Shown one piece after another: positions 1-64,000 of a DNA stretch of 64,000 bases. The notes beneath the pieces were generated by a model. That model was given only the letters and a program-made list of their open reading frames with translations. It ran no database searches and was not told the DNA's origin. Position 1 is the stretch's first letter, and the number at the start of each line of letters is the position of its first letter. The position numbers and the translations under genes are program-made. The stretch lies in contig NZ_CP020772.1 of the NCBI RefSeq assembly GCF_002097535.1, forward strand, positions 2,542,001-2,606,000, in the 5' to 3' direction. Source of the DNA: Halobacillus mangrovi (GTDB lineage Bacteria; Bacillota; Bacilli; Bacillales; Halobacillaceae).

Positions 1-1409
1 TTCAATTTCACATACCAGGACACAAAAGTGGAAAAGGCATGGATGAAGAGTACCGTGACTTCATCGGTGAAAATGCTCTATCCATTGATCTCATTAATAT
101 TGAACCCTTAGATGACCTTCATCATCCTCACGGAATGATCCAACAAGCTCAGGAGTTGGCGGCAGATGCTTTCGGAGCTGACTATACATTCTTTTCTGTT
201 CAAGGGACATCGGGAGCTATTATGACTATGATCATGAGCGTCTGCCATCCTGGAGATAAAATCATAGTGCCAAGAAATGTCCATAAATCGATCACAACTG
301 CGATTATTTTTTCAGGGGCAAAACCTGTATTCATTCATCCTGAACTAGATGACAGATTAGGTATTTCTCATGGGATTACGCCTGAGGCAGTAAGGAAAGC
401 ATGTGAAGCAAACCCTGATGCCAAGGGTGTTCTAGTCATTAACCCTACGTACTTTGGTATCACGGCTGATTTAAGAAAGATTGTCGAAATCGCTCATTCG
501 TTTGAAATTCCTGTGCTGGTAGATGAAGCACATGGAGTTCATATTCATTTTCATGAACGGCTTCCCCTTTCAGCAATGCAGGCAGGTGCAGACCTAGCGG
601 CTACAAGCGTCCATAAACTCGGAGGTTCTCTGACCCAAAGCTCAGTGCTGAATTTGCGCGAAGGACTGGTTTCTCATGAGCGCGTTCAGACCATTCTTTC
701 AATGCTTACTACGACTTCAACGTCCTATATCCTTCTCGCGTCCTTGGATGCCGCGAGAAGACATTTAGCTATCCATGGGAAGAGTTTGTTAAATAAATGC
801 TTATCTCTAGCTGACGACGCCAGAAGAAGACTGAATGCAATTCCTGCGATTTATTGTCCCGGCGAAGATATTCTTGGAAGTGAGGCCACCTTTGATTATG
901 ATCCTACTAAGCTGATCATTTCTGTAAAAAACCTCGGGGTGACAGGTTATGACGTTGAAGTGTGGCTGCGGGAAAACTATAACATCGAAGTAGAGCTTTC
1001 AGATCTTTACAATCTCTTGTGTATCGTCACTCCAGGAGATAGCGAAGAAGATTTAGACCAATTAATACGTGCATTGTCAGAGCTCTCTGAACAGTGCTCT
1101 TCCTCTCATGAAATGAAAGAGGTAGCTGTAAAAGTGCCACAAATACCGGTTCTTTCACTCACACCACGAGATGCTTTCTATGCATCAACTGAAGTCGTTC
1201 CTTTAAAAGCTTCAATCGGAAGAATTAGTGCAGAATTTGTAATGGTCTACCCGCCAGGAATTCCAATTTTCATCCCTGGTGAAATCATTACAGAAGAAAA
1301 CATCCAATACATTCAAGAGAACATTGAAGCTGGCCTTCCTGTCCAAGGGCCTGAGGATGACACATTAGAAACCATTCATGTTATTCAGGAACAGCGTGCG
1401 TTTAAATAA
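1..1409 (+). CDS. speA: Arginine decarboxylase SpeA, 5'-truncated by window edge
   Basis: PLP-dependent fold-type I decarboxylase that turns arginine into agmatine, the first step of polyamine synthesis in Bacillus. The reading frame is open to the window edge: before the internal ATG at 39 it already encodes the conserved FHIPGHKSGKG segment of the family N-terminus, so the true start lies outside the window. Visible landmarks are the substrate loop NALSIDLINIEPLDDLH, the aspartate in LVDEAHGVH and the PLP lysine in TSVHKLGGSLTQSS, followed by the Orn/Lys/Arg decarboxylase C-terminal domain with MVYPPGIPIFIPGE. The match to B. subtilis SpeA is close over the whole length, and the neighbouring SR1 gene is also the one expected there. 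It ends at a bidirectional terminator. Confidence 0.95.
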   Translation, partial: QFHIPGHKSGKGMDEEYRDFIGENALSIDLINIEPLDDLHHPHGMIQQAQELAADAFGADYTFFSVQGTSGAIMTMIMSVCHPGDKIIVPRNVHKSITTAIIFSGAKPVFIHPELDDRLGISHGITPEAVRKACEANPDAKGVLVINPTYFGITADLRKIVEIAHSFEIPVLVDEAHGVHIHFHERLPLSAMQAGADLAATSVHKLGGSLTQSSVLNLREGLVSHERVQTILSMLTTTSTSYILLASLDAARRHLAIHGKSLLNKCLSLADDARRRLNAIPAIYCPGEDILGSEATFDYDPTKLIISVKNLGVTGYDVEVWLRENYNIEVELSDLYNLLCIVTPGDSEEDLDQLIRALSELSEQCSSSHEMKEVAVKVPQIPVLSLTPRDAFYASTEVVPLKASIGRISAEFVMVYPPGIPIFIPGEIITEENIQYIQENIEAGLPVQGPEDDTLETIHVIQEQRAFK

Positions 1410-1429
1410 TCCTATATACCACCAAAAAA

Positions 1430-1458
1430 GCCATCCCGACGATTTAAGCCGGGATGGC
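1430..1458. terminator. Bidirectional terminator between speA and SR1
   Basis: A 9-bp perfect stem (GCCATCCCG / CGGGATGGC) with an 11-nt loop. Six T residues follow on the minus strand (SR1) and a shorter T run on the plus strand (speA). Confidence 0.85.
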
Positions 1459-1475
1459 TTTTCTATGAGGATCAA

Positions 1476-1589
1476 TTATTTCTTTTCTGATGTATTGCAA
1501 GTCGGACACGTGCTGTAAAGAGTAGAAACCTTCTCATTTTCATAATGCTCAATCACTTTTTGGCAGTCTTGACATACGATTGTACCCAT
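1476..1589 (-). CDS. sr1P: SR1P, GapA-binding small peptide
   Basis: A 37-residue peptide that begins MGTIVCQDC and carries two CxxC pairs (CQDC at residues 6-9 and CPTC near residues 28-31). N-terminus, cysteine spacing and length match the SR1P family, which in B. subtilis binds glyceraldehyde-3-phosphate dehydrogenase GapA and promotes its association with RNase J1. A good ribosome binding site (AAGGAG) precedes the ATG. Its position between speA and the pdh region is conserved with B. subtilis. rnjA, the proposed functional partner, is also in this window. Confidence 0.88.
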   Translation of the reverse strand: MGTIVCQDCQKVIEHYENEKVSTLYSTCPTCNTSEKK

Positions 1590-1608
1590 TACATCCACTC
1601 CTTAATAT

Positions 1609-1623
1609 TTGTAATCGCTTTCA
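1609..1623 (-). promoter_or_regulatory. cre site (CcpA operator) of SR1
   Basis: The minus strand reads TGAAAGCGATTACA, a perfect fit to the catabolite response element TGWAANCGNTNWCA. It lies at about +5 to +19 relative to the predicted SR1 start, where bound CcpA would block initiation or early elongation. In B. subtilis SR1 is repressed under glycolytic conditions by CcpN and, less strongly, CcpA. Confidence 0.8.
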
Positions 1624-1633
1624 CTGTAAGTTC

Positions 1634-1662
1634 ATTTTAATATGGCACAATCCAAAAATCAA
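1634..1662 (-). promoter_or_regulatory. Sigma-A promoter of SR1
   Basis: The minus strand carries TTGATT, a 17-bp spacer and TAAAAT. The predicted start is near 1627, directly upstream of the cre site and 38 nt before the SR1P start codon. Confidence 0.65.
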
Positions 1663-1755
1663 GCCCAAAAGTATAACATTTTATATTTTGTGACATACTA
1701 ATTAAGTTCATCACAATTATATGTATGTCACTCTTTAAAAAATAGTCCAAAAAAA

Positions 1756-1777
1756 CGGAAATCTCTAGAGATCTCCG
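1756..1777 (-). terminator. Terminator of the deacetylase gene
   Basis: The near-perfect palindrome CGGAAATCTCTAGAGATCTC and its continuation is followed on the minus strand by a run of T. It lies 10 nt after the deacetylase stop codon. Confidence 0.6.
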
Positions 1778-1786
1778 CCTTTTTCT

Positions 1787-2620
1787 TTATGGTGTTTTTA
1801 TTAGGGCTGGGTTGAGGAGCTCATACCCTTTATCTTTCAATCCTTGCACAATGTCAGGAAGGGCTTTAGCTGTCCATTCCCTGTCATGCATTAATAAATT
1901 AGCTCCATTACCCAACAGGTCTGTATTGACCATAATATCAGCTAACTTTGTCGCATCCATATATTCCTGATTCCAATCGTAGCCGTACGTCCAGTTCATA
2001 AGCAGCATATTCTCTTCTGCAGCTAATTGCTTAGAGTATTCGGTGTTCTGCCCAAATGGAGCACGAAAGAATTTAGGACGCTCACCGATGATTTCTTCGA
2101 TACGATCATTCAGACCGATAATTTCTTCTTTTTGTTCTTCTTGAGAAAGATCAGGTAAGGAAGAATGGCTATATGTATGATTCCCGATCGGAAATCCCAT
2201 TTCATGAATCTTCTTTAATTCTTCTGCTCCTTCAGGTGTGTCAATGAAATGACCATTTACGAAAAAGATTGCCGGGGCGTTAAGGTGTTTAAGTGTTTTT
2301 GCCATTTCAACCCCTTGGTTATCCGGTGCGTCATCAATAGTAATTAAAGCTACTTTAGGATTAGCATCCCCAATTGGCTCAAAAGACCAGTTACCAGTCA
2401 ATTGATATTGTGGTTCTGCAGGTGTTGTGTTTGCAGGCTCTGTGGTCTCATTATCTTTTTGTTCTTCTTCCTTCTCTGTCTTTTCATTTTCCTCATTCTT
2501 CTTCGACTGTTCTGTCTTCTGTTCTTCTTTGCTTTGCTCTTCCTGATTGCTTACACTTGAAGCACCGCTACATGCGGTTAAAAGCAATACAAGCAGCATC
2601 ATTCCAACCCACTTCTTCAT
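1787..2620 (-). CDS. Polysaccharide deacetylase lipoprotein (NodB fold)
   Basis: Predicted membrane-anchored carbohydrate esterase of family 4, which removes N-acetyl groups from peptidoglycan or another surface glycan. I chose the ATG at 2620 because it starts MKKWVGMMLLVLLLTAC, a lipoprotein signal with lipobox LTAC, and has GGAGGG upstream. Residues of about 22-75 form a low-complexity Glu/Lys/Gln linker, a cell-wall spacer. The NodB domain follows with TIDDAP (the usual motif is TFDDGP), the metal-binding GNHTYSHSS and RAPFG. The change from DG to DA in motif 1 is mild because both aspartates are kept. It resembles B. subtilis YheN-type proteins; the substrate is unknown. It is a single gene with its own terminator. 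Confidence 0.82.
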   Translation of the reverse strand: MKKWVGMMLLVLLLTACSGASSVSNQEEQSKEEQKTEQSKKNEENEKTEKEEEQKDNETTEPANTTPAEPQYQLTGNWSFEPIGDANPKVALITIDDAPDNQGVEMAKTLKHLNAPAIFFVNGHFIDTPEGAEELKKIHEMGFPIGNHTYSHSSLPDLSQEEQKEEIIGLNDRIEEIIGERPKFFRAPFGQNTEYSKQLAAEENMLLMNWTYGYDWNQEYMDATKLADIMVNTDLLGNGANLLMHDREWTAKALPDIVQGLKDKGYELLNPALIKTP

Positions 2621-2757
2621 AGATGACCCTCCACTGTTATGAATTTCCAACTACTATTATATAAGAAGAAACAGGATTTTATCTATCGTTTTTGGGGAAT
2701 TTATTATATAATGACTAATCGTGGTCCATAGACATTTCTTCATAATAGGTGATTTTT

Positions 2758-3822
2758 ATGATTCAATCTCTTAAAAAGTTCAAAATTCTTGGAGGAAGAA
2801 CTTTAAAAACAGGGATTTCTGTGTTCTTAACTGCATTAATCTGCGGTTTTTTTAATTTGCCTATCATTTTTGCTGTAATCACAGCTATTGTTACGGTAGA
2901 ACATACGGCAGCAGATTCTATTAAAAAAGCGTTTGTGCGCTTTCCTGCATCAGCGATAGGAGCTTTACTGGCCACATCCTTATACGCTATTTTAGGAAAA
3001 GGTGCTCTGACATTTGGGCTCGTTGCTATGATTACGATTGCAGTGTGTCATAAACTGCGTCTGGATGACGGAATCATCGTTGCTACCATCACAGCTATCG
3101 CAATGATCCCTGACTTTCAAGAACATTACATTGTTTCGTTCTTTACAAGATTGGGTACAACTTCAATTGGAATCATCATTTCAACTCTTGTGAATTTTTT
3201 CCTTTTACCACCCAATTATTCCCCCATGATTTACAAAGATATAAATTCTTTGTATAATCACGCTGCGGTGCTGCTTGAGCGTATAATTTCAGACATTGTA
3301 GCAGAATCTAAAGAGAAAAACCGGGGAATTCAAAGGTCTTACAGGCAATTAACGGCGCACTTAGAGAGAACATATCAATTGTCACAATTTCAACGTGAAG
3401 AGTGGAAGTACCATAAGCACACGAAGGAAGAAATGTCGGCCTTTCAGTTTTCTCAAAAAAAATTAGGCGCATTCCAACAAATCGCCTATCACTTGGGAAA
3501 TTTGCAATACGTAAAAACACAGTCATCTGATTTTACCGAAAAAGAAAAAGAGCTCTTACTCACTTTAACAGAAGATTTTGTGAAAGTTCTTCAAGATCCC
3601 ACACACGTTATTAGCGAGGATCAATTCCAAAGAGTTGAACAGTTGGATGATGTATTCTGGAAGTGGAAAGAAGAACACGTAGAAAAGCAAACGGGATTCA
3701 GACATCACCTGCCTCCTCAAACCATTTTGATTTACGAACTATTATGTTTTCATGATGTCCTTGAGGAGCTTCAAAGCATGTCTGAAAAACACAAGCCTAT
3801 GGTCCATGAGTGTTACTTATAA
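2758..3822 (+). CDS. Aromatic acid exporter family (DUF939) membrane protein
   Basis: A 354-residue protein with an N-terminal membrane domain of about 150 residues (several hydrophobic segments, ending near NFFLLPPNYSP) and a cytosolic helical C-terminal half rich in Glu, Lys and Gln. This layout fits the ArAE/DUF939 family of Bacillaceae (YqjA/YgaE-like), a group inferred to export aromatic acids but with few tested members. A GTG at 2749 is also in frame, but AGGTGA at 2747-2752 sits five bases before the ATG at 2758, so that start is preferred. The gap to the BCCT gene is 40 nt, so the two may be co-transcribed. The exported substrate cannot be deduced. Confidence 0.7.
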   Translation: MIQSLKKFKILGGRTLKTGISVFLTALICGFFNLPIIFAVITAIVTVEHTAADSIKKAFVRFPASAIGALLATSLYAILGKGALTFGLVAMITIAVCHKLRLDDGIIVATITAIAMIPDFQEHYIVSFFTRLGTTSIGIIISTLVNFFLLPPNYSPMIYKDINSLYNHAAVLLERIISDIVAESKEKNRGIQRSYRQLTAHLERTYQLSQFQREEWKYHKHTKEEMSAFQFSQKKLGAFQQIAYHLGNLQYVKTQSSDFTEKEKELLLTLTEDFVKVLQDPTHVISEDQFQRVEQLDDVFWKWKEEHVEKQTGFRHHLPPQTILIYELLCFHDVLEELQSMSEKHKPMVHECYL

Positions 3823-3862
3823 AGTGAGTGAGAACAAACACTAAATAGGAGGGATGATATCA

Positions 3863-5398
3863 ATGAAACAAGTTTCAAAAGTTTTTTATATTTCTGTTGT
3901 TGTAGCCTTCTTATTTATCATTTGGGGAGTCATCCCTAAAGAAACGTTACCAACATGGAATTTAACCAACGTAACATCAACCATCCAAGGTTTTTTAACT
4001 GATAAATTCGGATGGTTCTATTTACTGTCAATGACCGGATTCGTAATTTTTGCTATCTTTCTGGTTTTCTCTAAGTATGGAAAAATTAAGTTAGGAAAGC
4101 CGGATGATGAACCAGAATATCCATATATCACCTGGTTCGCCATGTTATTCAGTGCCGGTATGGGTATCGGTCTTGTGTTCTGGGGTGCAGCCGAGCCATT
4201 ATCACACTTCCACTCGCCCCCTATTGTTGATCAGGAACCTATGAGTGAAGCAGCTGCGCAATCAGCGATGAAATACAGCTTCTTCCACTGGGGTCTCCAC
4301 CCATGGGCTATGTACGCTATTTTTGCACTGGCACTTGCCTATTTCAAATTCCGTAAGGATGCACCTGGTGTTATCAGTGCAGCCCTGACACCAGTTTTAG
4401 GTGAAAAACGTGTCAAAGGACCTATAGGAACTCTTGTTGACTTTATTGGTGTTTTTGCAACGATTTTCGGTGTTGCAACATCGTTAGGTTTAGGTGCCTT
4501 GCAGATTTCCAGTGGACTTGCCTACACAATTGACGGTCTCGAAGACACATTTACTTTGCAGTTGATCATCATTGTTGTGGTAACCATCTTGTTCATGACT
4601 TCAGCTATGACTGGATTAAATAAAGGAATTAAATATTTAAGTAATACAAACATTGTCTTAGCTATCGCGTTAATGGTCTTCCTTCTATTTGCAGGACCAA
4701 CAAACTTTATTATGGATTTCTTTACAACAACATTCGGATCTTACATTCGTGATTTACCATATATGAGTTTCCGAATGACACCTTTTGCAGAAGATAATTC
4801 ATGGGTGCAAGCCTGGACAATCTTCTACTGGGCATGGTGGATTTCTTGGGCTCCGTTCGTAGGTACGTTTATAGCACGTGTATCTAAAGGTCGTACGATT
4901 AGAGAATTTATTTTAGGTGTATTGCTTGTACCAACAGTATTCGGTGCCCTATGGTTCTCTGTATTTGGTGGAACAGCGATTTCGTTAGAATTCTTTGATG
5001 GTATCGATATTTACGCTGACGTAAATGAATTAGGTACAGAAGTTGCTCTATTCTCCATGCTAGAACATGTACCACTTGGGGCGGTTATGTCAATAATTGG
5101 ACTGCTGCTGATCAGTACATTCTTTATCACTTCCGCAGACTCTGCAACATTCGTACTGGGAATGCAAACGACTAACGGAAGTTTGAATCCACGCAACCAA
5201 GTTAAATTCACTTGGGGAGTAATTCAAGCAGGTGCAGCAGCAGTACTATTATGGCAAGGTGGATTAAGTGCTTTGCAGACAGCGGCTATCATTGCTGCAT
5301 TTCCGTTTATCTTTATAATGATTTTGATGTGTTTCTCTCTCCTTCGCGCGTTTAGCGAAGAAGCGAAGAAGGTTGATTTAAAGAAAAAATCTAGATAA
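3863..5398 (+). CDS. BCCT-family glycine betaine (compatible solute) transporter
   Basis: A 511-residue secondary transporter with about 12 membrane segments that takes up betaine-type osmolytes. It carries the glycine-rich motif AGMGIGLVFWGAAEP of sodium-coupled betaine carriers such as BetP and OpuD, and the tryptophan signature FYWAWWISWAPFVG with all four Trp residues that form the aromatic betaine cage. An ATG at 3854 abuts AGGAGGG directly. The ATG at 3863 has a 9-nt spacing from it and is the likely start. The C-terminus is short and basic, unlike the long osmosensing tail of BetP. A strong terminator follows. Function as osmoprotectant uptake fits a halophile; substrate choice among betaine, choline-like compounds and ectoine is inference. 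Confidence 0.88.
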   Translation: MKQVSKVFYISVVVAFLFIIWGVIPKETLPTWNLTNVTSTIQGFLTDKFGWFYLLSMTGFVIFAIFLVFSKYGKIKLGKPDDEPEYPYITWFAMLFSAGMGIGLVFWGAAEPLSHFHSPPIVDQEPMSEAAAQSAMKYSFFHWGLHPWAMYAIFALALAYFKFRKDAPGVISAALTPVLGEKRVKGPIGTLVDFIGVFATIFGVATSLGLGALQISSGLAYTIDGLEDTFTLQLIIIVVVTILFMTSAMTGLNKGIKYLSNTNIVLAIALMVFLLFAGPTNFIMDFFTTTFGSYIRDLPYMSFRMTPFAEDNSWVQAWTIFYWAWWISWAPFVGTFIARVSKGRTIREFILGVLLVPTVFGALWFSVFGGTAISLEFFDGIDIYADVNELGTEVALFSMLEHVPLGAVMSIIGLLLISTFFITSADSATFVLGMQTTNGSLNPRNQVKFTWGVIQAGAAAVLLWQGGLSALQTAAIIAAFPFIFIMILMCFSLLRAFSEEAKKVDLKKKSR

Positions 5399-5408
5399 TA
5401 TGTTGTAA

Positions 5409-5440
5409 ACCTCCGTCGAACTGGCGGAGGTCTTTTTTTG
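5409..5440 (+). terminator. Terminator after BCCT gene
   Basis: A 7-bp stem (ACCTCCG / CGGAGGT) with a 9-nt loop, followed by seven T residues. Confidence 0.85.
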
Positions 5441-5491
5441 CTTACCTCGCCTGTTAAGCTAACCTCCTCCAACAATTACCCCTTATCCTGA

Positions 5492-5572
5492 ACACTTGGA
5501 TTCAAGATAATTATTTATTTTGAAGAGTGGTGTTTCCGTTACCTTATACCAGGAGAGTTGGTCGATCGTAGA
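5492..5572. repeat. Relic end of the long palindromic intergenic element
   Basis: The stretch ACTTGGATTCAAGATAAT, then GTTTCCGTTACCT and GGAGAGTTGGTCG after similar spacing, matches the end of the element at 23962 (ACTTGATTTCGAGATAAT, TTTCCGTCACCT, GGAGAGGTGGTCGG). Only about 80 bp are recognisable, with no partner end within the 300-bp gap. The remaining bases of the gap (5441-5491 and 5573-5707) show no gene. Confidence 0.6.
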
Positions 5573-5707
5573 AAAAACTATCGCAATTTTTTTCATTCAC
5601 ATAGGCAATACCTTAGCCAATTCCTATAGGTAAAGTATCTTACTCTTATTCAAGCTTTTATCTTTGAAGTCGATTTTAACGATCAGCCCTTCCCAATTGA
5701 GCTAAAA

Positions 5708-5736
5708 AAACAGGAGCTCGATGTAAGCTCCTGTTT
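5708..5736. terminator. Terminator of aldehyde dehydrogenase gene
   Basis: An 11-bp perfect stem (AAACAGGAGCT / AGCTCCTGTTT) with a 7-nt loop and flanking A/T runs. It ends 5 nt from the aldehyde dehydrogenase stop on the minus strand. Confidence 0.8.
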
Positions 5737-5741
5737 CATTA

Positions 5742-7166
5742 TTAGGATGGATATCCAAGAATAGTTTTCGTTTCTAGATATTCTTCAATACCATGATCTC
5801 CCCACTCTCTTCCGATTCCTGATTGCTTAAAACCGCCGAATGGAGCTGCAAAGTCTGCTTCTGCATCATTTACCTTAATTCGACCTGCCCGGATGCTTGT
5901 CGCTACTTTTCTTAGGGCTTTTTTGTCTTCTCCTACCACATATCCGGCTAATCCGTACTCTGTATCATTACTTATCTTGATGGCATCATCAAGGTCTTCG
6001 TACGTAAGAATAGACATTACCGGACCGAATATTTCTTCTTCTGCTATGGTCATGTCGTTTGTCACATCTGAAAACACTGTCAACTTAGTATAATAGCCTT
6101 TATCTAGCCCTTCTGGTTTTCCAGTGCCACCAGAGAGAAGAGTCGCACCTTCCTCTACTCCTTTTTCAATATAAGATTGTACTGTATCCCATTGTTTCTT
6201 AGATATGAGCGGACCCACTTGATTATCTTCACGAGGATTTCCCACAGAAAATTCTGGGAGCACTTTCAAGACAGCTTCTTCGAAAGCCTCTTTCATTGAA
6301 TTAGGAACCAATATCCGAGTTGCGGCTGAACAGACTTGACCTGTGTTTGTAGCGATATGATTAACAGCTGTTCTTGCTGCTTGTTCGATGTCCGCATCTT
6401 CCAATACGACAAGTGGTGACTTGCCGCCAAGCTCGAGAGCAACGTTCTTAATGGTTTCAGATGCATTTTGCATGATTTTCTTACCTACTCTGCCTGAGCC
6501 GGTAAATGACACGAAGTCGATATCTGGATGAGAGCTGATGCCATCCCCAATAACGTCTCCTTTACCGTTTACAAGATTGAATACCCCTTTCGGAACTCCA
6601 GCTGCTTCAAATATTTCCGCTAAAATAATTGCAGCAAACGGGGTAACTTCTGCTGGTTTCAATATGACTGGGCTGCCAGCCGCAAAAGCACTCGCAATTT
6701 TAGTAGAGGTTTGATTTGTTGGGAAATTCCAAGGTGTAATTAAGCCACTGACGCCGACCGATTCTTTAACACGTGTATGACCGCCCATATCTTCGATAAA
6801 AGAGAACTCTTTCAAAGATTCGGCAGCTTGAGAAAAATGGTTGTAACCCATCATATAATGAACTTTTTCAGAAACTGCTAAAGGAGAACCTAGTTCATCC
6901 GTAATAGTTTCTATAATGTCTTCTTTTCGTTTCTCATACTCTTCTGCGATTCGTTCAAGCATTTTCACTCGTTCATCTTTAGGCATAGTCGAAAAAGAAG
7001 GAAACGCCTCTCTAGCTGCTTTCACTGCTTTATCTAAATCTTCCTTTGTTCCTATGCTGATTTTTCCTATTACTTCTTCTGTAGCCGGGTTGATCACCTC
7101 TTCGACATCCGAACCTGTAGATTCAACCCACTCACCATTAATGTAATGTTTAAGATAATTACGCAT
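5742..7166 (-). CDS. NAD(P)-dependent aldehyde dehydrogenase
   Basis: A 474-residue soluble enzyme of the ALDH superfamily that oxidises an aldehyde to its acid. Visible motifs are TPWNFP near residue 145, the cofactor loop FTGSGRVGK near 222, the general-base glutamate in ALELGGKSP, the catalytic cysteine in [10 protein letters not shown] and the late EEEIFGPV segment. Length is normal for the family. GAAGGAG lies about 10 nt upstream of the ATG. The substrate cannot be told: candidates include aromatic or short-chain aldehydes and betaine aldehyde, the last tempting beside a BCCT gene but without a linked choline dehydrogenase. It is a monocistronic gene with its own terminator. Confidence 0.88.
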
Positions 7167-7287
7167 CCTATCCGACTCCTTCTATAATAAGTTCAAATTC
7201 AATTATATCTATATACTTCTTCCATTAATGAACATTACCTTTTTTATCCATAGTGAAACCTTTCCATTAGTTAATGGGAGTGAAAAA

Positions 7288-7313
7288 AGCACACCCCGTC
7301 TCAGATGTGCGCT
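7288..7313 (-). terminator. Terminator of the siderophore uptake operon
   Basis: AGCACAC / GTGCGCT stem (one wobble pair on the minus strand), followed there by six T residues, 10 nt after the last permease gene. Confidence 0.6.
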
Positions 7314-7322
7314 AATTTCAAC

Positions 7323-8333
7323 TTATGCGTTTTTTATTAAAAGGTATATGAAATATGGTGCTCCAATGATAGCCGTCATGATCCCTGCAGGAATTCCACT
7401 CGGATCCGCTAAGTTCCTGCCGATGGTATCTGCTGCCAATAAGAGCCATCCACCTAACAAAACAGCCACTGGTATAAACAGCTGGGCGCGCGGACCGACA
7501 AGTGATTTTGCTAAATGAGGTGCGAGTAAGCCGATAAATGCTATGCCTCCTGTGACAGAAACAGAAGCTGCCGCTAATGCCACGGCAATGATAAATAAAA
7601 CAAATCGATCTTTCTCAATGCTAACGCCTGCACCAATGGCCACAGGCTCACTTAAGTTCAGTAGATTCATGCGATTCGCTTTATAGAGAGTGAAGGGAAT
7701 GAGAATGACTAACCAGGGAAAAATAGCGAGAATAAATGGCCAATCTGTACCCCATATGTTCCCTGCGAGCCAGTTTGCAATAAAATCAACTTTTGTACGT
7801 TCCGCTGATGATACCAATATTATCATTGCACCAGAAAGGGCCATTGCAAATCCTATTCCCACAAGCACAAGTCTAACCGGTTTGAATCCTGCATTTTTTT
7901 GATAGGAGAACAAATAGATCAGTAAAGAAGTGGTGAGTGCGCCTAAGAAGGCCACAATTGGCAGTAAATACACAAAAGACCCTGCTTCAATTGGAAAGTA
8001 CAAGAAAAATACAGAAATGGCTACACCTGCCCCTGCATTTATCCCTATAATACCAGGATCGGCTAAATCATTACGGGTGATCGTTTGAAGGATCGCACCT
8101 GATAAGGCTAAAGCCATTCCTGCAAGTATCGAAATGATCAATCTCGGTAGGCGAATTGAAAACAAAACAAATTCATCTTTGAATGATCCTTGACCATGAA
8201 TTGTTGGAATGATCCGATCAAACGAAACGGAAGAGTACCCTAGCCCCATAGCAATAAAGCTGGTTATTATGATTAGAGAAGCAAAGCCAAGGACATACAG
8301 CCGCTGTTTTCGCAGCAATTGTGGATGAATCAT
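7323..8333 (-). CDS. FecCD-family iron-siderophore permease, second subunit
   Basis: A 336-residue, roughly 10-segment membrane protein that forms one half of an ABC importer channel for ferric siderophores. Family landmarks are LPRLIISILAGMALALSGAILQ, the DPGIIGINAGAG loop and the coupling region GGIAFIGLLAPHLAKSLVGPR, which contacts the ATPase. Its start overlaps the stop of the upstream permease gene by 4 nt, implying translational coupling. It is the last gene of the order ATPase, binding protein, permease, permease. The operon carries a Fur box, so iron limitation should induce it. The particular siderophore is not deducible; YfiZ/YfhA- or FeuBC-like systems are the nearest comparisons. 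Confidence 0.88.
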   Translation of the reverse strand: MIHPQLLRKQRLYVLGFASLIIITSFIAMGLGYSSVSFDRIIPTIHGQGSFKDEFVLFSIRLPRLIISILAGMALALSGAILQTITRNDLADPGIIGINAGAGVAISVFFLYFPIEAGSFVYLLPIVAFLGALTTSLLIYLFSYQKNAGFKPVRLVLVGIGFAMALSGAMIILVSSAERTKVDFIANWLAGNIWGTDWPFILAIFPWLVILIPFTLYKANRMNLLNLSEPVAIGAGVSIEKDRFVLFIIAVALAAASVSVTGGIAFIGLLAPHLAKSLVGPRAQLFIPVAVLLGGWLLLAADTIGRNLADPSGIPAGIMTAIIGAPYFIYLLIKNA

Positions 8334-9322
8334 AACGTCTTCCCTCCTTTTCTAATAATTAAAAGAAAGAATGGAAGCCCTAGCATCGCTACAATTGCTG
8401 CCACAGGAGTTTCATAGGGAGCATTTATTGTTCTTCCAACCGTATCTGCCATCAGCATGAATGCCCCTCCAACAAAGACTGATATAGGCAAGATGAAACG
8501 GTAATCTGTTCCTGCAAGAGCACGAACAATGTGTGGAATCATAAGCCCTATGAACACCATATTTCCTACGAGAGCGACTGCTGCTCCAGCAAGGATAATA
8601 ACCACGACGAATAGACAAGTTTTGATGAAGAGAACCTTCTGACCGAGCCCTACCGCCAACTCCTCATTCAAGCTTAAAACCGTCAGTTGTTTTGATAGAA
8701 CTAATGCAAGCAAAGTTCCGAGAACGACAAAAGGAATAATAATTTGAAGCTGACTCCATGTTGTTCCGATAAGCCCTCCAGCAGTCCACATGGTGATATC
8801 TTTCGAAACTTTAAAGTACAGGCCTACAAACTCTCCGATCGCAGTCAGAAAAGCTGATACAGCTGCCCCGGCTAATACGATACGAAAGGGAGAAAACCCG
8901 CCCCTCTTTATGGAACCTATCCCTATTACGAGTAAGGCTCCGGCTGCCGCTCCTATAAAACAAGCGATTGTAATCCAGAAGTAATTAGCTCCCGGAATAA
9001 GGGCAAGTGTAATTGCGAGAGCCATGTTAGCACCAGATGTCAAACCTAACAGTCCAGGATCAGCTAAGGGATTCTTGGTTAACCCTTGCATGATTGTCCC
9101 AGATACAGCCAGTGCTGCTCCCACGACAACAGCCCCTATTTCTCTTGGCAGGCGAATTTCTTTGATAAGCAGCGTGTCTTTATTCTCAACGTCACTTGTC
9201 AGCGCTAACCAGATATCTTTCATCTGAATGTCGGCAGCTCCAAAGCGGATTGCTATCACAAAACATATGATTGATATGAGTACCGTAATTATCAATTTAT
9301 AAATAAACGATAGTTTTTTCAT
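8330..9322 (-). CDS. FecCD-family iron-siderophore permease, first subunit
   Basis: A 330-residue polytopic membrane protein, partner of the following permease in a heterodimeric ferric-siderophore channel. It shows LPREIGAVVVGAALAVSGTIMQ, the NPLADPGLLGLTSGAN loop and the coupling segment GNMVFIGLMIPHIVRAL of the BtuC/FecCD family. The 4-nt overlap with the next gene and the 63-nt gap after the binding-protein gene place it within the same minus-strand operon. A separate gene for each half is typical of Bacillus systems. Confidence 0.88.
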   Translation of the reverse strand: MKKLSFIYKLIITVLISIICFVIAIRFGAADIQMKDIWLALTSDVENKDTLLIKEIRLPREIGAVVVGAALAVSGTIMQGLTKNPLADPGLLGLTSGANMALAITLALIPGANYFWITIACFIGAAAGALLVIGIGSIKRGGFSPFRIVLAGAAVSAFLTAIGEFVGLYFKVSKDITMWTAGGLIGTTWSQLQIIIPFVVLGTLLALVLSKQLTVLSLNEELAVGLGQKVLFIKTCLFVVVIILAGAAVALVGNMVFIGLMIPHIVRALAGTDYRFILPISVFVGGAFMLMADTVGRTINAPYETPVAAIVAMLGLPFFLLIIRKGGKTL

Positions 9323-9385
9323 GAAAATCTCATCTTTCCTATGTAGATTAATAAAAGGGAATCACAATGGATTCCCCCTTTTGAA

Positions 9386-10321
9386 TTATTCACCTAAGAA
9401 TTTCTCTTGGAAAACTTCTAATTGATAATCTAATGTGTGGGCGTCGTTGAAGTAGAAAGATTTTGCATTTACTTCAAAAACGTTTCCATTTTTTACAGCT
9501 GGAATGTTCTTATACGTTTCTGTTTCCTGAAAAGCATTCTCTTCATCTTGATTCTTGCTGAAGATGATATAGTCCCCGGCATACTCTGGGAGTACTTCTG
9601 GAGAAATCGCATAATAGCCTGGTTCTAACGCCATTTCTTTTACTTTTTCAGGCATTTTCAATCCCATTTCTTGATATAGGATTTCTGTTCCACGAGCCCA
9701 GTTATCTCCGAATACATAAATTTGCTTTTCAAATTTCTCAATAACGGTGACTGTAGCATCTTTTCCAATTTTCTCTTTAATTTTATTTCCAGTTTCCTCA
9801 GCTCTTTGTTTAAAATCATTTACCCACTGTTTAGCTTCTTCTTCTTTATTAACGAGCTTACCGATTTCAATGTGCTGTTCTAAGTAACCGAGCTTGCCAT
9901 AAGTATATGTGACCGTTGGAGCAATTTCTTTCAGTTTATCGATGTTCTTTGTATTTGATAATCCAATAATTAGATCAGGATTTAATTCAATAATCTTTTC
10001 AAGATTATCACCTGCAACAGTTTCTACTCCTTTGAGCTCGTCTTCAAACCTTGGATTCATTTTGGACCATGAATCTACTCCTACCATGTTTACATCTAAC
10101 GACATCAAGTTTCCTGCAAAAGATGAAAGAACGACAACTCTCTGCGGATTTTGGGGTACTTCGACTGGTCCGCTTTCAGATTCATAAGTAAACATCTCAG
10201 AAGAAGTCTCTCCTTCGCTGTTGTCTTTATTATCATTAGATTCTGCTTCTCCTGAATCACTGCTGCATGCGCTAAGTATAAGCACTAGCAAAAGCAGCAG
10301 GATTGTAGATAATTTTTTCAT
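9386..10321 (-). CDS. Ferric siderophore-binding lipoprotein
   Basis: Extracytoplasmic receptor that hands ferric siderophore to the FecCD channel. The chosen ATG at 10321 begins MKKLSTILLLLLVLILSAC, a lipoprotein signal with lipobox LSAC; a longer frame to 10351 lacks a ribosome site. After an acidic Ser/Asp/Glu linker the Peripla_BP_2 domain begins near GPVEVPQNPQRVVVLSS and includes LNPDLIIGLSN, as in FeuA/YfiY-type receptors. The start lies 50 nt inside the end of the ATPase gene, so the two genes overlap and translation may be coupled. The acidic bias fits a protein exposed to salt. Siderophore class is unknown. Confidence 0.87.
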   Translation of the reverse strand: MKKLSTILLLLLVLILSACSSDSGEAESNDNKDNSEGETSSEMFTYESESGPVEVPQNPQRVVVLSSFAGNLMSLDVNMVGVDSWSKMNPRFEDELKGVETVAGDNLEKIIELNPDLIIGLSNTKNIDKLKEIAPTVTYTYGKLGYLEQHIEIGKLVNKEEEAKQWVNDFKQRAEETGNKIKEKIGKDATVTVIEKFEKQIYVFGDNWARGTEILYQEMGLKMPEKVKEMALEPGYYAISPEVLPEYAGDYIIFSKNQDEENAFQETETYKNIPAVKNGNVFEVNAKSFYFNDAHTLDYQLEVFQEKFLGE

Positions 10322-11120
10322 TTGTTTCTTCTTCTCCCTTCCATAAATCATAAGTTAAGCACACCGGTTTGTTGGTTCTCGGATCACGCCCAATTAACGC
10401 ATCGATATGAAATACTTGTCGTAACACATCCCGTTGGATAACTTCTTCACAAGATCCAGATTTTATTATTTCTCCTCGTTTCATTGCAACGATATGATCC
10501 GCAAATCGTGCGGCTTGGTTCAAATCGTGGAGGACCATCACGATTGTCCGTCCTTCTTCACGGTTCAATTTTTTCAACAGCTCAAGAACTTCAAGTTGAT
10601 GAGCCATATCCAAATAAGTCGTAGGTTCATCAAGAAAAATCATCTCAGTTTCTTGTGCTAAGGACATTGCAATCCATACCCTTTGACGTTGGCCACCAGA
10701 TAAAGCATCAACAGATTCGTATTTGAATTCGTGGATGCCAGTAACATCGAGTGCCCATTCTACTACTTCCAAGTCCCTTATTGTTAAACGTCCAAATCCT
10801 TTTTGATAAGGAAACCTTCCATAAGAGACAAGCTCGCCAACTGTCAACCCACTTGCGCTCTCCGGATTTTGAGGGAGTATCGCTAACTTTTTAGCTAATT
10901 CTTTCGTGTTTTGTTTAGTAATACTTTCACCATCCAAAATGATGGAACCTGATTGATGCTGAATGATCCGCGTCATAGCTTTAAGTAATGTTGATTTGCC
11001 ACATCCATTTGATCCAATGATGGTTGTAATCTGTTTATCTGGGATTTCGACTTGCAGATTCTTAACAATTGTTTTATCTCCATAACCAACGTTAACGTTT
11101 CTTGTATGTAGGCGAGTCAT
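10272..11120 (-). CDS. Ferric siderophore ABC transporter ATPase
   Basis: A 282-residue ABC ATPase that powers siderophore import. It has Walker A GSNGCGKST, Q-loop ILPQNPE, signature LSGGQRQRVWIAMSLAQ, Walker B MIFLDEPTTYLD and the switch histidine in MVLHDLNQA. The sequence closely resembles B. subtilis YusV, an ATPase shared by several siderophore importers there; here it is linked to its own receptor and permeases. The ATG at 11120 follows AGGAGGG by 6 nt; a longer frame to 11147 lacks such a site. It is the first gene of the Fur-boxed operon, and its 3' end overlaps the receptor gene by 50 nt. Confidence 0.9.
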   Translation of the reverse strand: MTRLHTRNVNVGYGDKTIVKNLQVEIPDKQITTIIGSNGCGKSTLLKAMTRIIQHQSGSIILDGESITKQNTKELAKKLAILPQNPESASGLTVGELVSYGRFPYQKGFGRLTIRDLEVVEWALDVTGIHEFKYESVDALSGGQRQRVWIAMSLAQETEMIFLDEPTTYLDMAHQLEVLELLKKLNREEGRTIVMVLHDLNQAARFADHIVAMKRGEIIKSGSCEEVIQRDVLRQVFHIDALIGRDPRTNKPVCLTYDLWKGEEETNEKIIYNPAAFASAYT

Positions 11121-11156
11121 GAATAGCCCTCCTGTAAATATGTGCACTTCTTATTT

Positions 11157-11175
11157 GATAATGATTCTCAATATC
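11157..11175. promoter_or_regulatory. Fur box of the siderophore operon
   Basis: GATAATGATTCTCAATATC matches the 19-bp Fur consensus GATAATGATTATCATTATC at 17 positions. It lies just downstream of the predicted transcription start and 37 nt upstream of the ATPase start codon, a good place for repression by Fur-iron. Confidence 0.88.
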
Positions 11176-11187
11176 GTTTACAGTAAT

Positions 11188-11216
11188 ACTATAATCCTGA
11201 TCCAAATGGATGTCAA
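11188..11216 (-). promoter_or_regulatory. Sigma-A promoter of the siderophore operon
   Basis: The minus strand has TTGACA, a 17-bp spacer and TATAGT. The predicted start near 11181 is next to the Fur box. Confidence 0.8.
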
Positions 11217-11310
11217 CTAAAATCCCACCTTTTCACTCGTAATTTTATTATTTCTTCCCGTAGTGAAAAGGCAAAATGTAATAGGATTACGATCACACTT
11301 CGAAGAAAGA

Positions 11311-11332
11311 AGGACTTGCATACGCAAGCCCT
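11311..11332 (-). terminator. Terminator of the 34-residue small gene
   Basis: AGGACTTGC / GCAAGCCCT stem (one wobble on the minus strand) and a T-rich tail, 9 nt after the stop codon of the small gene. Confidence 0.55.
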
Positions 11333-11341
11333 CTGTGATTC

Positions 11342-11446
11342 TTACTCTGTTCCTTTGTTCGTTGCTTTTCCTTCTTTTTCGCCTTTTTCTTTTCTCATTG
11401 CATTCAAGTCTCTTTTACTTTTATGCTTCTTGTTTTTATCCTTCAT
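11342..11446 (-). CDS. Small, lysine-rich hypothetical protein (34 residues)
   Basis: A short reading frame with a strong ribosome site (AAAGGAGG, 7 nt before the ATG at 11446) and a hairpin terminator just after the stop. The peptide is very hydrophilic and basic, with KDKNKKHKSKRDLNAMRKEK at its N-terminal part, and has no signal or membrane segment. A second ATG one codon earlier is possible. It recalls the small lysine-rich DUF3941-type proteins of Bacillaceae, but I could not compare it and do not name it. It is divergent from the slp-like gene and is followed by the siderophore operon on the same strand. Confidence 0.55.
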   Translation of the reverse strand: MKDKNKKHKSKRDLNAMRKEKGEKEGKATNKGTE

Positions 11447-11650
11447 CATCCATCCTCCTTTCTTTATTATTTTGTGTCACGATGACTAATATCATCAGGG
11501 ATAAACCTTTACAAATTTCATAAAGATTAACAAGGCGGTTAATAATAAAACACTGCGATATCAATTAAATGACATTTCTTTAACATCAACATTCCTGTTC
11601 ATTCCCTTTGTTACACTGTGTGTGGAAGGAATGAAAGGGAGTGGGACTTA

Positions 11651-12025
11651 ATGAAATTCAGCACGTTACAGGCCATCTTGTCGGTGCTCTTATTAACAGG
11701 CTGTCTCCCACAGTCAGAAGATGTAGAAGTTTTAAGTGCGCAAGAGTCTTCTTATGAGCTCTATCTTTATACAGAGGCGGATAACAAGGATAAGGCAAAG
11801 AACTACTTAAGTGCATTGTTGGATTGGAAAACCAATCAAATAGAGTCTAAGAATATTGAATTTAAACAATCTAAAACTAAAGCAGATAAGATTGGCATCT
11901 CTGAAGAGAAACTCCCCGCTCTTGTCATAAAAAAAGAAGGTAAAGTGGTAAAGCATATTACAGGGGATCCGCCAACAAAAGAGATCTTAAATGAATTAGA
12001 GCAATCCATCGTTATGGTCCAATGA
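11651..12025 (+). CDS. Small lipoprotein, Slp-like
   Basis: A 124-residue predicted lipoprotein. The ATG at 11651 opens MKFSTLQAILSVLLLTGC, with lipobox LTGC, and GGGAG lies upstream; a longer frame to 11618 would bury the signal peptide. The mature part has a pattern (YELYLYTEADNKDKAKNYLS, then LPALVIKKEGKVV) that looks like a small thioredoxin-like fold without active cysteines. In B. subtilis the 124-residue peptidoglycan-associated lipoprotein Slp lies between pdhD and SR1/speA, exactly this position. Equal length and equal location support orthology, but I cannot confirm it by alignment. It converges with pdhD across a shared terminator. Confidence 0.65.
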   Translation: MKFSTLQAILSVLLLTGCLPQSEDVEVLSAQESSYELYLYTEADNKDKAKNYLSALLDWKTNQIESKNIEFKQSKTKADKIGISEEKLPALVIKKEGKVVKHITGDPPTKEILNELEQSIVMVQ

Positions 12026-12050
12026 TTCCTCTCTCTTTACACATAAATAA

Positions 12051-12078
12051 AAGAGCAGCCAATAAATTGGCTGCTCTT
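12051..12078. terminator. Bidirectional terminator between slp-like gene and pdhD
   Basis: A 12-bp perfect stem AAGAGCAGCCAA / TTGGCTGCTCTT with a 4-nt loop and A/T runs on both sides, between convergent genes. Confidence 0.9.
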
Positions 12079-12090
12079 TTTCATTTTGAT

Positions 12091-13500
12091 TTATTTTACA
12101 ATGTGGATAGGTTGTCCAATAGCTACTTCTGCAGCTTCCATTGTAATTTCCCCAAGTGTTGGGTGAGCGTGGATCGTTAGTGCAAGATCCTCAGCTGTCA
12201 TACCAGCTTCGATAGCCAGCCCAAGCTCAGCAATCATGTCACTGGCATTAGGTCCAGCTACTTGAGCACCGATCACAAGGTCGTCTTCTTTACGAGTGAC
12301 AAGTTTCAAGAAGCCGTCACTATCGTTAAGAGATAGCGCACGCCCGTTCGCTGCGAATGGGAATTTAGATGCTTTAACTTCAAATCCAGCATCTTTAGCT
12401 TCCTGCTCTGTATATCCGACAGAAGCAAGTTCTGGATCAGAGAATACTACAGCAGGAATTCCGTGGTAATCAATCTCAGATTTCTCACCAGCAATTACTT
12501 CTGCAGCAATTTTACCTTCATAAGAAGCTTTGTGAGCCAATGGAGGCCCTTCGACTATATCACCAATCGCAAAGATGTTATCAATGCTAGTACGACATTG
12601 CTTGTCGATTTCGATAAGTCCTTTATCACTCATATTCAAACCTAACTCTTCCAGGCCAATTTCATCAGTGTTAGGACGACGGCCTACAGTAACAAGCACA
12701 TAATCAGCGTCAATGGATTTTTCTTCACCTTTGACTTCATACTTAACGGTAACTCCGTCTTCTCTTTCTTCCACGCCTTGAGCCATAGCGTTCGTTACAA
12801 CGTCAACGCCTTTCTTCTTAAGACGCTTCTTAACGAGCGAAGACATTTGTTTTTCGAAGCCGCCAAGAATATCCTTGGTCCCTTCAAGAATGGTTACCTC
12901 CGTATCAAAGTTAGCATAGGCAGTACCTAGCTCTGTACCGATATAACCACCACCGATAACCACCATCTTCTTAGGTACTTCTGTCAGAGATAGAGCACCT
13001 GTAGAGTCTAATACACGGTCAGAATATTTGAAGTTAGGAATTTCAATCGGACGTGAACCTGTTGCGATGATACAGTTGTTAAACGTATACGTTTGAGAGT
13101 TCTTCTCGTCCATTACACGTACAGTGTTTTTATCTACGAAATAAACCTCACCTTTTACGATGTCTACTTTATTACCTTTAAGTAGACCTTCAACACCGCC
13201 CGTAAGTTTTTGAACAACTCCGCTTTTCCATTCTTGCACCTTAGAAAAGTCAACAGTCGTGTTCTCAGACTTGATGCCCATGTCATCAGAGCCTTTCGCA
13301 TGTTCATAACGGTGACCCGCTTGAATTAATGCTTTAGAAGGTACACAACCTACGTTTAAGCAAACACCGCCGAGGTTGCCTTTATCAACGATTGTAACCT
13401 TTTGTCCTGTTTGAGCAGCACGGATGGCAGCAACATAGCCACCAGGTCCTGCTCCAACGACTAACGTATCTAGTTCAATTGGAAAATCTCCTACTACCAT
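12091..13500 (-). CDS. pdhD: Dihydrolipoyl dehydrogenase, E3 of pyruvate dehydrogenase
   Basis: FAD-dependent enzyme that re-oxidises the dihydrolipoyl arm of PdhC and reduces NAD. The 469-residue chain contains the FAD-binding [17 protein letters not shown], the redox-active disulfide in [15 protein letters not shown], the NAD-binding [13 protein letters not shown] and the C-terminal HAHPTLGE with the catalytic histidine. It begins 3 nt after pdhC ends and closes the four-gene pdhABCD operon. Length and motifs are complete, with nothing unusual. Confidence 0.96.
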
Positions 13501-13503
13501 ACT

Positions 13504-14805
13504 TTACGCCTCCATCATAATTAGTTGTGGATCGTTCAGTAAACGCTTGATGTTGTTCATTGCATGCTGAGCTGTTGCACCATCGATGATACGGTGGTCA
13601 AAGCTCAAGGAAATCGCAAGAACAGGAGCTACAACTACTTCTCCGTCACGTACGACAGGTTTTTCTGCAATTCGGCCGATACCTAAGATCGCTACCTCTG
13701 GGTGGTTGATAACCGGAGTGAACCATTGACCACCAGCAGAACCGATATTTGTAATCGTAGTGGAAGCACCTTTCATTTCGTCAGAAGAAAGTTTACCATC
13801 ACGAGCTTTCACAGCTAGTTCATTGATTTCGCTAGAGATAGAGAAGACAGATTTACGATCTGCGTCTTTAACGACTGGAACCAATAGTCCCTTATCTGTA
13901 TCTGCAGCGATACCAATATTATAATAGTGTTTCTGGATAATTTCATCCGTATTATCGTCAACCGAAGTATTCAAGACTGGATACTTCTTAAGAGTAGAAA
14001 CTAGTGCTTTAACGACATATGGAAGATATGTCAGCTTAATGTCTTGTTCTGCTGCAACCGATTTGAATTTCTTACGGTGAGCCACTAGCTCAGAAACATC
14101 TACTTCATCCATCAACGTTACGTGAGGTGCCGTTTGCTTGGAGTTAACCATAGCTTTCGCAATTGCCTTACGGATACCGCTCATTTTCTCGCGAGTTTCA
14201 GGATACGCTTCGCCAGCAGCTGGAGCCGCTTGTTGGGTAGATTCTTGCGCTGTTTCTTCTTTTTCTTCTGCAGTATCTTGGGCCGCTTCTGCTTGACCGC
14301 CGCTCATGAAGCTTTCTACGTCTTCTTTAGTAATACGGCCATTTTTGCCTGACCCTTGTACCTTACGAATATCTACATCGTTATCACGAGCGAATTTACG
14401 TACTGATGGCATAGCGATGACACGTGTATCATCATCTACTGAATCATCTTGAGCTGCAGGTTCTTGAGATTTCGCTTCATCTTTACTTTCATTTTTTGCT
14501 TCTTCTTTAGGTTCTTCTTTAGATTCTTCTTCCTTAGCTTCCGCTTCGGATTCACCAGAATCCTCAGATCCATCGTCAATTGTGATGATGACTGTACCGA
14601 CCGTAGTTGTTTCACCTTCATCTACGTGGATTTCTTTAACCGTTCCATCTACTTGGGAAGGAATTTCAACAACAGCTTTGTCGTTTTGCACTTCACAGAG
14701 TACATCGTCTTCTTTTACTTCATCGCCTGGTTTGACAAACCATTTTGCGATTTCACCTTCGTGGATACCTTCACCGATATCAGGCAATTTAAATTCAAAC
14801 GCCAC
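13504..14805 (-). CDS. pdhC: Dihydrolipoamide acetyltransferase, E2 of pyruvate dehydrogenase
   Basis: Core of the pyruvate dehydrogenase complex; it transfers the acetyl group from E1 to CoA. One lipoyl domain (residues 1-76) carries the lipoylated lysine in [13 protein letters not shown] near residue 43. A long, strongly acidic Glu/Lys linker follows (about residues 80-125), then the E1/E3-binding domain with [20 protein letters not shown], a second Ala/Glu/Gln linker and the acetyltransferase domain ending with [12 protein letters not shown] (catalytic His and Asp). Bacillus E2 chains likewise have a single lipoyl domain. The high Glu content of the linker fits a salt-adapted cytoplasm. 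pdhB lies 28 nt upstream and pdhD 3 nt downstream. Confidence 0.96.
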
Positions 14806-14833
14806 GGTTATAACCTCCTATTTTTAGAGATGA

Positions 14834-15811
14834 TTAAAAGTTCATTACTTCGTTTACTTTTTCAACAATCGTGTTATGGTTTGGCAGCCATACCTCTTCA
14901 GCTTGAGTAAATGCATAAACTGTATCAGGAGCTGTTACACGAAGAACTGGTGCTTCAAGATGTAAGATCGCACGTTCTTGAATTTCAGATACAACATTCG
15001 CAGCAATTCCTGCTTGTTTTTGAGCTTCTTGAATCATGACCGCACGGTTAGTCTTCTTCACAGACTCAAGGATGGTTTCATAATCTACCGGACTGATTGT
15101 ACGCAGGTCGATAACTTCTGCACTTACCCCATCTTTTTCAAGTTCTTCCGCTGCTTTTAAAGCAGAGTGAACCATCGCACCGTAAGCGATAAGAGTAATA
15201 TCGGAACCTTCACGCTTAACTGCTGCTTTATCAAGTTCTACTGTATATTCTTCTTCTGGTACTTCATCACGGAACGAACGGTAAAGTTTCATGTGCTCAA
15301 GGAAGACAACTGGGTCGTTATTACGGATGGAAGAGATCAATAGACCTTTTGCATCGTAAGGATTAGATGGAATAACAACGCGAAGTCCAGGCTGCTGAGC
15401 CATTAGCCCTTCAAGGCTGTCTGCGTGAAGTTCAGGTGTGTGTACACCACCGCCGAAAGGAGAACGAATAGTGATCGGCATTTGACGTGTACCGCCAGAA
15501 CGGTAGCGATAACGTGCCATTTGACCACTGATCGCGTCCATAGTCTCATAAACGAAACCGAAAAACTGGATTTCAGGTACTGGACGGAATCCAGTTAAAG
15601 CAAGACCAATGGACATACCGCCGATTCCGGATTCAGCTAGAGGTGTATCAAATACACGATCTTCACCGAATTCTTTTTGAAGACCTTCTGTCGCACGGAA
15701 TACTCCGCCGTTTTGACCAACGTCTTCACCGAAAACTAGCACGTTTTCATCGTTTTTTAGTTCTGTGCGCATCGCGTCTGTGATGGCTTGAATCATTGTC
15801 ATTTGTGCCAT
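14834..15811 (-). CDS. pdhB: Pyruvate dehydrogenase E1 component, beta subunit
   Basis: Beta chain of the thiamine diphosphate-dependent decarboxylase, 325 residues. Conserved segments are [31 protein letters not shown] (with the ThDP-activating glutamate region), the [18 protein letters not shown] loop and [15 protein letters not shown]. It lies 3 nt after pdhA and 28 nt before pdhC. It forms an alpha2-beta2 tetramer with PdhA and binds the PdhC peripheral domain. Confidence 0.96.
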
Positions 15812-15814
15812 GAT

Positions 15815-16903
<1,089 letters not shown>

Positions 16904-17354
16904 TCACCTCTTCCTTTCCTATTTTAAAAATGGATGCTGTGAGTAGCTTTCCCAATTATGAAAAAAAACTGTACCTTTTTGCTCTTTACGTTTTACCCTG
17001 TACACAACTTTATTAATCATACGTGCAAACTTAGCTAAAACTGTTATATTGAACAGCAACATCTTAATGGTACAATGTAAATCCACTATGTAGTTTAGCT
17101 CAATTCGTCATCATTCGTCAATTACTTCGTAAAAGATAATGTCCTTCTACGAACAGAGCCTCTACACAGTTGTAAAATACAGGCTGAAAATGTCGACAGA
17201 AATACGAATACTGTATCACTGAATTATTAAGCCTGTATTAATCATAATTTTTTTCAGGGGCGGATGCAAGAAAGAAAACTTCAAAAGACTTTCTCATTTG
17301 ATTTCTATCCCTCGCAGCTTCCGCATCTTTGTAGAGAATAATTGTCAAACAAAA
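16904..17354. other. Intergenic region upstream of pdhA
   Basis: About 450 bp without a credible gene. It should contain the pdhA promoter, but I found no single convincing -35/-10 pair. Its clearest feature is a spaced inverted repeat, AATACAGGCT at 17176-17185 and AGCCTGTATT at 17230-17239, perfect over 10 bp with a 44-nt spacer. That could be a regulator site or a long hairpin 270 nt or more upstream of pdhA. Confidence 0.35.
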
Positions 17355-17378
17355 AAAACCGTCGAAAGCGACGGTTTT
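17355..17378 (-). terminator. Terminator of ykyA
   Basis: Stem AACCGTCG / CGACGGTT with a GAAA-type loop and eight T residues following on the minus strand, ending next to the ykyA stop codon. Confidence 0.9.
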
Positions 17379-17379
17379 A

Positions 17380-18060
17380 TCATTTCTCTTTCTCTTCTTT
17401 ATAAGTAACTTCAATTCCTAGAGCATCATAGAACGCTTTCTTCTTATCATTGTACTGATCCGTGTACTTATTGAATTCTTCGTTTGCATTTGTAACTTCG
17501 TTATACTTTTCATTAATGCTCTCGACTTGTTTCTGAAGTTGTTCTTCAGTTAGATCTTTCTTTTGAAGCATTTCATACAACTCAGCATCAAGCGTTAATG
17601 CTTCCTCGTATGCGTTGTAAAGCTCTTGGTAAGCATCATATCGTTTTTGCATAATCTCAACAAGCTCACTGCCTACTTCTTTTGCTTCTGCTTTCTCCTC
17701 ATCTAAATCCTCGATTAGCGGTTTGATCTTATCAAACTCTTCTTTCGCAGCTTCAATACTTTCTTTCTCTGCTTTTAACTTTTCTCTTCTTTCTTCAACG
17801 ATCCCAGCCGCTTTTTTCGACTTCTCTTTAATCTGCTCGAATTCATCCATACTTAAATCAATGATTTCGTTGTACAATTTCTGCTCTTTATTTTCTAGAT
17901 CGACTAAAGGCTGTTGCTGTTGGCGAAATTCATCCTCCAACGTTACCGCTTTTTCAAGATGATCATAAATTTTTTCTTGAGCAGATTGGCCTGTACACGC
18001 AGTCAATAAAAAAACGCCTGCAGCCATAATAGCCATAAGCACGATTCGACGCACAAACAT
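17380..18060 (-). CDS. ykyA: YkyA-like coiled-coil cell-wall lipoprotein
   Basis: A predicted surface lipoprotein of about 226 residues whose role is unknown. The N-terminus has a basic start, a hydrophobic core and lipobox LTAC. The rest is almost entirely charged and helical (many Glu, Lys and Gln with heptad-like spacing), so a long coiled coil is expected. ATG at 18060 is taken as the start, but GTG at 18054 has the better distance (8 nt) from AAGGGGG; only two residues differ. It lies between def and pdhA as B. subtilis ykyA does, and the general features match that YkyA family. Confidence 0.8.
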   Translation of the reverse strand: MFVRRIVLMAIMAAGVFLLTACTGQSAQEKIYDHLEKAVTLEDEFRQQQQPLVDLENKEQKLYNEIIDLSMDEFEQIKEKSKKAAGIVEERREKLKAEKESIEAAKEEFDKIKPLIEDLDEEKAEAKEVGSELVEIMQKRYDAYQELYNAYEEALTLDAELYEMLQKKDLTEEQLQKQVESINEKYNEVTNANEEFNKYTDQYNDKKKAFYDALGIEVTYKEEKEK

Positions 18061-18334
18061 TTCCCCCTTGTTCTTACAACAAATCATTATTGTAATCTCG
18101 GCATATGTACAATAGTATAATAAATGAAAATAAATTGGAAGTGGATTTCTTTCAAATGTTTCCAATCAGTCCTTATATTGTTTGAAGTAAAAAGTTCCAC
18201 TTCTATCCCGTAAATATGGAATGCGATCATAAATTTTTCTGTCGTAACTATTAAAATTGGACTTCTTATGTAGTAAGGTACAATTTCCTAATTGCAAATG
18301 CTATGATCGAGATGATAAAGAAAGGATGTTTTCT

Positions 18335-18889
18335 ATGATCACAATGGACGATATCGTTCGTGAGGGTCACCCAGCACTAAGAAAAGTGACTGAGGAAGTG
18401 TCGCTTCCTCCCTCACAAGAAGATAAAGAAACACTTGAGGAGATGCTACAGTATTTAAAAAACAGTCAAGATGAGCAAGTTTGTGACCGTTATGGACTCA
18501 GGCCAGGCGTAGGACTTGCCGCCCCTCAAATTAATGTCAACAAACGAATGCTAGCGGTTCACTTCGTTGACCTTAAAGACAAACTGTACAGTTACGGTCT
18601 ATTTAACCCACGTATTATCAGCCATTCAGTGGAACGTACGTACTTGTCAACCGGTGAAGGCTGCCTGTCGGTCGATCGAGAAGTACCGGGATATGTTCCA
18701 CGATATAGAAGAATTACTGTGAAGGCGACTGATCTTGAAGGTAATGAAGTAAAACTTCGGCTTAAGGATTACGCCGCTATCGTCTTTCAACATGAAATCG
18801 ATCATTTACACGGAATTATGTTCTACGATCATATAGATAAAGACGATCCGTTTAAAGATCCAGAAAATGCCACTCCGGCAGATCGTTAA
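18335..18889 (+). CDS. def: Peptide deformylase
   Basis: Metal-dependent hydrolase that removes the formyl group from the first methionine of new proteins. The 184-residue chain has the three motifs [13 protein letters not shown] and QHEIDH, which supply the metal ligands Cys, His and His and the catalytic Glu. It is of the longer Gram-positive type with the insertion before motif 1 (as B. subtilis DefB/YkrB). The ATG at 18335 gives [16 protein letters not shown], matching the family start, with AAAGGA upstream; the frame extends further upstream without a ribosome site. It is divergent from ykyA and convergent with ykrA. Confidence 0.95.
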
Positions 18890-18890
18890 T

Positions 18891-18927
18891 ATAAAGAAGC
18901 CTGCACACGTTGTGCAGGCTTCTTTAT
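18891..18927. terminator. Bidirectional terminator between def and ykrA
   Basis: A 17-bp perfect stem from 18891-18907 and 18911-18927 with a 3-nt loop (CGT), between convergent genes. Among the strongest hairpins in the window. Confidence 0.93.
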
Positions 18928-18929
18928 AT

Positions 18930-19709
18930 TCAATTGGTTAAAAGTCCTAACTTGTATATGGCGTTGACTAAACCGCCCTCACTAACATCATCGGTAATCA
19001 AATCACTGACGGATTTAGTCTCTTTTACGGCATTCCCCATTGCAACCCCCGTGCCGATCTCACGGATCATTTCAATATCGTTCAAACCATCTCCAAACGC
19101 ATAAGCGTCCTCGTTATTTAGGCCTGCCGCTTCAATCAGCTTTTTAATCCCTTCAGCTTTTGATCCACCACGAGGAAGTACATCACAAGAAAACTCATGC
19201 CAACGAATGTAATCGAATGCTTTATGGTTTCTTCGGTACTCCTCTATTTCATCTCCTTCACAAAAAATCAGGGATTGATAAATGTTTCTCCCTTTGAAAA
19301 AAGCTGTATCTTCTGGCGGATGGTCCAAATATAAAGAACCTAAGCTCTTTTCAATGTGTGAATGCTCAGGTGTCGATGCCTTCATTTCTTCGTGATCCAT
19401 AAACACCATAGGATGATTATTTGCTTCAGCATTAGAGTAAAGAGCCTCTAGTTCAGGCTCTGATAAAGGGTTTCTATATATCTCTTCCCCTTCAAACACA
19501 ACATACTGGCCATTAAAACTGACAAAGGAATCGATTCCAAGTTTCTCTCTTAATTCAGGGTACATAAACGGTGCTCTCCCAGTAGCAATGGCACAGTACA
19601 CCCCTGCGTCCTGCAAATCCTTTACAGTTTTTAATGTTGCCTCTGGAAGCCTTTTATCATGATCTAATAAAGTACCATCAATATCGAAAAATGCAATTTT
19701 TTTACTCAT
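18930..19709 (-). CDS. ykrA: Cof-type HAD phosphatase YkrA
   Basis: A 259-residue member of the Cof/IIB branch of HAD hydrolases, which dephosphorylate sugar phosphates or flavin-like metabolites. Motif I FFDIDGTLLD, motif II in AIATGR, the motif III lysine in GGSKAEGIKKL and motif IV FGDGLNDIEMI are intact, with a cap domain between II and III. Its location opposite def and next to rpoY-rnjA is the same as in B. subtilis. The physiological substrate is not known from the sequence. Confidence 0.85.
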   Translation of the reverse strand: MSKKIAFFDIDGTLLDHDKRLPEATLKTVKDLQDAGVYCAIATGRAPFMYPELREKLGIDSFVSFNGQYVVFEGEEIYRNPLSEPELEALYSNAEANNHPMVFMDHEEMKASTPEHSHIEKSLGSLYLDHPPEDTAFFKGRNIYQSLIFCEGDEIEEYRRNHKAFDYIRWHEFSCDVLPRGGSKAEGIKKLIEAAGLNNEDAYAFGDGLNDIEMIREIGTGVAMGNAVKETKSVSDLITDDVSEGGLVNAIYKLGLLTN

Positions 19710-19937
19710 AGCCTATCCTCCGTGATTTATTTTTATCTAACTATAATAGTTCTATGTACTATTTGGCTATACTGTAGCACGAGAGCATAGGTTTGAGAAG
19801 AAAAACACACGATAATAGTAAATTCTAATAGGTAAATGTTTCATTCTTTAAGAAACAGTATTATACTAGAGGTAACAGGGATTGGGCGGTTTAACGTTTT
19901 TGGCGCTTTTCTTCATCAGCGAAAGGAGATGGGCACA

Positions 19938-20009
19938 ATGATGAAGCGTCTTCGAAGAAAGCTTAGAAAACGTTGGAAAAAACTAATGAATCGTAAAACA
20001 TACGCATAA
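19938..20009 (+). CDS. Tiny, highly basic peptide (23 residues)
   Basis: A 23-codon frame with the ribosome site AAAGGAGATG 8-9 nt before its ATG. A plausible -10 (TATACT) lies about 65 nt upstream. The peptide starts with two Met and has [17 protein letters not shown], i.e. well over half Arg/Lys with one Trp; it would form a cationic amphipathic helix. It lies between ykrA (divergent) and rpoY-rnjA (same strand, about 125 nt further). I do not recognise a family. It might be an RNA- or membrane-binding peptide, a leader peptide for rpoY-rnjA, or chance; the ribosome site argues against chance. Confidence 0.5.
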
Positions 20010-20134
20010 GTCATGAATGCGGAACTTTTTACAGGGATGACTATCATTATCCTTACCATACGGCAAACAAACGTGCTATGATTGATGACAGGACAAGAAT
20101 GTGGAAATTATATCTAGTTAGGAGCGATAGAGTA

Positions 20135-20344
20135 ATGATATTCAAAGTACTATATCAGGAACTTGCACAAGAAGTTCCTGTGCGCGAACGTACACAGGCC
20201 ATGTACGTCGAAGCGGAAACCGAAAGAGAAGTTCGCAAAAAATTGGCCAATAAAGGATTTAATATCGAATATATCCAGGTGCTTAATGAGGATCACTTGG
20301 CATATGAACAACAATCCGAAGATTTCGCAGTGGAGAATCTATAA
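20135..20344 (+). CDS. rpoY: RNA polymerase epsilon subunit
   Basis: A 69-residue auxiliary RNA polymerase subunit (formerly YkzG, DUF1447) found in Firmicutes. It begins [20 protein letters not shown] and has the length and pattern of the family. The ATG at 20135 follows TTAGGAG; the frame extends to 20078, but that part is not conserved. It sits 3 nt upstream of rnjA, a conserved pair that joins RNA polymerase and RNA decay, and is probably co-transcribed with it. Confidence 0.92.
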
Positions 20345-20347
20345 CAC

Positions 20348-22015
20348 ATGAAATTCGTAAAAAATGACCAAACAGCTGTGTTCGCACTCGGCGGACTCGG
20401 TGAAATTGGAAAAAATACGTACGGTGTACAATTCCAAGACGAAATCATCCTCATTGATGCCGGTATTAAGTTCCCGGAAGACGAACTGTTAGGAATCGAC
20501 TATGTCATTCCGGACTATACCTACCTGGTACAAAACCAAGATAAAATTAAAGGGCTTTTTATCACGCATGGTCACGAAGACCACATCGGTGGAATCCCTT
20601 ACTTGCTACGTGAAATCAACATTCCAATTTACGCTGGAAAGCTGGCAGCTGGCCTGCTTCGTAATAAACTGGATGAACATGGATTGTTACGTAATACAAA
20701 GATGCACACCATCCAAGAAGATGATGTCATTAAATTCCGTAAAACATCTGTGTCTTTCTTCCGTACGACGCATAGTATTCCAGACTCTTACGGAATCGTA
20801 GTAAAAACACCTCCTGGCAATATCGTACACACAGGAGACTTTAAATTTGATTTCACCCCTGTTGGAGAACCAGCCGACTTAGCCAAAATGGCTGAGATTG
20901 GAAAAGAAGGAGTTCTCGCTCTGTTATCAGATAGTACAAACAGTGAAGTTCCTGGCTTCACGAAGTCCGAGCGTGTGGTCGGACAAAGTATTCATGACAT
21001 CTTTTCACGCGTTGATGGCCGATTAATTTTTGCTACCTTTGCTTCAAATATTCACCGTCTGCAACAAGTCGTTGAAGCAGCTGTGAAGTATGGCAGAAAA
21101 GTTGCGGTGTTTGGTCGGAGTATGGAAGCATCAATTTCTATTGGTCAGGAACTCGGTTATATCCGCGCTCCTAAAGATACGTTCATTGATGCACAGCAGA
21201 TCAATCGTCTGCCTGCCAATGAAGTGACGATCCTTTGTACTGGTTCTCAAGGTGAACCGATGGCGGCTCTCTCCAGAATCGCCAATGGAACTCACCGTCA
21301 GATCCAAATTCAGCCTGGTGACACCGTTGTGTTCTCGTCTTCCCCAATCCCTGGAAACACAATTAGTGTCAGCCGCACAATTAACAAACTATATCGTGCA
21401 GGAGCAGAAGTCATTCACGGCCCATTGAACGACATTCATACTTCCGGTCACGGTAGTCAAGAAGAAATGAAATTGATGCTACGCTTAATCCAACCTAGAT
21501 TCTTCATGCCTATTCACGGTGAATACCGTATGTTGAAAGAGCATGCGAACTTGAGCCACGATTGCGGCTTACAGCCTGAAGATTGCTTCGTCATGGATAA
21601 TGGAGATGTATTAGCTCTAGGTAAGGACGAAGCGATGGTTGCTGGTAAAATCCCTTCTGGTTCTGTTTACGTGGATGGAAGCGGTATTGGCGATATCGGA
21701 AACATCGTGTTGAGAGACCGACGTATTCTATCTGAAGAAGGGCTTGTTATTGTAGTGGTAAGCATTAATATGAAAGAATTTAAGATCGCATCAGGTCCAG
21801 ATATCATCTCTCGCGGATTCGTATACATGAGAGAGTCTGAAGACTTGATTAAAGAAGCTCAAAAGCTGGTTAGCTCCCATGTTGAAAAAGTGATGGAGCG
21901 CCGTACTACCCAATGGTCCGAAATTAAGAACGAGATTACGGATACGATTGCACCATTCTTATTTGAAAAAACAAAACGTCGTCCAATGATCCTTCCGATC
22001 ATTATGGAAGTGTAA
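20348..22015 (+). CDS. rnjA: Ribonuclease J1
   Basis: 5'-3' exo- and endoribonuclease of the metallo-beta-lactamase/beta-CASP family, central to mRNA decay and rRNA maturation in Bacillus. The 555-residue chain has the zinc motif HGHEDHIGG at residues 74-82, further ligands in TTHSIPDS and HTGDFKFD, the beta-CASP region with [13 protein letters not shown] and the HGEYRML segment, then a C-terminal domain. Length equals B. subtilis RnjA. rpoY is directly upstream. In B. subtilis SR1P-bound GapA associates with this enzyme, and SR1P is encoded at the left of this window. Confidence 0.96.
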
Positions 22016-22022
22016 CCATTGC

Positions 22023-22053
22023 AAAAACCCCGCTGATGTTCAGCGGGGTTTTT
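22023..22053. terminator. Bidirectional terminator between rnjA and pyruvate oxidase gene
   Basis: A 14-bp perfect stem (AAAAACCCCGCTGA / TCAGCGGGGTTTTT) with a 3-nt loop, between convergent genes. Confidence 0.93.
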
Positions 22054-22072
22054 CATATGCAAAGCTATCCTT

Positions 22073-23797
22073 TTAAGTTAATCGTTTTATGGCTTTCTTC
22101 ATGTCAGGTAAATCAAGTGTTCCTGTTTCAAAGAAATTTTTAACGATGTATTTTGAAAAGTTTACGGCAGATTGATAATCAATATGACCTGGCAACGGCG
22201 CTTGATCTTCAATGACAACATCAATGATTACCGGTTTTTTTGATACGAAGGCCTGCTCCATCTTTGGTCCGAGTTCTTCGTAACTTTCAATTCGGTACCC
22301 TTCTCCTCCACAGGCTTCAGCAAATTTTGCAAAATCCATATCCCCGAGGTTCGTCATATAATTAACATGTCCCATCTGCTCTTGCTCGTACTTGATCATA
22401 CCAATTTTACTATTGTTTAATATAATCATCTTGATCGGCAAATCATATTTGACCGCAGTGACAAAATCGTGCATGACCATGGTGAAGCCTCCATCGCCTG
22501 CGACCCCAATGACTTGCTTATCCGGATATGCCTGTTGTGCAGCAATTGCTCCTGGTAACCCGCTCCCCATTGTGGCAAGCCATCCAGAAATGATAAATTT
22601 TTGATCAACCAAAGGCAAAAAGCGAGTCAACCATACGGTAACATTTCCGACATCACCTGAGATGACTGCCCCAGGCTGCATGTGTTTCTCTAACTCGTAC
22701 ATGACTTGAGGAGCGTGTAGAGGATCCTCCGTCGAACGTTTCTCTTCTTGGACAGCGACACGCCAATTGTTCATTTTTTCCTGGTAATCATTTAAGTAAG
22801 CGCGTTCTTCTACTGGATTAATCAGTTCAGTAAGGGCCGTTAGCGTTTCCTTCGCATTTCCTGCAAGTCCCAATTCAATTGGATAATACTTACCAAGATT
22901 TTCTGGGCGATAATCGACTTGAATAGCTTTCACGTGATCTGGCAAGAAATCACGGTAAGGAAACTGTGTACCAATCAAAATAAGTAGATCAGTCTCCTTC
23001 ACAGCATGATAGGCGGGCTTTGTTCCGATTTGCCCATGCTGTCCAAGACAATAAGGATGATTATCAGGGATGATTCCTTTTGCAAGTAAACTCAGTACTA
23101 TAGGAGCCTTTATCGCTTCAGCAAAGTTGATCAGCTCATCCCGGGAATCCATTGTTCCTTTCCCTGCTAAGATGAGTGGCTTTTCTGCCTGATCGATCAA
23201 TTCTTTCGCTTCCATCATATGAACTGTCTTAGGTACCATATCAGGCTTGTAATAACCTCTTGATGTTAATCTGACATCTCCTTTTTGCTTTTTATCGAAA
23301 AGGTCATCAGGGACAATTAGAACAGATACACCACTATGAGCATATGCTTCTCTTATAGCTTGGTCTAGAAGATCAGGCAGCTGAGCTTCCGTTTCTGCAC
23401 GCTTATTGAAAACTGCTACGTCATCGAACATTCGCTCTAAATTGATTTCCTGAAAAGCCTCTGTCCCTACTTCATCCGAATGAACTTGACCAACGAGAGC
23501 TAAGACAGGCGCTTTATCTGCTTTTGCATCATACAATCCGTTCATCAAGTGAACAGCTCCAGGTCCTGCGATTGATAAGCATACCCCGAGTTTTCCAGTA
23601 AGTTTAGCATACGAAGCAGCTGCAAGAGCCCCTACCTCTTCATGTCGAACCTGAATAAACGATATATCCTCTTGCCGTTTTCTTAAATCATCGATTAGTT
23701 CGTTTATAGAATCTCCTGGCATTCCGTAAATATGGTCAACTCCCCAATCCACTAGTTGCTGGGCCATTACATCTCCTGTTCGCTTTTCATTAAACAT
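22073..23797 (-). CDS. ydaP: Thiamine diphosphate-dependent pyruvate oxidase-like enzyme
   Basis: A 574-residue three-domain ThDP enzyme (Pyr, central FAD/rossmann-like, PP domains). The N-terminal RHEEVGALAAASYAKLTG contains the activating glutamate, and the C-terminal VAGDGGFTMVMHDF to NNSKIG segment binds ThDP and Mg. The chain resembles B. subtilis YdaP and the PoxB/SpxB pyruvate oxidases, which turn pyruvate to acetate or acetyl phosphate at the membrane or with oxygen. ATG 23797 is preferred because AAAGGA abuts an earlier ATG at 23806 without spacing; it also gives the same 574 residues I recall for YdaP. An acetolactate synthase role is less likely, as no small subunit is near. Confidence 0.82.
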   Translation of the reverse strand: MFNEKRTGDVMAQQLVDWGVDHIYGMPGDSINELIDDLRKRQEDISFIQVRHEEVGALAAASYAKLTGKLGVCLSIAGPGAVHLMNGLYDAKADKAPVLALVGQVHSDEVGTEAFQEINLERMFDDVAVFNKRAETEAQLPDLLDQAIREAYAHSGVSVLIVPDDLFDKKQKGDVRLTSRGYYKPDMVPKTVHMMEAKELIDQAEKPLILAGKGTMDSRDELINFAEAIKAPIVLSLLAKGIIPDNHPYCLGQHGQIGTKPAYHAVKETDLLILIGTQFPYRDFLPDHVKAIQVDYRPENLGKYYPIELGLAGNAKETLTALTELINPVEERAYLNDYQEKMNNWRVAVQEEKRSTEDPLHAPQVMYELEKHMQPGAVISGDVGNVTVWLTRFLPLVDQKFIISGWLATMGSGLPGAIAAQQAYPDKQVIGVAGDGGFTMVMHDFVTAVKYDLPIKMIILNNSKIGMIKYEQEQMGHVNYMTNLGDMDFAKFAEACGGEGYRIESYEELGPKMEQAFVSKKPVIIDVVIEDQAPLPGHIDYQSAVNFSKYIVKNFFETGTLDLPDMKKAIKRLT

Positions 23798-23961
23798 TAG
23801 GCTCATCCTTTCACATTCACTGGTCTATTGTATTAGTCTTTAGCTATCTCTATTTCCGTTATTCAATAAATGTAAACTAAATGAGTGAGCTGGGTGCTGA
23901 GCTAATGTTAATCATTCATTCAAATTAGAGAAATCTATTCTTCCATATAAGCCTCCTTTTC

Positions 23962-24415
23962 CAGAAGACTTGATTTCGAGATAATAGCTTTGTTTAGATG
24001 GGGCTATTTCCGTCACCTAGTCATCTGGAGAGGTGGTCGGGGAACTGGCGAGCCTCCTCGCTCGCTGCGCTCTCTGTGAGGTCTCGCCTAAGTCCTTCTC
24101 CCGCGGGAGTCTCGCCGTTTTCCATCCAACCCATCTATAGTGTAAGGAACGGCCCCATTTAACAGGAGTAAGGAAGCTCTGATTTCCAAAATTACAGATG
24201 GGTTTTCGATAACAATAACGTTTCCGTTCCTCCCAACAGCGGTAAGGAGGTCCGAGAATTCGCGAGACTCCTGTGGGATGAACATGATAGGTGAGACCCC
24301 GGAGAGCTTTAGCTCGAGGAGGCTTAGCCCATGCTCACGGAAAGCGAGTGATTTCTCGGACCTCCAAATTCTACTTTGGGCAACGGAAAGCTCACAGTAC
24401 CTCGAAATCGAGTAT
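23962..24415. repeat. Long palindromic intergenic element, copy A
   Basis: A non-coding block of about 454 bp. Its outer ends are inverted copies of a motif (CTTGATTTCGAGATA at the left; CTCGATTTCGAGGTA read on the minus strand at the right). Inside are two large palindromes: 24020-24125 (GTCGGGGAACTGGCGAGCC to GGGAGTCTCGCCGTTTTCC) and 24236-24365 (GGAGGTCCGAGAA to TTCTCGGACCTCC). A spacer with CGTTTCCGTTCC lies between. The left end is the reverse complement of the right end of copy B (47791-48460). No transposase or credible reading frame is present. Confidence 0.75.
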
Positions 24416-24486
24416 TCAACTATTCTGCTATATAGTTGAATAAATCATTCTGCAAGTTTTTAACACTCATTATATAAATAAAAAAC

Positions 24487-24505
24487 CCCTACCTGAACGG
24501 CAGGG
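24487..24505 (-). terminator. Terminator of ktrC
   Basis: Stem CCCTACC / GGCAGGG (one wobble on the minus strand) with a 5-nt loop and T residues after it on the minus strand, 7 nt beyond the ktrC stop. Confidence 0.7.
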
Positions 24506-24511
24506 ATTTTG

Positions 24512-25177
24512 TCAGTCTTCAACCACTAAGTTTTTCTCGAAACGACTAATATCTTTATCGGCTCCAATTACAATTAGAATATCACTTTCACGGATTTCTT
24601 CTGTAGCCATTGGAGAAACGATGACGTCTTTTTTCCGCTTAATCGCTACGACGTTACATCCGTATTGAGCACGGATATCGAGGTCGACAAGCGTGCGGCC
24701 GCTCATTTTACTTCCGGCTTTTACCTCAACTACACTGTGATCATCGGATAACTCGATATAGTCCAAAATGTTGTTAGAAATAATATTATGAGCAATTCGC
24801 TTTCCCATATCTCGCTCAGGGTGTACAACGTGATCGGCTCCGATTTTATTTAGAATCTTTTCATGATAATCATTTTGTGCTTTTACAGTAATCGTTTTAA
24901 TGCCCAATTCCTTTAGCATCAAGGTTGTCAGCATGCTGGCCTGAATGTTATCACCAATAGCAACAATTACGTGATCGATATTTCTTAACCCCAGCTCTCT
25001 CAACACACTTTCATCTGTAGAATCAGCGATCACTGCATGAGCGGCGATATCACGATATTCGTTAACTTTATCCTCATCGAGATCTAAGGCAAGAACTTCC
25101 ATACCTTCTCTACTAAGTTCTCTGCAAATGCTGCCCCCAAAACGGCCTAGCCCTATGACGGCGAATTCTTTTTTCAT
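24512..25177 (-). CDS. ktrC: Potassium uptake regulator KtrC (RCK domain)
   Basis: Cytosolic gating subunit of a Ktr potassium channel. The 221-residue protein has an RCK_N nucleotide-binding fold with VIGLGRFGGSIC and the acidic end of beta-2 (LDLDEDK), then an RCK_C domain (from about residue 135) that binds c-di-AMP in B. subtilis. The ATG at 25177 follows GGAGG by 9 nt and gives the same length as B. subtilis KtrC. No ktrD membrane subunit is linked, as in B. subtilis. Together with darB in this window it points to c-di-AMP control of potassium. Confidence 0.94.
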   Translation of the reverse strand: MKKEFAVIGLGRFGGSICRELSREGMEVLALDLDEDKVNEYRDIAAHAVIADSTDESVLRELGLRNIDHVIVAIGDNIQASMLTTLMLKELGIKTITVKAQNDYHEKILNKIGADHVVHPERDMGKRIAHNIISNNILDYIELSDDHSVVEVKAGSKMSGRTLVDLDIRAQYGCNVVAIKRKKDVIVSPMATEEIRESDILIVIGADKDISRFEKNLVVED

Positions 25178-25251
25178 GTGGCATATCCTCCATCTTCTCA
25201 CTGAAAATCTAGGTTTATTTTATCATAGAACGCTTGATAAAACACAAAAAG

Positions 25252-25273
25252 CAGAGAAGAAGAATCTTCTCTA
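25252..25273 (-). terminator. Terminator of cydAB
   Basis: Stem AGAGAAGA / TCTTCTCT with a 4-nt loop, then a T run on the minus strand. It includes the cydB stop codon. Confidence 0.75.
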
Positions 25274-26284
25274 CTTTTTACCTTTTACATAATCTGCATC
25301 GAACAAAAACATTCTCATCAATAAAACGAGAGATGGGATGAGTAACAGCAAACCGGCGATGAATACGACGATTAGAGCAATTGCCATAGTTTCATTCGTT
25401 ACGCCGCTTGAAAGAGTGACATATGGATTAAGAAGGTAAGGCAAATGCGAAGCCCCATATCCAAAGAACGCAACAAGGAATTGGAACATAACTGCAATGA
25501 ATGCCCATCCATAGTTTTTCCCTTGATAAACTAAGAAAACAGCAACCATAAAGAAGGCAACTGAAATCCCAAATACCCACCAAAGATCAATAGCACGTTG
25601 ATAATGCTCGGGATTCTGCTGACTCAATGCAATAAAAGTAGTTAAACTTGCAATAATGGTTGGTGAGCTCCAGAAAAGCGCATACTTTCTTACTAAATCT
25701 AATGCTGGCTGATCACCAGCTCGATCAGCATAATAAGTTAAAAACATCGAACTAATGTAAAGGACAGAAACAATAGCTAAGAAGACTACGCTCCAAGAGT
25801 AAGGGCTCGTCAACAATTCTCCTGAAAGCAGGTGAACTCCTGTTTCGGTCTCTTCAATAAACCCACCTTCTGAAATCGTCAGCGCGGTTGAAAGTGAAGC
25901 TGGTATAAGGAGTCCCGTCGCTCCATAAAAGAACATATAGACGAGGTTATCTTTAGATCCATAGCTTTCAAATGCATAGAAGGACCCGCGAATCGCTATC
26001 AGAACGATGGCAATACTTCCAGGAATAAGTAACGACTGGCCAAAATAATAGGCCATATCCGGAAAGAACCCGACCAATCCAACAAAGAAAAATACAAAGA
26101 AGACATTAGTAACTTCCCACACGGGAGACAAATACCTTGAAATTAACTGGTTAATGATATGATCTTTTTTTGTCGCCTTTGCATAAAAGGCAAAGAATCC
26201 AGCCCCGAAGTCAATCGAGGCGACAATCAAGTATCCATATAGAAAGATCCATAGTACCGTAATTCCAATTAATTCGTAGCTCAT
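25271..26284 (-). CDS. cydB: Cytochrome bd ubiquinol oxidase, subunit II
   Basis: A 337-residue membrane protein with eight to nine hydrophobic segments, partner of CydA in the bd-type terminal oxidase that reduces oxygen with quinol. Family traits are the start YELIGITVLWIFLYGYLIVASIDFGAG and SRYLSPVWEVTNVFFVFFFVG. It begins 2 nt after cydA stops. No cydC/cydD assembly exporter is directly attached; the ABC pair next door (yknUV) is of another family. Confidence 0.9.
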   Translation of the reverse strand: MSYELIGITVLWIFLYGYLIVASIDFGAGFFAFYAKATKKDHIINQLISRYLSPVWEVTNVFFVFFFVGLVGFFPDMAYYFGQSLLIPGSIAIVLIAIRGSFYAFESYGSKDNLVYMFFYGATGLLIPASLSTALTISEGGFIEETETGVHLLSGELLTSPYSWSVVFLAIVSVLYISSMFLTYYADRAGDQPALDLVRKYALFWSSPTIIASLTTFIALSQQNPEHYQRAIDLWWVFGISVAFFMVAVFLVYQGKNYGWAFIAVMFQFLVAFFGYGASHLPYLLNPYVTLSSGVTNETMAIALIVVFIAGLLLLIPSLVLLMRMFLFDADYVKGKK

Positions 26285-26286
26285 AA

Positions 26287-27642
26287 TCAGTCATCCTCCT
26301 TCGTCGCTGCTACTTGAGGATAACGGTGCTCGAGTTCAAGCTCTGCTGGATTATTTTTGAACATTTTTCTAAGAACAACGATACACCCTACGGCTAAAAC
26401 AGCATACAAGGCTACAAAAAGAATAAACATCCAATCGACATGTGGAGATGTCGTCGACCCTTCGAACACAGTCATGAACCCTCTTAATATCCACGGCTGG
26501 CGGCCAACTTCAGCAAAGACCCAGCCAAATTCAATGGCCAGCATCGATAAAGGCCCACCTGCGGCAATCCCCCATAATAACAGCGGGTGATGTTCATTCC
26601 ATTTCTTCACTTTCCAAAACACAATATACAAGAGGGAAATTCCAAGCGTGAAGAAACCAATAGAAACCATTAAATCAAACATATAGTGAATCCAAAGCGG
26701 CGGCCTCTCATCCTCTGGAGTTTCTTCAAGCCCAGTCACTTCAGCATTGAAGTCTCCGTGGGCGAGAAAGCTGAGCGCATTTGGAATACGGATAGCATTT
26801 TCAACTTCGTTGTCTTCATTCAGCGTTCCGAATACGATTAAATCAGCCTTGTCTTCCGTTTCAAAGTGCCATTCCCCTGCCGCTAGTTTCTCTGGCTGAT
26901 GTTCAGCTAGGAATTTAGCAGAAAGATCACCAGCGATGGCTGTCATGATCGCAAAGATAAACGTAGCTATTACTGTCAATTTTAAAGCCTTTTTGTGGTA
27001 TTGAGATCCTTTTTTCATAAGAATGAAAAAGGCTGCAATGGCCGCTAAAACAGCAGCAGCCGTCAAATAAGAGGATGAGATGACGTGAAAAACTTTCGTC
27101 GGTGTAGCTGGGTTGAACATGGCTTGTAAAGGATTAATGGACGTGACATTTCCATCTTCTAATTTGAATCCTTGGGGCGTGTTCATAAACGCATTTACTG
27201 TTGTAATGAAAAAGGCAGACATCGTACCGCCAATGACCACTGGAATGGATAACAGCCAGTGGTAAATTGGATTCTTAAATCTGTCCCATGTGTACAAGTA
27301 TGCTCCTAAGAAGATGGCCTCAAAGAAGAAAGCAAAGGTCTCCATAAAGAGCGGTAGTGCGATAATATTTCCAGCTAACTGCATAAAACTCGGCCATAAT
27401 AAAGACAGCTGTAAACCGATGGCCGTACCTGTCACCACCCCTACGGCTACAGTAATGGTGTACCCTCTCGTCCAGCGTCGAGCAAGTAATGTGTAGTGCG
27501 GATCTTTTTTCTTTATACCAATGAACTCTGCAATGGAAACCATCACAGGGACTCCTACGCCAATTGTTGCAAATATAGCGTGAAAGAGCAGCGTCAAAGA
27601 AGTCAGCATTCGACTCAACGTTGCACTATCTAATTCAAACAT
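26287..27642 (-). CDS. cydA: Cytochrome bd ubiquinol oxidase, subunit I
   Basis: Haem-bearing subunit of the bd oxidase, 451 residues and about nine membrane segments. The haem ligand histidine is in LTLLFHAIFATIG near the N-terminus. The proton/oxygen channel residues occur in LPLFMETFAFFFEA, and the GRQPW motif in EVGRQPWILRG is complete. The connecting Q-loop is short, as in the YthA/CbdA-type enzymes of Bacillus and Geobacillus, so this may be that branch rather than B. subtilis CydA. ATG 27642 follows GAGGGGG by 6 nt; an extension to 27660 is unsupported. A perfect Rex site lies about 100 nt upstream, implying induction when NADH is high or oxygen is scarce. Confidence 0.9.
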   Translation of the reverse strand: MFELDSATLSRMLTSLTLLFHAIFATIGVGVPVMVSIAEFIGIKKKDPHYTLLARRWTRGYTITVAVGVVTGTAIGLQLSLLWPSFMQLAGNIIALPLFMETFAFFFEAIFLGAYLYTWDRFKNPIYHWLLSIPVVIGGTMSAFFITTVNAFMNTPQGFKLEDGNVTSINPLQAMFNPATPTKVFHVISSSYLTAAAVLAAIAAFFILMKKGSQYHKKALKLTVIATFIFAIMTAIAGDLSAKFLAEHQPEKLAAGEWHFETEDKADLIVFGTLNEDNEVENAIRIPNALSFLAHGDFNAEVTGLEETPEDERPPLWIHYMFDLMVSIGFFTLGISLLYIVFWKVKKWNEHHPLLLWGIAAGGPLSMLAIEFGWVFAEVGRQPWILRGFMTVFEGSTTSPHVDWMFILFVALYAVLAVGCIVVLRKMFKNNPAELELEHRYPQVAATKEDD

Positions 27643-27740
27643 TATTTTCCCCCTCACCACTTAAGGTCTATAAAAAAATATCGTCTACTTCACAGTATAA
27701 ATGGTAGAAAAGATCTATGGTGAAGATGTTCATGACTATT

Positions 27741-27758
27741 TTGTGACAAACTTCACAA
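27741..27758. promoter_or_regulatory. Rex operator of cydAB
   Basis: TTGTGACAAACTTCACAA is an inverted repeat (TTGTGA, 6 nt, TCACAA) that fits the Rex consensus of Gram-positive bacteria. Rex releases DNA when the NADH/NAD ratio rises and controls cyd genes in B. subtilis. A further half-site (TTTGTGAA) lies near 27788. Confidence 0.85.
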
Positions 27759-27873
27759 TCTATATAATTTACAACTATCATATCTTATTTGTGAAAAACT
27801 GGCGAAGAATATGCCTGACTCCTTTCCCTTTTCCCTTTCTTACATATGAGTTAACTTTAAATCGAACATTAAA

Positions 27874-27900
27874 AAGAGACACCGGAGTACGGTGTCTCTT
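27874..27900 (-). terminator. Terminator of yknUV
   Basis: An 11-bp perfect stem AAGAGACACCG / CGGTGTCTCTT with a 5-nt loop, at the 3' end of the second ABC gene. It separates it from the divergent cydA control region. Confidence 0.85.
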
Positions 27901-27906
27901 CTAACT

Positions 27907-29739
27907 TTAAATGGCGTCAAGCATTTGAAATTGTGCCTTAACCAGCTCGTAGTATTCTCCTTTTTGGTCCATCAATTCATCGTGAGAGCCATTCTCTAAG
28001 ATTCTACCATTTTCTAGAACAAATATATTATCGGCTTCCCGAATCGTTGACAGACGGTGCGCAATGATAATGGCTGTTCTACCTTTTAATAATTTCCTGA
28101 GTGCCGTCTGAATTTTCATTTCCGTTTCTGTATCAATACTCGCGGTTGCTTCATCCAAGATCAAAATTCTTGGATCCGCCAGCAAGGCGCGTGCAAAGGA
28201 TAACAACTGTCTTTCACCTGCAGACAGAATGTTCCCTCGTTCTTCGACCTCCGTTTCATATCCATTGTTAAGACGCATGATGAAGTCCTCTGCTCCAACA
28301 ACACGAGCTGCTTCCTTAACTTCTTCATCAGAAGCGTCAGGACGTCCAAACCGAATATTTTCGATGATCGTTCCGGAAAAAATAAAGGTGTCTTGCAGCA
28401 CGACACTGATTTGCTGGCGAATGCTATCGATCGTGGCATTTTTTAGATCCACTCCATCAATTTTGACAGCTCCCTTTGTCGGATCGTAGAAACGACTAAT
28501 TAAATTTGCAATTGTAGATTTTCCTGAGCCAGTATGACCTACGAGGGCAACCGTCTGCCCCTGCTTCATTTCAAGGTTAATGTCATGGAGGGCAATACGT
28601 TTGTCATCGTAAGCGAACTGCACATGATCAAATTCAATGTGGCCCTTCATATCAGTCAATTGCTTAGCATTAGTCTTTTCTTCAACATTTGGCTTTTCAT
28701 CAAGGAATTCAAAAATTCGTTCAGACGCAGCCATGGCCATTAAGAGCTGATTGTACATCATTCCAAGTCTTGAAATCGGTTCCCAGAACATCCCCAGGAA
28801 AAAAGCGAATGATACGAACGTACCAATTTGAATGTCCCCTTGCAAAATTAGTAAAGCCCCAAAAGAAATGAGGATGACCGTACCCACAGCATTACTCATT
28901 TCTACAAAAGGACGGAACATAGCACTCTTTTTCGTTGCTGTACGCCACGAACGAAAGTTATCCATATTTACACCATCGAAATATTCGGTGTTCTCCCTTT
29001 CTTGTGAGAAAGACTGCGTAATCCGGATCCCTTGAATACTCTCATTTAAATGAGAATTAAGGCGTGATTGTTGAATTCGTACATCCTGCCAGGAACGACG
29101 AATATTTCTCCTCAGCTTTGTTGAGATATAGAACATAATCGGCATGATGATCATGATTGCCAATGCGAGCTTAGGACTTAAGGCTAGCAGGATCACAATA
29201 ATCCCTGTAAGCATCACAATATCCATCAGCAAATTGATAATCCCATTTGTAAATAGCTCTTGAAGAGAGTTAATATCATTCATAATACGAACAAGGATCG
29301 AACCTGCTGATCTAGAATCGAAAAACCTGTGCGATAAACGCTGGACGTGTGAAAATAGATGCTGACGCAGATCATAGATCACATTCTGTCCTAGAATATT
29401 GACATATTTAATTCTTAAAGCATTGCCAATATAGCTGAGCAAATAAAGGATCGCGATTCCTATAACAAGTTGAATCAATAAATTAGTATCACCATTATTA
29501 ATGGCGATATCAATGGCAACTTTACCAATTAATATAGGAACGACCAGCCTTACAATGGTAGATACAAGCATTGCAATGATTGAAATCGGAAGAAGTTTCT
29601 TCGAATATGGTTTAACATATCTCAACAGCCGCCACATTTGAGCCCAGTTAAATGGTTTCTCAACGGCTTGATCCTGAGTATATTTAAATCGATTGAGATG
29701 TTTATTCGTAGTCGGCTTGTGTTTAGGTTTTCGTGCCAA
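27907..29739 (-). CDS. yknV: ABC exporter half-transporter, active-site subunit (YknV-like)
   Basis: A 610-residue exporter half with an N-terminal six-helix membrane domain (about residues 45-330) and a C-terminal ATPase. Walker A is GHTGSGKST, Walker B ends LILDEATASID with the catalytic Glu, and the signature reads LSAGERQ, a departure from LSGGQ. The start codon is TTG at 29739, 6 nt after GGGGGGAG. It follows yknU by 16 nt and both halves should form one heterodimeric exporter, as for YknUV/YheHI/BmrCD. Since this half has the intact Glu but an altered signature and the other half the reverse, one of the two ATP sites is degenerate. Substrate unknown: lipids, peptides or drugs. Confidence 0.85.
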   Translation of the reverse strand: MARKPKHKPTTNKHLNRFKYTQDQAVEKPFNWAQMWRLLRYVKPYSKKLLPISIIAMLVSTIVRLVVPILIGKVAIDIAINNGDTNLLIQLVIGIAILYLLSYIGNALRIKYVNILGQNVIYDLRQHLFSHVQRLSHRFFDSRSAGSILVRIMNDINSLQELFTNGIINLLMDIVMLTGIIVILLALSPKLALAIMIIMPIMFYISTKLRRNIRRSWQDVRIQQSRLNSHLNESIQGIRITQSFSQERENTEYFDGVNMDNFRSWRTATKKSAMFRPFVEMSNAVGTVILISFGALLILQGDIQIGTFVSFAFFLGMFWEPISRLGMMYNQLLMAMAASERIFEFLDEKPNVEEKTNAKQLTDMKGHIEFDHVQFAYDDKRIALHDINLEMKQGQTVALVGHTGSGKSTIANLISRFYDPTKGAVKIDGVDLKNATIDSIRQQISVVLQDTFIFSGTIIENIRFGRPDASDEEVKEAARVVGAEDFIMRLNNGYETEVEERGNILSAGERQLLSFARALLADPRILILDEATASIDTETEMKIQTALRKLLKGRTAIIIAHRLSTIREADNIFVLENGRILENGSHDELMDQKGEYYELVKAQFQMLDAI

Positions 29740-29755
29740 AATAGTCTCCCCCCTT

Positions 29756-31513
29756 TTATGAAATATGAGATGCTTTTAAGATTTTTTCTTTATCCTGATA
29801 TTGAATGTCGTAAATACGCTGGTAAGGACCACCATTTGAGACTAGCTCCTTATGCACCCCGCGTTCTTTTATGTCACCGTCATCAAGAACCAAAATTTCA
29901 TCTGCATGTTTTAAAGAAGAAATCCGGTGTGCAATGATGAATGTTGTTCTTCCTTTCATAACTTCTTGTAACGCTTTTTGAATCTGGAATTCTGTTTCCA
30001 TATCTACCGCTGAAGTGGCATCATCTAATACTAAGATTGCAGGATCAATTAAGATTGCCCGTGCAATGGCGATCCTCTGTTTCTGGCCACCAGATAAGCC
30101 CATCCCGCGTTCTCCTAATAAGGTATCGTATCCTTCAGGCATCTCCATAATAAAATCGTGGGCTTGAGCTCTTTTAGCTGCTGCTTTCACATCTTCAATT
30201 GTCGCATCTGGATTTCCATAAGAGATATTTTCCTTAATGGTGGTAGAAAATAGGAATGACTCCTGAAGAACGAATCCTATGTTTTTACGGAGCGTTTTCA
30301 GCCCATAACTCTGGACAGGTTTACCGTCAATCAGCACTTCTCCTCGTTCAGGTTCATAAAATCTCGTGATCAATTGTGTAATACTCGTTTTACCAGAGCC
30401 TGTAGCCCCGATTAAGCCGATGGTCTTTCCAGGAGGGGCATCAAATGAAATTCGCTTCAATGCTGAATCGTCATCTTCTGCATAAGTGAGCGTTACATCA
30501 TTAAAGGTTACATGTCCCTTCAATCGGTCCTGTACTATAGCATCTTTTTTCTCCTGAATGTCCTCCTCAGCTTCAAGGATTTCCAATAGGCGTTCGCCTG
30601 AAGCTTTTGACTGAGAAAATAAGTTAATCACAAATCCCAGGTTCATTAGAGGACCTAGAATATACCAGACTAGGCTGAAGAAAGCGACCAGTTCACCTAA
30701 TTGAAGAGGTCCGCTAATTACTAAGTAACCTCCATAGGCCAGCAAAGCTACGACAGACACATTTCCTATGAATTCCATTAGAGGGAAGTACTTAGACCAG
30801 ATGTTGGAGGTATCGATATACTTCGTGCGGTAATCATTACTACGCTTATCAAATCGGCCAATTTCATAATCTTCCCTAGAAAGCGATTTCACTGTATTCA
30901 TGCCGCTAATATTCTCTTGTACACGTGTATTCAGTTTTCCAAAAGACTTTCGAATTTTACGGAATGCAGGGTGAACACGGCGGTCAAACCTATAAACAAC
31001 GATAGCTAAAAACGGCATGACAGCCATAGTCACTAAGGCTAGCGGAGGGGAATAGTAAAACATGACGCTTAAACTGATGAATATTAATAGGAAGATTCTT
31101 ATCAATTCAGAAAATCCAAAGGAAAGAAAAAAGCGGAAACCTTCTACATCTGCTGTCAAACGTGACATTAAGTCACCGGTTTTCGCATTATCGTAATATT
31201 TGAAAGACAGACGCTGAAGTTTCTGATAAAGTTCATCACGCAAGGAATACACAGAGCGAATCCCAAAATAATCCCCTAAGTATTGGTGAAAGTATGTGGC
31301 GACACCTTTGACAATCATCAAAATGATAAATATAGCACTAATGTAAGGGATTAGGTTGTATTGCTCTCTTATTATTACGTCATCAATTGTTCTTTGCAGT
31401 ACGATAGGATAAACAACCGTTATCGCTGTTACAAAAAGCAGTGAAAACAACGACCATAGGAAAAACTTTTTATTAGGCCAATAAAACTGCTTTAACTTTT
31501 TAAAGGTATTCAA
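29756..31513 (-). CDS. yknU: ABC exporter half-transporter, degenerate-site subunit (YknU-like)
   Basis: A 585-residue exporter half with a membrane domain (FYNDNAKTGDLMSR-type motif reads YYDNAKTGDLMSRL) and a nucleotide-binding domain. Walker A is GATGSGKTS, the signature GLSGGQKQR is canonical, but Walker B ends LVLDDATSAVD, with Asp where the catalytic Glu should be. I use the TTG start at 31513, 6 nt after AGGAGGG; this gives the 585 residues I recall for B. subtilis YknU. An upstream ATG at 31582 lies in frame but its extra 23 residues precede the ribosome site. It is the first gene of the pair. Confidence 0.83.
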   Translation of the reverse strand: MNTFKKLKQFYWPNKKFFLWSLFSLLFVTAITVVYPIVLQRTIDDVIIREQYNLIPYISAIFIILMIVKGVATYFHQYLGDYFGIRSVYSLRDELYQKLQRLSFKYYDNAKTGDLMSRLTADVEGFRFFLSFGFSELIRIFLLIFISLSVMFYYSPPLALVTMAVMPFLAIVVYRFDRRVHPAFRKIRKSFGKLNTRVQENISGMNTVKSLSREDYEIGRFDKRSNDYRTKYIDTSNIWSKYFPLMEFIGNVSVVALLAYGGYLVISGPLQLGELVAFFSLVWYILGPLMNLGFVINLFSQSKASGERLLEILEAEEDIQEKKDAIVQDRLKGHVTFNDVTLTYAEDDDSALKRISFDAPPGKTIGLIGATGSGKTSITQLITRFYEPERGEVLIDGKPVQSYGLKTLRKNIGFVLQESFLFSTTIKENISYGNPDATIEDVKAAAKRAQAHDFIMEMPEGYDTLLGERGMGLSGGQKQRIAIARAILIDPAILVLDDATSAVDMETEFQIQKALQEVMKGRTTFIIAHRISSLKHADEILVLDDGDIKERGVHKELVSNGGPYQRIYDIQYQDKEKILKASHIS

Positions 31514-31886
31514 AGGTCTCCCTCCTCCAAAATAATTTTTAACGTAATTACTAATATATCGGGTATCGAAATATTTTTCCACCCATTTGATTCAATTTTT
31601 CCAAAATTTTATCGATTTCATCCTATGGTCTGAGTCTCCCTTCATTCCTTTGTTGTATCTTCTATCTCAGCATTCTAGTTTAGATCCCAGGGAGGTCGGT
31701 GTAACTATCGTCAAATGCCGATAGTCCAGGAATGTACTTAGCTGAACACGCGTGTCCTCTCACGAACTGAATATTCAGGATTGTGAGGCTATTTTGATTC
31801 ATTAAGATTTTTTAACGCTAGTTATGTAATTTTGTTTCCTTTTGAAAAACAGCTCTCTAAATAGAAAAACTATAGTAACAAAAAAA
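31514..31886. other. Intergenic region between yknU and ykuV with hairpins
   Basis: About 370 bp with no convincing gene. Three neighbouring inverted repeats stand out: ACTATCG/CGATAGT at 31704-31725, the palindrome ACACGCGTGT at 31746-31755, and CCTCTCAC...GTGAGG at 31756-31788, which encloses CTGAATATTCAG. Their closeness suggests a structured RNA or decayed repeat. The promoter of yknU should lie in the left part. Confidence 0.3.
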
Positions 31887-31920
31887 AAAGCAATCCCTCT
31901 ACTATTATGGGGATTGCTTT
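31887..31920. terminator. Terminator of ykuUV
   Basis: An 11-bp perfect stem AAAGCAATCCC / GGGATTGCTTT with a 12-nt loop; the minus strand continues into a long T run. Confidence 0.88.
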
Positions 31921-31932
31921 TAAAACATTCGA

Positions 31933-32385
31933 TTATTTTTGGTTGACGCCTAATACACGGTTCACTCGCTTACGAAGCATTTTCATACCTCCACCGCCTG
32001 CCTGGAAGTGACGCAGATTTCCTTCTTCATCAAATACATAGTATGCAGGCACGTATTGGTTTTCGAACGCGTCTGTTAACGCGTGCTGGTTATCTACGTA
32101 AATCGGTTGGGTTATTCCATGTTCTTCCGCTACTTGTTTAATTTGATCAAGGTCCAAATCTTTCTCAGAGCGTGGCATGTGAACAGCGATGACATTTAAA
32201 TCGTCTTTATACTCATCACGAAATTCATTAACGTTAGGCATCGCTTCTTTACATAGTCCACAACTGACAGACCAGAAGTGAATCAATGTAGGCTTTCCTC
32301 CGACTAAATCCTCTTTCTTAAGTGGTTCGCTGTTAAGCCACGCGGTTGCTTCTGGCAGCTCTGGCATTGGTGATCTTAGTTTCAT
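31933..32385 (-). CDS. ykuV: Thiol-disulfide oxidoreductase YkuV
   Basis: A 150-residue cytosolic thioredoxin-like protein of the TlpA/ResA fold. The redox motif is CGLC in HFWSVSCGLCKEAMP, against CHLC in B. subtilis YkuV; the cis-proline region is YVPAYYVFD. It lacks a signal peptide or membrane anchor, unlike ResA. ATG 32385 is preferred over an ATG three codons earlier that touches AGGAGG. It follows the peroxiredoxin gene ykuU, and probably recycles peroxidase or other cytosolic disulfides. Confidence 0.93.
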   Translation of the reverse strand: MKLRSPMPELPEATAWLNSEPLKKEDLVGGKPTLIHFWSVSCGLCKEAMPNVNEFRDEYKDDLNVIAVHMPRSEKDLDLDQIKQVAEEHGITQPIYVDNQHALTDAFENQYVPAYYVFDEEGNLRHFQAGGGGMKMLRKRVNRVLGVNQK

Positions 32386-32419
32386 GAAGATCATCCTCCT
32401 TTTTAATAGGTAGAGAAAA

Positions 32420-32444
32420 GGGTCTAACGCTCATGGTTAGACCC
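32420..32444 (-). terminator. Hairpin between ykuU and ykuV
   Basis: A 9-bp perfect stem GGGTCTAAC / GTTAGACCC with a 7-nt loop; the minus strand continues TTTTCTC. A partial terminator inside the operon would make ykuV expression lower than ykuU. Confidence 0.65.
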
Positions 32445-32474
32445 TAGAAACTTGTAATTCAATTCAACTGAAGC

Positions 32475-33017
32475 TTATAGGGTTTCTTGACCTGGCTTCC
32501 AGTTTGCTGGGCAAAGACCGCCAGTTTGAAGTGCTTGAAGCACACGTAGAGTTTCGTCTACATCACGGCCAATGTTGTTGTGGTTTACAACTTGATACTG
32601 AAGTTCACCTTCCGGGCTAATAATGAATAGTCCACGAAGAGCTACACCTTCATCTTCAAGAAGTACACCATAGTCGCGGGATACTTTATGATTCGTATCT
32701 GCAGCTAGAGAATATTGAAGGTCACCGAGACCATTGTCTTCGCGAGAAGTGTTGATCCACGCTAAGTGTGTGTGGATTGTATCTGTAGATACCCCGATCA
32801 CTTCTGCATCCAGATCTTCGAATTCATCGAAACGATCAGAAAGCGCCGTGATTTCAGTCGGGCATACAAATGTGAAGTCCATTGGGTAGAAGAAAAGGAC
32901 TGTCCATTTGTCGTTTTTCATGTTCTCTTCAAGAGATACTTTACCGAATTCTTTGTTAGGAAGCACTGCATCCATTTCAAAGCGTGGTGCTTGTTTTGCT
33001 ACCATACGTTCTGCCAT
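32475..33017 (-). CDS. ykuU: Typical 2-Cys peroxiredoxin YkuU
   Basis: A 180-residue thiol peroxidase that reduces hydrogen peroxide and organic peroxides. The peroxidatic Cys52 is in FTFVCPTE and the resolving cysteine near 169 is in TGGLCPANW, so it is a typical 2-Cys enzyme. Sequence and length match B. subtilis YkuU closely. GGAGGG lies in front of the ATG. It is the first gene of ykuU-ykuV, read from a strong sigma-A promoter. Confidence 0.95.
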   Translation of the reverse strand: MAERMVAKQAPRFEMDAVLPNKEFGKVSLEENMKNDKWTVLFFYPMDFTFVCPTEITALSDRFDEFEDLDAEVIGVSTDTIHTHLAWINTSREDNGLGDLQYSLAADTNHKVSRDYGVLLEDEGVALRGLFIISPEGELQYQVVNHNNIGRDVDETLRVLQALQTGGLCPANWKPGQETL

Positions 33018-33067
33018 TTGAAAATCCCTCCGAAAAAATTGTTCATGTATTTTTTCTCACATACTCT

Positions 33068-33096
33068 AGTATAACGAGCGGGCTGATTATAGTCAA
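33068..33096 (-). promoter_or_regulatory. Sigma-A promoter of ykuUV
   Basis: The minus strand has TTGACT, a 17-bp spacer and TATACT, near consensus; the predicted start is about 45 nt before the ykuU start codon. The rest of the 315-bp gap up to ykuT has a weaker plus-strand candidate (TTGAAA at 33263, TATTCT at 33287, spacer 18). Confidence 0.75.
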
Positions 33097-33332
33097 TGTT
33101 AAGTAATAGTAAATTTAATTTGCTGAAAATTAGGTGTTTACCTGCTCATTCTACTAGTATGGATGCATTTGGTTCTCATTAAACAATATTTAGTCAAGAA
33201 AGTAAAATCATTTGCATAAAAGATTTTTTCGACAATAATCTTGATTTATTTTACATTATTAATTGAAAACCTGTACACTATTCCGATATTCTATTAAAAG
33301 GACATTTAAGCTAATTGGAAAGGAGTTCAATT

Positions 33333-34178
33333 ATGAATCTATTTGAAGAAGGCTTTGTCTTCAACCCCTCTGTGGTTGTAGAATGGCTGATCACTGGCGG
33401 TTTAAAAATACTTGTTTTACTTATCGCCTTTGCAATTATTAAACCAATAGGAACGAAAGCAATCGAAGCAGCTATTAACCGAATGAGTTCACAGAGGAAG
33501 CTGTCTGAAAGAAGAAACAAGACACTTCAAAAACTTACTGTTAATATATTCTCCTACTCGCTATTTTTCATACTAGTGATTATGCTTCTAAGCACGATTG
33601 GTATTAATATTGGCCCTCTTCTTGCCGGTGCAGGTATAGTGGGCTTGGCAATCGGGTTTGGCGCACAAGGTTTAGTTTCAGATGTCGTTACCGGTTTCTT
33701 CATTCTTCTAGAGCGTCAAGTTGAAGTGGATGATTATGTTACAGCTGGCGGCTATGATGGAGTCGTTGAAGAAGTAGGTATTCGTACAACAAAAATACGC
33801 AGTTTTGATGGCACTTTAAATTTCATACCTAACCGTAACATTTCAGGGGTAGCTAACCACTCGCGCGGAAACATGCGTGCCCTTGTCGATATTGGCATTG
33901 GTTACGATGAAAACATTGATGAAGCGATGACTGTACTTAAAGAAGTTGCTGATCGTTTCACGGAAGATGAGCGTTTCAAAGAAGGACCTGATGTCCTTGG
34001 TGTTCAAAGCCTTGGCTCTTCTGATGTTGTTATCCGTATTCTTGGTAAAACGGAGAATATGGAACAGTGGGGAGTTGAGCGTGACTTAAGAAAAGCAATG
34101 AAAGAAGCTCTGGATGAAGCAGGCATCGAAATCCCGTATCCACATCAAGTCTATGTACACAAAAACGAAAGCGAATAA
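33333..34178 (+). CDS. ykuT: Small-conductance mechanosensitive channel (MscS family)
   Basis: A 281-residue channel that opens on membrane tension and releases solutes after hypo-osmotic shock. It has three membrane segments; the pore helix carries AGIVGLAIGFGAQGLVSDVV, the MscS Gly/Ala pattern, followed by the beta and alpha/beta cytosolic domains. ATG 33333 follows AAAGGAG by 7 nt; an in-frame codon at 33315 precedes that site. B. subtilis ykuT occupies the same place but on the strand of its neighbours, whereas here it faces away from ykuU, so a local inversion or rearrangement has occurred. Confidence 0.9.
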   Translation: MNLFEEGFVFNPSVVVEWLITGGLKILVLLIAFAIIKPIGTKAIEAAINRMSSQRKLSERRNKTLQKLTVNIFSYSLFFILVIMLLSTIGINIGPLLAGAGIVGLAIGFGAQGLVSDVVTGFFILLERQVEVDDYVTAGGYDGVVEEVGIRTTKIRSFDGTLNFIPNRNISGVANHSRGNMRALVDIGIGYDENIDEAMTVLKEVADRFTEDERFKEGPDVLGVQSLGSSDVVIRILGKTENMEQWGVERDLRKAMKEALDEAGIEIPYPHQVYVHKNESE

Positions 34179-34197
34179 CACCCATTGACACAGTGAA

Positions 34198-34219
34198 AGC
34201 CCGGTTCTATAACCGGGCT
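34198..34219. terminator. Bidirectional terminator between ykuT and CNNM gene
   Basis: A 9-bp perfect stem AGCCCGGTT / AACCGGGCT with a 4-nt loop, between convergent genes. Confidence 0.85.
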
Positions 34220-34224
34220 CTTTC

Positions 34225-35514
34225 TTATTCTGCATCTTCCCATACTTCGACTTTTTTTATTTGTCCGTTTTCCATATCAAGGATTTTAAATTGCAGCTCT
34301 TCTCCGCTTACAACCGTGCCTTCTTTCGCATCGTAATCCTTAGTATAAATCCAGCCGGAAATAGTATCGATATCTTCATGGCTTAGCTCAACATCGAAAA
34401 ACTCATTAATATCCGCAATAGATGTTTTACCTTCTAATAGGTAATGACCATTTTTCAAGCGCTTAATCTCACGCTCTTCACCATCATCGAATTCATCCCG
34501 TATTTCTCCCACAATTTCCTCAATAATGTCTTCCACTGTTACAATACCTGCGGTTCCTCCATATTCATCCATTAGAACTGCGAGATGAGTACGCTCTTTC
34601 TTCATTTTAACAAGAAGATCATTAATAGGGACATTTTCAAATACCTTGAGGGCAGGGCGAAGAAACGGTTTAAGGGTTCCTTGCTGTTCCACATCTTCGT
34701 AAAAGAATTCTTTCATATGAATAATGCCTAAAATGTGGTCTTTATCGTCATCCACAACAGGATATCTCGTATAGCGATTATTTCTCATTACACGGATGTT
34801 TGTTGAGATTGAATCGTTGATATCCAGCACGGCCATTTCAGTCCTTGGAATCATAATTTCTTTCGCTGTCCTGTTATCAAATTCAAAAATGCGATCAACG
34901 TACGTGTATTCAGAACGATTGATTTCCCCTTGCTGGTAGCTTTGGGTCAAAATATACCTTAATTCATCTTCTGAGTGGACTTCATCTGATTCTTTGGCGG
35001 TCTGAAACCCAAACAGTCTAACAAGGACGTTTGCCGATCCATTAAGCAGCCATATTAAAGGGTACATCAATTTACTGTACAAGATTAATGGCCTAGCTAG
35101 TAAAAGCGTGATTCTTTCGGCTTTTTGAATGGCTAGAGTTTTAGGAGCCAATTCTCCTAAAACGACATGTAAGAAAGTAATGACAAAGAACGAAATACCA
35201 AAACTTATCGTATGAGTCAATCCAGAAGGCAGTTCAAACCCTTCTAATAAGGGGTTAAGAAGGACCACTAGAGTTGGCTCCCCAAGCCAACCTAAACCTA
35301 AAGCAGTAATCGTAATTCCAAGTTGACACGCTGAAAGATAATAATCCAAATTTTTTGTTAATTTTAATGCATTTTTAGCTTTTTTATCACCTTCAGCTGC
35401 CCTGGCTTCCAGTCTTGTTTTTCTTACCTTTACAATTGAGAATTCACTTGCCACAAAAAAAGCGGTTAAAATAATTAATATGGCTACAGCTAAAAGCTTA
35501 ATCGTAGTTTCCAT
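34225..35514 (-). CDS. CNNM/CorC-family membrane protein with CBS pair
   Basis: A 429-residue protein of the HlyC/CorC group. Order of domains: a CNNM membrane domain with about four hydrophobic segments (residues 1-190), two CBS domains (about 205-335, containing EIMIPRTEMAVLD and the DEYGGTAGIVTVEDIIEEI motif) and a C-terminal CorC/HlyC domain. Such proteins act in magnesium efflux or exchange; B. subtilis MpfA/YhdP is a characterised example. The gene name is left open because several paralogues exist. It lies between ykuT and ykuS, where B. subtilis has none, so it is an insertion. Confidence 0.85.
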   Translation of the reverse strand: METTIKLLAVAILIILTAFFVASEFSIVKVRKTRLEARAAEGDKKAKNALKLTKNLDYYLSACQLGITITALGLGWLGEPTLVVLLNPLLEGFELPSGLTHTISFGISFFVITFLHVVLGELAPKTLAIQKAERITLLLARPLILYSKLMYPLIWLLNGSANVLVRLFGFQTAKESDEVHSEDELRYILTQSYQQGEINRSEYTYVDRIFEFDNRTAKEIMIPRTEMAVLDINDSISTNIRVMRNNRYTRYPVVDDDKDHILGIIHMKEFFYEDVEQQGTLKPFLRPALKVFENVPINDLLVKMKKERTHLAVLMDEYGGTAGIVTVEDIIEEIVGEIRDEFDDGEEREIKRLKNGHYLLEGKTSIADINEFFDVELSHEDIDTISGWIYTKDYDAKEGTVVSGEELQFKILDMENGQIKKVEVWEDAE

Positions 35515-35565
35515 AACATCTCTCTCCCTATCTATGTACTGGAGGCAAAAGCCCCCAAATGGCTA

Positions 35566-35808
35566 TCAGGAGAAACGACTATCAATTTCTTGACAAATCT
35601 CATCCGCAGTGCGGCCATGAGCGCTAATGACAGAGCCTTGTGTCTCCGCATCCATGACCCCCATGACATTCTGATCTTGACCTGAAATGACACAGCAATC
35701 ACAGCCAGCAGCGTCCTCCTGATTTTTAAGTTCTACTAATTCATACCCTTTTTGCTGTAGCGCTGAACGTATATCACTTAAATTCTGTTCAATTCCTATC
35801 TTTTTCAC
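35566..35808 (-). CDS. ykuS: UPF0180 protein YkuS
   Basis: An 80-residue soluble protein of unknown function. The start is a GTG at 35808, giving VKKIGIEQNLSDIRSALQQK; AGGAGGTG precedes it by 6 nt, while the longer frame to 35841 includes that site. Sequence pattern (GCDCCVISGQDQNVMG and VISAHGRTADEIC) and length fit YkuS of B. subtilis, which is also next to ykuR. Two adjacent cysteines in CDCC are notable and may bind metal or respond to redox. Confidence 0.87.
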   Translation of the reverse strand: MKKIGIEQNLSDIRSALQQKGYELVELKNQEDAAGCDCCVISGQDQNVMGVMDAETQGSVISAHGRTADEICQEIDSRFS

Positions 35809-35884
35809 AACATCCACCTCCTGCCTAGAGTAAACGTACACCTCTAGTGTTTACTTTCAGCATAAAGGTATTCATGTTTACGCT

Positions 35885-37000
35885 TTATAGTTTTCTGAGC
35901 CCCAGCTCTACAATATCGACACCTACAGTTAAGGCCTCTTCTTTGGGAGTGAGTGTTGACTGATGGAGCCCTGCTTCTGAGTCGACCCCAAGCCAGAACA
36001 TAAACCCTGGTATTTCCTTTAACATGTACCCGAAATCTTCTCCAGTCATCGCCATTTTTGCTTGTTGGTAAGTATAATCTGTATCCTCTACAAGGGTTTG
36101 AAATGCATCAACTGCAGCTGCATCGTTGAATACTTGATGGTAAGTAGAACCATAGTCAATAGAAATTTGACAATCATTAGCGATCTCATACCCTTTGGCA
36201 ATTTTTTCAATTTCTATTTTCACACTATCCATTGATTCGGGTGATAAAGTCCGTATGGTACCTTCAAGCCTTGCTGATTGGGCAATGATGTTTTGTACAG
36301 TACCGCTTTCGATTTTTCCTATTGTAATGACAGCACTATCCAAAGGGTCTACTCTCCGGGCTACGATTTGCTGTAAATGAGATAAAAAAGAACTGGCAGC
36401 TATTACCATATCATGGGTTAGATGAGGAAACGCCGCATGGCCACCTTTTCCTGAAAAGTCTATAAATAGTTCGCTTGTGTTCGCAAATAAGAGTCCTGGC
36501 TTTGTAGAAACCGTTCCTACGGGTAAGTCAGGAGCAATGTGCAAGGCAAAGATTTTATCTGGTCTAAATTTTTTCATCACGTCAGATTGCATCATCGGTT
36601 CTGCTCCGCCTGGTCCTTCTTCTGCAGGCTGGAACAAAAAAACGCAATGGTGCTCTGCAGGATGTTCTGCTAATCGTGTCAAAGCTCCTAAGGCAATTGT
36701 CATATGAAAATCATGCCCGCAGGCGTGCATCTGACCTTTATGATCCGATGTGAAGGCATAGCCGGTTTCTTCTGTGAGAGGCAACCCGTCAATATCGGCT
36801 CGATAGCCGATCGTTTGTCCACCGACTGTTCCTTCTACTTTTACAATGATCCCTGTTTCCCATGTTTCCACAGTTAGATGTTCCTGGGGAAGCTTTTCTA
36901 TATAATCTAACAAATACCGCTGAGTTTTGAATTCCTGAAAACCAAGCTCCGGAATTCGGTGCAACTCTCTCCGTATTTTGATTAAATTCTCGTTTTTCAC
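35885..37000 (-). CDS. ykuR: N-acetyldiaminopimelate deacetylase
   Basis: M20-family amidohydrolase that removes acetyl from N-acetyl-LL-diaminopimelate, the last step before LL-DAP in the acetylated lysine/cell-wall pathway. The 371-residue chain shows the metal-binding [28 protein letters not shown] and the late TGEDFGYM segment. dapH, encoding the first enzyme of the branch, is 52 nt upstream in the same orientation. patA, the aminotransferase of the middle step, is also in this window. The match to B. subtilis YkuR is clear. Confidence 0.93.
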
Positions 37001-37024
37001 CTGTATCTCTCCCTTAAAAGAAAA

Positions 37025-37044
37025 GCCTTGCTCATAAGCAAGGC
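37025..37044 (-). terminator. Hairpin between dapH and ykuR
   Basis: Stem GCCTTGC / GCAAGGC with a 6-nt loop; the minus strand continues TTTTC TTTT. A leaky intra-operon terminator is likely, as the two genes act in one pathway. Confidence 0.65.
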
Positions 37045-37052
37045 CTTACCGT

Positions 37053-37772
37053 TTAATTATCTAATTTGCGTAGCTCTTGTTTGATTTCAGTCTTCGATTT
37101 CGTTTGATCATCGATTTCTTTAATCACTTTTGCAGGCGTTCCAGCAACCAATGTGTTAGGAGGTACATCTGCTGTTACAATCGATCCGGCGGCTACCACA
37201 GCCCCTTCTCCTACAGTAACCCCTTCCAACACAACAGCATTTGCGCCGATTACTACTCCGTCCTCAATAACGACAGGTTTAGCAGAAGGCGGTTCAATGA
37301 CTCCCGCTAGAACTGCTCCAGCTCCGATATGACAATTTTTCCCTACCGTTGCACGGCCACCAAGAACGACGTTCATATCAATCATCGTTCCTTCACCTAC
37401 TACTGATCCAATGTTGATCATGGCCCCAAGCATAATGACCGCTCCATCTCCGATTTCAACTTGATCACGGATGACAGCACCAGGCTCAATTCGAGCGTTA
37501 ACCTTTTTCAAATCAAGTAATGGAATAGCAGAATTCCTACGGTCGTTCTCAATCACATAGTCATCAATTTGGTCGGCATTCGCTTCAAGAAGCGGCTGAA
37601 TGACTTTCCACTCTCCGAACAAAACACCTGATTTTCCGCTGATAAAGTCTTGAACTTGTTCACCGAAGTCAATACCCTCAAGTTTTTCACCTTTGACATA
37701 TACTTTTACCGGCGTGGACTTTTCACTATTTGAAATGAAAGAGATAATTTCATTAGCATCCATTTGTTTCAC
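37053..37772 (-). CDS. dapH: Tetrahydrodipicolinate N-acetyltransferase
   Basis: Acetylates tetrahydrodipicolinate with acetyl-CoA, opening the acetyl branch of DAP and lysine synthesis. The 239-residue protein has an N-terminal DapH domain ([20 protein letters not shown]) and a left-handed beta-helix of hexapeptide repeats from about residue 90 to 200 ([20 protein letters not shown] and similar). The start is GTG at 37772, 8 nt after AAGGAGG; an ATG three codons later is possible. ykuR follows. Confidence 0.95.
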
Positions 37773-37840
37773 AACAACGTCCTCCTTATGTACTGATAAA
37801 ATCTTTCACCCTTTACTTTATCAAAGGATTATGACTATTT

Positions 37841-39316
37841 TCAATCTTCTTGTTTAGGTAATTTCAGGATTAAAAAGAAACTGATAATCGCTAAGACTAA
37901 CAAACCTATATATACCATATGCAGCCCGCTGGCTAAGGCGTCCTGTAATATATTTAGAGCTTTTGAGCCAAGTGCTTCTCTATCTGCTTCCTTGAGCAGC
38001 TCATTCGTGGAATCGACAGTATAGGAATCAGGCAGACTGGAATCTTCAATACTCGCCTTGATCCTCCCATTCAAAATCCCCCCTAAAAGAGCAGCACCGA
38101 TCGCACTTCCGATTGTACGCATGAACATATTTGTTGCGGTGGCAATTCCACGCGTTTTCCATCCCACACTATTCTGGATGGATACGATAAACGAAGTGGA
38201 TGAGAGTCCCATCCCAATACCAATAAACAGAGATCCAGATGCCGCAAACCATGGTCCTTTTTCCGGACTTAACATGGAAAAAAGAATTCCCCCGATAATT
38301 AATGAAACCCCTCCAAGGATCGAGGTCGGTCTAAATCCTATCTTTAATAAAAGGTGACCTGCGGAAGTCGAGGCAATAGGCCAGCCGATGGACATTGTAG
38401 TTAACGTAAATCCAGCAATTATGGCAGGCTGTTCCATCACGCCCTGAACAAATGCAGGGAGATAACTCGACACACCAATAAGGATCATCCCTGTTGTTAA
38501 TGAAGTAAGGTTAGCATAACGTATTGATGGAATCGACCATATATGAAAAGGCATCATTGGTTCCTGTGCTTTCCGTTCCTGCTGCATGAATAAGAGAAAT
38601 CCTCCCACTGCAACAATAAGTAAAATCAGCATTGGAAAGGAAACCCATGCTATTCTGACTCCCCCTTCAACTAGAACAACCATGATCGAACTAACTGTGA
38701 GAACCACCCAAAATGAACCAGCTACGTCCACCGAGCGCTTTTCTTTAGTGACTTTCTCGTCGAAGAAGTAAATGATTCCTACCATGGCAAGGAGGCCAAG
38801 AGGTATGTTCATCCAAAACACATAATGCCAACTTAAAATATCAACGAAAAACCCTCCAAGTGCTGGTCCTGTTACTGCAGAGATCCCCCAGACACTTGCA
38901 AGATAGCCTTGAATTTTCGCGCGCTCTTCCTTTGTATAAATGTCTCCTACGATGGTTGTTGCAATGGGCATTAAGGCACCCGCACCTAGACCCTGGATTA
39001 ATCTCGCCCCAATGAGCACCTTCATGGATGGGGCCATTGCAGATAAGACAGCTCCTACAAGGAACAAACCTATTCCAGTAAGGAATATGGGTTTACGCCC
39101 GAAGATATCAGAGAGGCGTCCGAACAACAATACCGTTGCTGCATTTGTCAGTAAATAAGCTGAAAATACCCAGCTATATAAACTGAAACCGCCTAAGTCT
39201 GAAACGATGCTTGGCATCGCTGTAGAAACGATGGTCGCTTCTATCGCTGCTAAAAACATTGCAAGCATAATCGAAGCTAACACATAACCACGATTTTTTA
39301 TGTATCGATCTTCCAT
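37841..39316 (-). CDS. DHA2-family MFS multidrug exporter
   Basis: A 491-residue proton-driven exporter with about 14 hydrophobic segments, as in EmrB/QacA. Motif A reads GRLSDIFGRKP and motif C lies around GPALGGFFVD. The loop between the last two segments carries an acidic stretch (SLPDSYTVDSTNELLKEADREAL). AAGGGGA precedes the start. It is monocistronic, ends 68 nt before dapH and has a strong terminator region at its far side shared with darB. Substrates cannot be inferred; no TetR or MarR regulator is next to it. Confidence 0.85.
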   Translation of the reverse strand: MEDRYIKNRGYVLASIMLAMFLAAIEATIVSTAMPSIVSDLGGFSLYSWVFSAYLLTNAATVLLFGRLSDIFGRKPIFLTGIGLFLVGAVLSAMAPSMKVLIGARLIQGLGAGALMPIATTIVGDIYTKEERAKIQGYLASVWGISAVTGPALGGFFVDILSWHYVFWMNIPLGLLAMVGIIYFFDEKVTKEKRSVDVAGSFWVVLTVSSIMVVLVEGGVRIAWVSFPMLILLIVAVGGFLLFMQQERKAQEPMMPFHIWSIPSIRYANLTSLTTGMILIGVSSYLPAFVQGVMEQPAIIAGFTLTTMSIGWPIASTSAGHLLLKIGFRPTSILGGVSLIIGGILFSMLSPEKGPWFAASGSLFIGIGMGLSSTSFIVSIQNSVGWKTRGIATATNMFMRTIGSAIGAALLGGILNGRIKASIEDSSLPDSYTVDSTNELLKEADREALGSKALNILQDALASGLHMVYIGLLVLAIISFFLILKLPKQED

Positions 39317-39339
39317 AGACTTTCCCCTTCATCCAAAAA

Positions 39340-39370
39340 AATAGATGGCATCATGATGATGCCATCTATT
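39340..39370. terminator. Terminator between darB and MFS gene
   Basis: A perfect 31-bp palindrome, 15-bp arms (AATAGATGGCATCAT and its complement) around one base. It lies after darB on the minus strand; some sequence also precedes the MFS gene, so darB transcripts should stop here. Confidence 0.85.
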
Positions 39371-39388
39371 CTAACATAGGTTTATTCA

Positions 39389-39859
39389 TTAGTCGTTGTC
39401 GTTTAATAGATGTTTAAGTGTTTCGTGATAATGCTTACTAAACTGCTTCAAAATCGTCCGGCGAGTTACGATTCCATCAAATTCTCCATCCTCGTTTGTA
39501 ACACAAACAAAAGGAAAATCAATTAATTTATGCAGGGCATCAATCATATTATCGTCTAAATTCAGACAAGGTACATCTGTGTCCATAATTTCTTTAACTT
39601 GAATTTCCGATAGCCGGTTAAGTTCAAAGTCTTCAATCCCCAATGTTTCTTCTAGAATTTTTGTTTTGCTAATAACCCCTTGAAATTTATACGTAGGGTC
39701 AAGAACCGGAACAGCTGAGTATCCAGATTTTACAAGGACAAGCAAAGCATGTTCCAAAGGATTTCCTACTTGTACGTGGGCCACTTTCTCAGAAGGTATC
39801 ATAATATCAGATACCTGAGGAATATCAAGTTCCAATCTTTCTTTTTCTAAACTTACCAT
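39389..39859 (-). CDS. darB: c-di-AMP-binding CBS protein DarB (CbpB)
   Basis: A 156-residue protein made of two CBS domains (about residues 12-75 and 85-145). In B. subtilis DarB/CbpB (YkuL) binds c-di-AMP and, when free of it, stimulates the Rel (p)ppGpp synthetase and pyruvate carboxylase. The segment EKVAHVQVGNPLEHALLVLV is nearly identical to the family. Length and chromosomal position match ykuL. With KtrC in the same window it gives two c-di-AMP targets, relevant to potassium control in a halophile. Confidence 0.9.
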   Translation of the reverse strand: MVSLEKERLELDIPQVSDIMIPSEKVAHVQVGNPLEHALLVLVKSGYSAVPVLDPTYKFQGVISKTKILEETLGIEDFELNRLSEIQVKEIMDTDVPCLNLDDNMIDALHKLIDFPFVCVTNEDGEFDGIVTRRTILKQFSKHYHETLKHLLNDND

Positions 39860-40118
39860 AGTAATCTTTCACTCCTTTATATCGAGCAACTGAAGGAGCA
39901 GTTAGAGACGCTCTTGTGAACCATGAATAGTTTAACATACATCGAAACAAATCTCGACCTGCAAATTCCGACAAACCTCTCCTTACAAACTCTTTAGCCC
40001 TATTCTTTACCCCGGGCATCCAACTGGATAAACCTGTAAAATGATTTTTTCCTTTGATAAGTTTTTTCTAAGGCGTATAATGGAAACAATCCACCGATAT
40101 TGGAGCTGAATTAGAATT

Positions 40119-40754
40119 ATGACCACTCATACATTTTCAAAACGCGAAGAAATCGCCAACGCGATTACCCACGGCATCGGTGCGATATTAAGCGTAGCGA
40201 TGCTTGTTCTCTTAATTGTTTTTGCAAGTATTGAAGGGAATGCCTGGCATTTAGTCTCTGTAACGATTTATGGAATCACGATGCTTTTACTTTATGTATC
40301 TTCGACGCTCGTTCATAGTTTCCCCCCAGGAAAAGCCAAAGATCTCTTTGAAATTTTTGACCATTCAGCCATTTATTTGTTTATCGCAGGAACCTACACT
40401 CCGATTTTACTCGTCCCACTAAGAAGTACCCTCGGATGGACGCTGTTCGGTATCGTCTGGGGAATGGCGATACTTGGGATCATATTTAAAGTGTTCTTTG
40501 TGAAAAAATTCGTTATCCTATCCACCGTTTTTTACGTGCTGATGGGATGGCAAATCATCCTTGCATGGGGCCCATTGACCGCTGAAGTTCCAGCGGCCGG
40601 AATTACTTATCTAGTTGTCGGTGGGGTGATGTACTCCATAGGCGCCATTTTTTACGTATGGCGAAGCTTTACCTATCACCACATGGTCTGGCACTTGTTT
40701 GTTCTTGGAGGATCAATACTCCATTTTTTCTCTATCTTCTTTTATATCATTTAA
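40119..40754 (+). CDS. Hemolysin III / PAQR-family membrane protein (TrhA-like)
   Basis: A 211-residue protein with seven hydrophobic segments. The family metal-site pattern is visible: EEIANAITHGIGAIL near the N-terminus, SSTLVHSFPPGKAKDLFEIFDHSAIYLFIAGTYTP-type centre, and HHMVWHLFVLGGSILHFFSIFF at the end. Bacterial TrhA proteins affect membrane lipid homeostasis (unsaturated fatty acids); the older hemolysin name is historical. It is monocistronic, plus strand, divergent from darB. Confidence 0.85.
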   Translation: MTTHTFSKREEIANAITHGIGAILSVAMLVLLIVFASIEGNAWHLVSVTIYGITMLLLYVSSTLVHSFPPGKAKDLFEIFDHSAIYLFIAGTYTPILLVPLRSTLGWTLFGIVWGMAILGIIFKVFFVKKFVILSTVFYVLMGWQIILAWGPLTAEVPAAGITYLVVGGVMYSIGAIFYVWRSFTYHHMVWHLFVLGGSILHFFSIFFYII

Positions 40755-40758
40755 TGAA

Positions 40759-40790
40759 AAAATGCTCAGGCATACGTCTGAGCATTTTTT
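40759..40790. terminator. Bidirectional terminator after PAQR gene
   Basis: An 11-bp perfect stem AAAATGCTCAG / CTGAGCATTTT with an 8-nt loop and T run, between convergent genes. Confidence 0.88.
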
Positions 40791-40801
40791 ATTATAAGGA
40801 A

Positions 40802-41236
40802 TTACTTATCTGTCTTCAGCCGCCGCTCTTCCTCTAAAAACTCAGCAAAGAGGTTTATCGAAGAAAAGGGCTCCTTTACAATCAATTCCATGTAATTTTT
40901 TCTTTTATGTTCATGCATGACTTCGGTTTTTCGAATTCGTTCCTTAATGAATTGAACACTTGTGGCTTGAATTTCTTTATATAGAAATTTAACTTCTCTT
41001 TGAAGGGCAAGTCCAAACGCACCTACGATACTAAAGAAGAGGAGAGGAAAGATGTAAATGGGTTCTGTCTTTCCAGCTAAAAATAAACTAAGTATATTAA
41101 TGAAAGAAATAGGTATTGCGATGAAAGATAGTAATGCATATCCTCTCATTTTTTTGAAAAGCGGCTTGGTGACTTTATCCAGTTCTTTAAATTCATCTAC
41201 AATATAAGCGGGCAAATGTTTATGTTTAGATTTCAT
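40802..41236 (-). CDS. DUF5392-like membrane protein
   Basis: A 144-residue protein with two membrane helices in the first half (about residues 33-55 and 62-80), flanked by charged helices, and a cytosolic tail rich in Glu, Lys and Arg. It resembles the DUF5392 family (B. subtilis YwnF) by length and by this layout; I am not certain of that family call. GGGAG precedes the ATG. It is a single gene, function unknown. Confidence 0.6.
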   Translation of the reverse strand: MKSKHKHLPAYIVDEFKELDKVTKPLFKKMRGYALLSFIAIPISFINILSLFLAGKTEPIYIFPLLFFSIVGAFGLALQREVKFLYKEIQATSVQFIKERIRKTEVMHEHKRKNYMELIVKEPFSSINLFAEFLEEERRLKTDK

Positions 41237-41295
41237 GTGCTCCCAACTTTCTTCAATCTAAATGGCTCTTTTCTTTCATCTTTACCCATAAAAAT

Positions 41296-41325
41296 AGCGA
41301 TCTATACCATGAAGTATAGATCGCT
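41296..41325. terminator. Orphan hairpin terminator
   Basis: A 12-bp perfect stem AGCGATCTATAC / GTATAGATCGCT with a 6-nt loop; the minus strand continues into ATTTTTA. No recognised gene ends here: it lies upstream of the DUF5392 gene. It may end a small RNA starting between 41330 and 41500, or be a remnant. Confidence 0.5.
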
Positions 41326-41469
41326 TTACTATTTTATGACACTCGCTTATTCAAAAGAAATTAGCAACCAAGCACCTCCATATTTCATTCATTATCTTCT
41401 AATCTCAAATTGTTTAAATAAAACCTGCCTTTATTATTTTGCAACCTGTAATAAAGTTCATAAAAACTA

Positions 41470-41498
41470 TTGACCCGCATTTCCACGACTAATAAAAT
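41470..41498 (+). promoter_or_regulatory. Sigma-A promoter of the broken YczE-like gene
   Basis: TTGACC, a 17-bp spacer and TAAAAT. The predicted start is only about 13-14 nt before the ATG at 41518, leaving almost no leader. Confidence 0.6.
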
Positions 41499-41517
41499 TG
41501 CCGAATAATAAAATTCC

Positions 41518-42189
41518 ATGCTCGATATGTATAAGAAAGTTCCGGGTAAAATGATCTATCGAATGTCTATTTATATACTAGGAATGGTTATTAATTTTTT
41601 TGGTGTGGCCCTATTAATCAACGCTACACTAGGTGCAGGTTTCTGGACAGCCCTGTTTACAGGGCTATCTGATCGGTTTGGCTTTACCGTCGGGATCTGG
41701 TATGCGCTTTTTCAGCTTCTCTTCATTTTCATTAATAGTTGGCTGACTAAACAAAAACCGGAAGTAAGAGCGATCATGCCACTCGTCTGAGAAGGTCTGA
41801 TCTTAGATTTTGGGGTAGAAATCGTCTTTAAAAACATGAGCCTAGTCTCAGCACCATTTGCTCTTCAGGTGATAACGATGGTAATCGGAATTAGTTTCAG
41901 TGCATTAGGAGTAGCCATCTATATCCTGCCACAGCTTCCAAGAGCACCTGTGGACCAACTGTTTCTTGCTATCGCAAAAAGGTTTAACATCAGTCTCCGT
42001 ATGAGCCAGACTTCTGTCGCGGTAACTACCTCTACAAGTGCTCTCTTGATTGGAGGCCCCGTCGGACTAGGGACGATAGCAGGAGCCGTTTTTGCCGGAC
42101 CGCTTATCCAGTACTTTTATACTTCAGGTTATCCATTGTATTATTTGTATCACCCTTACTATCAGAAGAGATTTGAGCCTGTCTTTTAA
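41518..42189 (+). pseudogene. YczE-family membrane protein gene broken by an in-frame TGA
   Basis: One continuous frame encodes an integral membrane protein of about 223 residues like B. subtilis YczE, but codon 91 (41788-41790) is TGA. The first part (residues 1-90) has two membrane helices, including MVINFFGVALLINATLGAGF. After the stop the same frame continues through EGLILDFGVEIVFKN into the rest of the family (LPQLPRAPVDQLFLAIAKRF and GGPVGLGTIAGAVFAGPLIQ). Since both halves are in one frame, a single C-to-T change from CGA (Arg) would explain it. No clear ribosome site precedes the ATG. Either a recent nonsense mutation or a sequencing error. Confidence 0.8.
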
Positions 42190-42256
42190 ATAGAAGTTTA
42201 AGATGATTCCGTATTATTTATGCAAGTTGCCAGGTACCTTTCCTTTAATAAAGCAG

Positions 42257-42287
42257 AAAAGACACGCTCTGAGAAAGCGTGTCTTTT
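42257..42287. terminator. Terminator of formaldehyde dehydrogenase gene
   Basis: A 12-bp perfect stem AAAAGACACGCT / AGCGTGTCTTTT with a 7-nt loop, between convergent genes. Confidence 0.9.
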
Positions 42288-42314
42288 AATACATTTGATA
42301 AATAATATTTGCAT

Positions 42315-43526
42315 TTAGTTTTTCAGCAGTCCATGAGGATCTAATACAAATTTCTTAGCCACACCACTATCAAACTCATCATATCCGCGAGGAGCGTCTT
42401 CGAGACCGATCACCGTGGCATTTACGGCTTTAGCAATAGTTGCTTTGCCTTTTAATATCGACTTCATCAATCCTCTATGATATCGCATAACTGGCGTCTG
42501 TCCGGTTACAAAACTTTGGGCTTTTGCCCATCCTAACCCGAAATCTAATTTCAACGCTCCACGTCTTGCATCTTCATCTGAAGCTCCTGGATCTTCCGTT
42601 ACATATAAACCCGGGATACCTAAACCTCCGCCAGCGCGAGTCGCTTTCATAATTGAATTGAGCACAGTTGCTGGAGCTTCTTGGTGATTGTGCCCATGGG
42701 CTTCAAACCCAACACAGTCGACGGCAGCATCTACTTCAGGCACTCCAAGTATTTGATCGATTTGTTCAGTTATATTATCGTGCTTACTGATATTAATAGT
42801 CTCACAGCCAAAACTTTGGGCTTGTTGGAGTCGCTCATCAATAAGATCTCCTACGATTACGGTAGATGCTCCTAATAGTTGCGCGGAATGAGCAGCTGCC
42901 AATCCAACGGGACCAGCCCCTGCGATATATACCGTGGAACCCATTTTCACCCCAGCGCTATAGGCACCATGGAAGCCCGTGGGGAAAATATCTGAGAGCA
43001 TTGTTAAATCGAGCATTTTTTCCATTGCCTCATCTTTGTCCGGAAATTTTAACACTTGAAAATCTGCATAGGGAACCATCACATATTCTGCTTGTCCTCC
43101 TACCCATCCGCCCATGTCGACATAACCGTAAGCAGATCCAGGACGATCAGGATTAACGTGTAAACAAATATGTGTATTTCCTTCTATACAATTTCGGCAG
43201 CGGCCACAAGCAATATTAAATGGAACCGAAACTAAATCACCTTTTTTCACAAACTCTACATCGCGCCCGGTCTCAATGACTTCCCCTGTTATTTCATGGC
43301 CAAGCACAAGACCTTCAGGAGCTGTTGTCCGACCACGCACCATATGCTGGTCACTGCCGCAAATGTTTGTGGAAACGACTTTTAAAATCACCCCATGTTC
43401 ACACTTACGACCGACATTTTGAGGGTTAACACCAGGACCGTCCCGTAAAACCAATTCTGGAAAGTCAATATCTTTTACCGTAACTCCGCCATTTCCTGTA
43501 TATGCCACCGCACGATTGTTACTCAT
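42315..43526 (-). CDS. fdhA: Glutathione-independent formaldehyde dehydrogenase (zinc alcohol dehydrogenase family)
   Basis: A 403-residue MDR enzyme that oxidises formaldehyde with NAD without added thiol, as Pseudomonas putida FdhA. It has the catalytic zinc ligands in NICGSDQHM and LGHEITGEV, the structural zinc cysteines in NIACGRCRNCIEGNTHIC, the family-specific long segment PDRPGSAYGYVDMGGWVGGQAEY, and the NAD-binding VYIAGAGPVGLAAA. ATG 43526 follows AGGAGG by about 9 nt; an upstream ATG at 43556 lies before that site. It is a single gene and may protect from formaldehyde or act as a general aldehyde dismutase. Confidence 0.88.
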   Translation of the reverse strand: MSNNRAVAYTGNGGVTVKDIDFPELVLRDGPGVNPQNVGRKCEHGVILKVVSTNICGSDQHMVRGRTTAPEGLVLGHEITGEVIETGRDVEFVKKGDLVSVPFNIACGRCRNCIEGNTHICLHVNPDRPGSAYGYVDMGGWVGGQAEYVMVPYADFQVLKFPDKDEAMEKMLDLTMLSDIFPTGFHGAYSAGVKMGSTVYIAGAGPVGLAAAHSAQLLGASTVIVGDLIDERLQQAQSFGCETINISKHDNITEQIDQILGVPEVDAAVDCVGFEAHGHNHQEAPATVLNSIMKATRAGGGLGIPGLYVTEDPGASDEDARRGALKLDFGLGWAKAQSFVTGQTPVMRYHRGLMKSILKGKATIAKAVNATVIGLEDAPRGYDEFDSGVAKKFVLDPHGLLKN

Positions 43527-43838
43527 CAACTTGGTACCTCCTATTGTTTTGAGCATTTAGTAAAACCCAATCTAAACCAAGCAAAGACCAACCAACATGT
43601 TGTGGTGAAGCCTTACCCCTCCTTTATGTACGAGCAGCAAACAAACTTTTTTAACATCATCCCAAGATTGACTAATTTCCATTTATTACAACTTAATTCC
43701 CACTTCCAAATACTACTAAACAATTTATTTCGAAATAAAAGTATTTCATTATTCCTCTACGCACACATTTTCTTAAGTAAGGATGGACAATGATTCTGAC
43801 AACATACCGCTACTTATCTGTGTCTTAACTTCATTATG
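43527..43838. other. Intergenic region between fdhA and the LytTR gene
   Basis: About 310 bp, AT-rich, between divergent genes. I see no gene. It must hold the fdhA promoter; the LytTR promoter begins at its right edge. Confidence 0.4.
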
Positions 43839-43867
43839 GTGACAATTCATAAGGGTCGAACTATACT
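43839..43867 (+). promoter_or_regulatory. Sigma-A promoter of the LytTR/DUF3021 operon
   Basis: GTGACA, a 17-bp spacer and TATACT; predicted start about 30 nt before the LytTR start codon. Confidence 0.65.
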
Positions 43868-43903
43868 AACTTTAGATAGTGTCAAGCAAGGAGGGATTAG
43901 TGA

Positions 43904-44362
43904 ATGAAGGTTTTACTTGACGTAGATGGTACACACGAAGAAACTACGGTTACGATTCACTGCAAGGAAGTTAACGACTCTATTAAAGAGATCCTTAATT
44001 ATCTTAATGAAAGAAAAATAGAGTTTATCCTTGGCAAAGATGGGGAGAGGCAGCACATCCTTAAGCCTGAGGAAATTCATTTCTTTCATGCTAAAGGGGA
44101 CTATGTACACGCCCTAACAGCACGCGGGGATTTTAAAATAAAAGAAAAGTTGTATGAATTGGAACAACTTCTCCCTGCGCACCGTTTTATACGACTATCA
44201 AAATCCGTTATTGCAAACCTCTATGAAATCAGCCATTTTGAGCCATCTTTCCATGGAACTTTATGCGTTAACTTTAAATCTGGCGTGAAAGAGTATGCCT
44301 CTAGACACTACGTTGGAAAAATTAAGGAAGTATTAAAAATGAACAGGAGGGAGAGTAAATGA
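43904..44362 (+). CDS. LytTR DNA-binding transcriptional regulator without receiver domain
   Basis: A 152-residue protein. Residues 1-50 form a short alpha/beta segment rather than a response-regulator receiver. Residues from about 50 to 147 are a LytTR domain with LKPEEIHFFHAKGDYVHALT, HRFIRLSKSVIANLYEI and the closing GTLCVNFKSGVKEYASRHYV. AAGGAGGG precedes the start. The gene overlaps the next one by 4 nt (ATGA). LytTR regulators coupled to a membrane protein form LytTR regulatory systems such as HdrRM and BrsRM in streptococci, where the membrane protein holds the regulator back. The target genes are unknown; autoregulation is typical. Confidence 0.88.
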   Translation: MKVLLDVDGTHEETTVTIHCKEVNDSIKEILNYLNERKIEFILGKDGERQHILKPEEIHFFHAKGDYVHALTARGDFKIKEKLYELEQLLPAHRFIRLSKSVIANLYEISHFEPSFHGTLCVNFKSGVKEYASRHYVGKIKEVLKMNRRESK

Positions 44363-44772
44363 AAACCTTTTTATTTAAAAGTATGATGGGGATTTTCTTT
44401 GGAGCGTTCGTCACTGTAGTAGTGACCTATGCCACAGTAATCTTCGGAGAGGGGAACATGCTTGATGGTAAGCAGTTCATAAAAGATTCAGCCGGTTATA
44501 TCCTATGTGCCTGGTTGTTTACGGTTTCTCCTCTCTACTTTGAAATCAGGTCATTAAATCTTGCCATACAAACTATTCTCCATTTCACCACTGTCACCAT
44601 TCTTTATTTTATCTTATCACTAGGATTTGGCTGGATTCCGCTGCAATTTAAGAACATACTGATGTTTTTTTCGGTCGCTATTTTCATCTATGCGGTTAGT
44701 TGGATTTGCTTTTACCTGTATTTCAAAAATATATCTAAAAAAATGAACCGTGAACTAAAACACATCAAATAA
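44359..44772 (+). CDS. DUF3021 membrane protein, partner of the LytTR regulator
   Basis: A 137-residue protein with four predicted membrane helices and a basic C-terminal tail (KNISKKMNRELKHIK). Size, topology and the 4-nt overlap with a LytTR gene fit DUF3021 proteins, which are regularly found behind LytTR-only regulators in Firmicutes. By analogy with HdrM/BrsM it should bind and inhibit the regulator at the membrane and release it on a signal; this is inference. Confidence 0.8.
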   Translation: MKTFLFKSMMGIFFGAFVTVVVTYATVIFGEGNMLDGKQFIKDSAGYILCAWLFTVSPLYFEIRSLNLAIQTILHFTTVTILYFILSLGFGWIPLQFKNILMFFSVAIFIYAVSWICFYLYFKNISKKMNRELKHIK

Positions 44773-44783
44773 TATATGTCCTG

Positions 44784-44816
44784 CAGCTAAGTCTAAAAAG
44801 ACCTTAGCTGTTTTTT
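44784..44816 (+). terminator. Terminator of the LytTR/DUF3021 operon
   Basis: Stem CAGCTAAG / CTTAGCTG (with an internal mismatch in the loop-proximal part) followed by six T residues. Confidence 0.8.
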
Positions 44817-44880
44817 CTAATAAAAAAAACCCACCTCAAATAGATGAGAGTTTAGATGGCTATGTATCTTTAAGTAGTTT

Positions 44881-45690
44881 CTAAATAGGATCCTCTGTCC
44901 TTGGTTTTGCCGGGTCACAAGAAGGATAAGGCTTATGCGTCGATTCCGCCAGTTTATACAAGTAATAGCATTCTTCACGAAACATGTGGTCCGCCATTAA
45001 TCCCGAAAATGTACCTAACAAAGTTTCGGATAGTTCCATTTCTTCTAACTCGCTGAGAAAAGTTTTAAACAACTTCATTTCCAGTTCTACGTCACTATTA
45101 AACCTTCTAAGGGCAGGAAATGATTCCAAGTTCGTTCGTAAATAACCGGTTAGTTCTACCGATTTTAAATAAAATTGCTCAAAATGCTTCGTGAATTCTT
45201 CACTCTTCTTTTTCATGCGTTTCTCTACTCCATCTAACTGATCATTGATTGCACCTGCGTGGCCTGAGGCATCCAATAACCATAACATATGGTGATGCAG
45301 TTCATGAAAAACCGGTGGAAGATCTCCTTTGCCAAGAAAGCCAATGACTAATAAATACTCCTCAAGTTCATTAACCATATGATTGAAAAAAGTAGGAGAT
45401 AAGTGGATACCCACCTCACCTTTCAACTGACGTTCAAGTAATGAAAGCTTAAACTTACGAAACTCCCGTACAACTTTACCTACCTGATTAGTAAACTCTT
45501 GGATCTCCCCCATCTGATTATTACGGGCGGCTTTTAAGGATTGATCAAACACTTCAACATATTTTTTTGCCTTTTGAATCGCTTCATCTTCTGATGGATA
45601 TAATGCATCCCGAATGAAGCGTGCATGATCGCCAAGGATTTGTAACCAGAACATATGCTCAAATTGGGCACTTTCCTTATACGTCTTCAT
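44881..45690 (-). CDS. DUF2935 helical (ferritin-like) protein
   Basis: A 269-residue soluble, all-helical protein. It has two DUF2935-like halves: residues 8-125 (EHMFWLQILGDHARFIRDAL) and 135-255, which ends with LMADHMFREECYYLYKL. The spaced Glu and His residues (EHMFW, GDHARF, FHELHHH, ADHMFREE) could bind a di-metal centre. Members occur widely in Bacillus and Clostridium, but no function is established. GGAGGTG precedes the ATG. It is a single gene. Confidence 0.8.
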   Translation of the reverse strand: MKTYKESAQFEHMFWLQILGDHARFIRDALYPSEDEAIQKAKKYVEVFDQSLKAARNNQMGEIQEFTNQVGKVVREFRKFKLSLLERQLKGEVGIHLSPTFFNHMVNELEEYLLVIGFLGKGDLPPVFHELHHHMLWLLDASGHAGAINDQLDGVEKRMKKKSEEFTKHFEQFYLKSVELTGYLRTNLESFPALRRFNSDVELEMKLFKTFLSELEEMELSETLLGTFSGLMADHMFREECYYLYKLAESTHKPYPSCDPAKPRTEDPI

Positions 45691-45789
45691 AAGTCTTCAC
45701 CTCCCAATTAAATATATGGTGGCTGTAGAGTGGTTCATTCCAAAAATCTTGTGTATTCATAATCGAGTTAAGTGTACCTTCCAAAAAAA

Positions 45790-45820
45790 GGGGAAACATC
45801 GATCGCATCGATGTTTTCCC
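45790..45820 (-). terminator. Terminator of the 44-residue membrane peptide gene
   Basis: Stem GGGAAACATCGAT / ATCGATGTTTTCCC (one bulge) with a 3-nt loop and seven T residues after it on the minus strand. Confidence 0.85.
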
Positions 45821-45834
45821 GGATTAACCTTTTT

Positions 45835-45969
45835 CTATGATCCAATTGTATCTAATATATTTTGGATGCTTTCCATGATATATTGCTGTTGCTCAGGTGT
45901 ACCTAAAAGAACAGCAACTAATAACGCGACCAGTAATAAAAGCGCGATAACTACAGCAATTAAGCCCAT
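45835..45969 (-). CDS. Small single-pass membrane peptide (44 residues)
   Basis: A 44-codon frame with ribosome site AAAGGGG 8 nt before the ATG at 45969 and a strong terminator after the stop. Residues 2-22 are one hydrophobic helix (GLIAVVIALLLLVALLVAVL), then TPEQQQY and an acidic amphipathic tail ending LDTIGS. No family recognised. It lies between DUF2935 and an atypical BCCT gene, each transcribed leftward. Confidence 0.65.
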   Translation of the reverse strand: MGLIAVVIALLLLVALLVAVLLGTPEQQQYIMESIQNILDTIGS

Positions 45970-46122
45970 TACGTTTTCCCCTTTCATTTCATAGATAGTG
46001 GATAGTAAGTGACGTCGCTTACATTTAATAATCTATGAAATAGAAGAGAAAACGCTTGTACATCCGCCTCCTTTACTAGAAAAGGCTTCTATCACTAAAA
46101 TATTTAACTAGAATTTGTGCTT

Positions 46123-47658
46123 TTAACTTCTCACGTTAGTCTTCCATGCCTGATCGACATCTATCATCTTCTTCGCAGCATAGATAAGTAAAAATTGGAC
46201 GATGATGATCGGCAGTCCCATCAATCCTGAAATCACTTCAAGAGGTGGTAGACCCCCAATTCTCATCAACACTAGTGCCATTATTGTAATAACAGCCGCA
46301 ATGACAATTCGCAGCACTTTCGGCGGTTCAAACTTACTCATATCCCTTGTACTTGTGTACGCTGCTACCGTATATGTGGTGGAATCAAGCGTCGTTGTTA
46401 AGAAGATAAGCGCGACAATCATGAAAACAATAATGGAAAACTCGGCAATTGGCAAAGTAGATAAAATTTCAGGAATAGCTGCCATTCTTTCATTTTCTTT
46501 AACTAAATTTAATACAGAAAGATCTCCATTCAAATATCTGTGCACACCTAGTCCTCCAAGTACTCCAGTTGCAATCCATGAAATTAGTGTAGGAGCAAGG
46601 AGATACGTAAGAATCATTTCCTTAATCGTTCTTCCTCTTGAGATTTTTGCCGCAAACACACTGTGCAGCATAGCCCATGTGGCACTGTAGGCATACCAAA
46701 AAACCGTATTACTTTGAATATGAGAAGCTTTTCCTTCGTACACGGAACCCGTGTTAAGAGAAATGTTCAAGTATTTAGACAATAGAAAATAAACACTATC
46801 TGAAAAATAATTTAAGATGAACACGCCTGGTCCGGCAATAAGAATGAATACAGCAAATATTCCCGCCAAGTACATATTCCAAGTACTTAAGCGTTTGATT
46901 CCTTTTTCTATTCCTAAGTATGCACTCAGTGAAAACAAGAATACCCAAATAATCGTGACAATGATGGTCATTCCAAATGTCACGTCCATTCCTAATAATG
47001 CGGATAAGTTATGTGTAATTATTGGAGCTCCAAGCCCTAGCGTAACAGAAGCACCAGCCAATATACTGACTAAAAAAAGAATATCAAGTACTTTTCCTGC
47101 CCACCCATCTGTCAGTTTATCTCCAAAAATAACTCGACAGGCTTCTGAAATTCTCATTAATGGCCGTTTGCGGACATGCAAAATATACCCCATCGCAGGA
47201 GCGATCATTACGAAAATGGCAAAAACCTGGAACCCCCAGAGAAACATGCTATAGGCGTTTCCCCATAACAGAGCTTCTGTCGACCCAGGTTCTACTCCAG
47301 CTGGAGGATCGTTTGCTACAGACGTCCACTGCAACATCCCTGTACGCATGATGGTCGATCCAACTCCCATGGCGATTAAAATGGAGGCATATTCGAAAAG
47401 TGTAAATCGGGGCTTCTCTTTTGGATCACCAAGAACAACTTGACCATATTTGGAAAACGAAAAATATAGTCCTGCTGCAACGAGTATGACCCCGTACCAT
47501 AGATATCCCCAGCTGAACACTTCTACAATATAATCAAATATAGAATTTAATAGTTTCAGTGACTCCGCTTCATATAACGTAAACGGTATACTGATGGCGA
47601 TGATAATGATTAACGAAGGAACAAAAATCCCATAGTCAATCAAGTTTTTCTTTCTCAT
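46123..47658 (-). CDS. Atypical BCCT-family transporter
   Basis: A 511-residue, 12-segment secondary transporter of the BCCT family, but its substrate motifs are changed. Where betaine carriers have FYWAWWISWAP it has FWYAYSATWAM, i.e. three of four cage tryptophans replaced (Tyr, Tyr, Ser) in an ungapped alignment that continues into ISRGRTIKE. The glycine motif AGMGIGLVFWGAAEP is AMGVGSTIMRTGMLQW. The rest (SAYLGIEKGIKRLSTWNMYLA and TTTLDSTTYTVAAYTS) is normal. It probably carries another substrate or couples to another ion than the betaine carrier at 3863. ATG 47658 follows GAGGAGG by 5 nt; an extension to 47691 is unsupported. Confidence 0.85.
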   Translation of the reverse strand: MRKKNLIDYGIFVPSLIIIIAISIPFTLYEAESLKLLNSIFDYIVEVFSWGYLWYGVILVAAGLYFSFSKYGQVVLGDPKEKPRFTLFEYASILIAMGVGSTIMRTGMLQWTSVANDPPAGVEPGSTEALLWGNAYSMFLWGFQVFAIFVMIAPAMGYILHVRKRPLMRISEACRVIFGDKLTDGWAGKVLDILFLVSILAGASVTLGLGAPIITHNLSALLGMDVTFGMTIIVTIIWVFLFSLSAYLGIEKGIKRLSTWNMYLAGIFAVFILIAGPGVFILNYFSDSVYFLLSKYLNISLNTGSVYEGKASHIQSNTVFWYAYSATWAMLHSVFAAKISRGRTIKEMILTYLLAPTLISWIATGVLGGLGVHRYLNGDLSVLNLVKENERMAAIPEILSTLPIAEFSIIVFMIVALIFLTTTLDSTTYTVAAYTSTRDMSKFEPPKVLRIVIAAVITIMALVLMRIGGLPPLEVISGLMGLPIIIVQFLLIYAAKKMIDVDQAWKTNVRS

Positions 47659-47790
47659 GGAATCCTCCTCTATTTTTATTTGGTTTCCCACGCGTTGTCT
47701 TAATACCCTGTAAATGTCGATTTATAACAGAAAAATTCTATTTTAATATAACTATTTAGTTCATCATCGTTGTTCAATTAAATAGCAGTT

Positions 47791-48460
47791 ATCTTGAAGA
47801 CTTGATTTCGAGATAACTTCGGTTCGTAACTGTAAAAGTGTTAGGGATGGCTGGAAAATAACTCGCTTTCCTGTGGGGGGACTGCCGAGCCTCCTCATTC
47901 GCTGCGCTCACTGTGGGGTCTCGCCTGGGTCCTTCTCCCTTGTTCTATCCAGTTCCAGCGCCTAGCGGCTAGTGAGACTTCCCTCGCTTCTGTACGATAA
48001 GTCAACATCGAATTGCTTCGTTCTTCGTGTTTCCTTTATCTCCTCCAGCTCAGTCCAGTCCATACGCCGCTGTTCAAGGCGCTTCTACATTTAAATTGGG
48101 AGTCTCGTCATTTTCCAGCCATCCCAGCTGTCATTAATCTCTCAAACCCACCTAGTTACAGTATTAGAGTGAGGCTAGTTGAATTTCTATGATAAAAGCA
48201 TCTTGAAATCATTCCTATTCTGACAGGATAAACGAATACATTTCCATAGTGAATCATCTGTACTAAATGGACTGTTTCTACTTTTGCATACGTTTCCGTT
48301 CCACCAAAAAATAGCAAGGTGAGAAGGGAAATGGGGAGACTCCTGCGGGAATGGTATGGCTGGGAAGCGAGCCATTTCCCCGACCACCTCTCCAGATGAC
48401 TAGGTAACGGAAACACCCCCCATCTAAACAAAGCTATTCTCTCGAATCTAAGTCTTAAGG
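47791..48460. repeat. Long palindromic intergenic element, copy B (fullest)
   Basis: A 670-bp block without credible genes. The left end reads CTTGAAGACTTGATTTCGAG and the right end, on the minus strand, CTTAAGACTTAGATTCGAGA: inverted terminal repeats. Inside are a palindrome at 47848-48124 (GGATGGCTGGAAAATAACTC paired with TCATTTTCCAGCCATCC), split by a nested insert with CCAGCGCCTAGCGGCTAG, a spacer at 48125-48320 shared with copy C, and a second palindrome at 48325-48395 that has lost its centre. Right of it CGACCACCTCTCCAGATGAC and GGTAACGGAAAC match the left end of copy A inverted. Confidence 0.78.
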
Positions 48461-48533
48461 ATAAGGAGGCGATAGTTGAATAATGGGGTTCTATTTTACA
48501 AATCACGGGTATAAATCTTTTCTTACTAAAAAG

Positions 48534-48562
48534 GGACTATATCTTATTTCAAGATATAGTCC
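48534..48562 (-). terminator. Terminator of fadH
   Basis: A 12-bp perfect stem GGACTATATCTT / AAGATATAGTCC with a 5-nt loop; the minus strand continues CCTTTTT. It is about 100 nt after the fadH stop. Confidence 0.8.
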
Positions 48563-48660
48563 TCCCCATTATTAGTTTTTTGTTTACGAATGAGCTTTTC
48601 CTAACTTCTCCAATGTATTAGAAAAACTATACTCCTTTTCAATAGTAAGTCGATCTTTTA

Positions 48661-49428
48661 CTAAAATGGGAACTTGTTCAGCCACTGGCCGCCATCCAGG
48701 GTAACTACTTCCCCATTCATGTAAGATGCCTCTTCAGACAAGATAAACCGTGCAAGTCCTGCAATCTCTTCTGGTGTTCCTAACCTCCCAAGCGGCACTG
48801 AACTTAAGGTGCGTTTCGCAGCTTCTTCTGATTCAAATAGCCGATCTGCTCCCCCCGTCCGTTCAATTGGTCCGGGTGCAATGGCATTCGCTCGGATGCC
48901 ATACTTTTTCCCCCACTCCACAGCAAGAGTACGGGTCATCGCTAGTACTCCCGCTTTAGCTGATGCGGAATGAATAACCCCAGCCCCGGCATTCCACGCG
49001 TACGTAGCAACCATATTTAAAATCGATCCTTTAATCTTGTTTTCAATCCAGTAATTACCGACCGCCTGACTGCAGTAGAATGTGCCATTCAGTACGATAT
49101 TGATGACTGAATTCCAACCATTAGGCGAGAGCTTTTCAGCAGGCACTATGAAATTTCCTGCTGCATTATTGACAAGATGGTCGATTCTTCCGAAGGCTTC
49201 ATGCGTTTTATCAACCATTCGCTTAACATCTTCAACTTCCCGCACATCCATTTGAACCAATAACAGATGTTCTTCTTTTCCTTCTGCAATCTGTCGTTTC
49301 GCTTCTTCCAGCCGCTCCATGTTTCGGCCTGTAATTGCCACTTTTGCTCCTTCATCTAAGAACCGTTTTGCCATATAAAGGCCCATTCCACTGGACCCTC
49401 CTGTTACAATGACTACTTGATTTTTCAT
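48661..49428 (-). CDS. fadH: 2,4-dienoyl-CoA reductase FadH (SDR family)
   Basis: NADPH-dependent reductase needed to degrade unsaturated fatty acids with double bonds at even positions. The 255-residue protein has the cofactor motif TGGSSGMG, NNAAGNF, and the long signature APGPIERTGGA. The usual SDR catalytic YxxxK reads HSASAK, so the tyrosine is replaced by serine, as in the mammalian and B. subtilis dienoyl-CoA reductase group, where a nearby Tyr (TYAWNAGAG) serves. Sequence and location divergent from ykuE match B. subtilis FadH (YkuF). Confidence 0.92.
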   Translation of the reverse strand: MKNQVVIVTGGSSGMGLYMAKRFLDEGAKVAITGRNMERLEEAKRQIAEGKEEHLLLVQMDVREVEDVKRMVDKTHEAFGRIDHLVNNAAGNFIVPAEKLSPNGWNSVINIVLNGTFYCSQAVGNYWIENKIKGSILNMVATYAWNAGAGVIHSASAKAGVLAMTRTLAVEWGKKYGIRANAIAPGPIERTGGADRLFESEEAAKRTLSSVPLGRLGTPEEIAGLARFILSEEASYMNGEVVTLDGGQWLNKFPF

Positions 49429-49585
49429 TCCAATGACCTCCTAACTCTTCTCTCTCATTACATTCAACATAAAAAAATGAATTCCTGTTCATTTTTAAAG
49501 AAATATTTTCTAATAGGCATGTTATGAAGGTTGAATCATAGAATTCGTGGTATAATGACCAAGAATTTAGAGGAGAGGTCACCAT

Positions 49586-50446
49586 ATGAAATTAACAAGG
49601 CGCAAGTTTATTAAGAACAGTTTGCGTAGTGTTTTAGGGGTTATAGGCTTAACTGGGGGCAGCTATTATTATGCAAGATACGTTGAACCAAGGATGCTTG
49701 CGATAAGAAATTTCACATTAGAGAATGACAAAATACCAACTAGCTTGCATAACATTAAAGTTCTTCAATTCTCAGATACGCATGTTGGCTATCACTATGA
49801 CTTAAAACAGTTAAAAGAATTAATAGATGAAATAAACTATCAAAGACCAGATTTGATCTTATTTACTGGAGATTTAATTGATGCTCCAAATTTGTACGAT
49901 TTTCCTGATGAGCTTCCCGTTCTATTGAGCCAACTCACCGCCCCGTTAGGGAAGTTTTGGATATACGGGAATCATGACCACGGTGGGAATGGAACGGAGA
50001 AAATTAAAGATGTGATGGAAGCTGGAGGTTTTCGATTGCTTCAAAATAGTCATACGAGAATAGGAGACCATAGAGGCTCTTTTATTCTTGCAGGATTGGA
50101 TGACGTAATGCTTGGAAGACCAAATATTGATGAAGCTCTTCATCTTGTGGATCCGGATATATTCACGTTACTCATGGTTCATGAACCTGATGTTGCCGAT
50201 GAAATCCAACACTATCCAGTAGATATACAGCTTTCTGGTCATAGCCACGGAGGTCAAGTACAACTTCCTATCTACGGTTATTTAATTACTCCTCCATATG
50301 CGGAGAAGTATGTAGAAGGAAGTTATCAGCTCGGCGATCGCCTGCAGTTATTTGTCAGCCGTGGGCTTGGAACTACAAGGATGCCATACCGATTCTTGTG
50401 CAGGCCGGAGATCTCAGTTTACACACTAAAATCAAAAGAATTATAA
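49586..50446 (+). CDS. ykuE: Tat-exported metallophosphoesterase YkuE
   Basis: A 286-residue phosphoesterase. The N-terminus MKLTRRKFIKNS is a twin-arginine signal followed by a hydrophobic stretch. Metal-binding motifs are FSDTHVG, FTGDLID, YGNHDHGG and SGHSHGGQVQLP. B. subtilis YkuE is a Tat-dependent, cell-wall-bound phosphoesterase next to fadH, the same arrangement. GGAGAGGTCACC precedes the start. Export requires TatAyCy-type components, not seen in this window. Confidence 0.93.
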   Translation: MKLTRRKFIKNSLRSVLGVIGLTGGSYYYARYVEPRMLAIRNFTLENDKIPTSLHNIKVLQFSDTHVGYHYDLKQLKELIDEINYQRPDLILFTGDLIDAPNLYDFPDELPVLLSQLTAPLGKFWIYGNHDHGGNGTEKIKDVMEAGGFRLLQNSHTRIGDHRGSFILAGLDDVMLGRPNIDEALHLVDPDIFTLLMVHEPDVADEIQHYPVDIQLSGHSHGGQVQLPIYGYLITPPYAEKYVEGSYQLGDRLQLFVSRGLGTTRMPYRFLCRPEISVYTLKSKEL

Positions 50447-50604
50447 CAGTTTTGTGACAACCGTCCTTACCTTTATCAATGCCTTTACAAGCGTGATACG
50501 ATAGCACTATCCAACAGGCCGGTTTACCCACATAAACTAGATCAGATCCGCCATAAATAGAAATGAATGGAAAAAGCGTAACTTTTACCTATATACCATT
50601 TTTT

Positions 50605-50633
50605 TGAAATTTGTTTAAAATAGACGTAATAGA
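50605..50633 (+). promoter_or_regulatory. Possible sigma-A promoter of ykyB
   Basis: TTGAAA, a 17-bp spacer and TAATAG, with the start codon 31 nt beyond the -10. The -35 is good, the -10 moderate. Confidence 0.4.
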
Positions 50634-50663
50634 GAAATAAATATGGATGAAAGGAGTTTACTA

Positions 50664-51131
50664 ATGAAAGACCAGAAGACATCGAATCGAGAATTGGCCG
50701 AGGCCTTATTCATCGTGAATCGACATGCAAAAACAGCACCCGAACCCAAGCATCTGTATGACATTAAAAAGCATACAATAGACAAGCTTCTCGAGGAAAA
50801 CCGCGCTAAAAAAATTGGCCTCCACTTTTCCGATCATCCCAAGTTCAGTCAGCAGCATTCTACTCTCCTCATTGAAATCGGTGGATTCTACTTCCACATT
50901 CCAGCTAATAAAGGTGATTTTGATCAGCTTAAACATCTAGGCAAGGTAGATCATTCCTACCGTAATCCGAAGCCGAAATTGTCTCTTTCAAAAGCGAAGC
51001 GGACACTTTATCGTTATCTGGACTGGGAACAACCTAAACAGATGACTCAATCCTTCCAATCTACACTACAACCTTCTTTTCTCGGACAAACTGATATCAC
51101 TCCGTGGAACCAAAGAAGAAAGAAGACTTAA
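50664..51131 (+). CDS. ykyB: YkyB-family protein
   Basis: A 155-residue soluble, basic protein. It begins MKDQKTSNRELAEALFIVNR and includes RHAKTAPEPKHLYDIKKHT and LLIEIGGFYFHIPANKGDF. Size, pattern and position between ykuE and patA fit YkyB of B. subtilis, for which no function is established. ATG 50664 follows AAAGGAG by 7 nt; a start at 50643 would precede it. The many basic residues might suit nucleic-acid binding, but this is speculation. Confidence 0.82.
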   Translation: MKDQKTSNRELAEALFIVNRHAKTAPEPKHLYDIKKHTIDKLLEENRAKKIGLHFSDHPKFSQQHSTLLIEIGGFYFHIPANKGDFDQLKHLGKVDHSYRNPKPKLSLSKAKRTLYRYLDWEQPKQMTQSFQSTLQPSFLGQTDITPWNQRRKKT

Positions 51132-51204
51132 CTATTTCTATTGTCCTTTCGATGTTTCATAACAATTGGAAAAAGGTATGAAAGAAATAGAGGAGGATGA
51201 TACG

Positions 51205-51417
51205 ATGTCGGCGAACCATATGGAGGATTTCTTGTATCAATTAAAGGATTACATGCAATACACAACCGAGCTGCGCTCATCTTATGAACACTTATCAGAG
51301 CATGAGAAGAAGCTTGTTTTAGAAGCATCACCCACTAAACAAAGTCCTGAAATGATTGCCAAACAAGCTTATTCCTGGCATGATGAACTATTTAAATCAT
51401 TGAATAAGTCAAGATGA
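51205..51417 (+). CDS. Small hypothetical protein (70 residues)
   Basis: A 70-residue soluble helical protein (MSANHMEDFLYQLKDYMQYT...) with alternating charged residues and no cysteine or signal. AGAGGAGG lies 9 nt before the ATG at 51205, and a terminator follows directly. It is 73 nt after ykyB on the same strand and may be co-transcribed. No family recognised. Confidence 0.65.
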   Translation: MSANHMEDFLYQLKDYMQYTTELRSSYEHLSEHEKKLVLEASPTKQSPEMIAKQAYSWHDELFKSLNKSR

Positions 51418-51421
51418 GATA

Positions 51422-51446
51422 AGCCGCAGTTCATGCGGCTTTTTCT
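51422..51446 (+). terminator. Terminator after the 70-residue gene
   Basis: Stem AAGCCGC / GCGGCTT with a 7-nt loop and five T residues. Confidence 0.8.
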
Positions 51447-51642
51447 AATTTAACCTACGATAATCAAGGGCTTTTTGCTCGATAATTTCCAGGTTGGAAA
51501 CTCGAAGGTTAACTTTTTTTGCCCAAAGCATCTATAAATTTAGTTGCTACATACTCGAACTCACTGGTATATCCTTTTCCATTACATCTTCAGTCTTACT
51601 ATAGGGAGAAAGACATTTGTATTAAAGAAATCCTTAAAAAAA

Positions 51643-51661
51643 CCACCTCATTATAAGGTGG
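51643..51661 (-). terminator. Terminator of the three-helix membrane protein gene
   Basis: Stem CCACCT / AGGTGG with a 7-nt loop, followed on the minus strand by seven T residues. The bases between here and 51446 show no gene. Confidence 0.7.
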
Positions 51662-51676
51662 CAAATCTAAGGTAAG

Positions 51677-52078
51677 TTATGCTGCGCGTTTTTTTGAACG
51701 TTTAGAAAAGTGGACCCACGTCTTTTTAATTACCTTAAAGAGCGAATATAGAACCCCGTAGCTGCTGATCGCCAATAAGCATAAAGGCCAATAATATTCT
51801 GGCAGCATCGATTCTTTCTGAACCATTGCATACCGATCTACAAGTTGAAGAAAAGCTAAAGCTAAAAGCACGCTCGTCGTATAGCTGGCCATTGTACTCC
51901 AGTGATTTAACATGATCCACTCGATGACTGGACGGACGACCCACATGAGCGAAGTCACCAATAAAAGCACTAATGAAAATTGAACATATTCAGCCTTTAA
52001 ATTGAACACTTGCAATAAATCTTCATCGAGTAATCCCAATGTCTGATCCAAAAAAGTAAAATCAAACCAATTGCTCAT
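51677..52078 (-). CDS. Hypothetical three-helix membrane protein
   Basis: A 133-residue protein with three hydrophobic segments (about residues 33-52, 63-78 and 95-115) and a very basic C-terminus (KKTWVHFSKRSKKRAA). Two adjacent ATG codons at 52081 and 52078 follow GGGAGG; the second has the better 8-nt spacing. Further upstream in-frame codons lack a ribosome site. I do not recognise the family. It lies after alkD on the same strand with a 67-nt gap. Confidence 0.6.
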   Translation of the reverse strand: MSNWFDFTFLDQTLGLLDEDLLQVFNLKAEYVQFSLVLLLVTSLMWVVRPVIEWIMLNHWSTMASYTTSVLLALAFLQLVDRYAMVQKESMLPEYYWPLCLLAISSYGVLYSLFKVIKKTWVHFSKRSKKRAA

Positions 52079-52145
52079 CATTGCTTCCTCCCATATATCC
52101 TCTTGCACTACCATTATGGACATGGAGAGGAACCTGTAAACCCTC

Positions 52146-52853
52146 TCATTGATGAACCAACCCCTTATTCTTTAACCATTTCAGACCTTCTCTTCGACTC
52201 AATGGCCGGCACTTTGTATGATCTAAATAATTGATTACAGCTTGAGCATTTGTTTTACTATACTCTCTGAGCGCCCAGCCTATCGCTTTTTCAATAAAAA
52301 ATTCTTTTTCATCTTTTAAAACATCGATCGTTTCAAATAGAAGTTTTTCATTTGTTTGCTCTTTAAATTTAAGTTGATGCAATAGGCTAGAACGTCTAAC
52401 CCACAAGTTGCTCGAGTGCCTCCATTGTTCTGTGATCGGCTCAAGCATGTCGGGATATTTCTTGAAATAATCTCCACATAGATTAGAAGCAATCATATCA
52501 ACCGTATCCCACCATGACTTTGTCAGGAGCAACTCCTTATAAATGTCTATCTCGGATTGGGAAGCGTGCTTTTTCCCTTTTTCCAACAAAGCGAGAGCAG
52601 CGTACTGACACTCTCTTTCCGCTTCCTCAAATAATAACAATGCGGTGCGTACTCGCTCAGCTTGAGTAAGCAAACGATATTCCTTCAGTATCTGCGCTAG
52701 CAATTTTTTACGCTCTGGTGTCTTTATTCCATAGAAGCGAAACTGATTTTTCATATACGCTTCCATGCCTTGGCGATTTTCTTCATTTCTATGGTTCTGA
52801 AACGTATGTACAATTTCATTTTTTAATTGTTCAGGTACACCCAACGCATTCAA
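52146..52853 (-). CDS. AlkD-like DNA alkylation repair glycosylase
   Basis: A 235-residue all-helical HEAT-like repeat protein of the AlkC/AlkD superfamily, which removes N3- and N7-alkylated purines without base flipping. The family signature TKSWWDTVDMIASN contains the catalytic Asp and DNA-facing tryptophans; LWVRRSSLLHQL and FFIEKAIGWALREY also fit. GGGAG is 4-5 nt before the ATG. The gene starts 11 nt after the patatin gene ends, so they share an operon, but their functions seem unrelated. Confidence 0.88.
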   Translation of the reverse strand: MNALGVPEQLKNEIVHTFQNHRNEENRQGMEAYMKNQFRFYGIKTPERKKLLAQILKEYRLLTQAERVRTALLLFEEAERECQYAALALLEKGKKHASQSEIDIYKELLLTKSWWDTVDMIASNLCGDYFKKYPDMLEPITEQWRHSSNLWVRRSSLLHQLKFKEQTNEKLLFETIDVLKDEKEFFIEKAIGWALREYSKTNAQAVINYLDHTKCRPLSRREGLKWLKNKGLVHQ

Positions 52854-52864
52854 CTCCCAAGGGC

Positions 52865-53716
52865 TTATTTTTGTAAAAAGTCTATTAACCGCTCTGCCTG
52901 ATTTTTGGTTTCATTATAGCCTTGCATGTAAAGATGGTGAAGCCTCTCTTTATTTCTTTCAATACGACTGACCTGAAGGGGTTCCGCAGGTCTTAAAACG
53001 AATGCTTCCCCATTCTCTTCCATTTCCTTCACCTTTTTAAGCTGCTGATTATATCTGACATGACGGTTCAACAGTGCCTGTGCAAAATAAGGAAACTGAC
53101 GGAACTTGCGGTTGAAATACCAGCTTAATTTCATTTTCTTCTTAATATAGCCGTCATTTCTTGTTAATACGATGATATGTTTTCGATTGCCTTGATCAAT
53201 TGAACGCTGGATCGGAATAGGATTGGAAATACCTCCATCCATCAACTGCTTGCCTTCATAGGCAATACTCGGTGCGATCAATGGCAGCGAACTGGAAGCA
53301 CGAATCACCTTTAACAAGCTTTCACGATCTGGAAATCGATCGATAAATAAAGCTTTCCCGCTATCCATATCAGTAGTCCCTACAGCGAATTTAGTCGATT
53401 GGCTACTGAAGGATTCATAATCAAATGGAACGAGCTGATTTGGCAGTTTATCAAATATGAAATCCATTCCAAACAGTTGGCGATGAGTAAACATTCGTTT
53501 ATACGATATATATTCTGGGTGATCCCCATAGCCAACGATAACTTCATAGTTTCGCTTTTTTTGCCTCGCCACGTAAGAACTTCCATTACAAGCTCCAGCA
53601 GAAGCTCCGACAACAAAAGGAATATGTATATCTTCGTCCAATAAGAATTCTAGTACTCCGGCCGTATATGCACCCCGCATACCTCCGCCTTCCAAGACTA
53701 ACCCAACATCTTTCAC
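52865..53716 (-). CDS. Patatin-like phospholipase
   Basis: A 283-residue serine lipase or esterase of the RssA/YlbK type. The oxyanion motif GGGMRGAYTAGVL, nucleophile elbow GASAG and the catalytic aspartate in LMDGGISNPIP are present. The start is taken as GTG at 53716 (VKDVGLVLEGGGMRG), 7 nt after GGGAGGAG; an ATG at 53752 would put that site inside the gene. The C-terminal part is helical and basic. No export signal, so it acts in the cytosol or at the inner membrane face. The natural lipid is unknown. Confidence 0.87.
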   Translation of the reverse strand: MKDVGLVLEGGGMRGAYTAGVLEFLLDEDIHIPFVVGASAGACNGSSYVARQKKRNYEVIVGYGDHPEYISYKRMFTHRQLFGMDFIFDKLPNQLVPFDYESFSSQSTKFAVGTTDMDSGKALFIDRFPDRESLLKVIRASSSLPLIAPSIAYEGKQLMDGGISNPIPIQRSIDQGNRKHIIVLTRNDGYIKKKMKLSWYFNRKFRQFPYFAQALLNRHVRYNQQLKKVKEMEENGEAFVLRPAEPLQVSRIERNKERLHHLYMQGYNETKNQAERLIDFLQK

Positions 53717-53804
53717 TTCGAGGCTCCTCCCTTCTTTGACATGTACTTCCATTATATCAAATCATCATTGGCGTATCATGAAATAGATTTAATTAGTAGG
53801 TTAA

Positions 53805-53836
53805 AAAAGCACCTGCATAGGTATGCGGGTGCTTTT
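53805..53836. terminator. Terminator of the FbpB-like gene
   Basis: A 15-bp stem AAAAGCACCTGCATA / TATGCGGGTGCTTTT with one wobble and a 2-3 nt loop, 14 nt after the FbpB-like stop. Confidence 0.85.
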
Positions 53837-53850
53837 GGCATGTGATATCA

Positions 53851-53997
53851 TCAGTTTACATATGAAGTTAAAGACAATTTCTTTACGTGTTTTTCATCTA
53901 TTTCACGTTCAATTTTATCTAAAGCTTCTTGGTCTTTCAGCAATTGTTGTTTATTTTGATCTACTAAATCTTCAAATGAAATACGATTGGGTCTCAT
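53851..53997 (-). CDS. FbpB-like small protein (48 residues)
   Basis: A 48-residue protein that starts MRPNRISFEDLVDQNKQQLL and continues with KIEREIDEKH. The pattern SFEDLVxxNK...LLxDxxxxxKIExxxxxKH fits the small FbpB family of Bacillaceae; B. subtilis FbpB is a Fur-regulated helper of the iron-sparing RNA FsrA. AAAGGAG lies 7 nt before the ATG. Unlike the siderophore operon, I see no good Fur box upstream, so regulation by iron is not supported here and it may be a paralogue with another role. Confidence 0.6.
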   Translation of the reverse strand: MRPNRISFEDLVDQNKQQLLKDQEALDKIEREIDEKHVKKLSLTSYVN

Positions 53998-54104
53998 AAC
54001 CAAACTCCTTTCAGATTAGTACAATCAAATCATAACAGATTTCGACATTGAATATGTTTCAATTGTTTGAACATTTTGTTAAATCTATATAAAGAGGTGC
54101 ATCT

Positions 54105-55265
54105 ATGGAACAATTGATCAATCAAAATGTTAAAGACATTCAAATTTCAGGAATCCGTCAGTTTTTTAATATGGTCGGGCAATATGAAGATGTTGTGTCT
54201 TTAACAATCGGTCAGCCTGATTTCTATACCCCTGATCATATCAAGAAAGCGGCGATTCATGCTATCCAGAATAACCACACTAGTTATACACATAATGCTG
54301 GAGTTCTTCCTCTGCGAAAAGCAATTCAAAATCACGTTCAAGAAGCTTATCATATGTCTTATCATGCCGAAACTGAAATCATCGTAACTGTCGGTGCTTC
54401 TCAAGCTATTGATGTTTCTCTTCGAACCCTGCTTGCACCTGGAGATGAAGTCATCCTCCCTGGTCCCGTTTACCCTGGTTATGAACCGTTAATTCGACTT
54501 GCTGGGGCAACACCTGTTCACGTGGATACTCGTGGTAACCAATTCAAGATGACTTCTGAATTGATTGAAGAAAAAATAACACCAAAAACAAAAGCGGTTA
54601 TTCTTCCTTATCCATCCAACCCGACCGGTGTTTCCTTAACAGAATCTGAACTTAATGACATCGCTAGTGTGATTAAGCAGCATCAGTTGTTCGTGATCGC
54701 TGATGAAATTTACAGTGAGCTTGTTTATGAAAAATCACACGTTTCAATTGGTACATTTTCTACCATTCGGGATCAAGTGATCATCATTAACGGTGTTTCT
54801 AAGTCTCACGCTATGACCGGCTGGCGAATTGGGTATATTCTTGCTCCAGCTTGGCTGTCCAAACATATGTTGAAGGTTCACCAGTATAACGTCTCCTGTG
54901 CGAGCTCCATCAGCCAATATGCTGCACTTGAAGCGCTGACCAATGGGAAAGAAGACCCTTCTAGAATGAAAACTGCCTATATGGAAAGGAAAAAATATGT
55001 TGAAGACCGGTTAACTCAAATGGGAATAGAGTACACTTCACCAGACGGCGCTTTTTATATATTCCCTAAACTACAGATTGAAGGGAAAACAACATTCGCT
55101 CTTGCCCTTCAACTAGTCAAGGAAGCGGGTCTAGCTCTTGTGCCAGGTGATGCGTTTTCACAATATGGAGAAGGTTACTTGAGACTTTCCTATGCCTATA
55201 GTTTAGAAACACTCGAAGAAGGACTATACCGCCTCGAAAACTTTCTCAACAAAAACTCTGTATAA
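54105..55265 (+). CDS. patA: N-acetyl-LL-diaminopimelate aminotransferase PatA
   Basis: Class I PLP aminotransferase, 386 residues, that makes N-acetyl-LL-diaminopimelate in the acetylated DAP pathway between DapH and YkuR. The PLP lysine is in GVSKSHAMTGWRIGY, the cofactor-binding segments are PYPSNPTGVSL and ADEIYSELVY, and the C-terminal arginine is in YLRLSYAYS. GAGGTG precedes the start. The gene is separated from dapH-ykuR, as in B. subtilis. Anchor of the right end of the colinear block. Confidence 0.92.
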   Translation: MEQLINQNVKDIQISGIRQFFNMVGQYEDVVSLTIGQPDFYTPDHIKKAAIHAIQNNHTSYTHNAGVLPLRKAIQNHVQEAYHMSYHAETEIIVTVGASQAIDVSLRTLLAPGDEVILPGPVYPGYEPLIRLAGATPVHVDTRGNQFKMTSELIEEKITPKTKAVILPYPSNPTGVSLTESELNDIASVIKQHQLFVIADEIYSELVYEKSHVSIGTFSTIRDQVIIINGVSKSHAMTGWRIGYILAPAWLSKHMLKVHQYNVSCASSISQYAALEALTNGKEDPSRMKTAYMERKKYVEDRLTQMGIEYTSPDGAFYIFPKLQIEGKTTFALALQLVKEAGLALVPGDAFSQYGEGYLRLSYAYSLETLEEGLYRLENFLNKNSV

Positions 55266-55290
55266 GCATTTGTGCAACTAAATAGGAGGA

Positions 55291-55735
55291 TTCTTGAAGA
55301 CTCGATTCCGAGTTAACCTGGGTTCTTATTCTTATAAGAGTAGGGGTGTCTGGAAAATAACTTGCTGCATCGCCCAGCTGTCATTAGCCTCCCAAACCCA
55401 CCTAGTTTCAGTATTTAAAGTGAGGCTAGTTGAATTTCTATAATGAATGCATCTTGAAATACACTAGACTCCTGTTCTGACTGGATACATTTAAAGTGAA
55501 TCACCAGAATTAAAATGACGGTTTCTACTTTTGCATACGTTTCCGTTCCGCCAAAAAATAGCAAGGTAAGAGGGGAAATGGGGAGACTCCTGCAGGAATG
55601 AAATGGTTGGCAAGACCCCACAGAGAGCATAGCGAACAAGGAGGCTTGCCGTCATCCCCGCGGAAAGCGAGCCATTACCCCGAACACCTATCCAGAATAC
55701 AAGGTAACGGAAACAACGTAGGCTATATTGAGAAA
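55291..55735. repeat. Long palindromic intergenic element, copy C
   Basis: About 445 bp without credible genes. The left end CTTGAAGACTCGATTCCGAG matches that of copy B. A shortened remnant of the first palindrome (TGTCTGGAAAATAACTTGCT) runs into the spacer 55375-55560, which follows copy B closely (CCCACCTAGTT.CAGTATT, AGTGAGGCTAGTTGAATTTC). Then comes an intact palindrome 55571-55690: GGGGAAATGGGGAGACTCCT to CGGAAAGCGAGCCATTACCC, with an inner GGCAAG...CTTGCC hairpin. The right end keeps AAGGTAACGGAAAC. Confidence 0.78.
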
Positions 55736-55774
55736 AAATTTGAATATGAGTTAACTTAGCTTTCGTTAAAGAAA

Positions 55775-55807
55775 AAAGACCATGGAACTTAAAGCTCCAT
55801 GGTCTTT
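55775..55807. terminator. Terminator of the Spo0E-like gene
   Basis: A 12-bp perfect stem AAAGACCATGGA / TCCATGGTCTTT with a 9-nt loop and six A on the plus strand (T on the minus strand). Confidence 0.88.
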
Positions 55808-55968
55808 CATACGTCATGACTTTGAATTAGAATCAGCAATTCATCTAATTCTTGACTTAATTTAACGGTTTTTTCACTGGAAAAACCGTTCTCGAGCGCT
55901 GCCTCGCTCATCTGTTCACGAAGCTGCTCGATTTTGACAAGTAGAGGATGATTTGTGGTCACTTGCAC
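55807..55968 (-). CDS. Spo0E-like aspartyl-phosphate phosphatase
   Basis: A 53-residue two-helix protein with KIEQLREQMSEAALENG in helix 1 and the Spo0E family signature SQELDELLILIQ in helix 2. Spo0E proteins dephosphorylate Spo0A-P and delay sporulation. The start is GTG at 55968, 7 nt after AAGGGGG. The gene is monocistronic with its own terminator. Its presence implies an intact phosphorelay in the host, in line with an endospore former. Target specificity (Spo0A or another response regulator) is inferred from the family. Confidence 0.82.
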   Translation of the reverse strand: MQVTTNHPLLVKIEQLREQMSEAALENGFSSEKTVKLSQELDELLILIQSHDV

Positions 55969-56248
55969 CTGAGGTTCCCCCTTGCTCTTTTCTATTTGAT
56001 TTAATCGTAATGCACTAAAAAAGAATGTTTGTTCGCCTAATGGTTTAGCACGAGAAAAATTATCTCAATTATCAATTACTTTGTAAATAAGATTGATAAA
56101 ACTTCTAATTATTCGACAATCATTCCGTTGTGTAAAGAGTGTATTAAATGACAACTCTCTGTCTTTTCTTTTACCTGACTTGTGATAAAATAAAGAGTGA
56201 AATGGACATCATTCTAAAGTCATGTTCATTAAGAAAGGAAGATCAAAA

Positions 56249-56770
56249 GTGTCAGAACAAGCTAAAAATGAATGGCTCGAGTGGATAAAAGCCATTGCTG
56301 TAGCCATTACATTGGCGTTTATTTTAAGGACCTTTTTCTTTGCGACTTCTATTGTTGAGGGAGCCAGTATGGATCCGACACTTGAGAACGGTGAACGAGT
56401 CATGTTCAATAAGATTATCTATTATGTAGATGAACCTGAACGCGGAGATATCGTCATCATTGAGAGACCCGTAAAAAGTTATGTTAAACGAATCATCGGC
56501 CAGCCTGGGGATTCGATAGAAATTAGAAATCATACCCTATTCATTAATGGTGAAGAACAGACGCAAGGTTATCTTAATGATGAAGCCATCGATGCAACGA
56601 GAGACTTTGGTCCTGTTGAGGTACCTGATGGGAAATATTTCGTGATGGGCGACAACCGTTCCATTAGTAAGGATAGCCGTAATGGGCTTGGCTTCGTTAA
56701 AGAAGAAGAAATTATCGGCCGGACAGAGTTAGTCATCTATCCTCTTCAAGAATGGGGATTGACTAAATAA
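56249..56770 (+). CDS. Type I signal peptidase
   Basis: A 173-residue membrane-bound serine protease that cleaves signal peptides of exported proteins. One N-terminal membrane helix (WIKAIAVAITLAFILRTFFF) is followed by box B with the catalytic serine (VEGASMDPTLENG), the catalytic lysine in YVKRIIGQPGD, and box E GDNRSISKDSRNGLG. It is a prokaryotic-type SipS/SipT-like enzyme. The start is GTG at 56249, 7 nt after AAAGGAAG; an ATG at 56222 has no ribosome site. Box E has SISKDSR where many Sip proteins have LNSxDSR. Confidence 0.92.
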   Translation: MSEQAKNEWLEWIKAIAVAITLAFILRTFFFATSIVEGASMDPTLENGERVMFNKIIYYVDEPERGDIVIIERPVKSYVKRIIGQPGDSIEIRNHTLFINGEEQTQGYLNDEAIDATRDFGPVEVPDGKYFVMGDNRSISKDSRNGLGFVKEEEIIGRTELVIYPLQEWGLTK

Positions 56771-56811
56771 CCGTTCTATCTCATGGCGCCTATGGAAGCT
56801 AATCAAATTAT

Positions 56812-56852
56812 AAACGCTCTACGTGGATACTCTATAATCACGTAGAGCGTTT
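56812..56852. terminator. Bidirectional terminator between sip and YvrJ gene
   Basis: A 14-bp perfect stem AAACGCTCTACGTG / CACGTAGAGCGTTT with a 13-nt loop, between convergent genes. Confidence 0.88.
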
Positions 56853-56854
56853 TA

Positions 56855-56998
56855 TTATTTTGTTGCAGTGATTTTTTCCGACAACTGGTGCAGTGTATCA
56901 ATCAACAAGTCAAGCTTTCCTTCCATGCGGTGCAGTAAATAGAATGTCACCGCCATTGGGAAACCGACATCTGTAATGAGTGGCAGCCATGTCTCCAA
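56855..56998 (-). CDS. YvrJ-family small membrane protein
   Basis: A 47-residue protein with start TTG at 56998, about 5 nt after GAGGTGG. It begins ETWLPLITDVGFPMAVTFYL after the initiator, the family pattern of a short membrane anchor, then RMEGKLDLLIDTLHQL, an amphipathic helix. YvrJ-family members have no settled function; B. subtilis yvrJ belongs to the SigO-RsoA regulon. It is the third gene of a leftward group with DUF1659 and DUF2922 genes, with a hairpin before it. Confidence 0.78.
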   Translation of the reverse strand: METWLPLITDVGFPMAVTFYLLHRMEGKLDLLIDTLHQLSEKITATK

Positions 56999-57019
56999 TT
57001 CATCCACCTCGCTTAAGTG

Positions 57020-57051
57020 AAAAGCCGCTATACGAATGGATAGCGGCTTTT
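57020..57051. terminator. Hairpin between DUF2922 and YvrJ genes
   Basis: A 12-bp perfect stem AAAAGCCGCTAT / ATAGCGGCTTTT with an 8-nt loop and T run; it would limit read-through from DUF2922 to the YvrJ gene. Confidence 0.82.
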
Positions 57052-57060
57052 CAGGTTAGA

Positions 57061-57273
57061 TTAAAGTTCTACATCAAAGACATTACGTTCTACTATTCTT
57101 GCTTCTTTTTTCTCAACAAGATCTCCTCCGCTGGAGTAAAAGCAATTCTCAGCAAGAATCGCATCCATCGCTGCATTGATCGCTACTGGATCAGCAGGCT
57201 CAATTGGTTCATCTAACGAGATAGTAACCGTACGTCCTTCTTCATTCAAAAACTTCAGCTCTAATTTTTTCAA
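57061..57273 (-). CDS. DUF2922 protein
   Basis: A 70-residue soluble protein of the DUF2922 family: KKLELKFLNEEGRTVTISLD, then EPADPVAINAAMDAIL and a C-terminal strand VEKKEARIVERNVFDVEL. The predicted fold is beta-rich with one helix. The start is TTG at 57273, 7 nt after AAGGAGGGG. It is 32 nt downstream of the DUF1659 gene; the two families regularly occur together in Bacillaceae. Function unknown. Confidence 0.8.
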   Translation of the reverse strand: MKKLELKFLNEEGRTVTISLDEPIEPADPVAINAAMDAILAENCFYSSGGDLVEKKEARIVERNVFDVEL

Positions 57274-57305
57274 GTGGGCCCCTCCTTTTCTATTTTTTCA
57301 ATAAC

Positions 57306-57530
57306 TTAAAGATCTGCGATAACAAAACTATCGTTACGTTCTACTGTGTAGAGAATGTGCTGCTGCAGCTGGGAAAGAGTAGTAGCTACTGTGTGAAGTT
57401 GTTCTGGTGTTGAAGCTGGTTTAACATTGTTAAACGATTTGGTTCGGAAGGTTGGATTTCCTTCCCCATCCACTCCATTTTCAAAAACCATTTGAAGCTG
57501 TGTGCTTACTTTTTCAGAACTGATTGCCAT
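57306..57530 (-). CDS. DUF1659 protein
   Basis: A 74-residue soluble protein of the DUF1659 family: beta-strand KVSTQLQMVFENGVDGEG, the TFRTKSFNNVKPAST segment and a long helix to the end. GGGGGG precedes the ATG. It is the first gene of the DUF1659-DUF2922-YvrJ group; its shape and size resemble DUF2922, so the two may be related or interact. Function unknown. Confidence 0.8.
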   Translation of the reverse strand: MAISSEKVSTQLQMVFENGVDGEGNPTFRTKSFNNVKPASTPEQLHTVATTLSQLQQHILYTVERNDSFVIADL

Positions 57531-57587
57531 GTTTGAACACCCCCCTTCATAGTTATAATCGAAGCCAGCATAAAAGAGGTGTCAAAA

Positions 57588-57632
57588 AAAGACCGAACCG
57601 GATGCCCTATCCTGCATCCGGTTCGATCTTTA
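57588..57632. terminator. Terminator of the 26-residue peptide gene
   Basis: A stem of about 16 bp (AAGACCGAACCGGATG with one mismatch to its partner) with a loop of about 9-10 nt and seven T residues on the minus strand. Confidence 0.85.
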
Positions 57633-57681
57633 AATCAAGCGTATGAAATTATGATATCTGGTTTCTTTAATTAAGTACGGT

Positions 57682-57762
57682 TTAACCGTGGTCGAAGATA
57701 CACATTCCGATCAATCCCAACGAAACAATAACGCAAACTACAAACATAATGACCTCAGCCAT
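57682..57762 (-). CDS. 26-residue single-pass membrane peptide
   Basis: A 26-codon frame with an excellent ribosome site (GAGGAGGTG, 5-6 nt before ATG 57762) and a strong terminator 50 nt after the stop. Nearly the entire peptide (EVIMFVVCVIVSLGLIGMCI) is one hydrophobic helix with two Cys, ending FDHG. Such peptides often are accessory subunits of membrane complexes (as CydX or KdpF), but I do not recognise this one. Too short for standard gene finders. Confidence 0.65.
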   Translation of the reverse strand: MAEVIMFVVCVIVSLGLIGMCIFDHG

Positions 57763-58041
57763 ACCTTCACCTCCTCGATCAATTCTATTTTATCAAAAAA
57801 ATCGAAATTCCGCTTTATCTATTATACATGATAGCTTGTACATTATACATCTTAAAATTCCCCCGTCCTTTACTTACCAAACAACTTTTTCACAAGAATG
57901 ACATATTGTTATGGCAACTTTGTGAAGTGTTGAACAAACCGTAGAAACAAGTTGGATAGTAAAGTAAACTATAACTGTAGTAAAGGACAGCACATCACCT
58001 ATCATGTGAAATGCTGAACAAATAAACAAGGAGTGTTTACG

Positions 58042-58542
58042 ATGATTCAATGGCTCAGAAATAACCGAACCGCAGCAATTATTTTAACTATTTTACGCGT
58101 TTACTTAGGTTACACATGGCTCATGGCTGGTATTGGTAAAGTAACAGGTGGATTTGAAACGAACGGTTTTCTGAATGGAGCGATAGGTAAAGCTGAAGGT
58201 GCGCATCCAGCTGTACAAAACTGGTGGGCAGTATTTTTAGAGACTGTGGCCCTTCCAAACCACGAATTATTCACCTTTGTAGTCATGTGGGGAGAAGTAC
58301 TTGTTGGACTCGGACTTATCGTTGGATTATTCACCAACGCAGCTGCACTAGGTGGAATCATCATGAACTTTGCCTTTTTGTTCAGCGGTACGACAAGCAC
58401 AAACCCGCAAATGGTACTTTTGACCATTTTCGTTCTTATCGCAGGGTTGAATGCAGGTAAATACGGATTGGATCGCTGGGTTCTTCCACTTTTACAAAAA
58501 CAAGTGGTTGTCATTAAAAATAGACGTTTGGCTCATCAATAA
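58042..58542 (+). CDS. DoxX-family membrane protein
   Basis: A 166-residue protein with four membrane helices. Features are ILRVYLGYTWLMAGIGKVTG at the first helix, HELFTFVVMWGEVLVGLGLI in the middle with its conserved Glu, and NAGKYGLDRWVLP near the end. DoxX-like proteins in Bacillus (CatD/YfiD types) have roles in redox or thiosulfate chemistry, but the function here is not fixed. ATG 58042 follows AAGGAGTG by 6 nt. It has its own terminator. Confidence 0.83.
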   Translation: MIQWLRNNRTAAIILTILRVYLGYTWLMAGIGKVTGGFETNGFLNGAIGKAEGAHPAVQNWWAVFLETVALPNHELFTFVVMWGEVLVGLGLIVGLFTNAAALGGIIMNFAFLFSGTTSTNPQMVLLTIFVLIAGLNAGKYGLDRWVLPLLQKQVVVIKNRRLAHQ

Positions 58543-58550
58543 CCTAATCA

Positions 58551-58580
58551 TCCTGAGGATCTTTGATCCTCAGGTCTTTT
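58551..58580 (+). terminator. Terminator after DoxX gene
   Basis: A 10-bp perfect stem CCTGAGGATC / GATCCTCAGG with a 3-nt loop and seven T residues a few bases later. Confidence 0.88.
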
Positions 58581-58637
58581 TTTGTTTATTCGCAAACGGT
58601 TTGAGGTATCATGAAGGGAGAAACAAAGGAGGTACTT

Positions 58638-59405
58638 ATGAGCTCTCTCATCTATCGATTCTTTATATTCTGGTACATATGCGGTGTCATCCTGCTTGCC
58701 TTCAACCTACTTCCACCTTGGCTGGAATGGGCGAACAGTGTTTTCTTGATAACAGCTGGAATTGTAGCAAGTATCTATTTCTGTAAACAATATGGCACCG
58801 CTGGTGGACTTACATACAGTTTGATAATCATTATCGTAAGTATCTATGTAGAACATCTCGGTGTTGCCTATAGTTTCTTATTTGGATCTTATAGTTATAA
58901 CACGAATTTCGGCATAAAAATTTTTGACACACCCTTAACGATAGGATTCGCTTGGCTTTTGATTATGGGGTGCTCACATGAATTAGCGAAAGTTATTACA
59001 CAGGATATTGGGAAAATTGCAAGGCCGATTGCTTTTATTCTGGTAGGTGCTTTGATTGCTGTTACGATGGACCTTATTCTTGATCCCGTTTCATTTAAAG
59101 TTAAACAGTATTGGATATGGCAGGGATCGGGTTTTTACTATGACATTCCACTTTCTAATTTTATCGGTTGGTTTTTGCTTTCGGCCCTCTTTCACTTGTT
59201 CTTTATTCTATGGTCTCCACCAGCAAAAACAAGAGAGACAATCTGGCCAAATCGCATGAGTCTTATGTTTGGACTCATAATCTTTATGTTCTGCCTAATT
59301 GCCTTTACAGGGGGAATAGCTGGTGCAGCCATTCTCGTAATCTTCCTCACAGCCTTTTGGTATGGAATGTATTTTTGGAGGAGAAAAGTGTATGTTGGAA
59401 GCTAA
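58638..59405 (+). CDS. CruF-like carotenoid biosynthesis membrane protein (DUF422)
   Basis: A 255-residue protein with about eight membrane helices. The DUF422/CruF pattern is seen in VEHLGVAYSFLFGSYSYN, the acidic TMDLILDPVSFK and WQGSGFYYDIPLSNFIGW (Asp, Pro and Asn conserved). In phototrophs CruF is the 1',2'-hydratase of acyclic carotenoid ends. Here it opens a plus-strand operon of acyltransferase, glycosyltransferase and CrtN-family genes, so a carotenoid role is likely, on a C30 chain. ATG 58638 follows AAGGAGG by 5 nt. The reaction is inferred. Confidence 0.8.
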   Translation: MSSLIYRFFIFWYICGVILLAFNLLPPWLEWANSVFLITAGIVASIYFCKQYGTAGGLTYSLIIIIVSIYVEHLGVAYSFLFGSYSYNTNFGIKIFDTPLTIGFAWLLIMGCSHELAKVITQDIGKIARPIAFILVGALIAVTMDLILDPVSFKVKQYWIWQGSGFYYDIPLSNFIGWFLLSALFHLFFILWSPPAKTRETIWPNRMSLMFGLIIFMFCLIAFTGGIAGAAILVIFLTAFWYGMYFWRRKVYVGS

Positions 59406-60051
59406 TAAAAGTTCATTTATAGAGTGGGGGTTCAAACGCTTCAATCGGATCTTTCTCAAGGCTCACTTTGAAAATATTTGGTTGATGAACACAGTCTCTC
59501 CCCCTTCTCAAAAAACCTTGTTTCTTATAAACCACTCCAGCTGGTGGGACCCACTAATGATCTATCATCTAAATGATCGCGTTATCCAGTCCGATGGCTA
59601 TGGCATGATGCATGAGGACGGGATTAAACGATTTCCGTTTTTTATAAAAATCGGTGCATTTTCAGTGAACCCTGATCATCGCAGACATTTAATGAACTCC
59701 CTTCAGTACAGTGCGAAGCTTTTACGTGAGAATAAAACAGTCTGGATGTTTCCCCAGGGAAGCGAGCAGCACTTGGAAAAACGACCGCTCCACTTCCTTT
59801 CAGGCATTTCATATATCGTGAAAAAATGTCCGGAAGCTAATGTTGTGCCGATTTCCCTGTATTATTCTCACGAGCATACGAGAAAACCGAATGCATATAT
59901 CAATATTGGTCCTGTACTAAACAAAAAATCTTATCTTGATCGGGAACGGAAAGAAATGACTCAAGTGTTTGAGTCTGCAGCAACGGCCCAATTGGACAGT
60001 TTCCGTGAACGGATCATTCAAGAGGACCATCGTTCTTTCGAAAAGATTTGA
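59392..60051 (+). CDS. Lysophospholipid acyltransferase-like enzyme of carotenoid operon
   Basis: A 219-residue PlsC-type acyltransferase: block I NHSSWWD (NHxxxxD) and block III MFPQGSEQHL, close to the usual FPEGTR. No long membrane domain, so a peripheral or monotopic enzyme. ATG 59392 follows GGAGGAG, and the gene overlaps the CruF-like gene by 14 nt, so translation is probably coupled. In this operon it most likely acylates a glycosyl or hydroxyl carotenoid, as in staphyloxanthin-like pigments, rather than making phospholipid; that is inference from context. Confidence 0.82.
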   Translation: MLEANKSSFIEWGFKRFNRIFLKAHFENIWLMNTVSPPSQKTLFLINHSSWWDPLMIYHLNDRVIQSDGYGMMHEDGIKRFPFFIKIGAFSVNPDHRRHLMNSLQYSAKLLRENKTVWMFPQGSEQHLEKRPLHFLSGISYIVKKCPEANVVPISLYYSHEHTRKPNAYINIGPVLNKKSYLDRERKEMTQVFESAATAQLDSFRERIIQEDHRSFEKI

Positions 60052-60069
60052 AAGAAAGCGAGGAATTCT

Positions 60070-61176
60070 ATGTTATTTACTATCCTTTTGATTGGCACAG
60101 TCCTGCTGAACCTTTGGACGATCATCAACAGCTTTTTCCTACTGCCTTTGGTATCACCGAAGCAATCATCAGCTTCCCCAAAGGTTTCCCTTCTTGTACC
60201 ATTAAGAAATGAAGAAGAACATGTAGAAGGGTTGATCAAGTCATTGAAGAATCTGACGTATCCAACTGTAGAAGTTATTCTTTTGGATGATCACTCGACA
60301 GATGAGACTTACTCCCTTCTAATAACAGAAACGAAGATGGACCCTCGTTTCACCATTTATAAGGGAAAAGAATTACCGAAGGGCTGGAACGGAAAAGTCC
60401 ATGCTTGTCATCAACTTTCTCAATTGGCGAACGGTACATACTATTTATTCTTAGATGCAGACGCGAGAGTGGCTCCCTCCGTAATCGAACAGACCCTTGC
60501 CACAATGGAACAGCATAACGCCAGTATGTTAAGCGGTTTTCCTCATTATCCTACTAATCATTTTCTGAGCCATATGCTTGTTCCATTGCAACATATGGTT
60601 GTGCAGCTCCACCTTCCACTTGCTGTGGCCAACTTTACGAAACGTCCGCTCTTCACTGCTGCATGCGGTATCTTTATAATGATTGAGCGGGAAGTATATG
60701 AATCCATTGGTGGCCACGAGTCCGTAAAAGACTCATTAGTAGAGGATGTTCATATAGCAAGGGAAGTGAAACGACATGGATACAAGATGATACTCGCTAA
60801 CATCACTCCTGCAGTTCTTTCCTATATGTACGATTCTGCAAAGGAAACGTGGGAAGGTTTTACCAAAAATATTTACACAGGGTTAGGTCGTTCAGTCCCT
60901 ATGGTCATTGGGTTGTCCTTATTTTATTCTTTTGTCTTTCTCCTTCCAGTGGGCTTCGTTTTTGTAGCTCTCATAGAAGGAAGTTGGCTATATATACTTC
61001 CTTACTTACTCACTGTTTCATTCAAGATTTTTGTGGATGCAAGAACAGGACATCCGCTATGGCTTGCTCTTTTGATTCCCGTTTCAATCCTTTTACTCAT
61101 TTCTATCATGATCTCTTCGATGCTTGTACATCTTAGAGGCCGTACTTACAAGTGGAAAGGGAGGTCTTATGAATGA
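60070..61176 (+). CDS. Family 2 glycosyltransferase, CrtQ-like
   Basis: A 368-residue membrane-anchored glycosyltransferase. One N-terminal helix, then a GT-A domain with VSLLVPLRNEEEHV, the DDHSTDE segment, the metal-binding DADAR and the acceptor motif EDVHIAREVKRHG, and about three C-terminal helices. The layout fits CrtQ of the staphyloxanthin pathway, which glucosylates the carotenoid acid. It starts 18 nt after the acyltransferase and overlaps the next gene by 4 nt. Halobacillus is known for glucosylated C30 carotenoids, consistent with this role. Confidence 0.85.
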   Translation: MLFTILLIGTVLLNLWTIINSFFLLPLVSPKQSSASPKVSLLVPLRNEEEHVEGLIKSLKNLTYPTVEVILLDDHSTDETYSLLITETKMDPRFTIYKGKELPKGWNGKVHACHQLSQLANGTYYLFLDADARVAPSVIEQTLATMEQHNASMLSGFPHYPTNHFLSHMLVPLQHMVVQLHLPLAVANFTKRPLFTAACGIFIMIEREVYESIGGHESVKDSLVEDVHIAREVKRHGYKMILANITPAVLSYMYDSAKETWEGFTKNIYTGLGRSVPMVIGLSLFYSFVFLLPVGFVFVALIEGSWLYILPYLLTVSFKIFVDARTGHPLWLALLIPVSILLLISIMISSMLVHLRGRTYKWKGRSYE

Positions 61177-62642
61177 AAGCTATTATAATAGGCGGTGGGC
61201 TTGGTGGTTTGTCCACGGCTGTTACTCTCGCTAAACATGGAGTAGATGTAAAACTTTTCGAAAAAAATGACCACTTCGGAGGGAAGATGATGCCAGTGGA
61301 AGCAGACGGGTATCACTTCGATTTTGGTCCAAACACCATTACGATGCCAGAAGTATTCAAGGAAGTGGTGAGAACCGGAGGGCTTGATCCGGCTCAAGAG
61401 CTTCCTTTTGTTAAACTTGATACTCACACACGAAATCAGTTTAAAGATGGCACCCTGGTTGATTTTTCTACGGGTAGGGATGTCATGAAAGAGCAGCTTT
61501 CCCGCCTTGACCCTGTGGCCTATAAAAAGTATGATTCCTTTTTGCTGGAGATTGAACGGCTATTTCACCTATCTGAAAGATTCTTTTTGCACCGAACCTT
61601 TTCTGGATGGAAGGACTATCTATCTCCTTCTCTTGCAAGAAGTATGACTCAAGTGAGACCTCTCCAATCCATGGATCGTTTTTTTAAGAAGTATTTTTCA
61701 AACCCTCATATCCTACAAGCCCTCAACCGGTATTCAACGTATGTGGGCTCTAGTCCATATAAGACGCCTGCCACCTTTGCGATGATTGCTCATCTGGAAT
61801 TAAATGATGGTGTCTATTACGTCAGAGGGGGCAATACAAAGATTGCCGAGGCTTTCGTAAAAGCAGCTGAAAACCAAGGAGCAGCTTTACATACGAATGC
61901 CAGAGTAACTAGGATCATAACTAGAGGAAAAAAAGCGACAGGCGTGGAGTTGGAGAACGGAGAGATTGAAGAAGCGGATCATGTCATCGTGAATGGAGAT
62001 CTTTTGAAAGCTGTGCCTGAATTATTAGCAGGGGAACCACGTACCCACTTATCCAATCAGAAGATTGATTCCTTCGACCCGTCCATTTCCGCTTTCGTTA
62101 TAATGGCAGGTTTGGATAAAAAGTTGAATCACCTCCATCATCATCATGTAATATTCTCGAAGGATTATCAAAAGGAATTCAAAGAATTGAAAGCAGGCCT
62201 CTACGCTGAGGAACCGACCATTTATATTGGAACCTCTTCCAAAACAGATCCCGGACTTTCTCCCGAAGGTGACAATTGCTTTATTCTAGTCAATGCGCCC
62301 CCTGCAGATAATCAAACCATTGAAGCGGAAGGTTATAAAGAGTTGATATATAATCAATTAGCTGATGCAGGGATACCGCTTAGGCAACACCTTCGTTTTG
62401 AATACATGATAGGACCTAAAGATATCGAAAACAAGTTCGGTGCATACAAAGGGTCATTATATGGTCCTTCTGCTAACAATCGTATGCAAGCCTTCATGCG
62501 ACCGTTTAATAAATCGCAGGACTTAAATGGCCTCTATTTCTGTGGAGGCAGTACACATCCAGGCGGAGGTTCTCCCATGGTTGTTTTAAGCGGACAAAAT
62601 GTAGCGAATGAAATCTTAGGAAGAATCATTCATATTGAATAG
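61173..62642 (+). CDS. CrtN/CrtP-family carotenoid desaturase or oxygenase
   Basis: A 489-residue FAD-dependent phytoene desaturase-family enzyme. It starts with the dinucleotide motif IIIGGGLGGLSTAVTLAKHG, has the GGKM loop and the C-terminal family signature GLYFCGGSTHPGGGSPMVVLSG. As last gene of the plus-strand operon, and with a second CrtN-family gene next to crtM, it may be the diapolycopene/diaponeurosporene oxidase (CrtP or CrtNb) that makes the terminal aldehyde or acid, but a desaturase role is equally possible by sequence. A run of five His (LHHHHV preceded by His) around residue 325 is unusual. Confidence 0.85.
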   Translation: MKAIIIGGGLGGLSTAVTLAKHGVDVKLFEKNDHFGGKMMPVEADGYHFDFGPNTITMPEVFKEVVRTGGLDPAQELPFVKLDTHTRNQFKDGTLVDFSTGRDVMKEQLSRLDPVAYKKYDSFLLEIERLFHLSERFFLHRTFSGWKDYLSPSLARSMTQVRPLQSMDRFFKKYFSNPHILQALNRYSTYVGSSPYKTPATFAMIAHLELNDGVYYVRGGNTKIAEAFVKAAENQGAALHTNARVTRIITRGKKATGVELENGEIEEADHVIVNGDLLKAVPELLAGEPRTHLSNQKIDSFDPSISAFVIMAGLDKKLNHLHHHHVIFSKDYQKEFKELKAGLYAEEPTIYIGTSSKTDPGLSPEGDNCFILVNAPPADNQTIEAEGYKELIYNQLADAGIPLRQHLRFEYMIGPKDIENKFGAYKGSLYGPSANNRMQAFMRPFNKSQDLNGLYFCGGSTHPGGGSPMVVLSGQNVANEILGRIIHIE

Positions 62643-62818
62643 GTATGAATAGAAACACCAGCGGCTGAGTGAGTCATCAAATGAATGGTCACTAAGTTCG
62701 TCACGTCCTGTTCAGCTGTTGAATTGACCCTGGTCCTGATGGCACTCGGCAAGCTTAGCATGGCTGCATAGTGTATGGGTTTTTAACAACAAGATCACGT
62801 AGCTGATGACTTTGAGGG

Positions 62819-62838
62819 GCTAGGCGCTGGAGCTGGCT
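62819..62838. repeat. Short dispersed repeat motif
   Basis: GGGGCTAGGCGCTGGAGCTGG, trimmed here, recurs inverted and slightly changed inside element copy B at 47951-47974 (CCAGTTCCAGCGCCTAGCGG). The surrounding 62643-62867 gap holds no gene. I recall the same motif in other Bacillaceae genomes. Confidence 0.45.
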
Positions 62839-62867
62839 GTAGCCTCCCACTACTATCAAGACAAAAA

Positions 62868-62901
62868 AAGCAGATTATTGCATCTCGGCAATAATCTGCT
62901 T
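62868..62901. terminator. Bidirectional terminator overlapping the crtM 3' end
   Basis: A 14-bp perfect stem AAGCAGATTATTGC / GCAATAATCTGCTT with a 6-nt loop. Seven T lie on each side. The hairpin includes the last codons and the stop of crtM and also serves the convergent operon. Confidence 0.88.
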
Positions 62902-63711
62902 CTTTTTTTGATCTGAGACAAAATTTCTTTGATTAAATACCTGATAGTCATTCTTACGAACAGAATGCAGAATAGCTCGGTACATTTTGGCTGCTCCACC
63001 GACGGGAGCTCGTGAATAGAGAGGGTAATAAGGAATAGTTTTCAGAGAACTGGCGTAATAAGCTTCCGCATCTTCCGCCAGCTCTTCCCATAGCTGTATA
63101 AAGGCAGGAGTGACTTTTTTATTATGAAGCTCATTGTTTGTGTACTCATATTTCTCCATCAGATCGGAAGGAAGATAAACTCTGTCCCGCTCAAGATCTT
63201 CCCCAACATCTCGAAGGATATTTGTGATCTGCATGGCATAGCCGAGTTCGATCGCACCATTTCGTAGAGCTGCCACTTTCCCCGGGGCTATAACAGGCAG
63301 CAGCATCAGCCCAACCGTACTTGCAACGTGGTAACTATAATTCAAAAGGTCCTCTTTTGTAACGACCGGCTCTGGGTATAAATCCATTCGCTGACCCTGA
63401 ATCATATCATAGAAGGGTCTTGGATCCATTGAGAAATGTGTAAACACATCTTCAAGCGCAATCCAAGCAGGGTGAGTGCTTGAAAGCTTTCCTTCCATAA
63501 ACTGGCCAAACTCCTTTGCAAATACCTCCAGTTCTTCCCTGGGGTTCTCCCCTTCATCGACAATATCATCTGCTCTGCGGCAAAAAGCGTAAATAGCCCA
63601 AACGGCTTTTTTCTGTTGTTTAGGTAACATGGCGAAAGCTTTAGAGAAGGTTTTGGAATGTTGTTCTATAATCTTGCGGCAATATTCGTATGCTTGATTT
63701 AAGTCCGTCAT
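62875..63711 (-). CDS. crtM: Diapophytoene (squalene/phytoene) synthase CrtM
   Basis: Head-to-head prenyl synthase of 278 residues that condenses two farnesyl (C30) diphosphates to the first carotenoid. The first aspartate-rich motif RRADDIVDE is at residues 46-53 and the second reads [16 protein letters not shown]. The C30 rather than C40 choice is inferred from resemblance to Firmicute CrtM and from the partner genes. ATG 63711 is 7 nt after GCGAGGTG, and the preceding CrtN-family gene ends within the same few bases, so the two are translationally coupled. Confidence 0.88.
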
Positions 63712-63713
63712 CA

Positions 63714-64000
63714 CTAAACACCTCGCTTGTAATTATGCCTTTCAGCTGAATGATATTGCAAATGATTTGCCAGAAGCTTTGATCCTTGCATAACGATTGG
63801 AACTCCTCCCCCAGGGTGAATAGATGCACCTACCGCATATACATTGTCTATTGGATAGGGCTGCAGCTGTGGGCGAAAAACTCCTGATTGAAAGAGAGTC
63901 GGAGCAATTCCAAAGCTTCCACCTTCAAATAACCCATCTGCTTTGGCATCTTCTGGCGTCCTTACTTTCATCCAGTTGATCTTTCTGCGAAGATCCTTAA
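63714..64000 (-). CDS. CrtN-family carotenoid desaturase, 5' part outside window
   Basis: C-terminal 94 residues of a second phytoene desaturase-family enzyme, open to the window edge. It shows [16 protein letters not shown], then [20 protein letters not shown], the FAD-domain end typical of CrtN. Placed directly upstream of crtM on the same strand it is most likely the diapophytoene desaturase CrtN. An internal ATG at 63971 is not the start because conserved sequence (KDLRRKINW) precedes it in frame. Confidence 0.85.

What the first reader, a model, noticed from the sequence alone, without database searches (positions are those of the whole stretch)
47791..48460. Large non-coding element with inverted ends and two internal palindromes
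Copy B is 670 bp with ends that are inverted copies (CTTGAAGACTTGATTTCGAG and, on the minus strand, CTTAAGACTTAGATTCGAGA). Between them are two long palindromes and a conserved spacer. It encodes no transposase or credible protein. The layout end-palindrome-spacer-palindrome-end is shared by copies A and C, so this looks like a defined mobile or structural unit, not chance. The 120-150 bp palindrome core (GGGGAGACTCCTGCGGGA ... CGGAAAGCGAG) recalls repeats I have seen in Bacillaceae; I do not know a description of the composite with these ends.
Basis: partly seen in the sequence, partly recalled or inferred. Interest (0 to 1): 0.8.

Follow-up and report, generated by a model that had tools for sequence, protein, structure and literature searches.

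The report
Twin-hairpin non-coding repeat with inverted ends
This stretch is one damaged copy of an abundant, apparently undescribed non-coding repeat of Halobacillus and related bacteria, built of two large folded hairpins between inverted ends, whose insides seem to be swapped between copies while the copies stay in place; in one relative it also houses the unexplained Bacillaceae-1 RNA.

Summary
Copy B belongs to a real dispersed family, but the element is 47770-48483 and copy B is damaged: hairpin 1 is split by another repeat (47940-48097) and hairpin 2 has lost its head. Intact copies read: end A, hairpin 1 (minus), spacer, hairpin 2 (plus), end B; no gene. In the own genome 54 of 56 neighbouring hairpin pairs are minus-plus (4.8 neighbour pairs expected by chance). 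A congener has 25 inward-facing end pairs in 400 kb. The hairpin (about 142 nt) has 40 pairs, 25 with two-sided changes. At sites shared by Halobacillus species, flanks (0.91) and outer tip (0.99) are inherited but interiors are not (0.67), and copies resemble copies of their own genome more than those of other species. In the 400 kb, 15 of 17 copies of the orphan Rfam family Bacillaceae-1 lie inside such elements. No transposase, target duplication or linked RAYT gene was found. Best reading: an old, non-autonomous, REPIN/MITE-like element, spread in trans by an unknown enzyme and homogenised by recombination. New variant of a known kind.

The parts
47770..48483 (.). whole element, copy B (TTG+TTC...GAA+TAA)
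   Evidence: end conservation over 47 copies; coordinates
47773..47816 (+). end A (terminal inverted repeat: outer 16-nt tip TTCAATTAAATAGCAG plus inner core GAAGACTTGATTTCGAGATAA)
47834..48130 (-). hairpin 1 (unit strand is minus), outer arms 47844-47862 / 48107-48125, split by nested repeat N; outer limits approximate
47940..48097 (.). nested repeat N (158 bp, a separate dispersed family) at the head of hairpin 1, CTCCC^GGGAG
48131..48307 (.). spacer between the hairpins, conserved within one subfamily; limits approximate
48308..48399 (+). hairpin 2 (unit strand is plus), 50 nt of the head missing compared with L005
48436..48480 (-). end B (inverted repeat: inner core plus outer tip GGATAAGGAGGCGATAGTTGAA)
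23938..24443 (-). copy A of the same element (end A on the right); hairpins at 24008-24141 (-) and 24236-24376 (+)
55270..55727 (+). copy C, damaged: end A, spacer, hairpin 2 (55555-55699); hairpin 1 deleted, end B not recognisable; right limit approximate
48534..48562 (-). terminator-like site of the neighbouring SDR-type gene (not part of the element, which lies just downstream of it)

Best explanation
A non-autonomous intergenic element: two copies of a conserved irregular hairpin in inverted orientation (minus, then plus), separated by a spacer and framed by about 45-nt inverted ends. Shown here: fixed ends, order and orientation; no coding capacity in the copies examined; a fold conserved across units; sites shared between Halobacillus species; inheritance of the outermost tip but not of the interior at shared sites; more likeness to own-genome copies than to other species' copies; nesting of other repeats and of Bacillaceae-1 in the hairpins. 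Inferred: copies were spread in the past by a trans-acting enzyme not yet identified, which recognised the ends or the folded single strand; today most copies sit still and are homogenised by recombination (gene conversion) with the inner end sequence as homology, or shrink by deletion between short direct repeats. Sites beyond gene ends suggest that insertions harmless to transcription survive. Any benefit to the host (RNA processing, transcript insulation) is unproven.
For: Ends: both found in 73 of 117 loci, 47 used for statistics. Pairing: of 148 hairpins in the own genome (150 scored of 755 first-look candidates) 56 neighbour pairs lie under 900 bp, 54 minus-plus, 1 plus-plus, 1 minus-minus, 4.8 expected in any order; in G298, of another family, 2 neighbour pairs among 150, 1 of them minus-plus. 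G010: 62 end cores in 400 kb, 50 of them in 25 inward-facing pairs of 186-1528 bp, longest open frame 116 aa, backward-pattern control 3 hits. Fold: 92.6% of cells paired (shuffles 78.7, slid 42-51), 25 of 40 pairs with two-sided change (shuffles 17.4). Strand: in pairs with a Watson-Crick majority G-U 39 against A-C 14 on the unit strand, 13 against 16 in the other strand's own fold. Exchange: 17 ortholog pairs: flank 0.91, tip 0.99, inner end A 0.80, interior 0.67; 352 unrelated pairs 0.59, 0.91, 0.80, 0.56. Best same-genome copy beats the best of an equal number of other-species non-orthologs for 24 of 31 copies (mean 362 against 211 bits, Wilcoxon p 0.0003); an ortholog scores no more than a random same-genome copy (167 against 159 bits over 40 directed comparisons).
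Against: No target-site duplication. No autonomous relative found. Of 30 order-wide loci with an end core only 3 hold a hairpin that the model sees, so the end core also occurs without it. The fold was derived from the alignment on which it was scored. With G-U-majority pairs included, G-U exceeds A-C on both strands (72:14 and 61:16), so the strand signal rests on the Watson-Crick-majority pairs. Mean interior identity is higher between orthologs (0.67) than between same-genome copies (0.60), it counts indels, and L128/L151 are 99% alike, so exchange is incomplete. Tip identity is inflated because loci were found by their tip. 37 of 148 hairpins have no neighbour. 44 of 117 loci lacked one or both ends.
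Confidence: 0.6

Rival explanations
1. Cassette exchange: the outer tip (TTCAACTAWATGGCAG..GTGGAA) is an attachment site that stays, and the twin-hairpin interior is a cassette that a site-specific recombinase removes and reinserts. The short alleles are then empty attachment sites.
For: Tips are inherited (0.99) while interiors differ at the same site; short alleles hold only a tip-like stretch plus TTGTGGAA or close to it at the L142 site in G011, G013 and G008 and at the L114 site in G007.
Against: The short alleles are equally explained by deletion between the direct repeats TTGTGGAAGA of inner end A and outer end B; no recombinase was sought genome-wide or found linked; intermediate lengths (208-275 bp; L145, L125, L095, L132) look like ordinary deletions; other sites keep a piece of end B or no remnant.
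Confidence: 0.15
2. REPIN-type element moved by a RAYT transposase as single-stranded DNA, with the hairpins as outsized REP units.
For: Inverted pair plus spacer is REPIN-like (passages of PMC3116915); irregular fold better on one strand; 17 of 22 Halobacillus genomes hold a Y1 transposase, and four of the five without it have the lowest first-look counts with copy B (26, 30, 33, 40; the 17 with it 48-252).
Against: The own RAYT-like gene is flanked by a different palindrome. Of 33 Y1 matches, 16 loci were examined: 1 has a hairpin (L278) and 1 a doubtful end core within the about 1.5 kb flanks. G021, without Y1 but fragmented, has 114 first-look candidates; the strict tip pattern is absent not only from those five but also from 7 of the 17 with Y1. 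Units are about 142 nt, not 20-40. Shared ancestry confounds the pattern.
Confidence: 0.12
3. Functional RNA or transcription insulator kept by selection: each hairpin, or the whole element, is transcribed and acts as 3'-end processor, terminator or sRNA.
For: Covariation and 27 invariant columns, many in internal loops; in the own genome 28 of 29 copies have at least one gene 3' end facing them; Bacillaceae-1, rated certainly an RNA by its authors (table passage), shares the unit strand in 10 of 10 cases where both models hit.
Against: Hairpins 1 and 2 use opposite strands, so one transcript cannot carry both in the conserved sense; sites and copy number vary among congeners; around copy B the terminator scan found only the SDR-gene site; no expression data.
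Confidence: 0.13

Closest known systems
REPIN / BIME (REP doublets, RAYT-dispersed)
   Same: two palindromic units in inverted order with a spacer, intergenic, high copy, no gene (REPIN features from passages of PMC3116915)
   Different: unit about 142 nt with an irregular fold instead of 20-40 nt; framed by long inverted ends; no linkage to the RAYT-like genes examined, three of which (L089, L271, L276) have their own palindrome
MITE (non-autonomous DNA transposon)
   Same: terminal inverted repeats, no transposase, dispersed
   Different: no target duplication detected and no parent element found
bcr1-bcr18 repeats of the Bacillus cereus group
   Same: dispersed non-coding repeats of 100-400 bp, mostly chromosomal, in a Bacillus group (passages of PMC6542083)
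   Different: bcr sequences were not at hand, so homology was not tested; twin hairpins and framed ends are not mentioned in the passages seen
Bacillaceae-1 RNA (Rfam RF01690)
   Same: found inside hairpins of this element in G010, G008, G148 and G292, on the unit strand where both models hit
   Different: a 67-nt motif only; the host hairpin itself has no match at or above an Rfam gathering score in the copies scanned

Membership tests
REPIN / RAYT system | two inverted palindromic units as a doublet | tested here: met
   54 of 56 neighbour pairs are minus-plus
REPIN / RAYT system | cognate unit flanks the RAYT gene | tested here: not met
   own RAYT-like gene flanked by another palindrome; hairpin near 1 of 16 Y1 loci examined, of 33 matches
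REPIN / RAYT system | unit of 20-40 nt | tested here: not met
   model of 142 positions
REPIN / RAYT system | GTAG-type tag at one end of the unit | not tested
   not examined
MITE | terminal inverted repeats | tested here: met
MITE | no transposase inside | tested here: met
   longest open frame 116 aa in 25 end pairs of G010; no Pfam match for the 116-aa frame that overlaps copy B
MITE | target-site duplication | tested here: inconclusive
   largest excess of matches 0.077 over 47 copies; insertions may be old
MITE | autonomous element with the same ends | tested here: inconclusive
   none in 25 end pairs of 400 kb of G010, nor in the part of the relatives' loci that was shown
bcr repeats | sequence homology to bcr1-18 | not testable with these tools
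   original paper not held
bcr repeats | TTTAT motif at the ends | not tested
   not examined
Bacillaceae-1 RNA | match to RF01690 at the gathering score | tested here: not met
   copy B, own copies L005, L030, L086 and solitary hairpins L258, L259 do not match; matches are to inserts inside other copies

The most novel reading that the evidence does not exclude
The orphan Bacillaceae-1 RNA is not a free-standing sRNA but an interchangeable head domain of a widespread two-hairpin element of the host's order, and the element is a self-homogenising cassette: the tips mark an ancient site, the interiors are replaced within each genome, and a dedicated enzyme that reads the folded strand moves or exchanges them.
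Probability: 0.25. Interest if true: 0.85.

Novelty: new variant of a known kind. Interest (0 to 1): 0.63.

Why it matters
Each of the two genomes counted holds about 150 or more of these hairpins, yet neither hairpin nor composite was found in Rfam 15 or in the held papers. If right, the finding gives an orphan RNA family a physical home, offers a Gram-positive counterpart of REPINs with no known mover, and shows a non-coding repeat evolving in concert while staying in place, which strain series and RNA-seq can test directly.

Tried and rejected
RAYT as the mover: one Y1 transposase in the own genome, flanked by a different palindrome; kept as a rival only. Autonomous element with the same ends: not seen in the own end-A loci printed, in the relatives' loci shown or in 400 kb of G010. 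Target duplication: none. Plasmids (one X-type copy) and phages (one Y-type copy): no blastn match. A strict end pattern in genome contigs found nothing; a second one hit three Halobacillus records. First strand tests on mismatches between arms and on a badly trimmed alignment were replaced by A1; one search pointed the other way (more wobble on the opposite strand: 146 against 230 and 139 against 237), but it counted fixed consensus mismatches and unpaired loop letters, so I do not rely on it.

Rows dropped before counts: of 73 copies with both ends, 14 as orthologous or duplicate and 12 for weak ends, leaving 47; 2 of 26 diverse units (L125, L132; odd flanks) before A1; L145; one weak antisense shadow of the 42 hits; seven relatives' loci with a tip-like match (L098, L100, L101, L103, L105-L107), as those seen lacked the inner core.

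Literature: PMC2267715, PMC6542083, PMC3116915, PMC3733652 and PMC2864571 were seen as passages only; PMC10969869 gave no passage for the terms tried; the other papers as search listings. GAGACTCCTGCGGGA is in no held paper; shorter words hit 225 papers, 20 of them listed, none on such a repeat by its title. Additional files of PMC2864571 were not read.

Full report
WHAT IS THERE. The window lies in a single-contig genome of 4,142,697 bases. Copy B sits between a BCCT transporter gene (46123-47691, minus) and an SDR-type dehydrogenase gene (48661-49428, minus) with a terminator-like site at 48562-48534. It begins about 50 bp past that site and ends about 80 bp upstream of the transporter gene.

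TRUE LIMITS. I fetched 40 own-genome places, 18 more and loci from relatives. The end search covered 117 loci (59 own, 58 from relatives; one own copy twice): both ends were found in 73. After dropping 14 orthologous or duplicate and 12 weak ones, 47 copies show conservation beginning at TTA|TTCAAC (0.88, 1.60 and 0.79 bits in the last three flank positions; 0.04-0.22 further out) and fading after GTGGAA|GAA (0.38, 0.70, 0.38, then 0.06). The element is therefore 47770-48483. The two ends share an inner core GAAGACTTGATTTCGAGAT and differ in the outer tip (TATAGCAG or ATGGCAG type, end A; GCCTCC or GCTCCC type, end B). No target duplication stands out.

COPY B IS DAMAGED. Hairpin 1 is split by repeat N (47940-48097), which also occurs alone (L010, L014 and others). 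In the loci fetched, 23 of 36 N copies with enough flank have a hairpin motif beside them, all 23 with GGAGTCT or a close variant on the same side. These loci were chosen by similarity to copy B, which holds both, so the fraction is biased; the constancy of side and orientation is the point. Hairpin 2 lacks 50 nt of its head compared with L005.

THE HAIRPIN. 24 diverse units, hairpins 1 and 2 both taken in the GAGACTCC...GGAAAGCGAG sense, align over 148 columns with 27 invariant columns. The consensus fold has 40 pairs; 92.6% of cells pair (shuffles 78.7, slid partners 42-51), 25 pairs have two-sided change (shuffles 17.4), 147 cells (shuffles 47.1); 'further pair types' is the weakest measure (62, reached by 2 of 500 shuffles). 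The fold was taken from this same alignment. The energy is -46.4 on the unit strand and -34.6 on the other. In pairs with a Watson-Crick majority, G-U stands 39 to A-C 14 on the unit strand and 13 to 16 in the other strand's own fold; with G-U-majority pairs included it is 72:14 and 61:16. Sequences are related, so this is indicative only. The favoured strand is that of the unit, and it is opposite for hairpins 1 and 2.

PAIRED BY RULE. With the covariance model R1 the own genome gives 148 hairpins (150 scored of 755 first-look candidates). 56 neighbour pairs are under 900 bp apart: 54 minus-plus, 1 plus-plus, 1 minus-minus; 4.8 expected by chance in any order. 37 have no neighbour, among them the window's copy B (its hairpin 2 is not in that list, though seen) and copy C (hairpin 1 deleted). 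In G298, of another family, 150 of 150 scored hairpins match (686 first-look candidates), and 146 have no neighbour; of the 2 neighbour pairs 1 is minus-plus. In 30 hairpin loci from 30 genomes of the order, 7 hold a minus-plus pair (L178, L179, L182, L183, L185, L200, L204).

DISTRIBUTION. A strict hairpin pattern is in 83 of 299 genomes and 38 of 116 genera of the order, backward control zero in the rows. The end core (up to 2 mismatches) is in 47 of 299 genomes and 20 of 116 genera, with 4 control hits in all. The two do not always go together. G249 and G292 have 83 and 64 end cores but no strict hairpin match, G271 has 39 hairpins and no end core. Of 30 loci with an end core from 30 genomes only 3 (L210, L211, L212) hold a hairpin that R1 sees; some of the rest show a short palindrome of end cores (L213, L214), and single weak matches may be chance. 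G010 has 361 end cores at up to 3 mismatches, control zero. In 400 kb of it 50 of 62 cores (up to 4 mismatches) form 25 inward-facing pairs; only inward pairs were sought. By extrapolation this genome has some 180-260 elements.

BACILLACEAE-1. Rfam finds Bacillaceae-1 (RF01690) inside elements at L212, L211 and L116. All 20 loci of the 400 kb of G010 were scanned: 17 hits (14, 2 and 1). 15 of 17 lie inside end pairs (0.67 expected by length); the other two are 253 and 807 bases from an unpaired end core. In 10 of 17 the hairpin model also hits, always on the same strand; in 7 it does not. 35 of 41 R1 hits there lie inside end pairs. One hit in the own genome (L077) lies where no element was found, so free-standing copies exist. 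The authors' table rates the motif Y, n, n: certainly RNA, probably not cis-regulatory, probably not a riboswitch.

STAYING PUT, CHANGING INSIDE. Eight sites are shared by two to four Halobacillus species, e.g. upstream of a ribosomal-protein gene (named from recall) in G007, G008, G002 and G016. Over 17 ortholog pairs identity is 0.91 in the flanks, 0.99 in the 16-nt tip A, 0.80 in inner end A, 0.67 in the interior, 0.87 in inner and 0.81 in outer end B. 66 same-genome pairs give 0.59, 0.92, 0.84, 0.60, 0.88, 0.75; 352 unrelated pairs 0.59, 0.91, 0.80, 0.56, 0.85, 0.73 (six genomes, interior identity counts indels). In 17 of 20 ortholog pairs at least one partner has a better-scoring copy in its own genome, for example 655 against 206 and 846 against 123 bits; 6 of the 20 have no ortholog hit at all, and L128/L151 are 99% alike. 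That comparison sets the best of several against one, so adds a control: the best same-genome copy beats the mean best of an equal number of non-orthologous copies of other species for 24 of 31 copies (362 against 211 bits, p 0.0003), and an ortholog scores no better than a random same-genome copy (167 against 159). So tips descend in place and interiors are largely exchanged.

EMPTY SITES. Twelve joined flank pairs were searched in seven congeners; many sites are occupied in several species. Of the 20 short or empty places fetched, at L142 G011, G013 and G008 have a tip-like remnant, at L114 G007 has one, at L126 and L133 relatives keep a piece of end B, and at L135 they keep short forms. At L091 (G002, G016, G008), L136 and L112 (G017) no remnant is seen, and at L090 G007 looks empty, but flanks are too diverged to place the junction. 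This fits loss by deletion or absence before insertion; it does not decide between them.

CONTEXT. Of 67 copies with usable neighbours 48 are tandem, 13 convergent, 6 divergent; orthologous copies are counted more than once. In the own genome it is 22, 6 and 1 of 29. Neighbours were called by a simple open-frame rule that looks only at the flanks, so it cannot show a gene that is interrupted.

MOVER. The own Y1 transposase (L089) is RAYT-like by sequence (recalled) and has its own palindrome on both sides; that palindrome also occurs at three places in the G010 sample. Of 33 Y1 matches in the genus, 16 loci were examined: 1 has a hairpin nearby and 1 a weak end-core match. 17 of 22 genomes have a Y1 gene; the five without are G005, G012, G014, G018 and the fragmented G021. 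First-look counts with copy B are 40, 33, 30, 26 and 114 in these, and 48-252 in the others; the strict tip pattern does not separate the groups. This is a weak and confounded hint.

CONCLUSION. The composite is real, defined and abundant. It works most like a REPIN or MITE but fails or leaves open key membership features. It is filed as a new variant of a known kind.

Noticed in passing
L212 1591-1657, L211 1348-1414, L116 978-1044; 17 places in L238-L257: Bacillaceae-1 RNA (RF01690) lies inside the hairpins of this element, at the same point in L116 and L211 although the hosts belong to different families.
   Followed up: partly
window 47940-48097; L010, L014, L112, L117: Repeat N, a separate abundant palindromic family, repeatedly sits at the same point of the hairpin head and in the same orientation.
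   Followed up: partly
L078 about 715-840 (as printed): A third palindromic repeat (GCGGAAGCGCC..GGGCGATGCAACTAGACG) is nested in a hairpin of an own copy.
   Followed up: no
L089 1291-1990; L271; L276: A RAYT-like Y1 transposase gene flanked by a palindrome CACCTCAGGTCATCCA..TGGATGACCTGAGGTG, also found elsewhere in G010: a possible Gram-positive RAYT/REP set.
   Followed up: partly
L213, L214 (G175, G117): Short palindromes of about 60 nt made only of two end cores facing outwards, without hairpins.
   Followed up: no
L258-L263 (G298): The same hairpin as a solitary unit whose outer stem ends near GTTGATT/AATCAAC, 150 of 150 scored places.
   Followed up: no
window 1425-1636: SR1 sRNA match on the minus strand (RF02376, 58.4 bits).
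   Followed up: no
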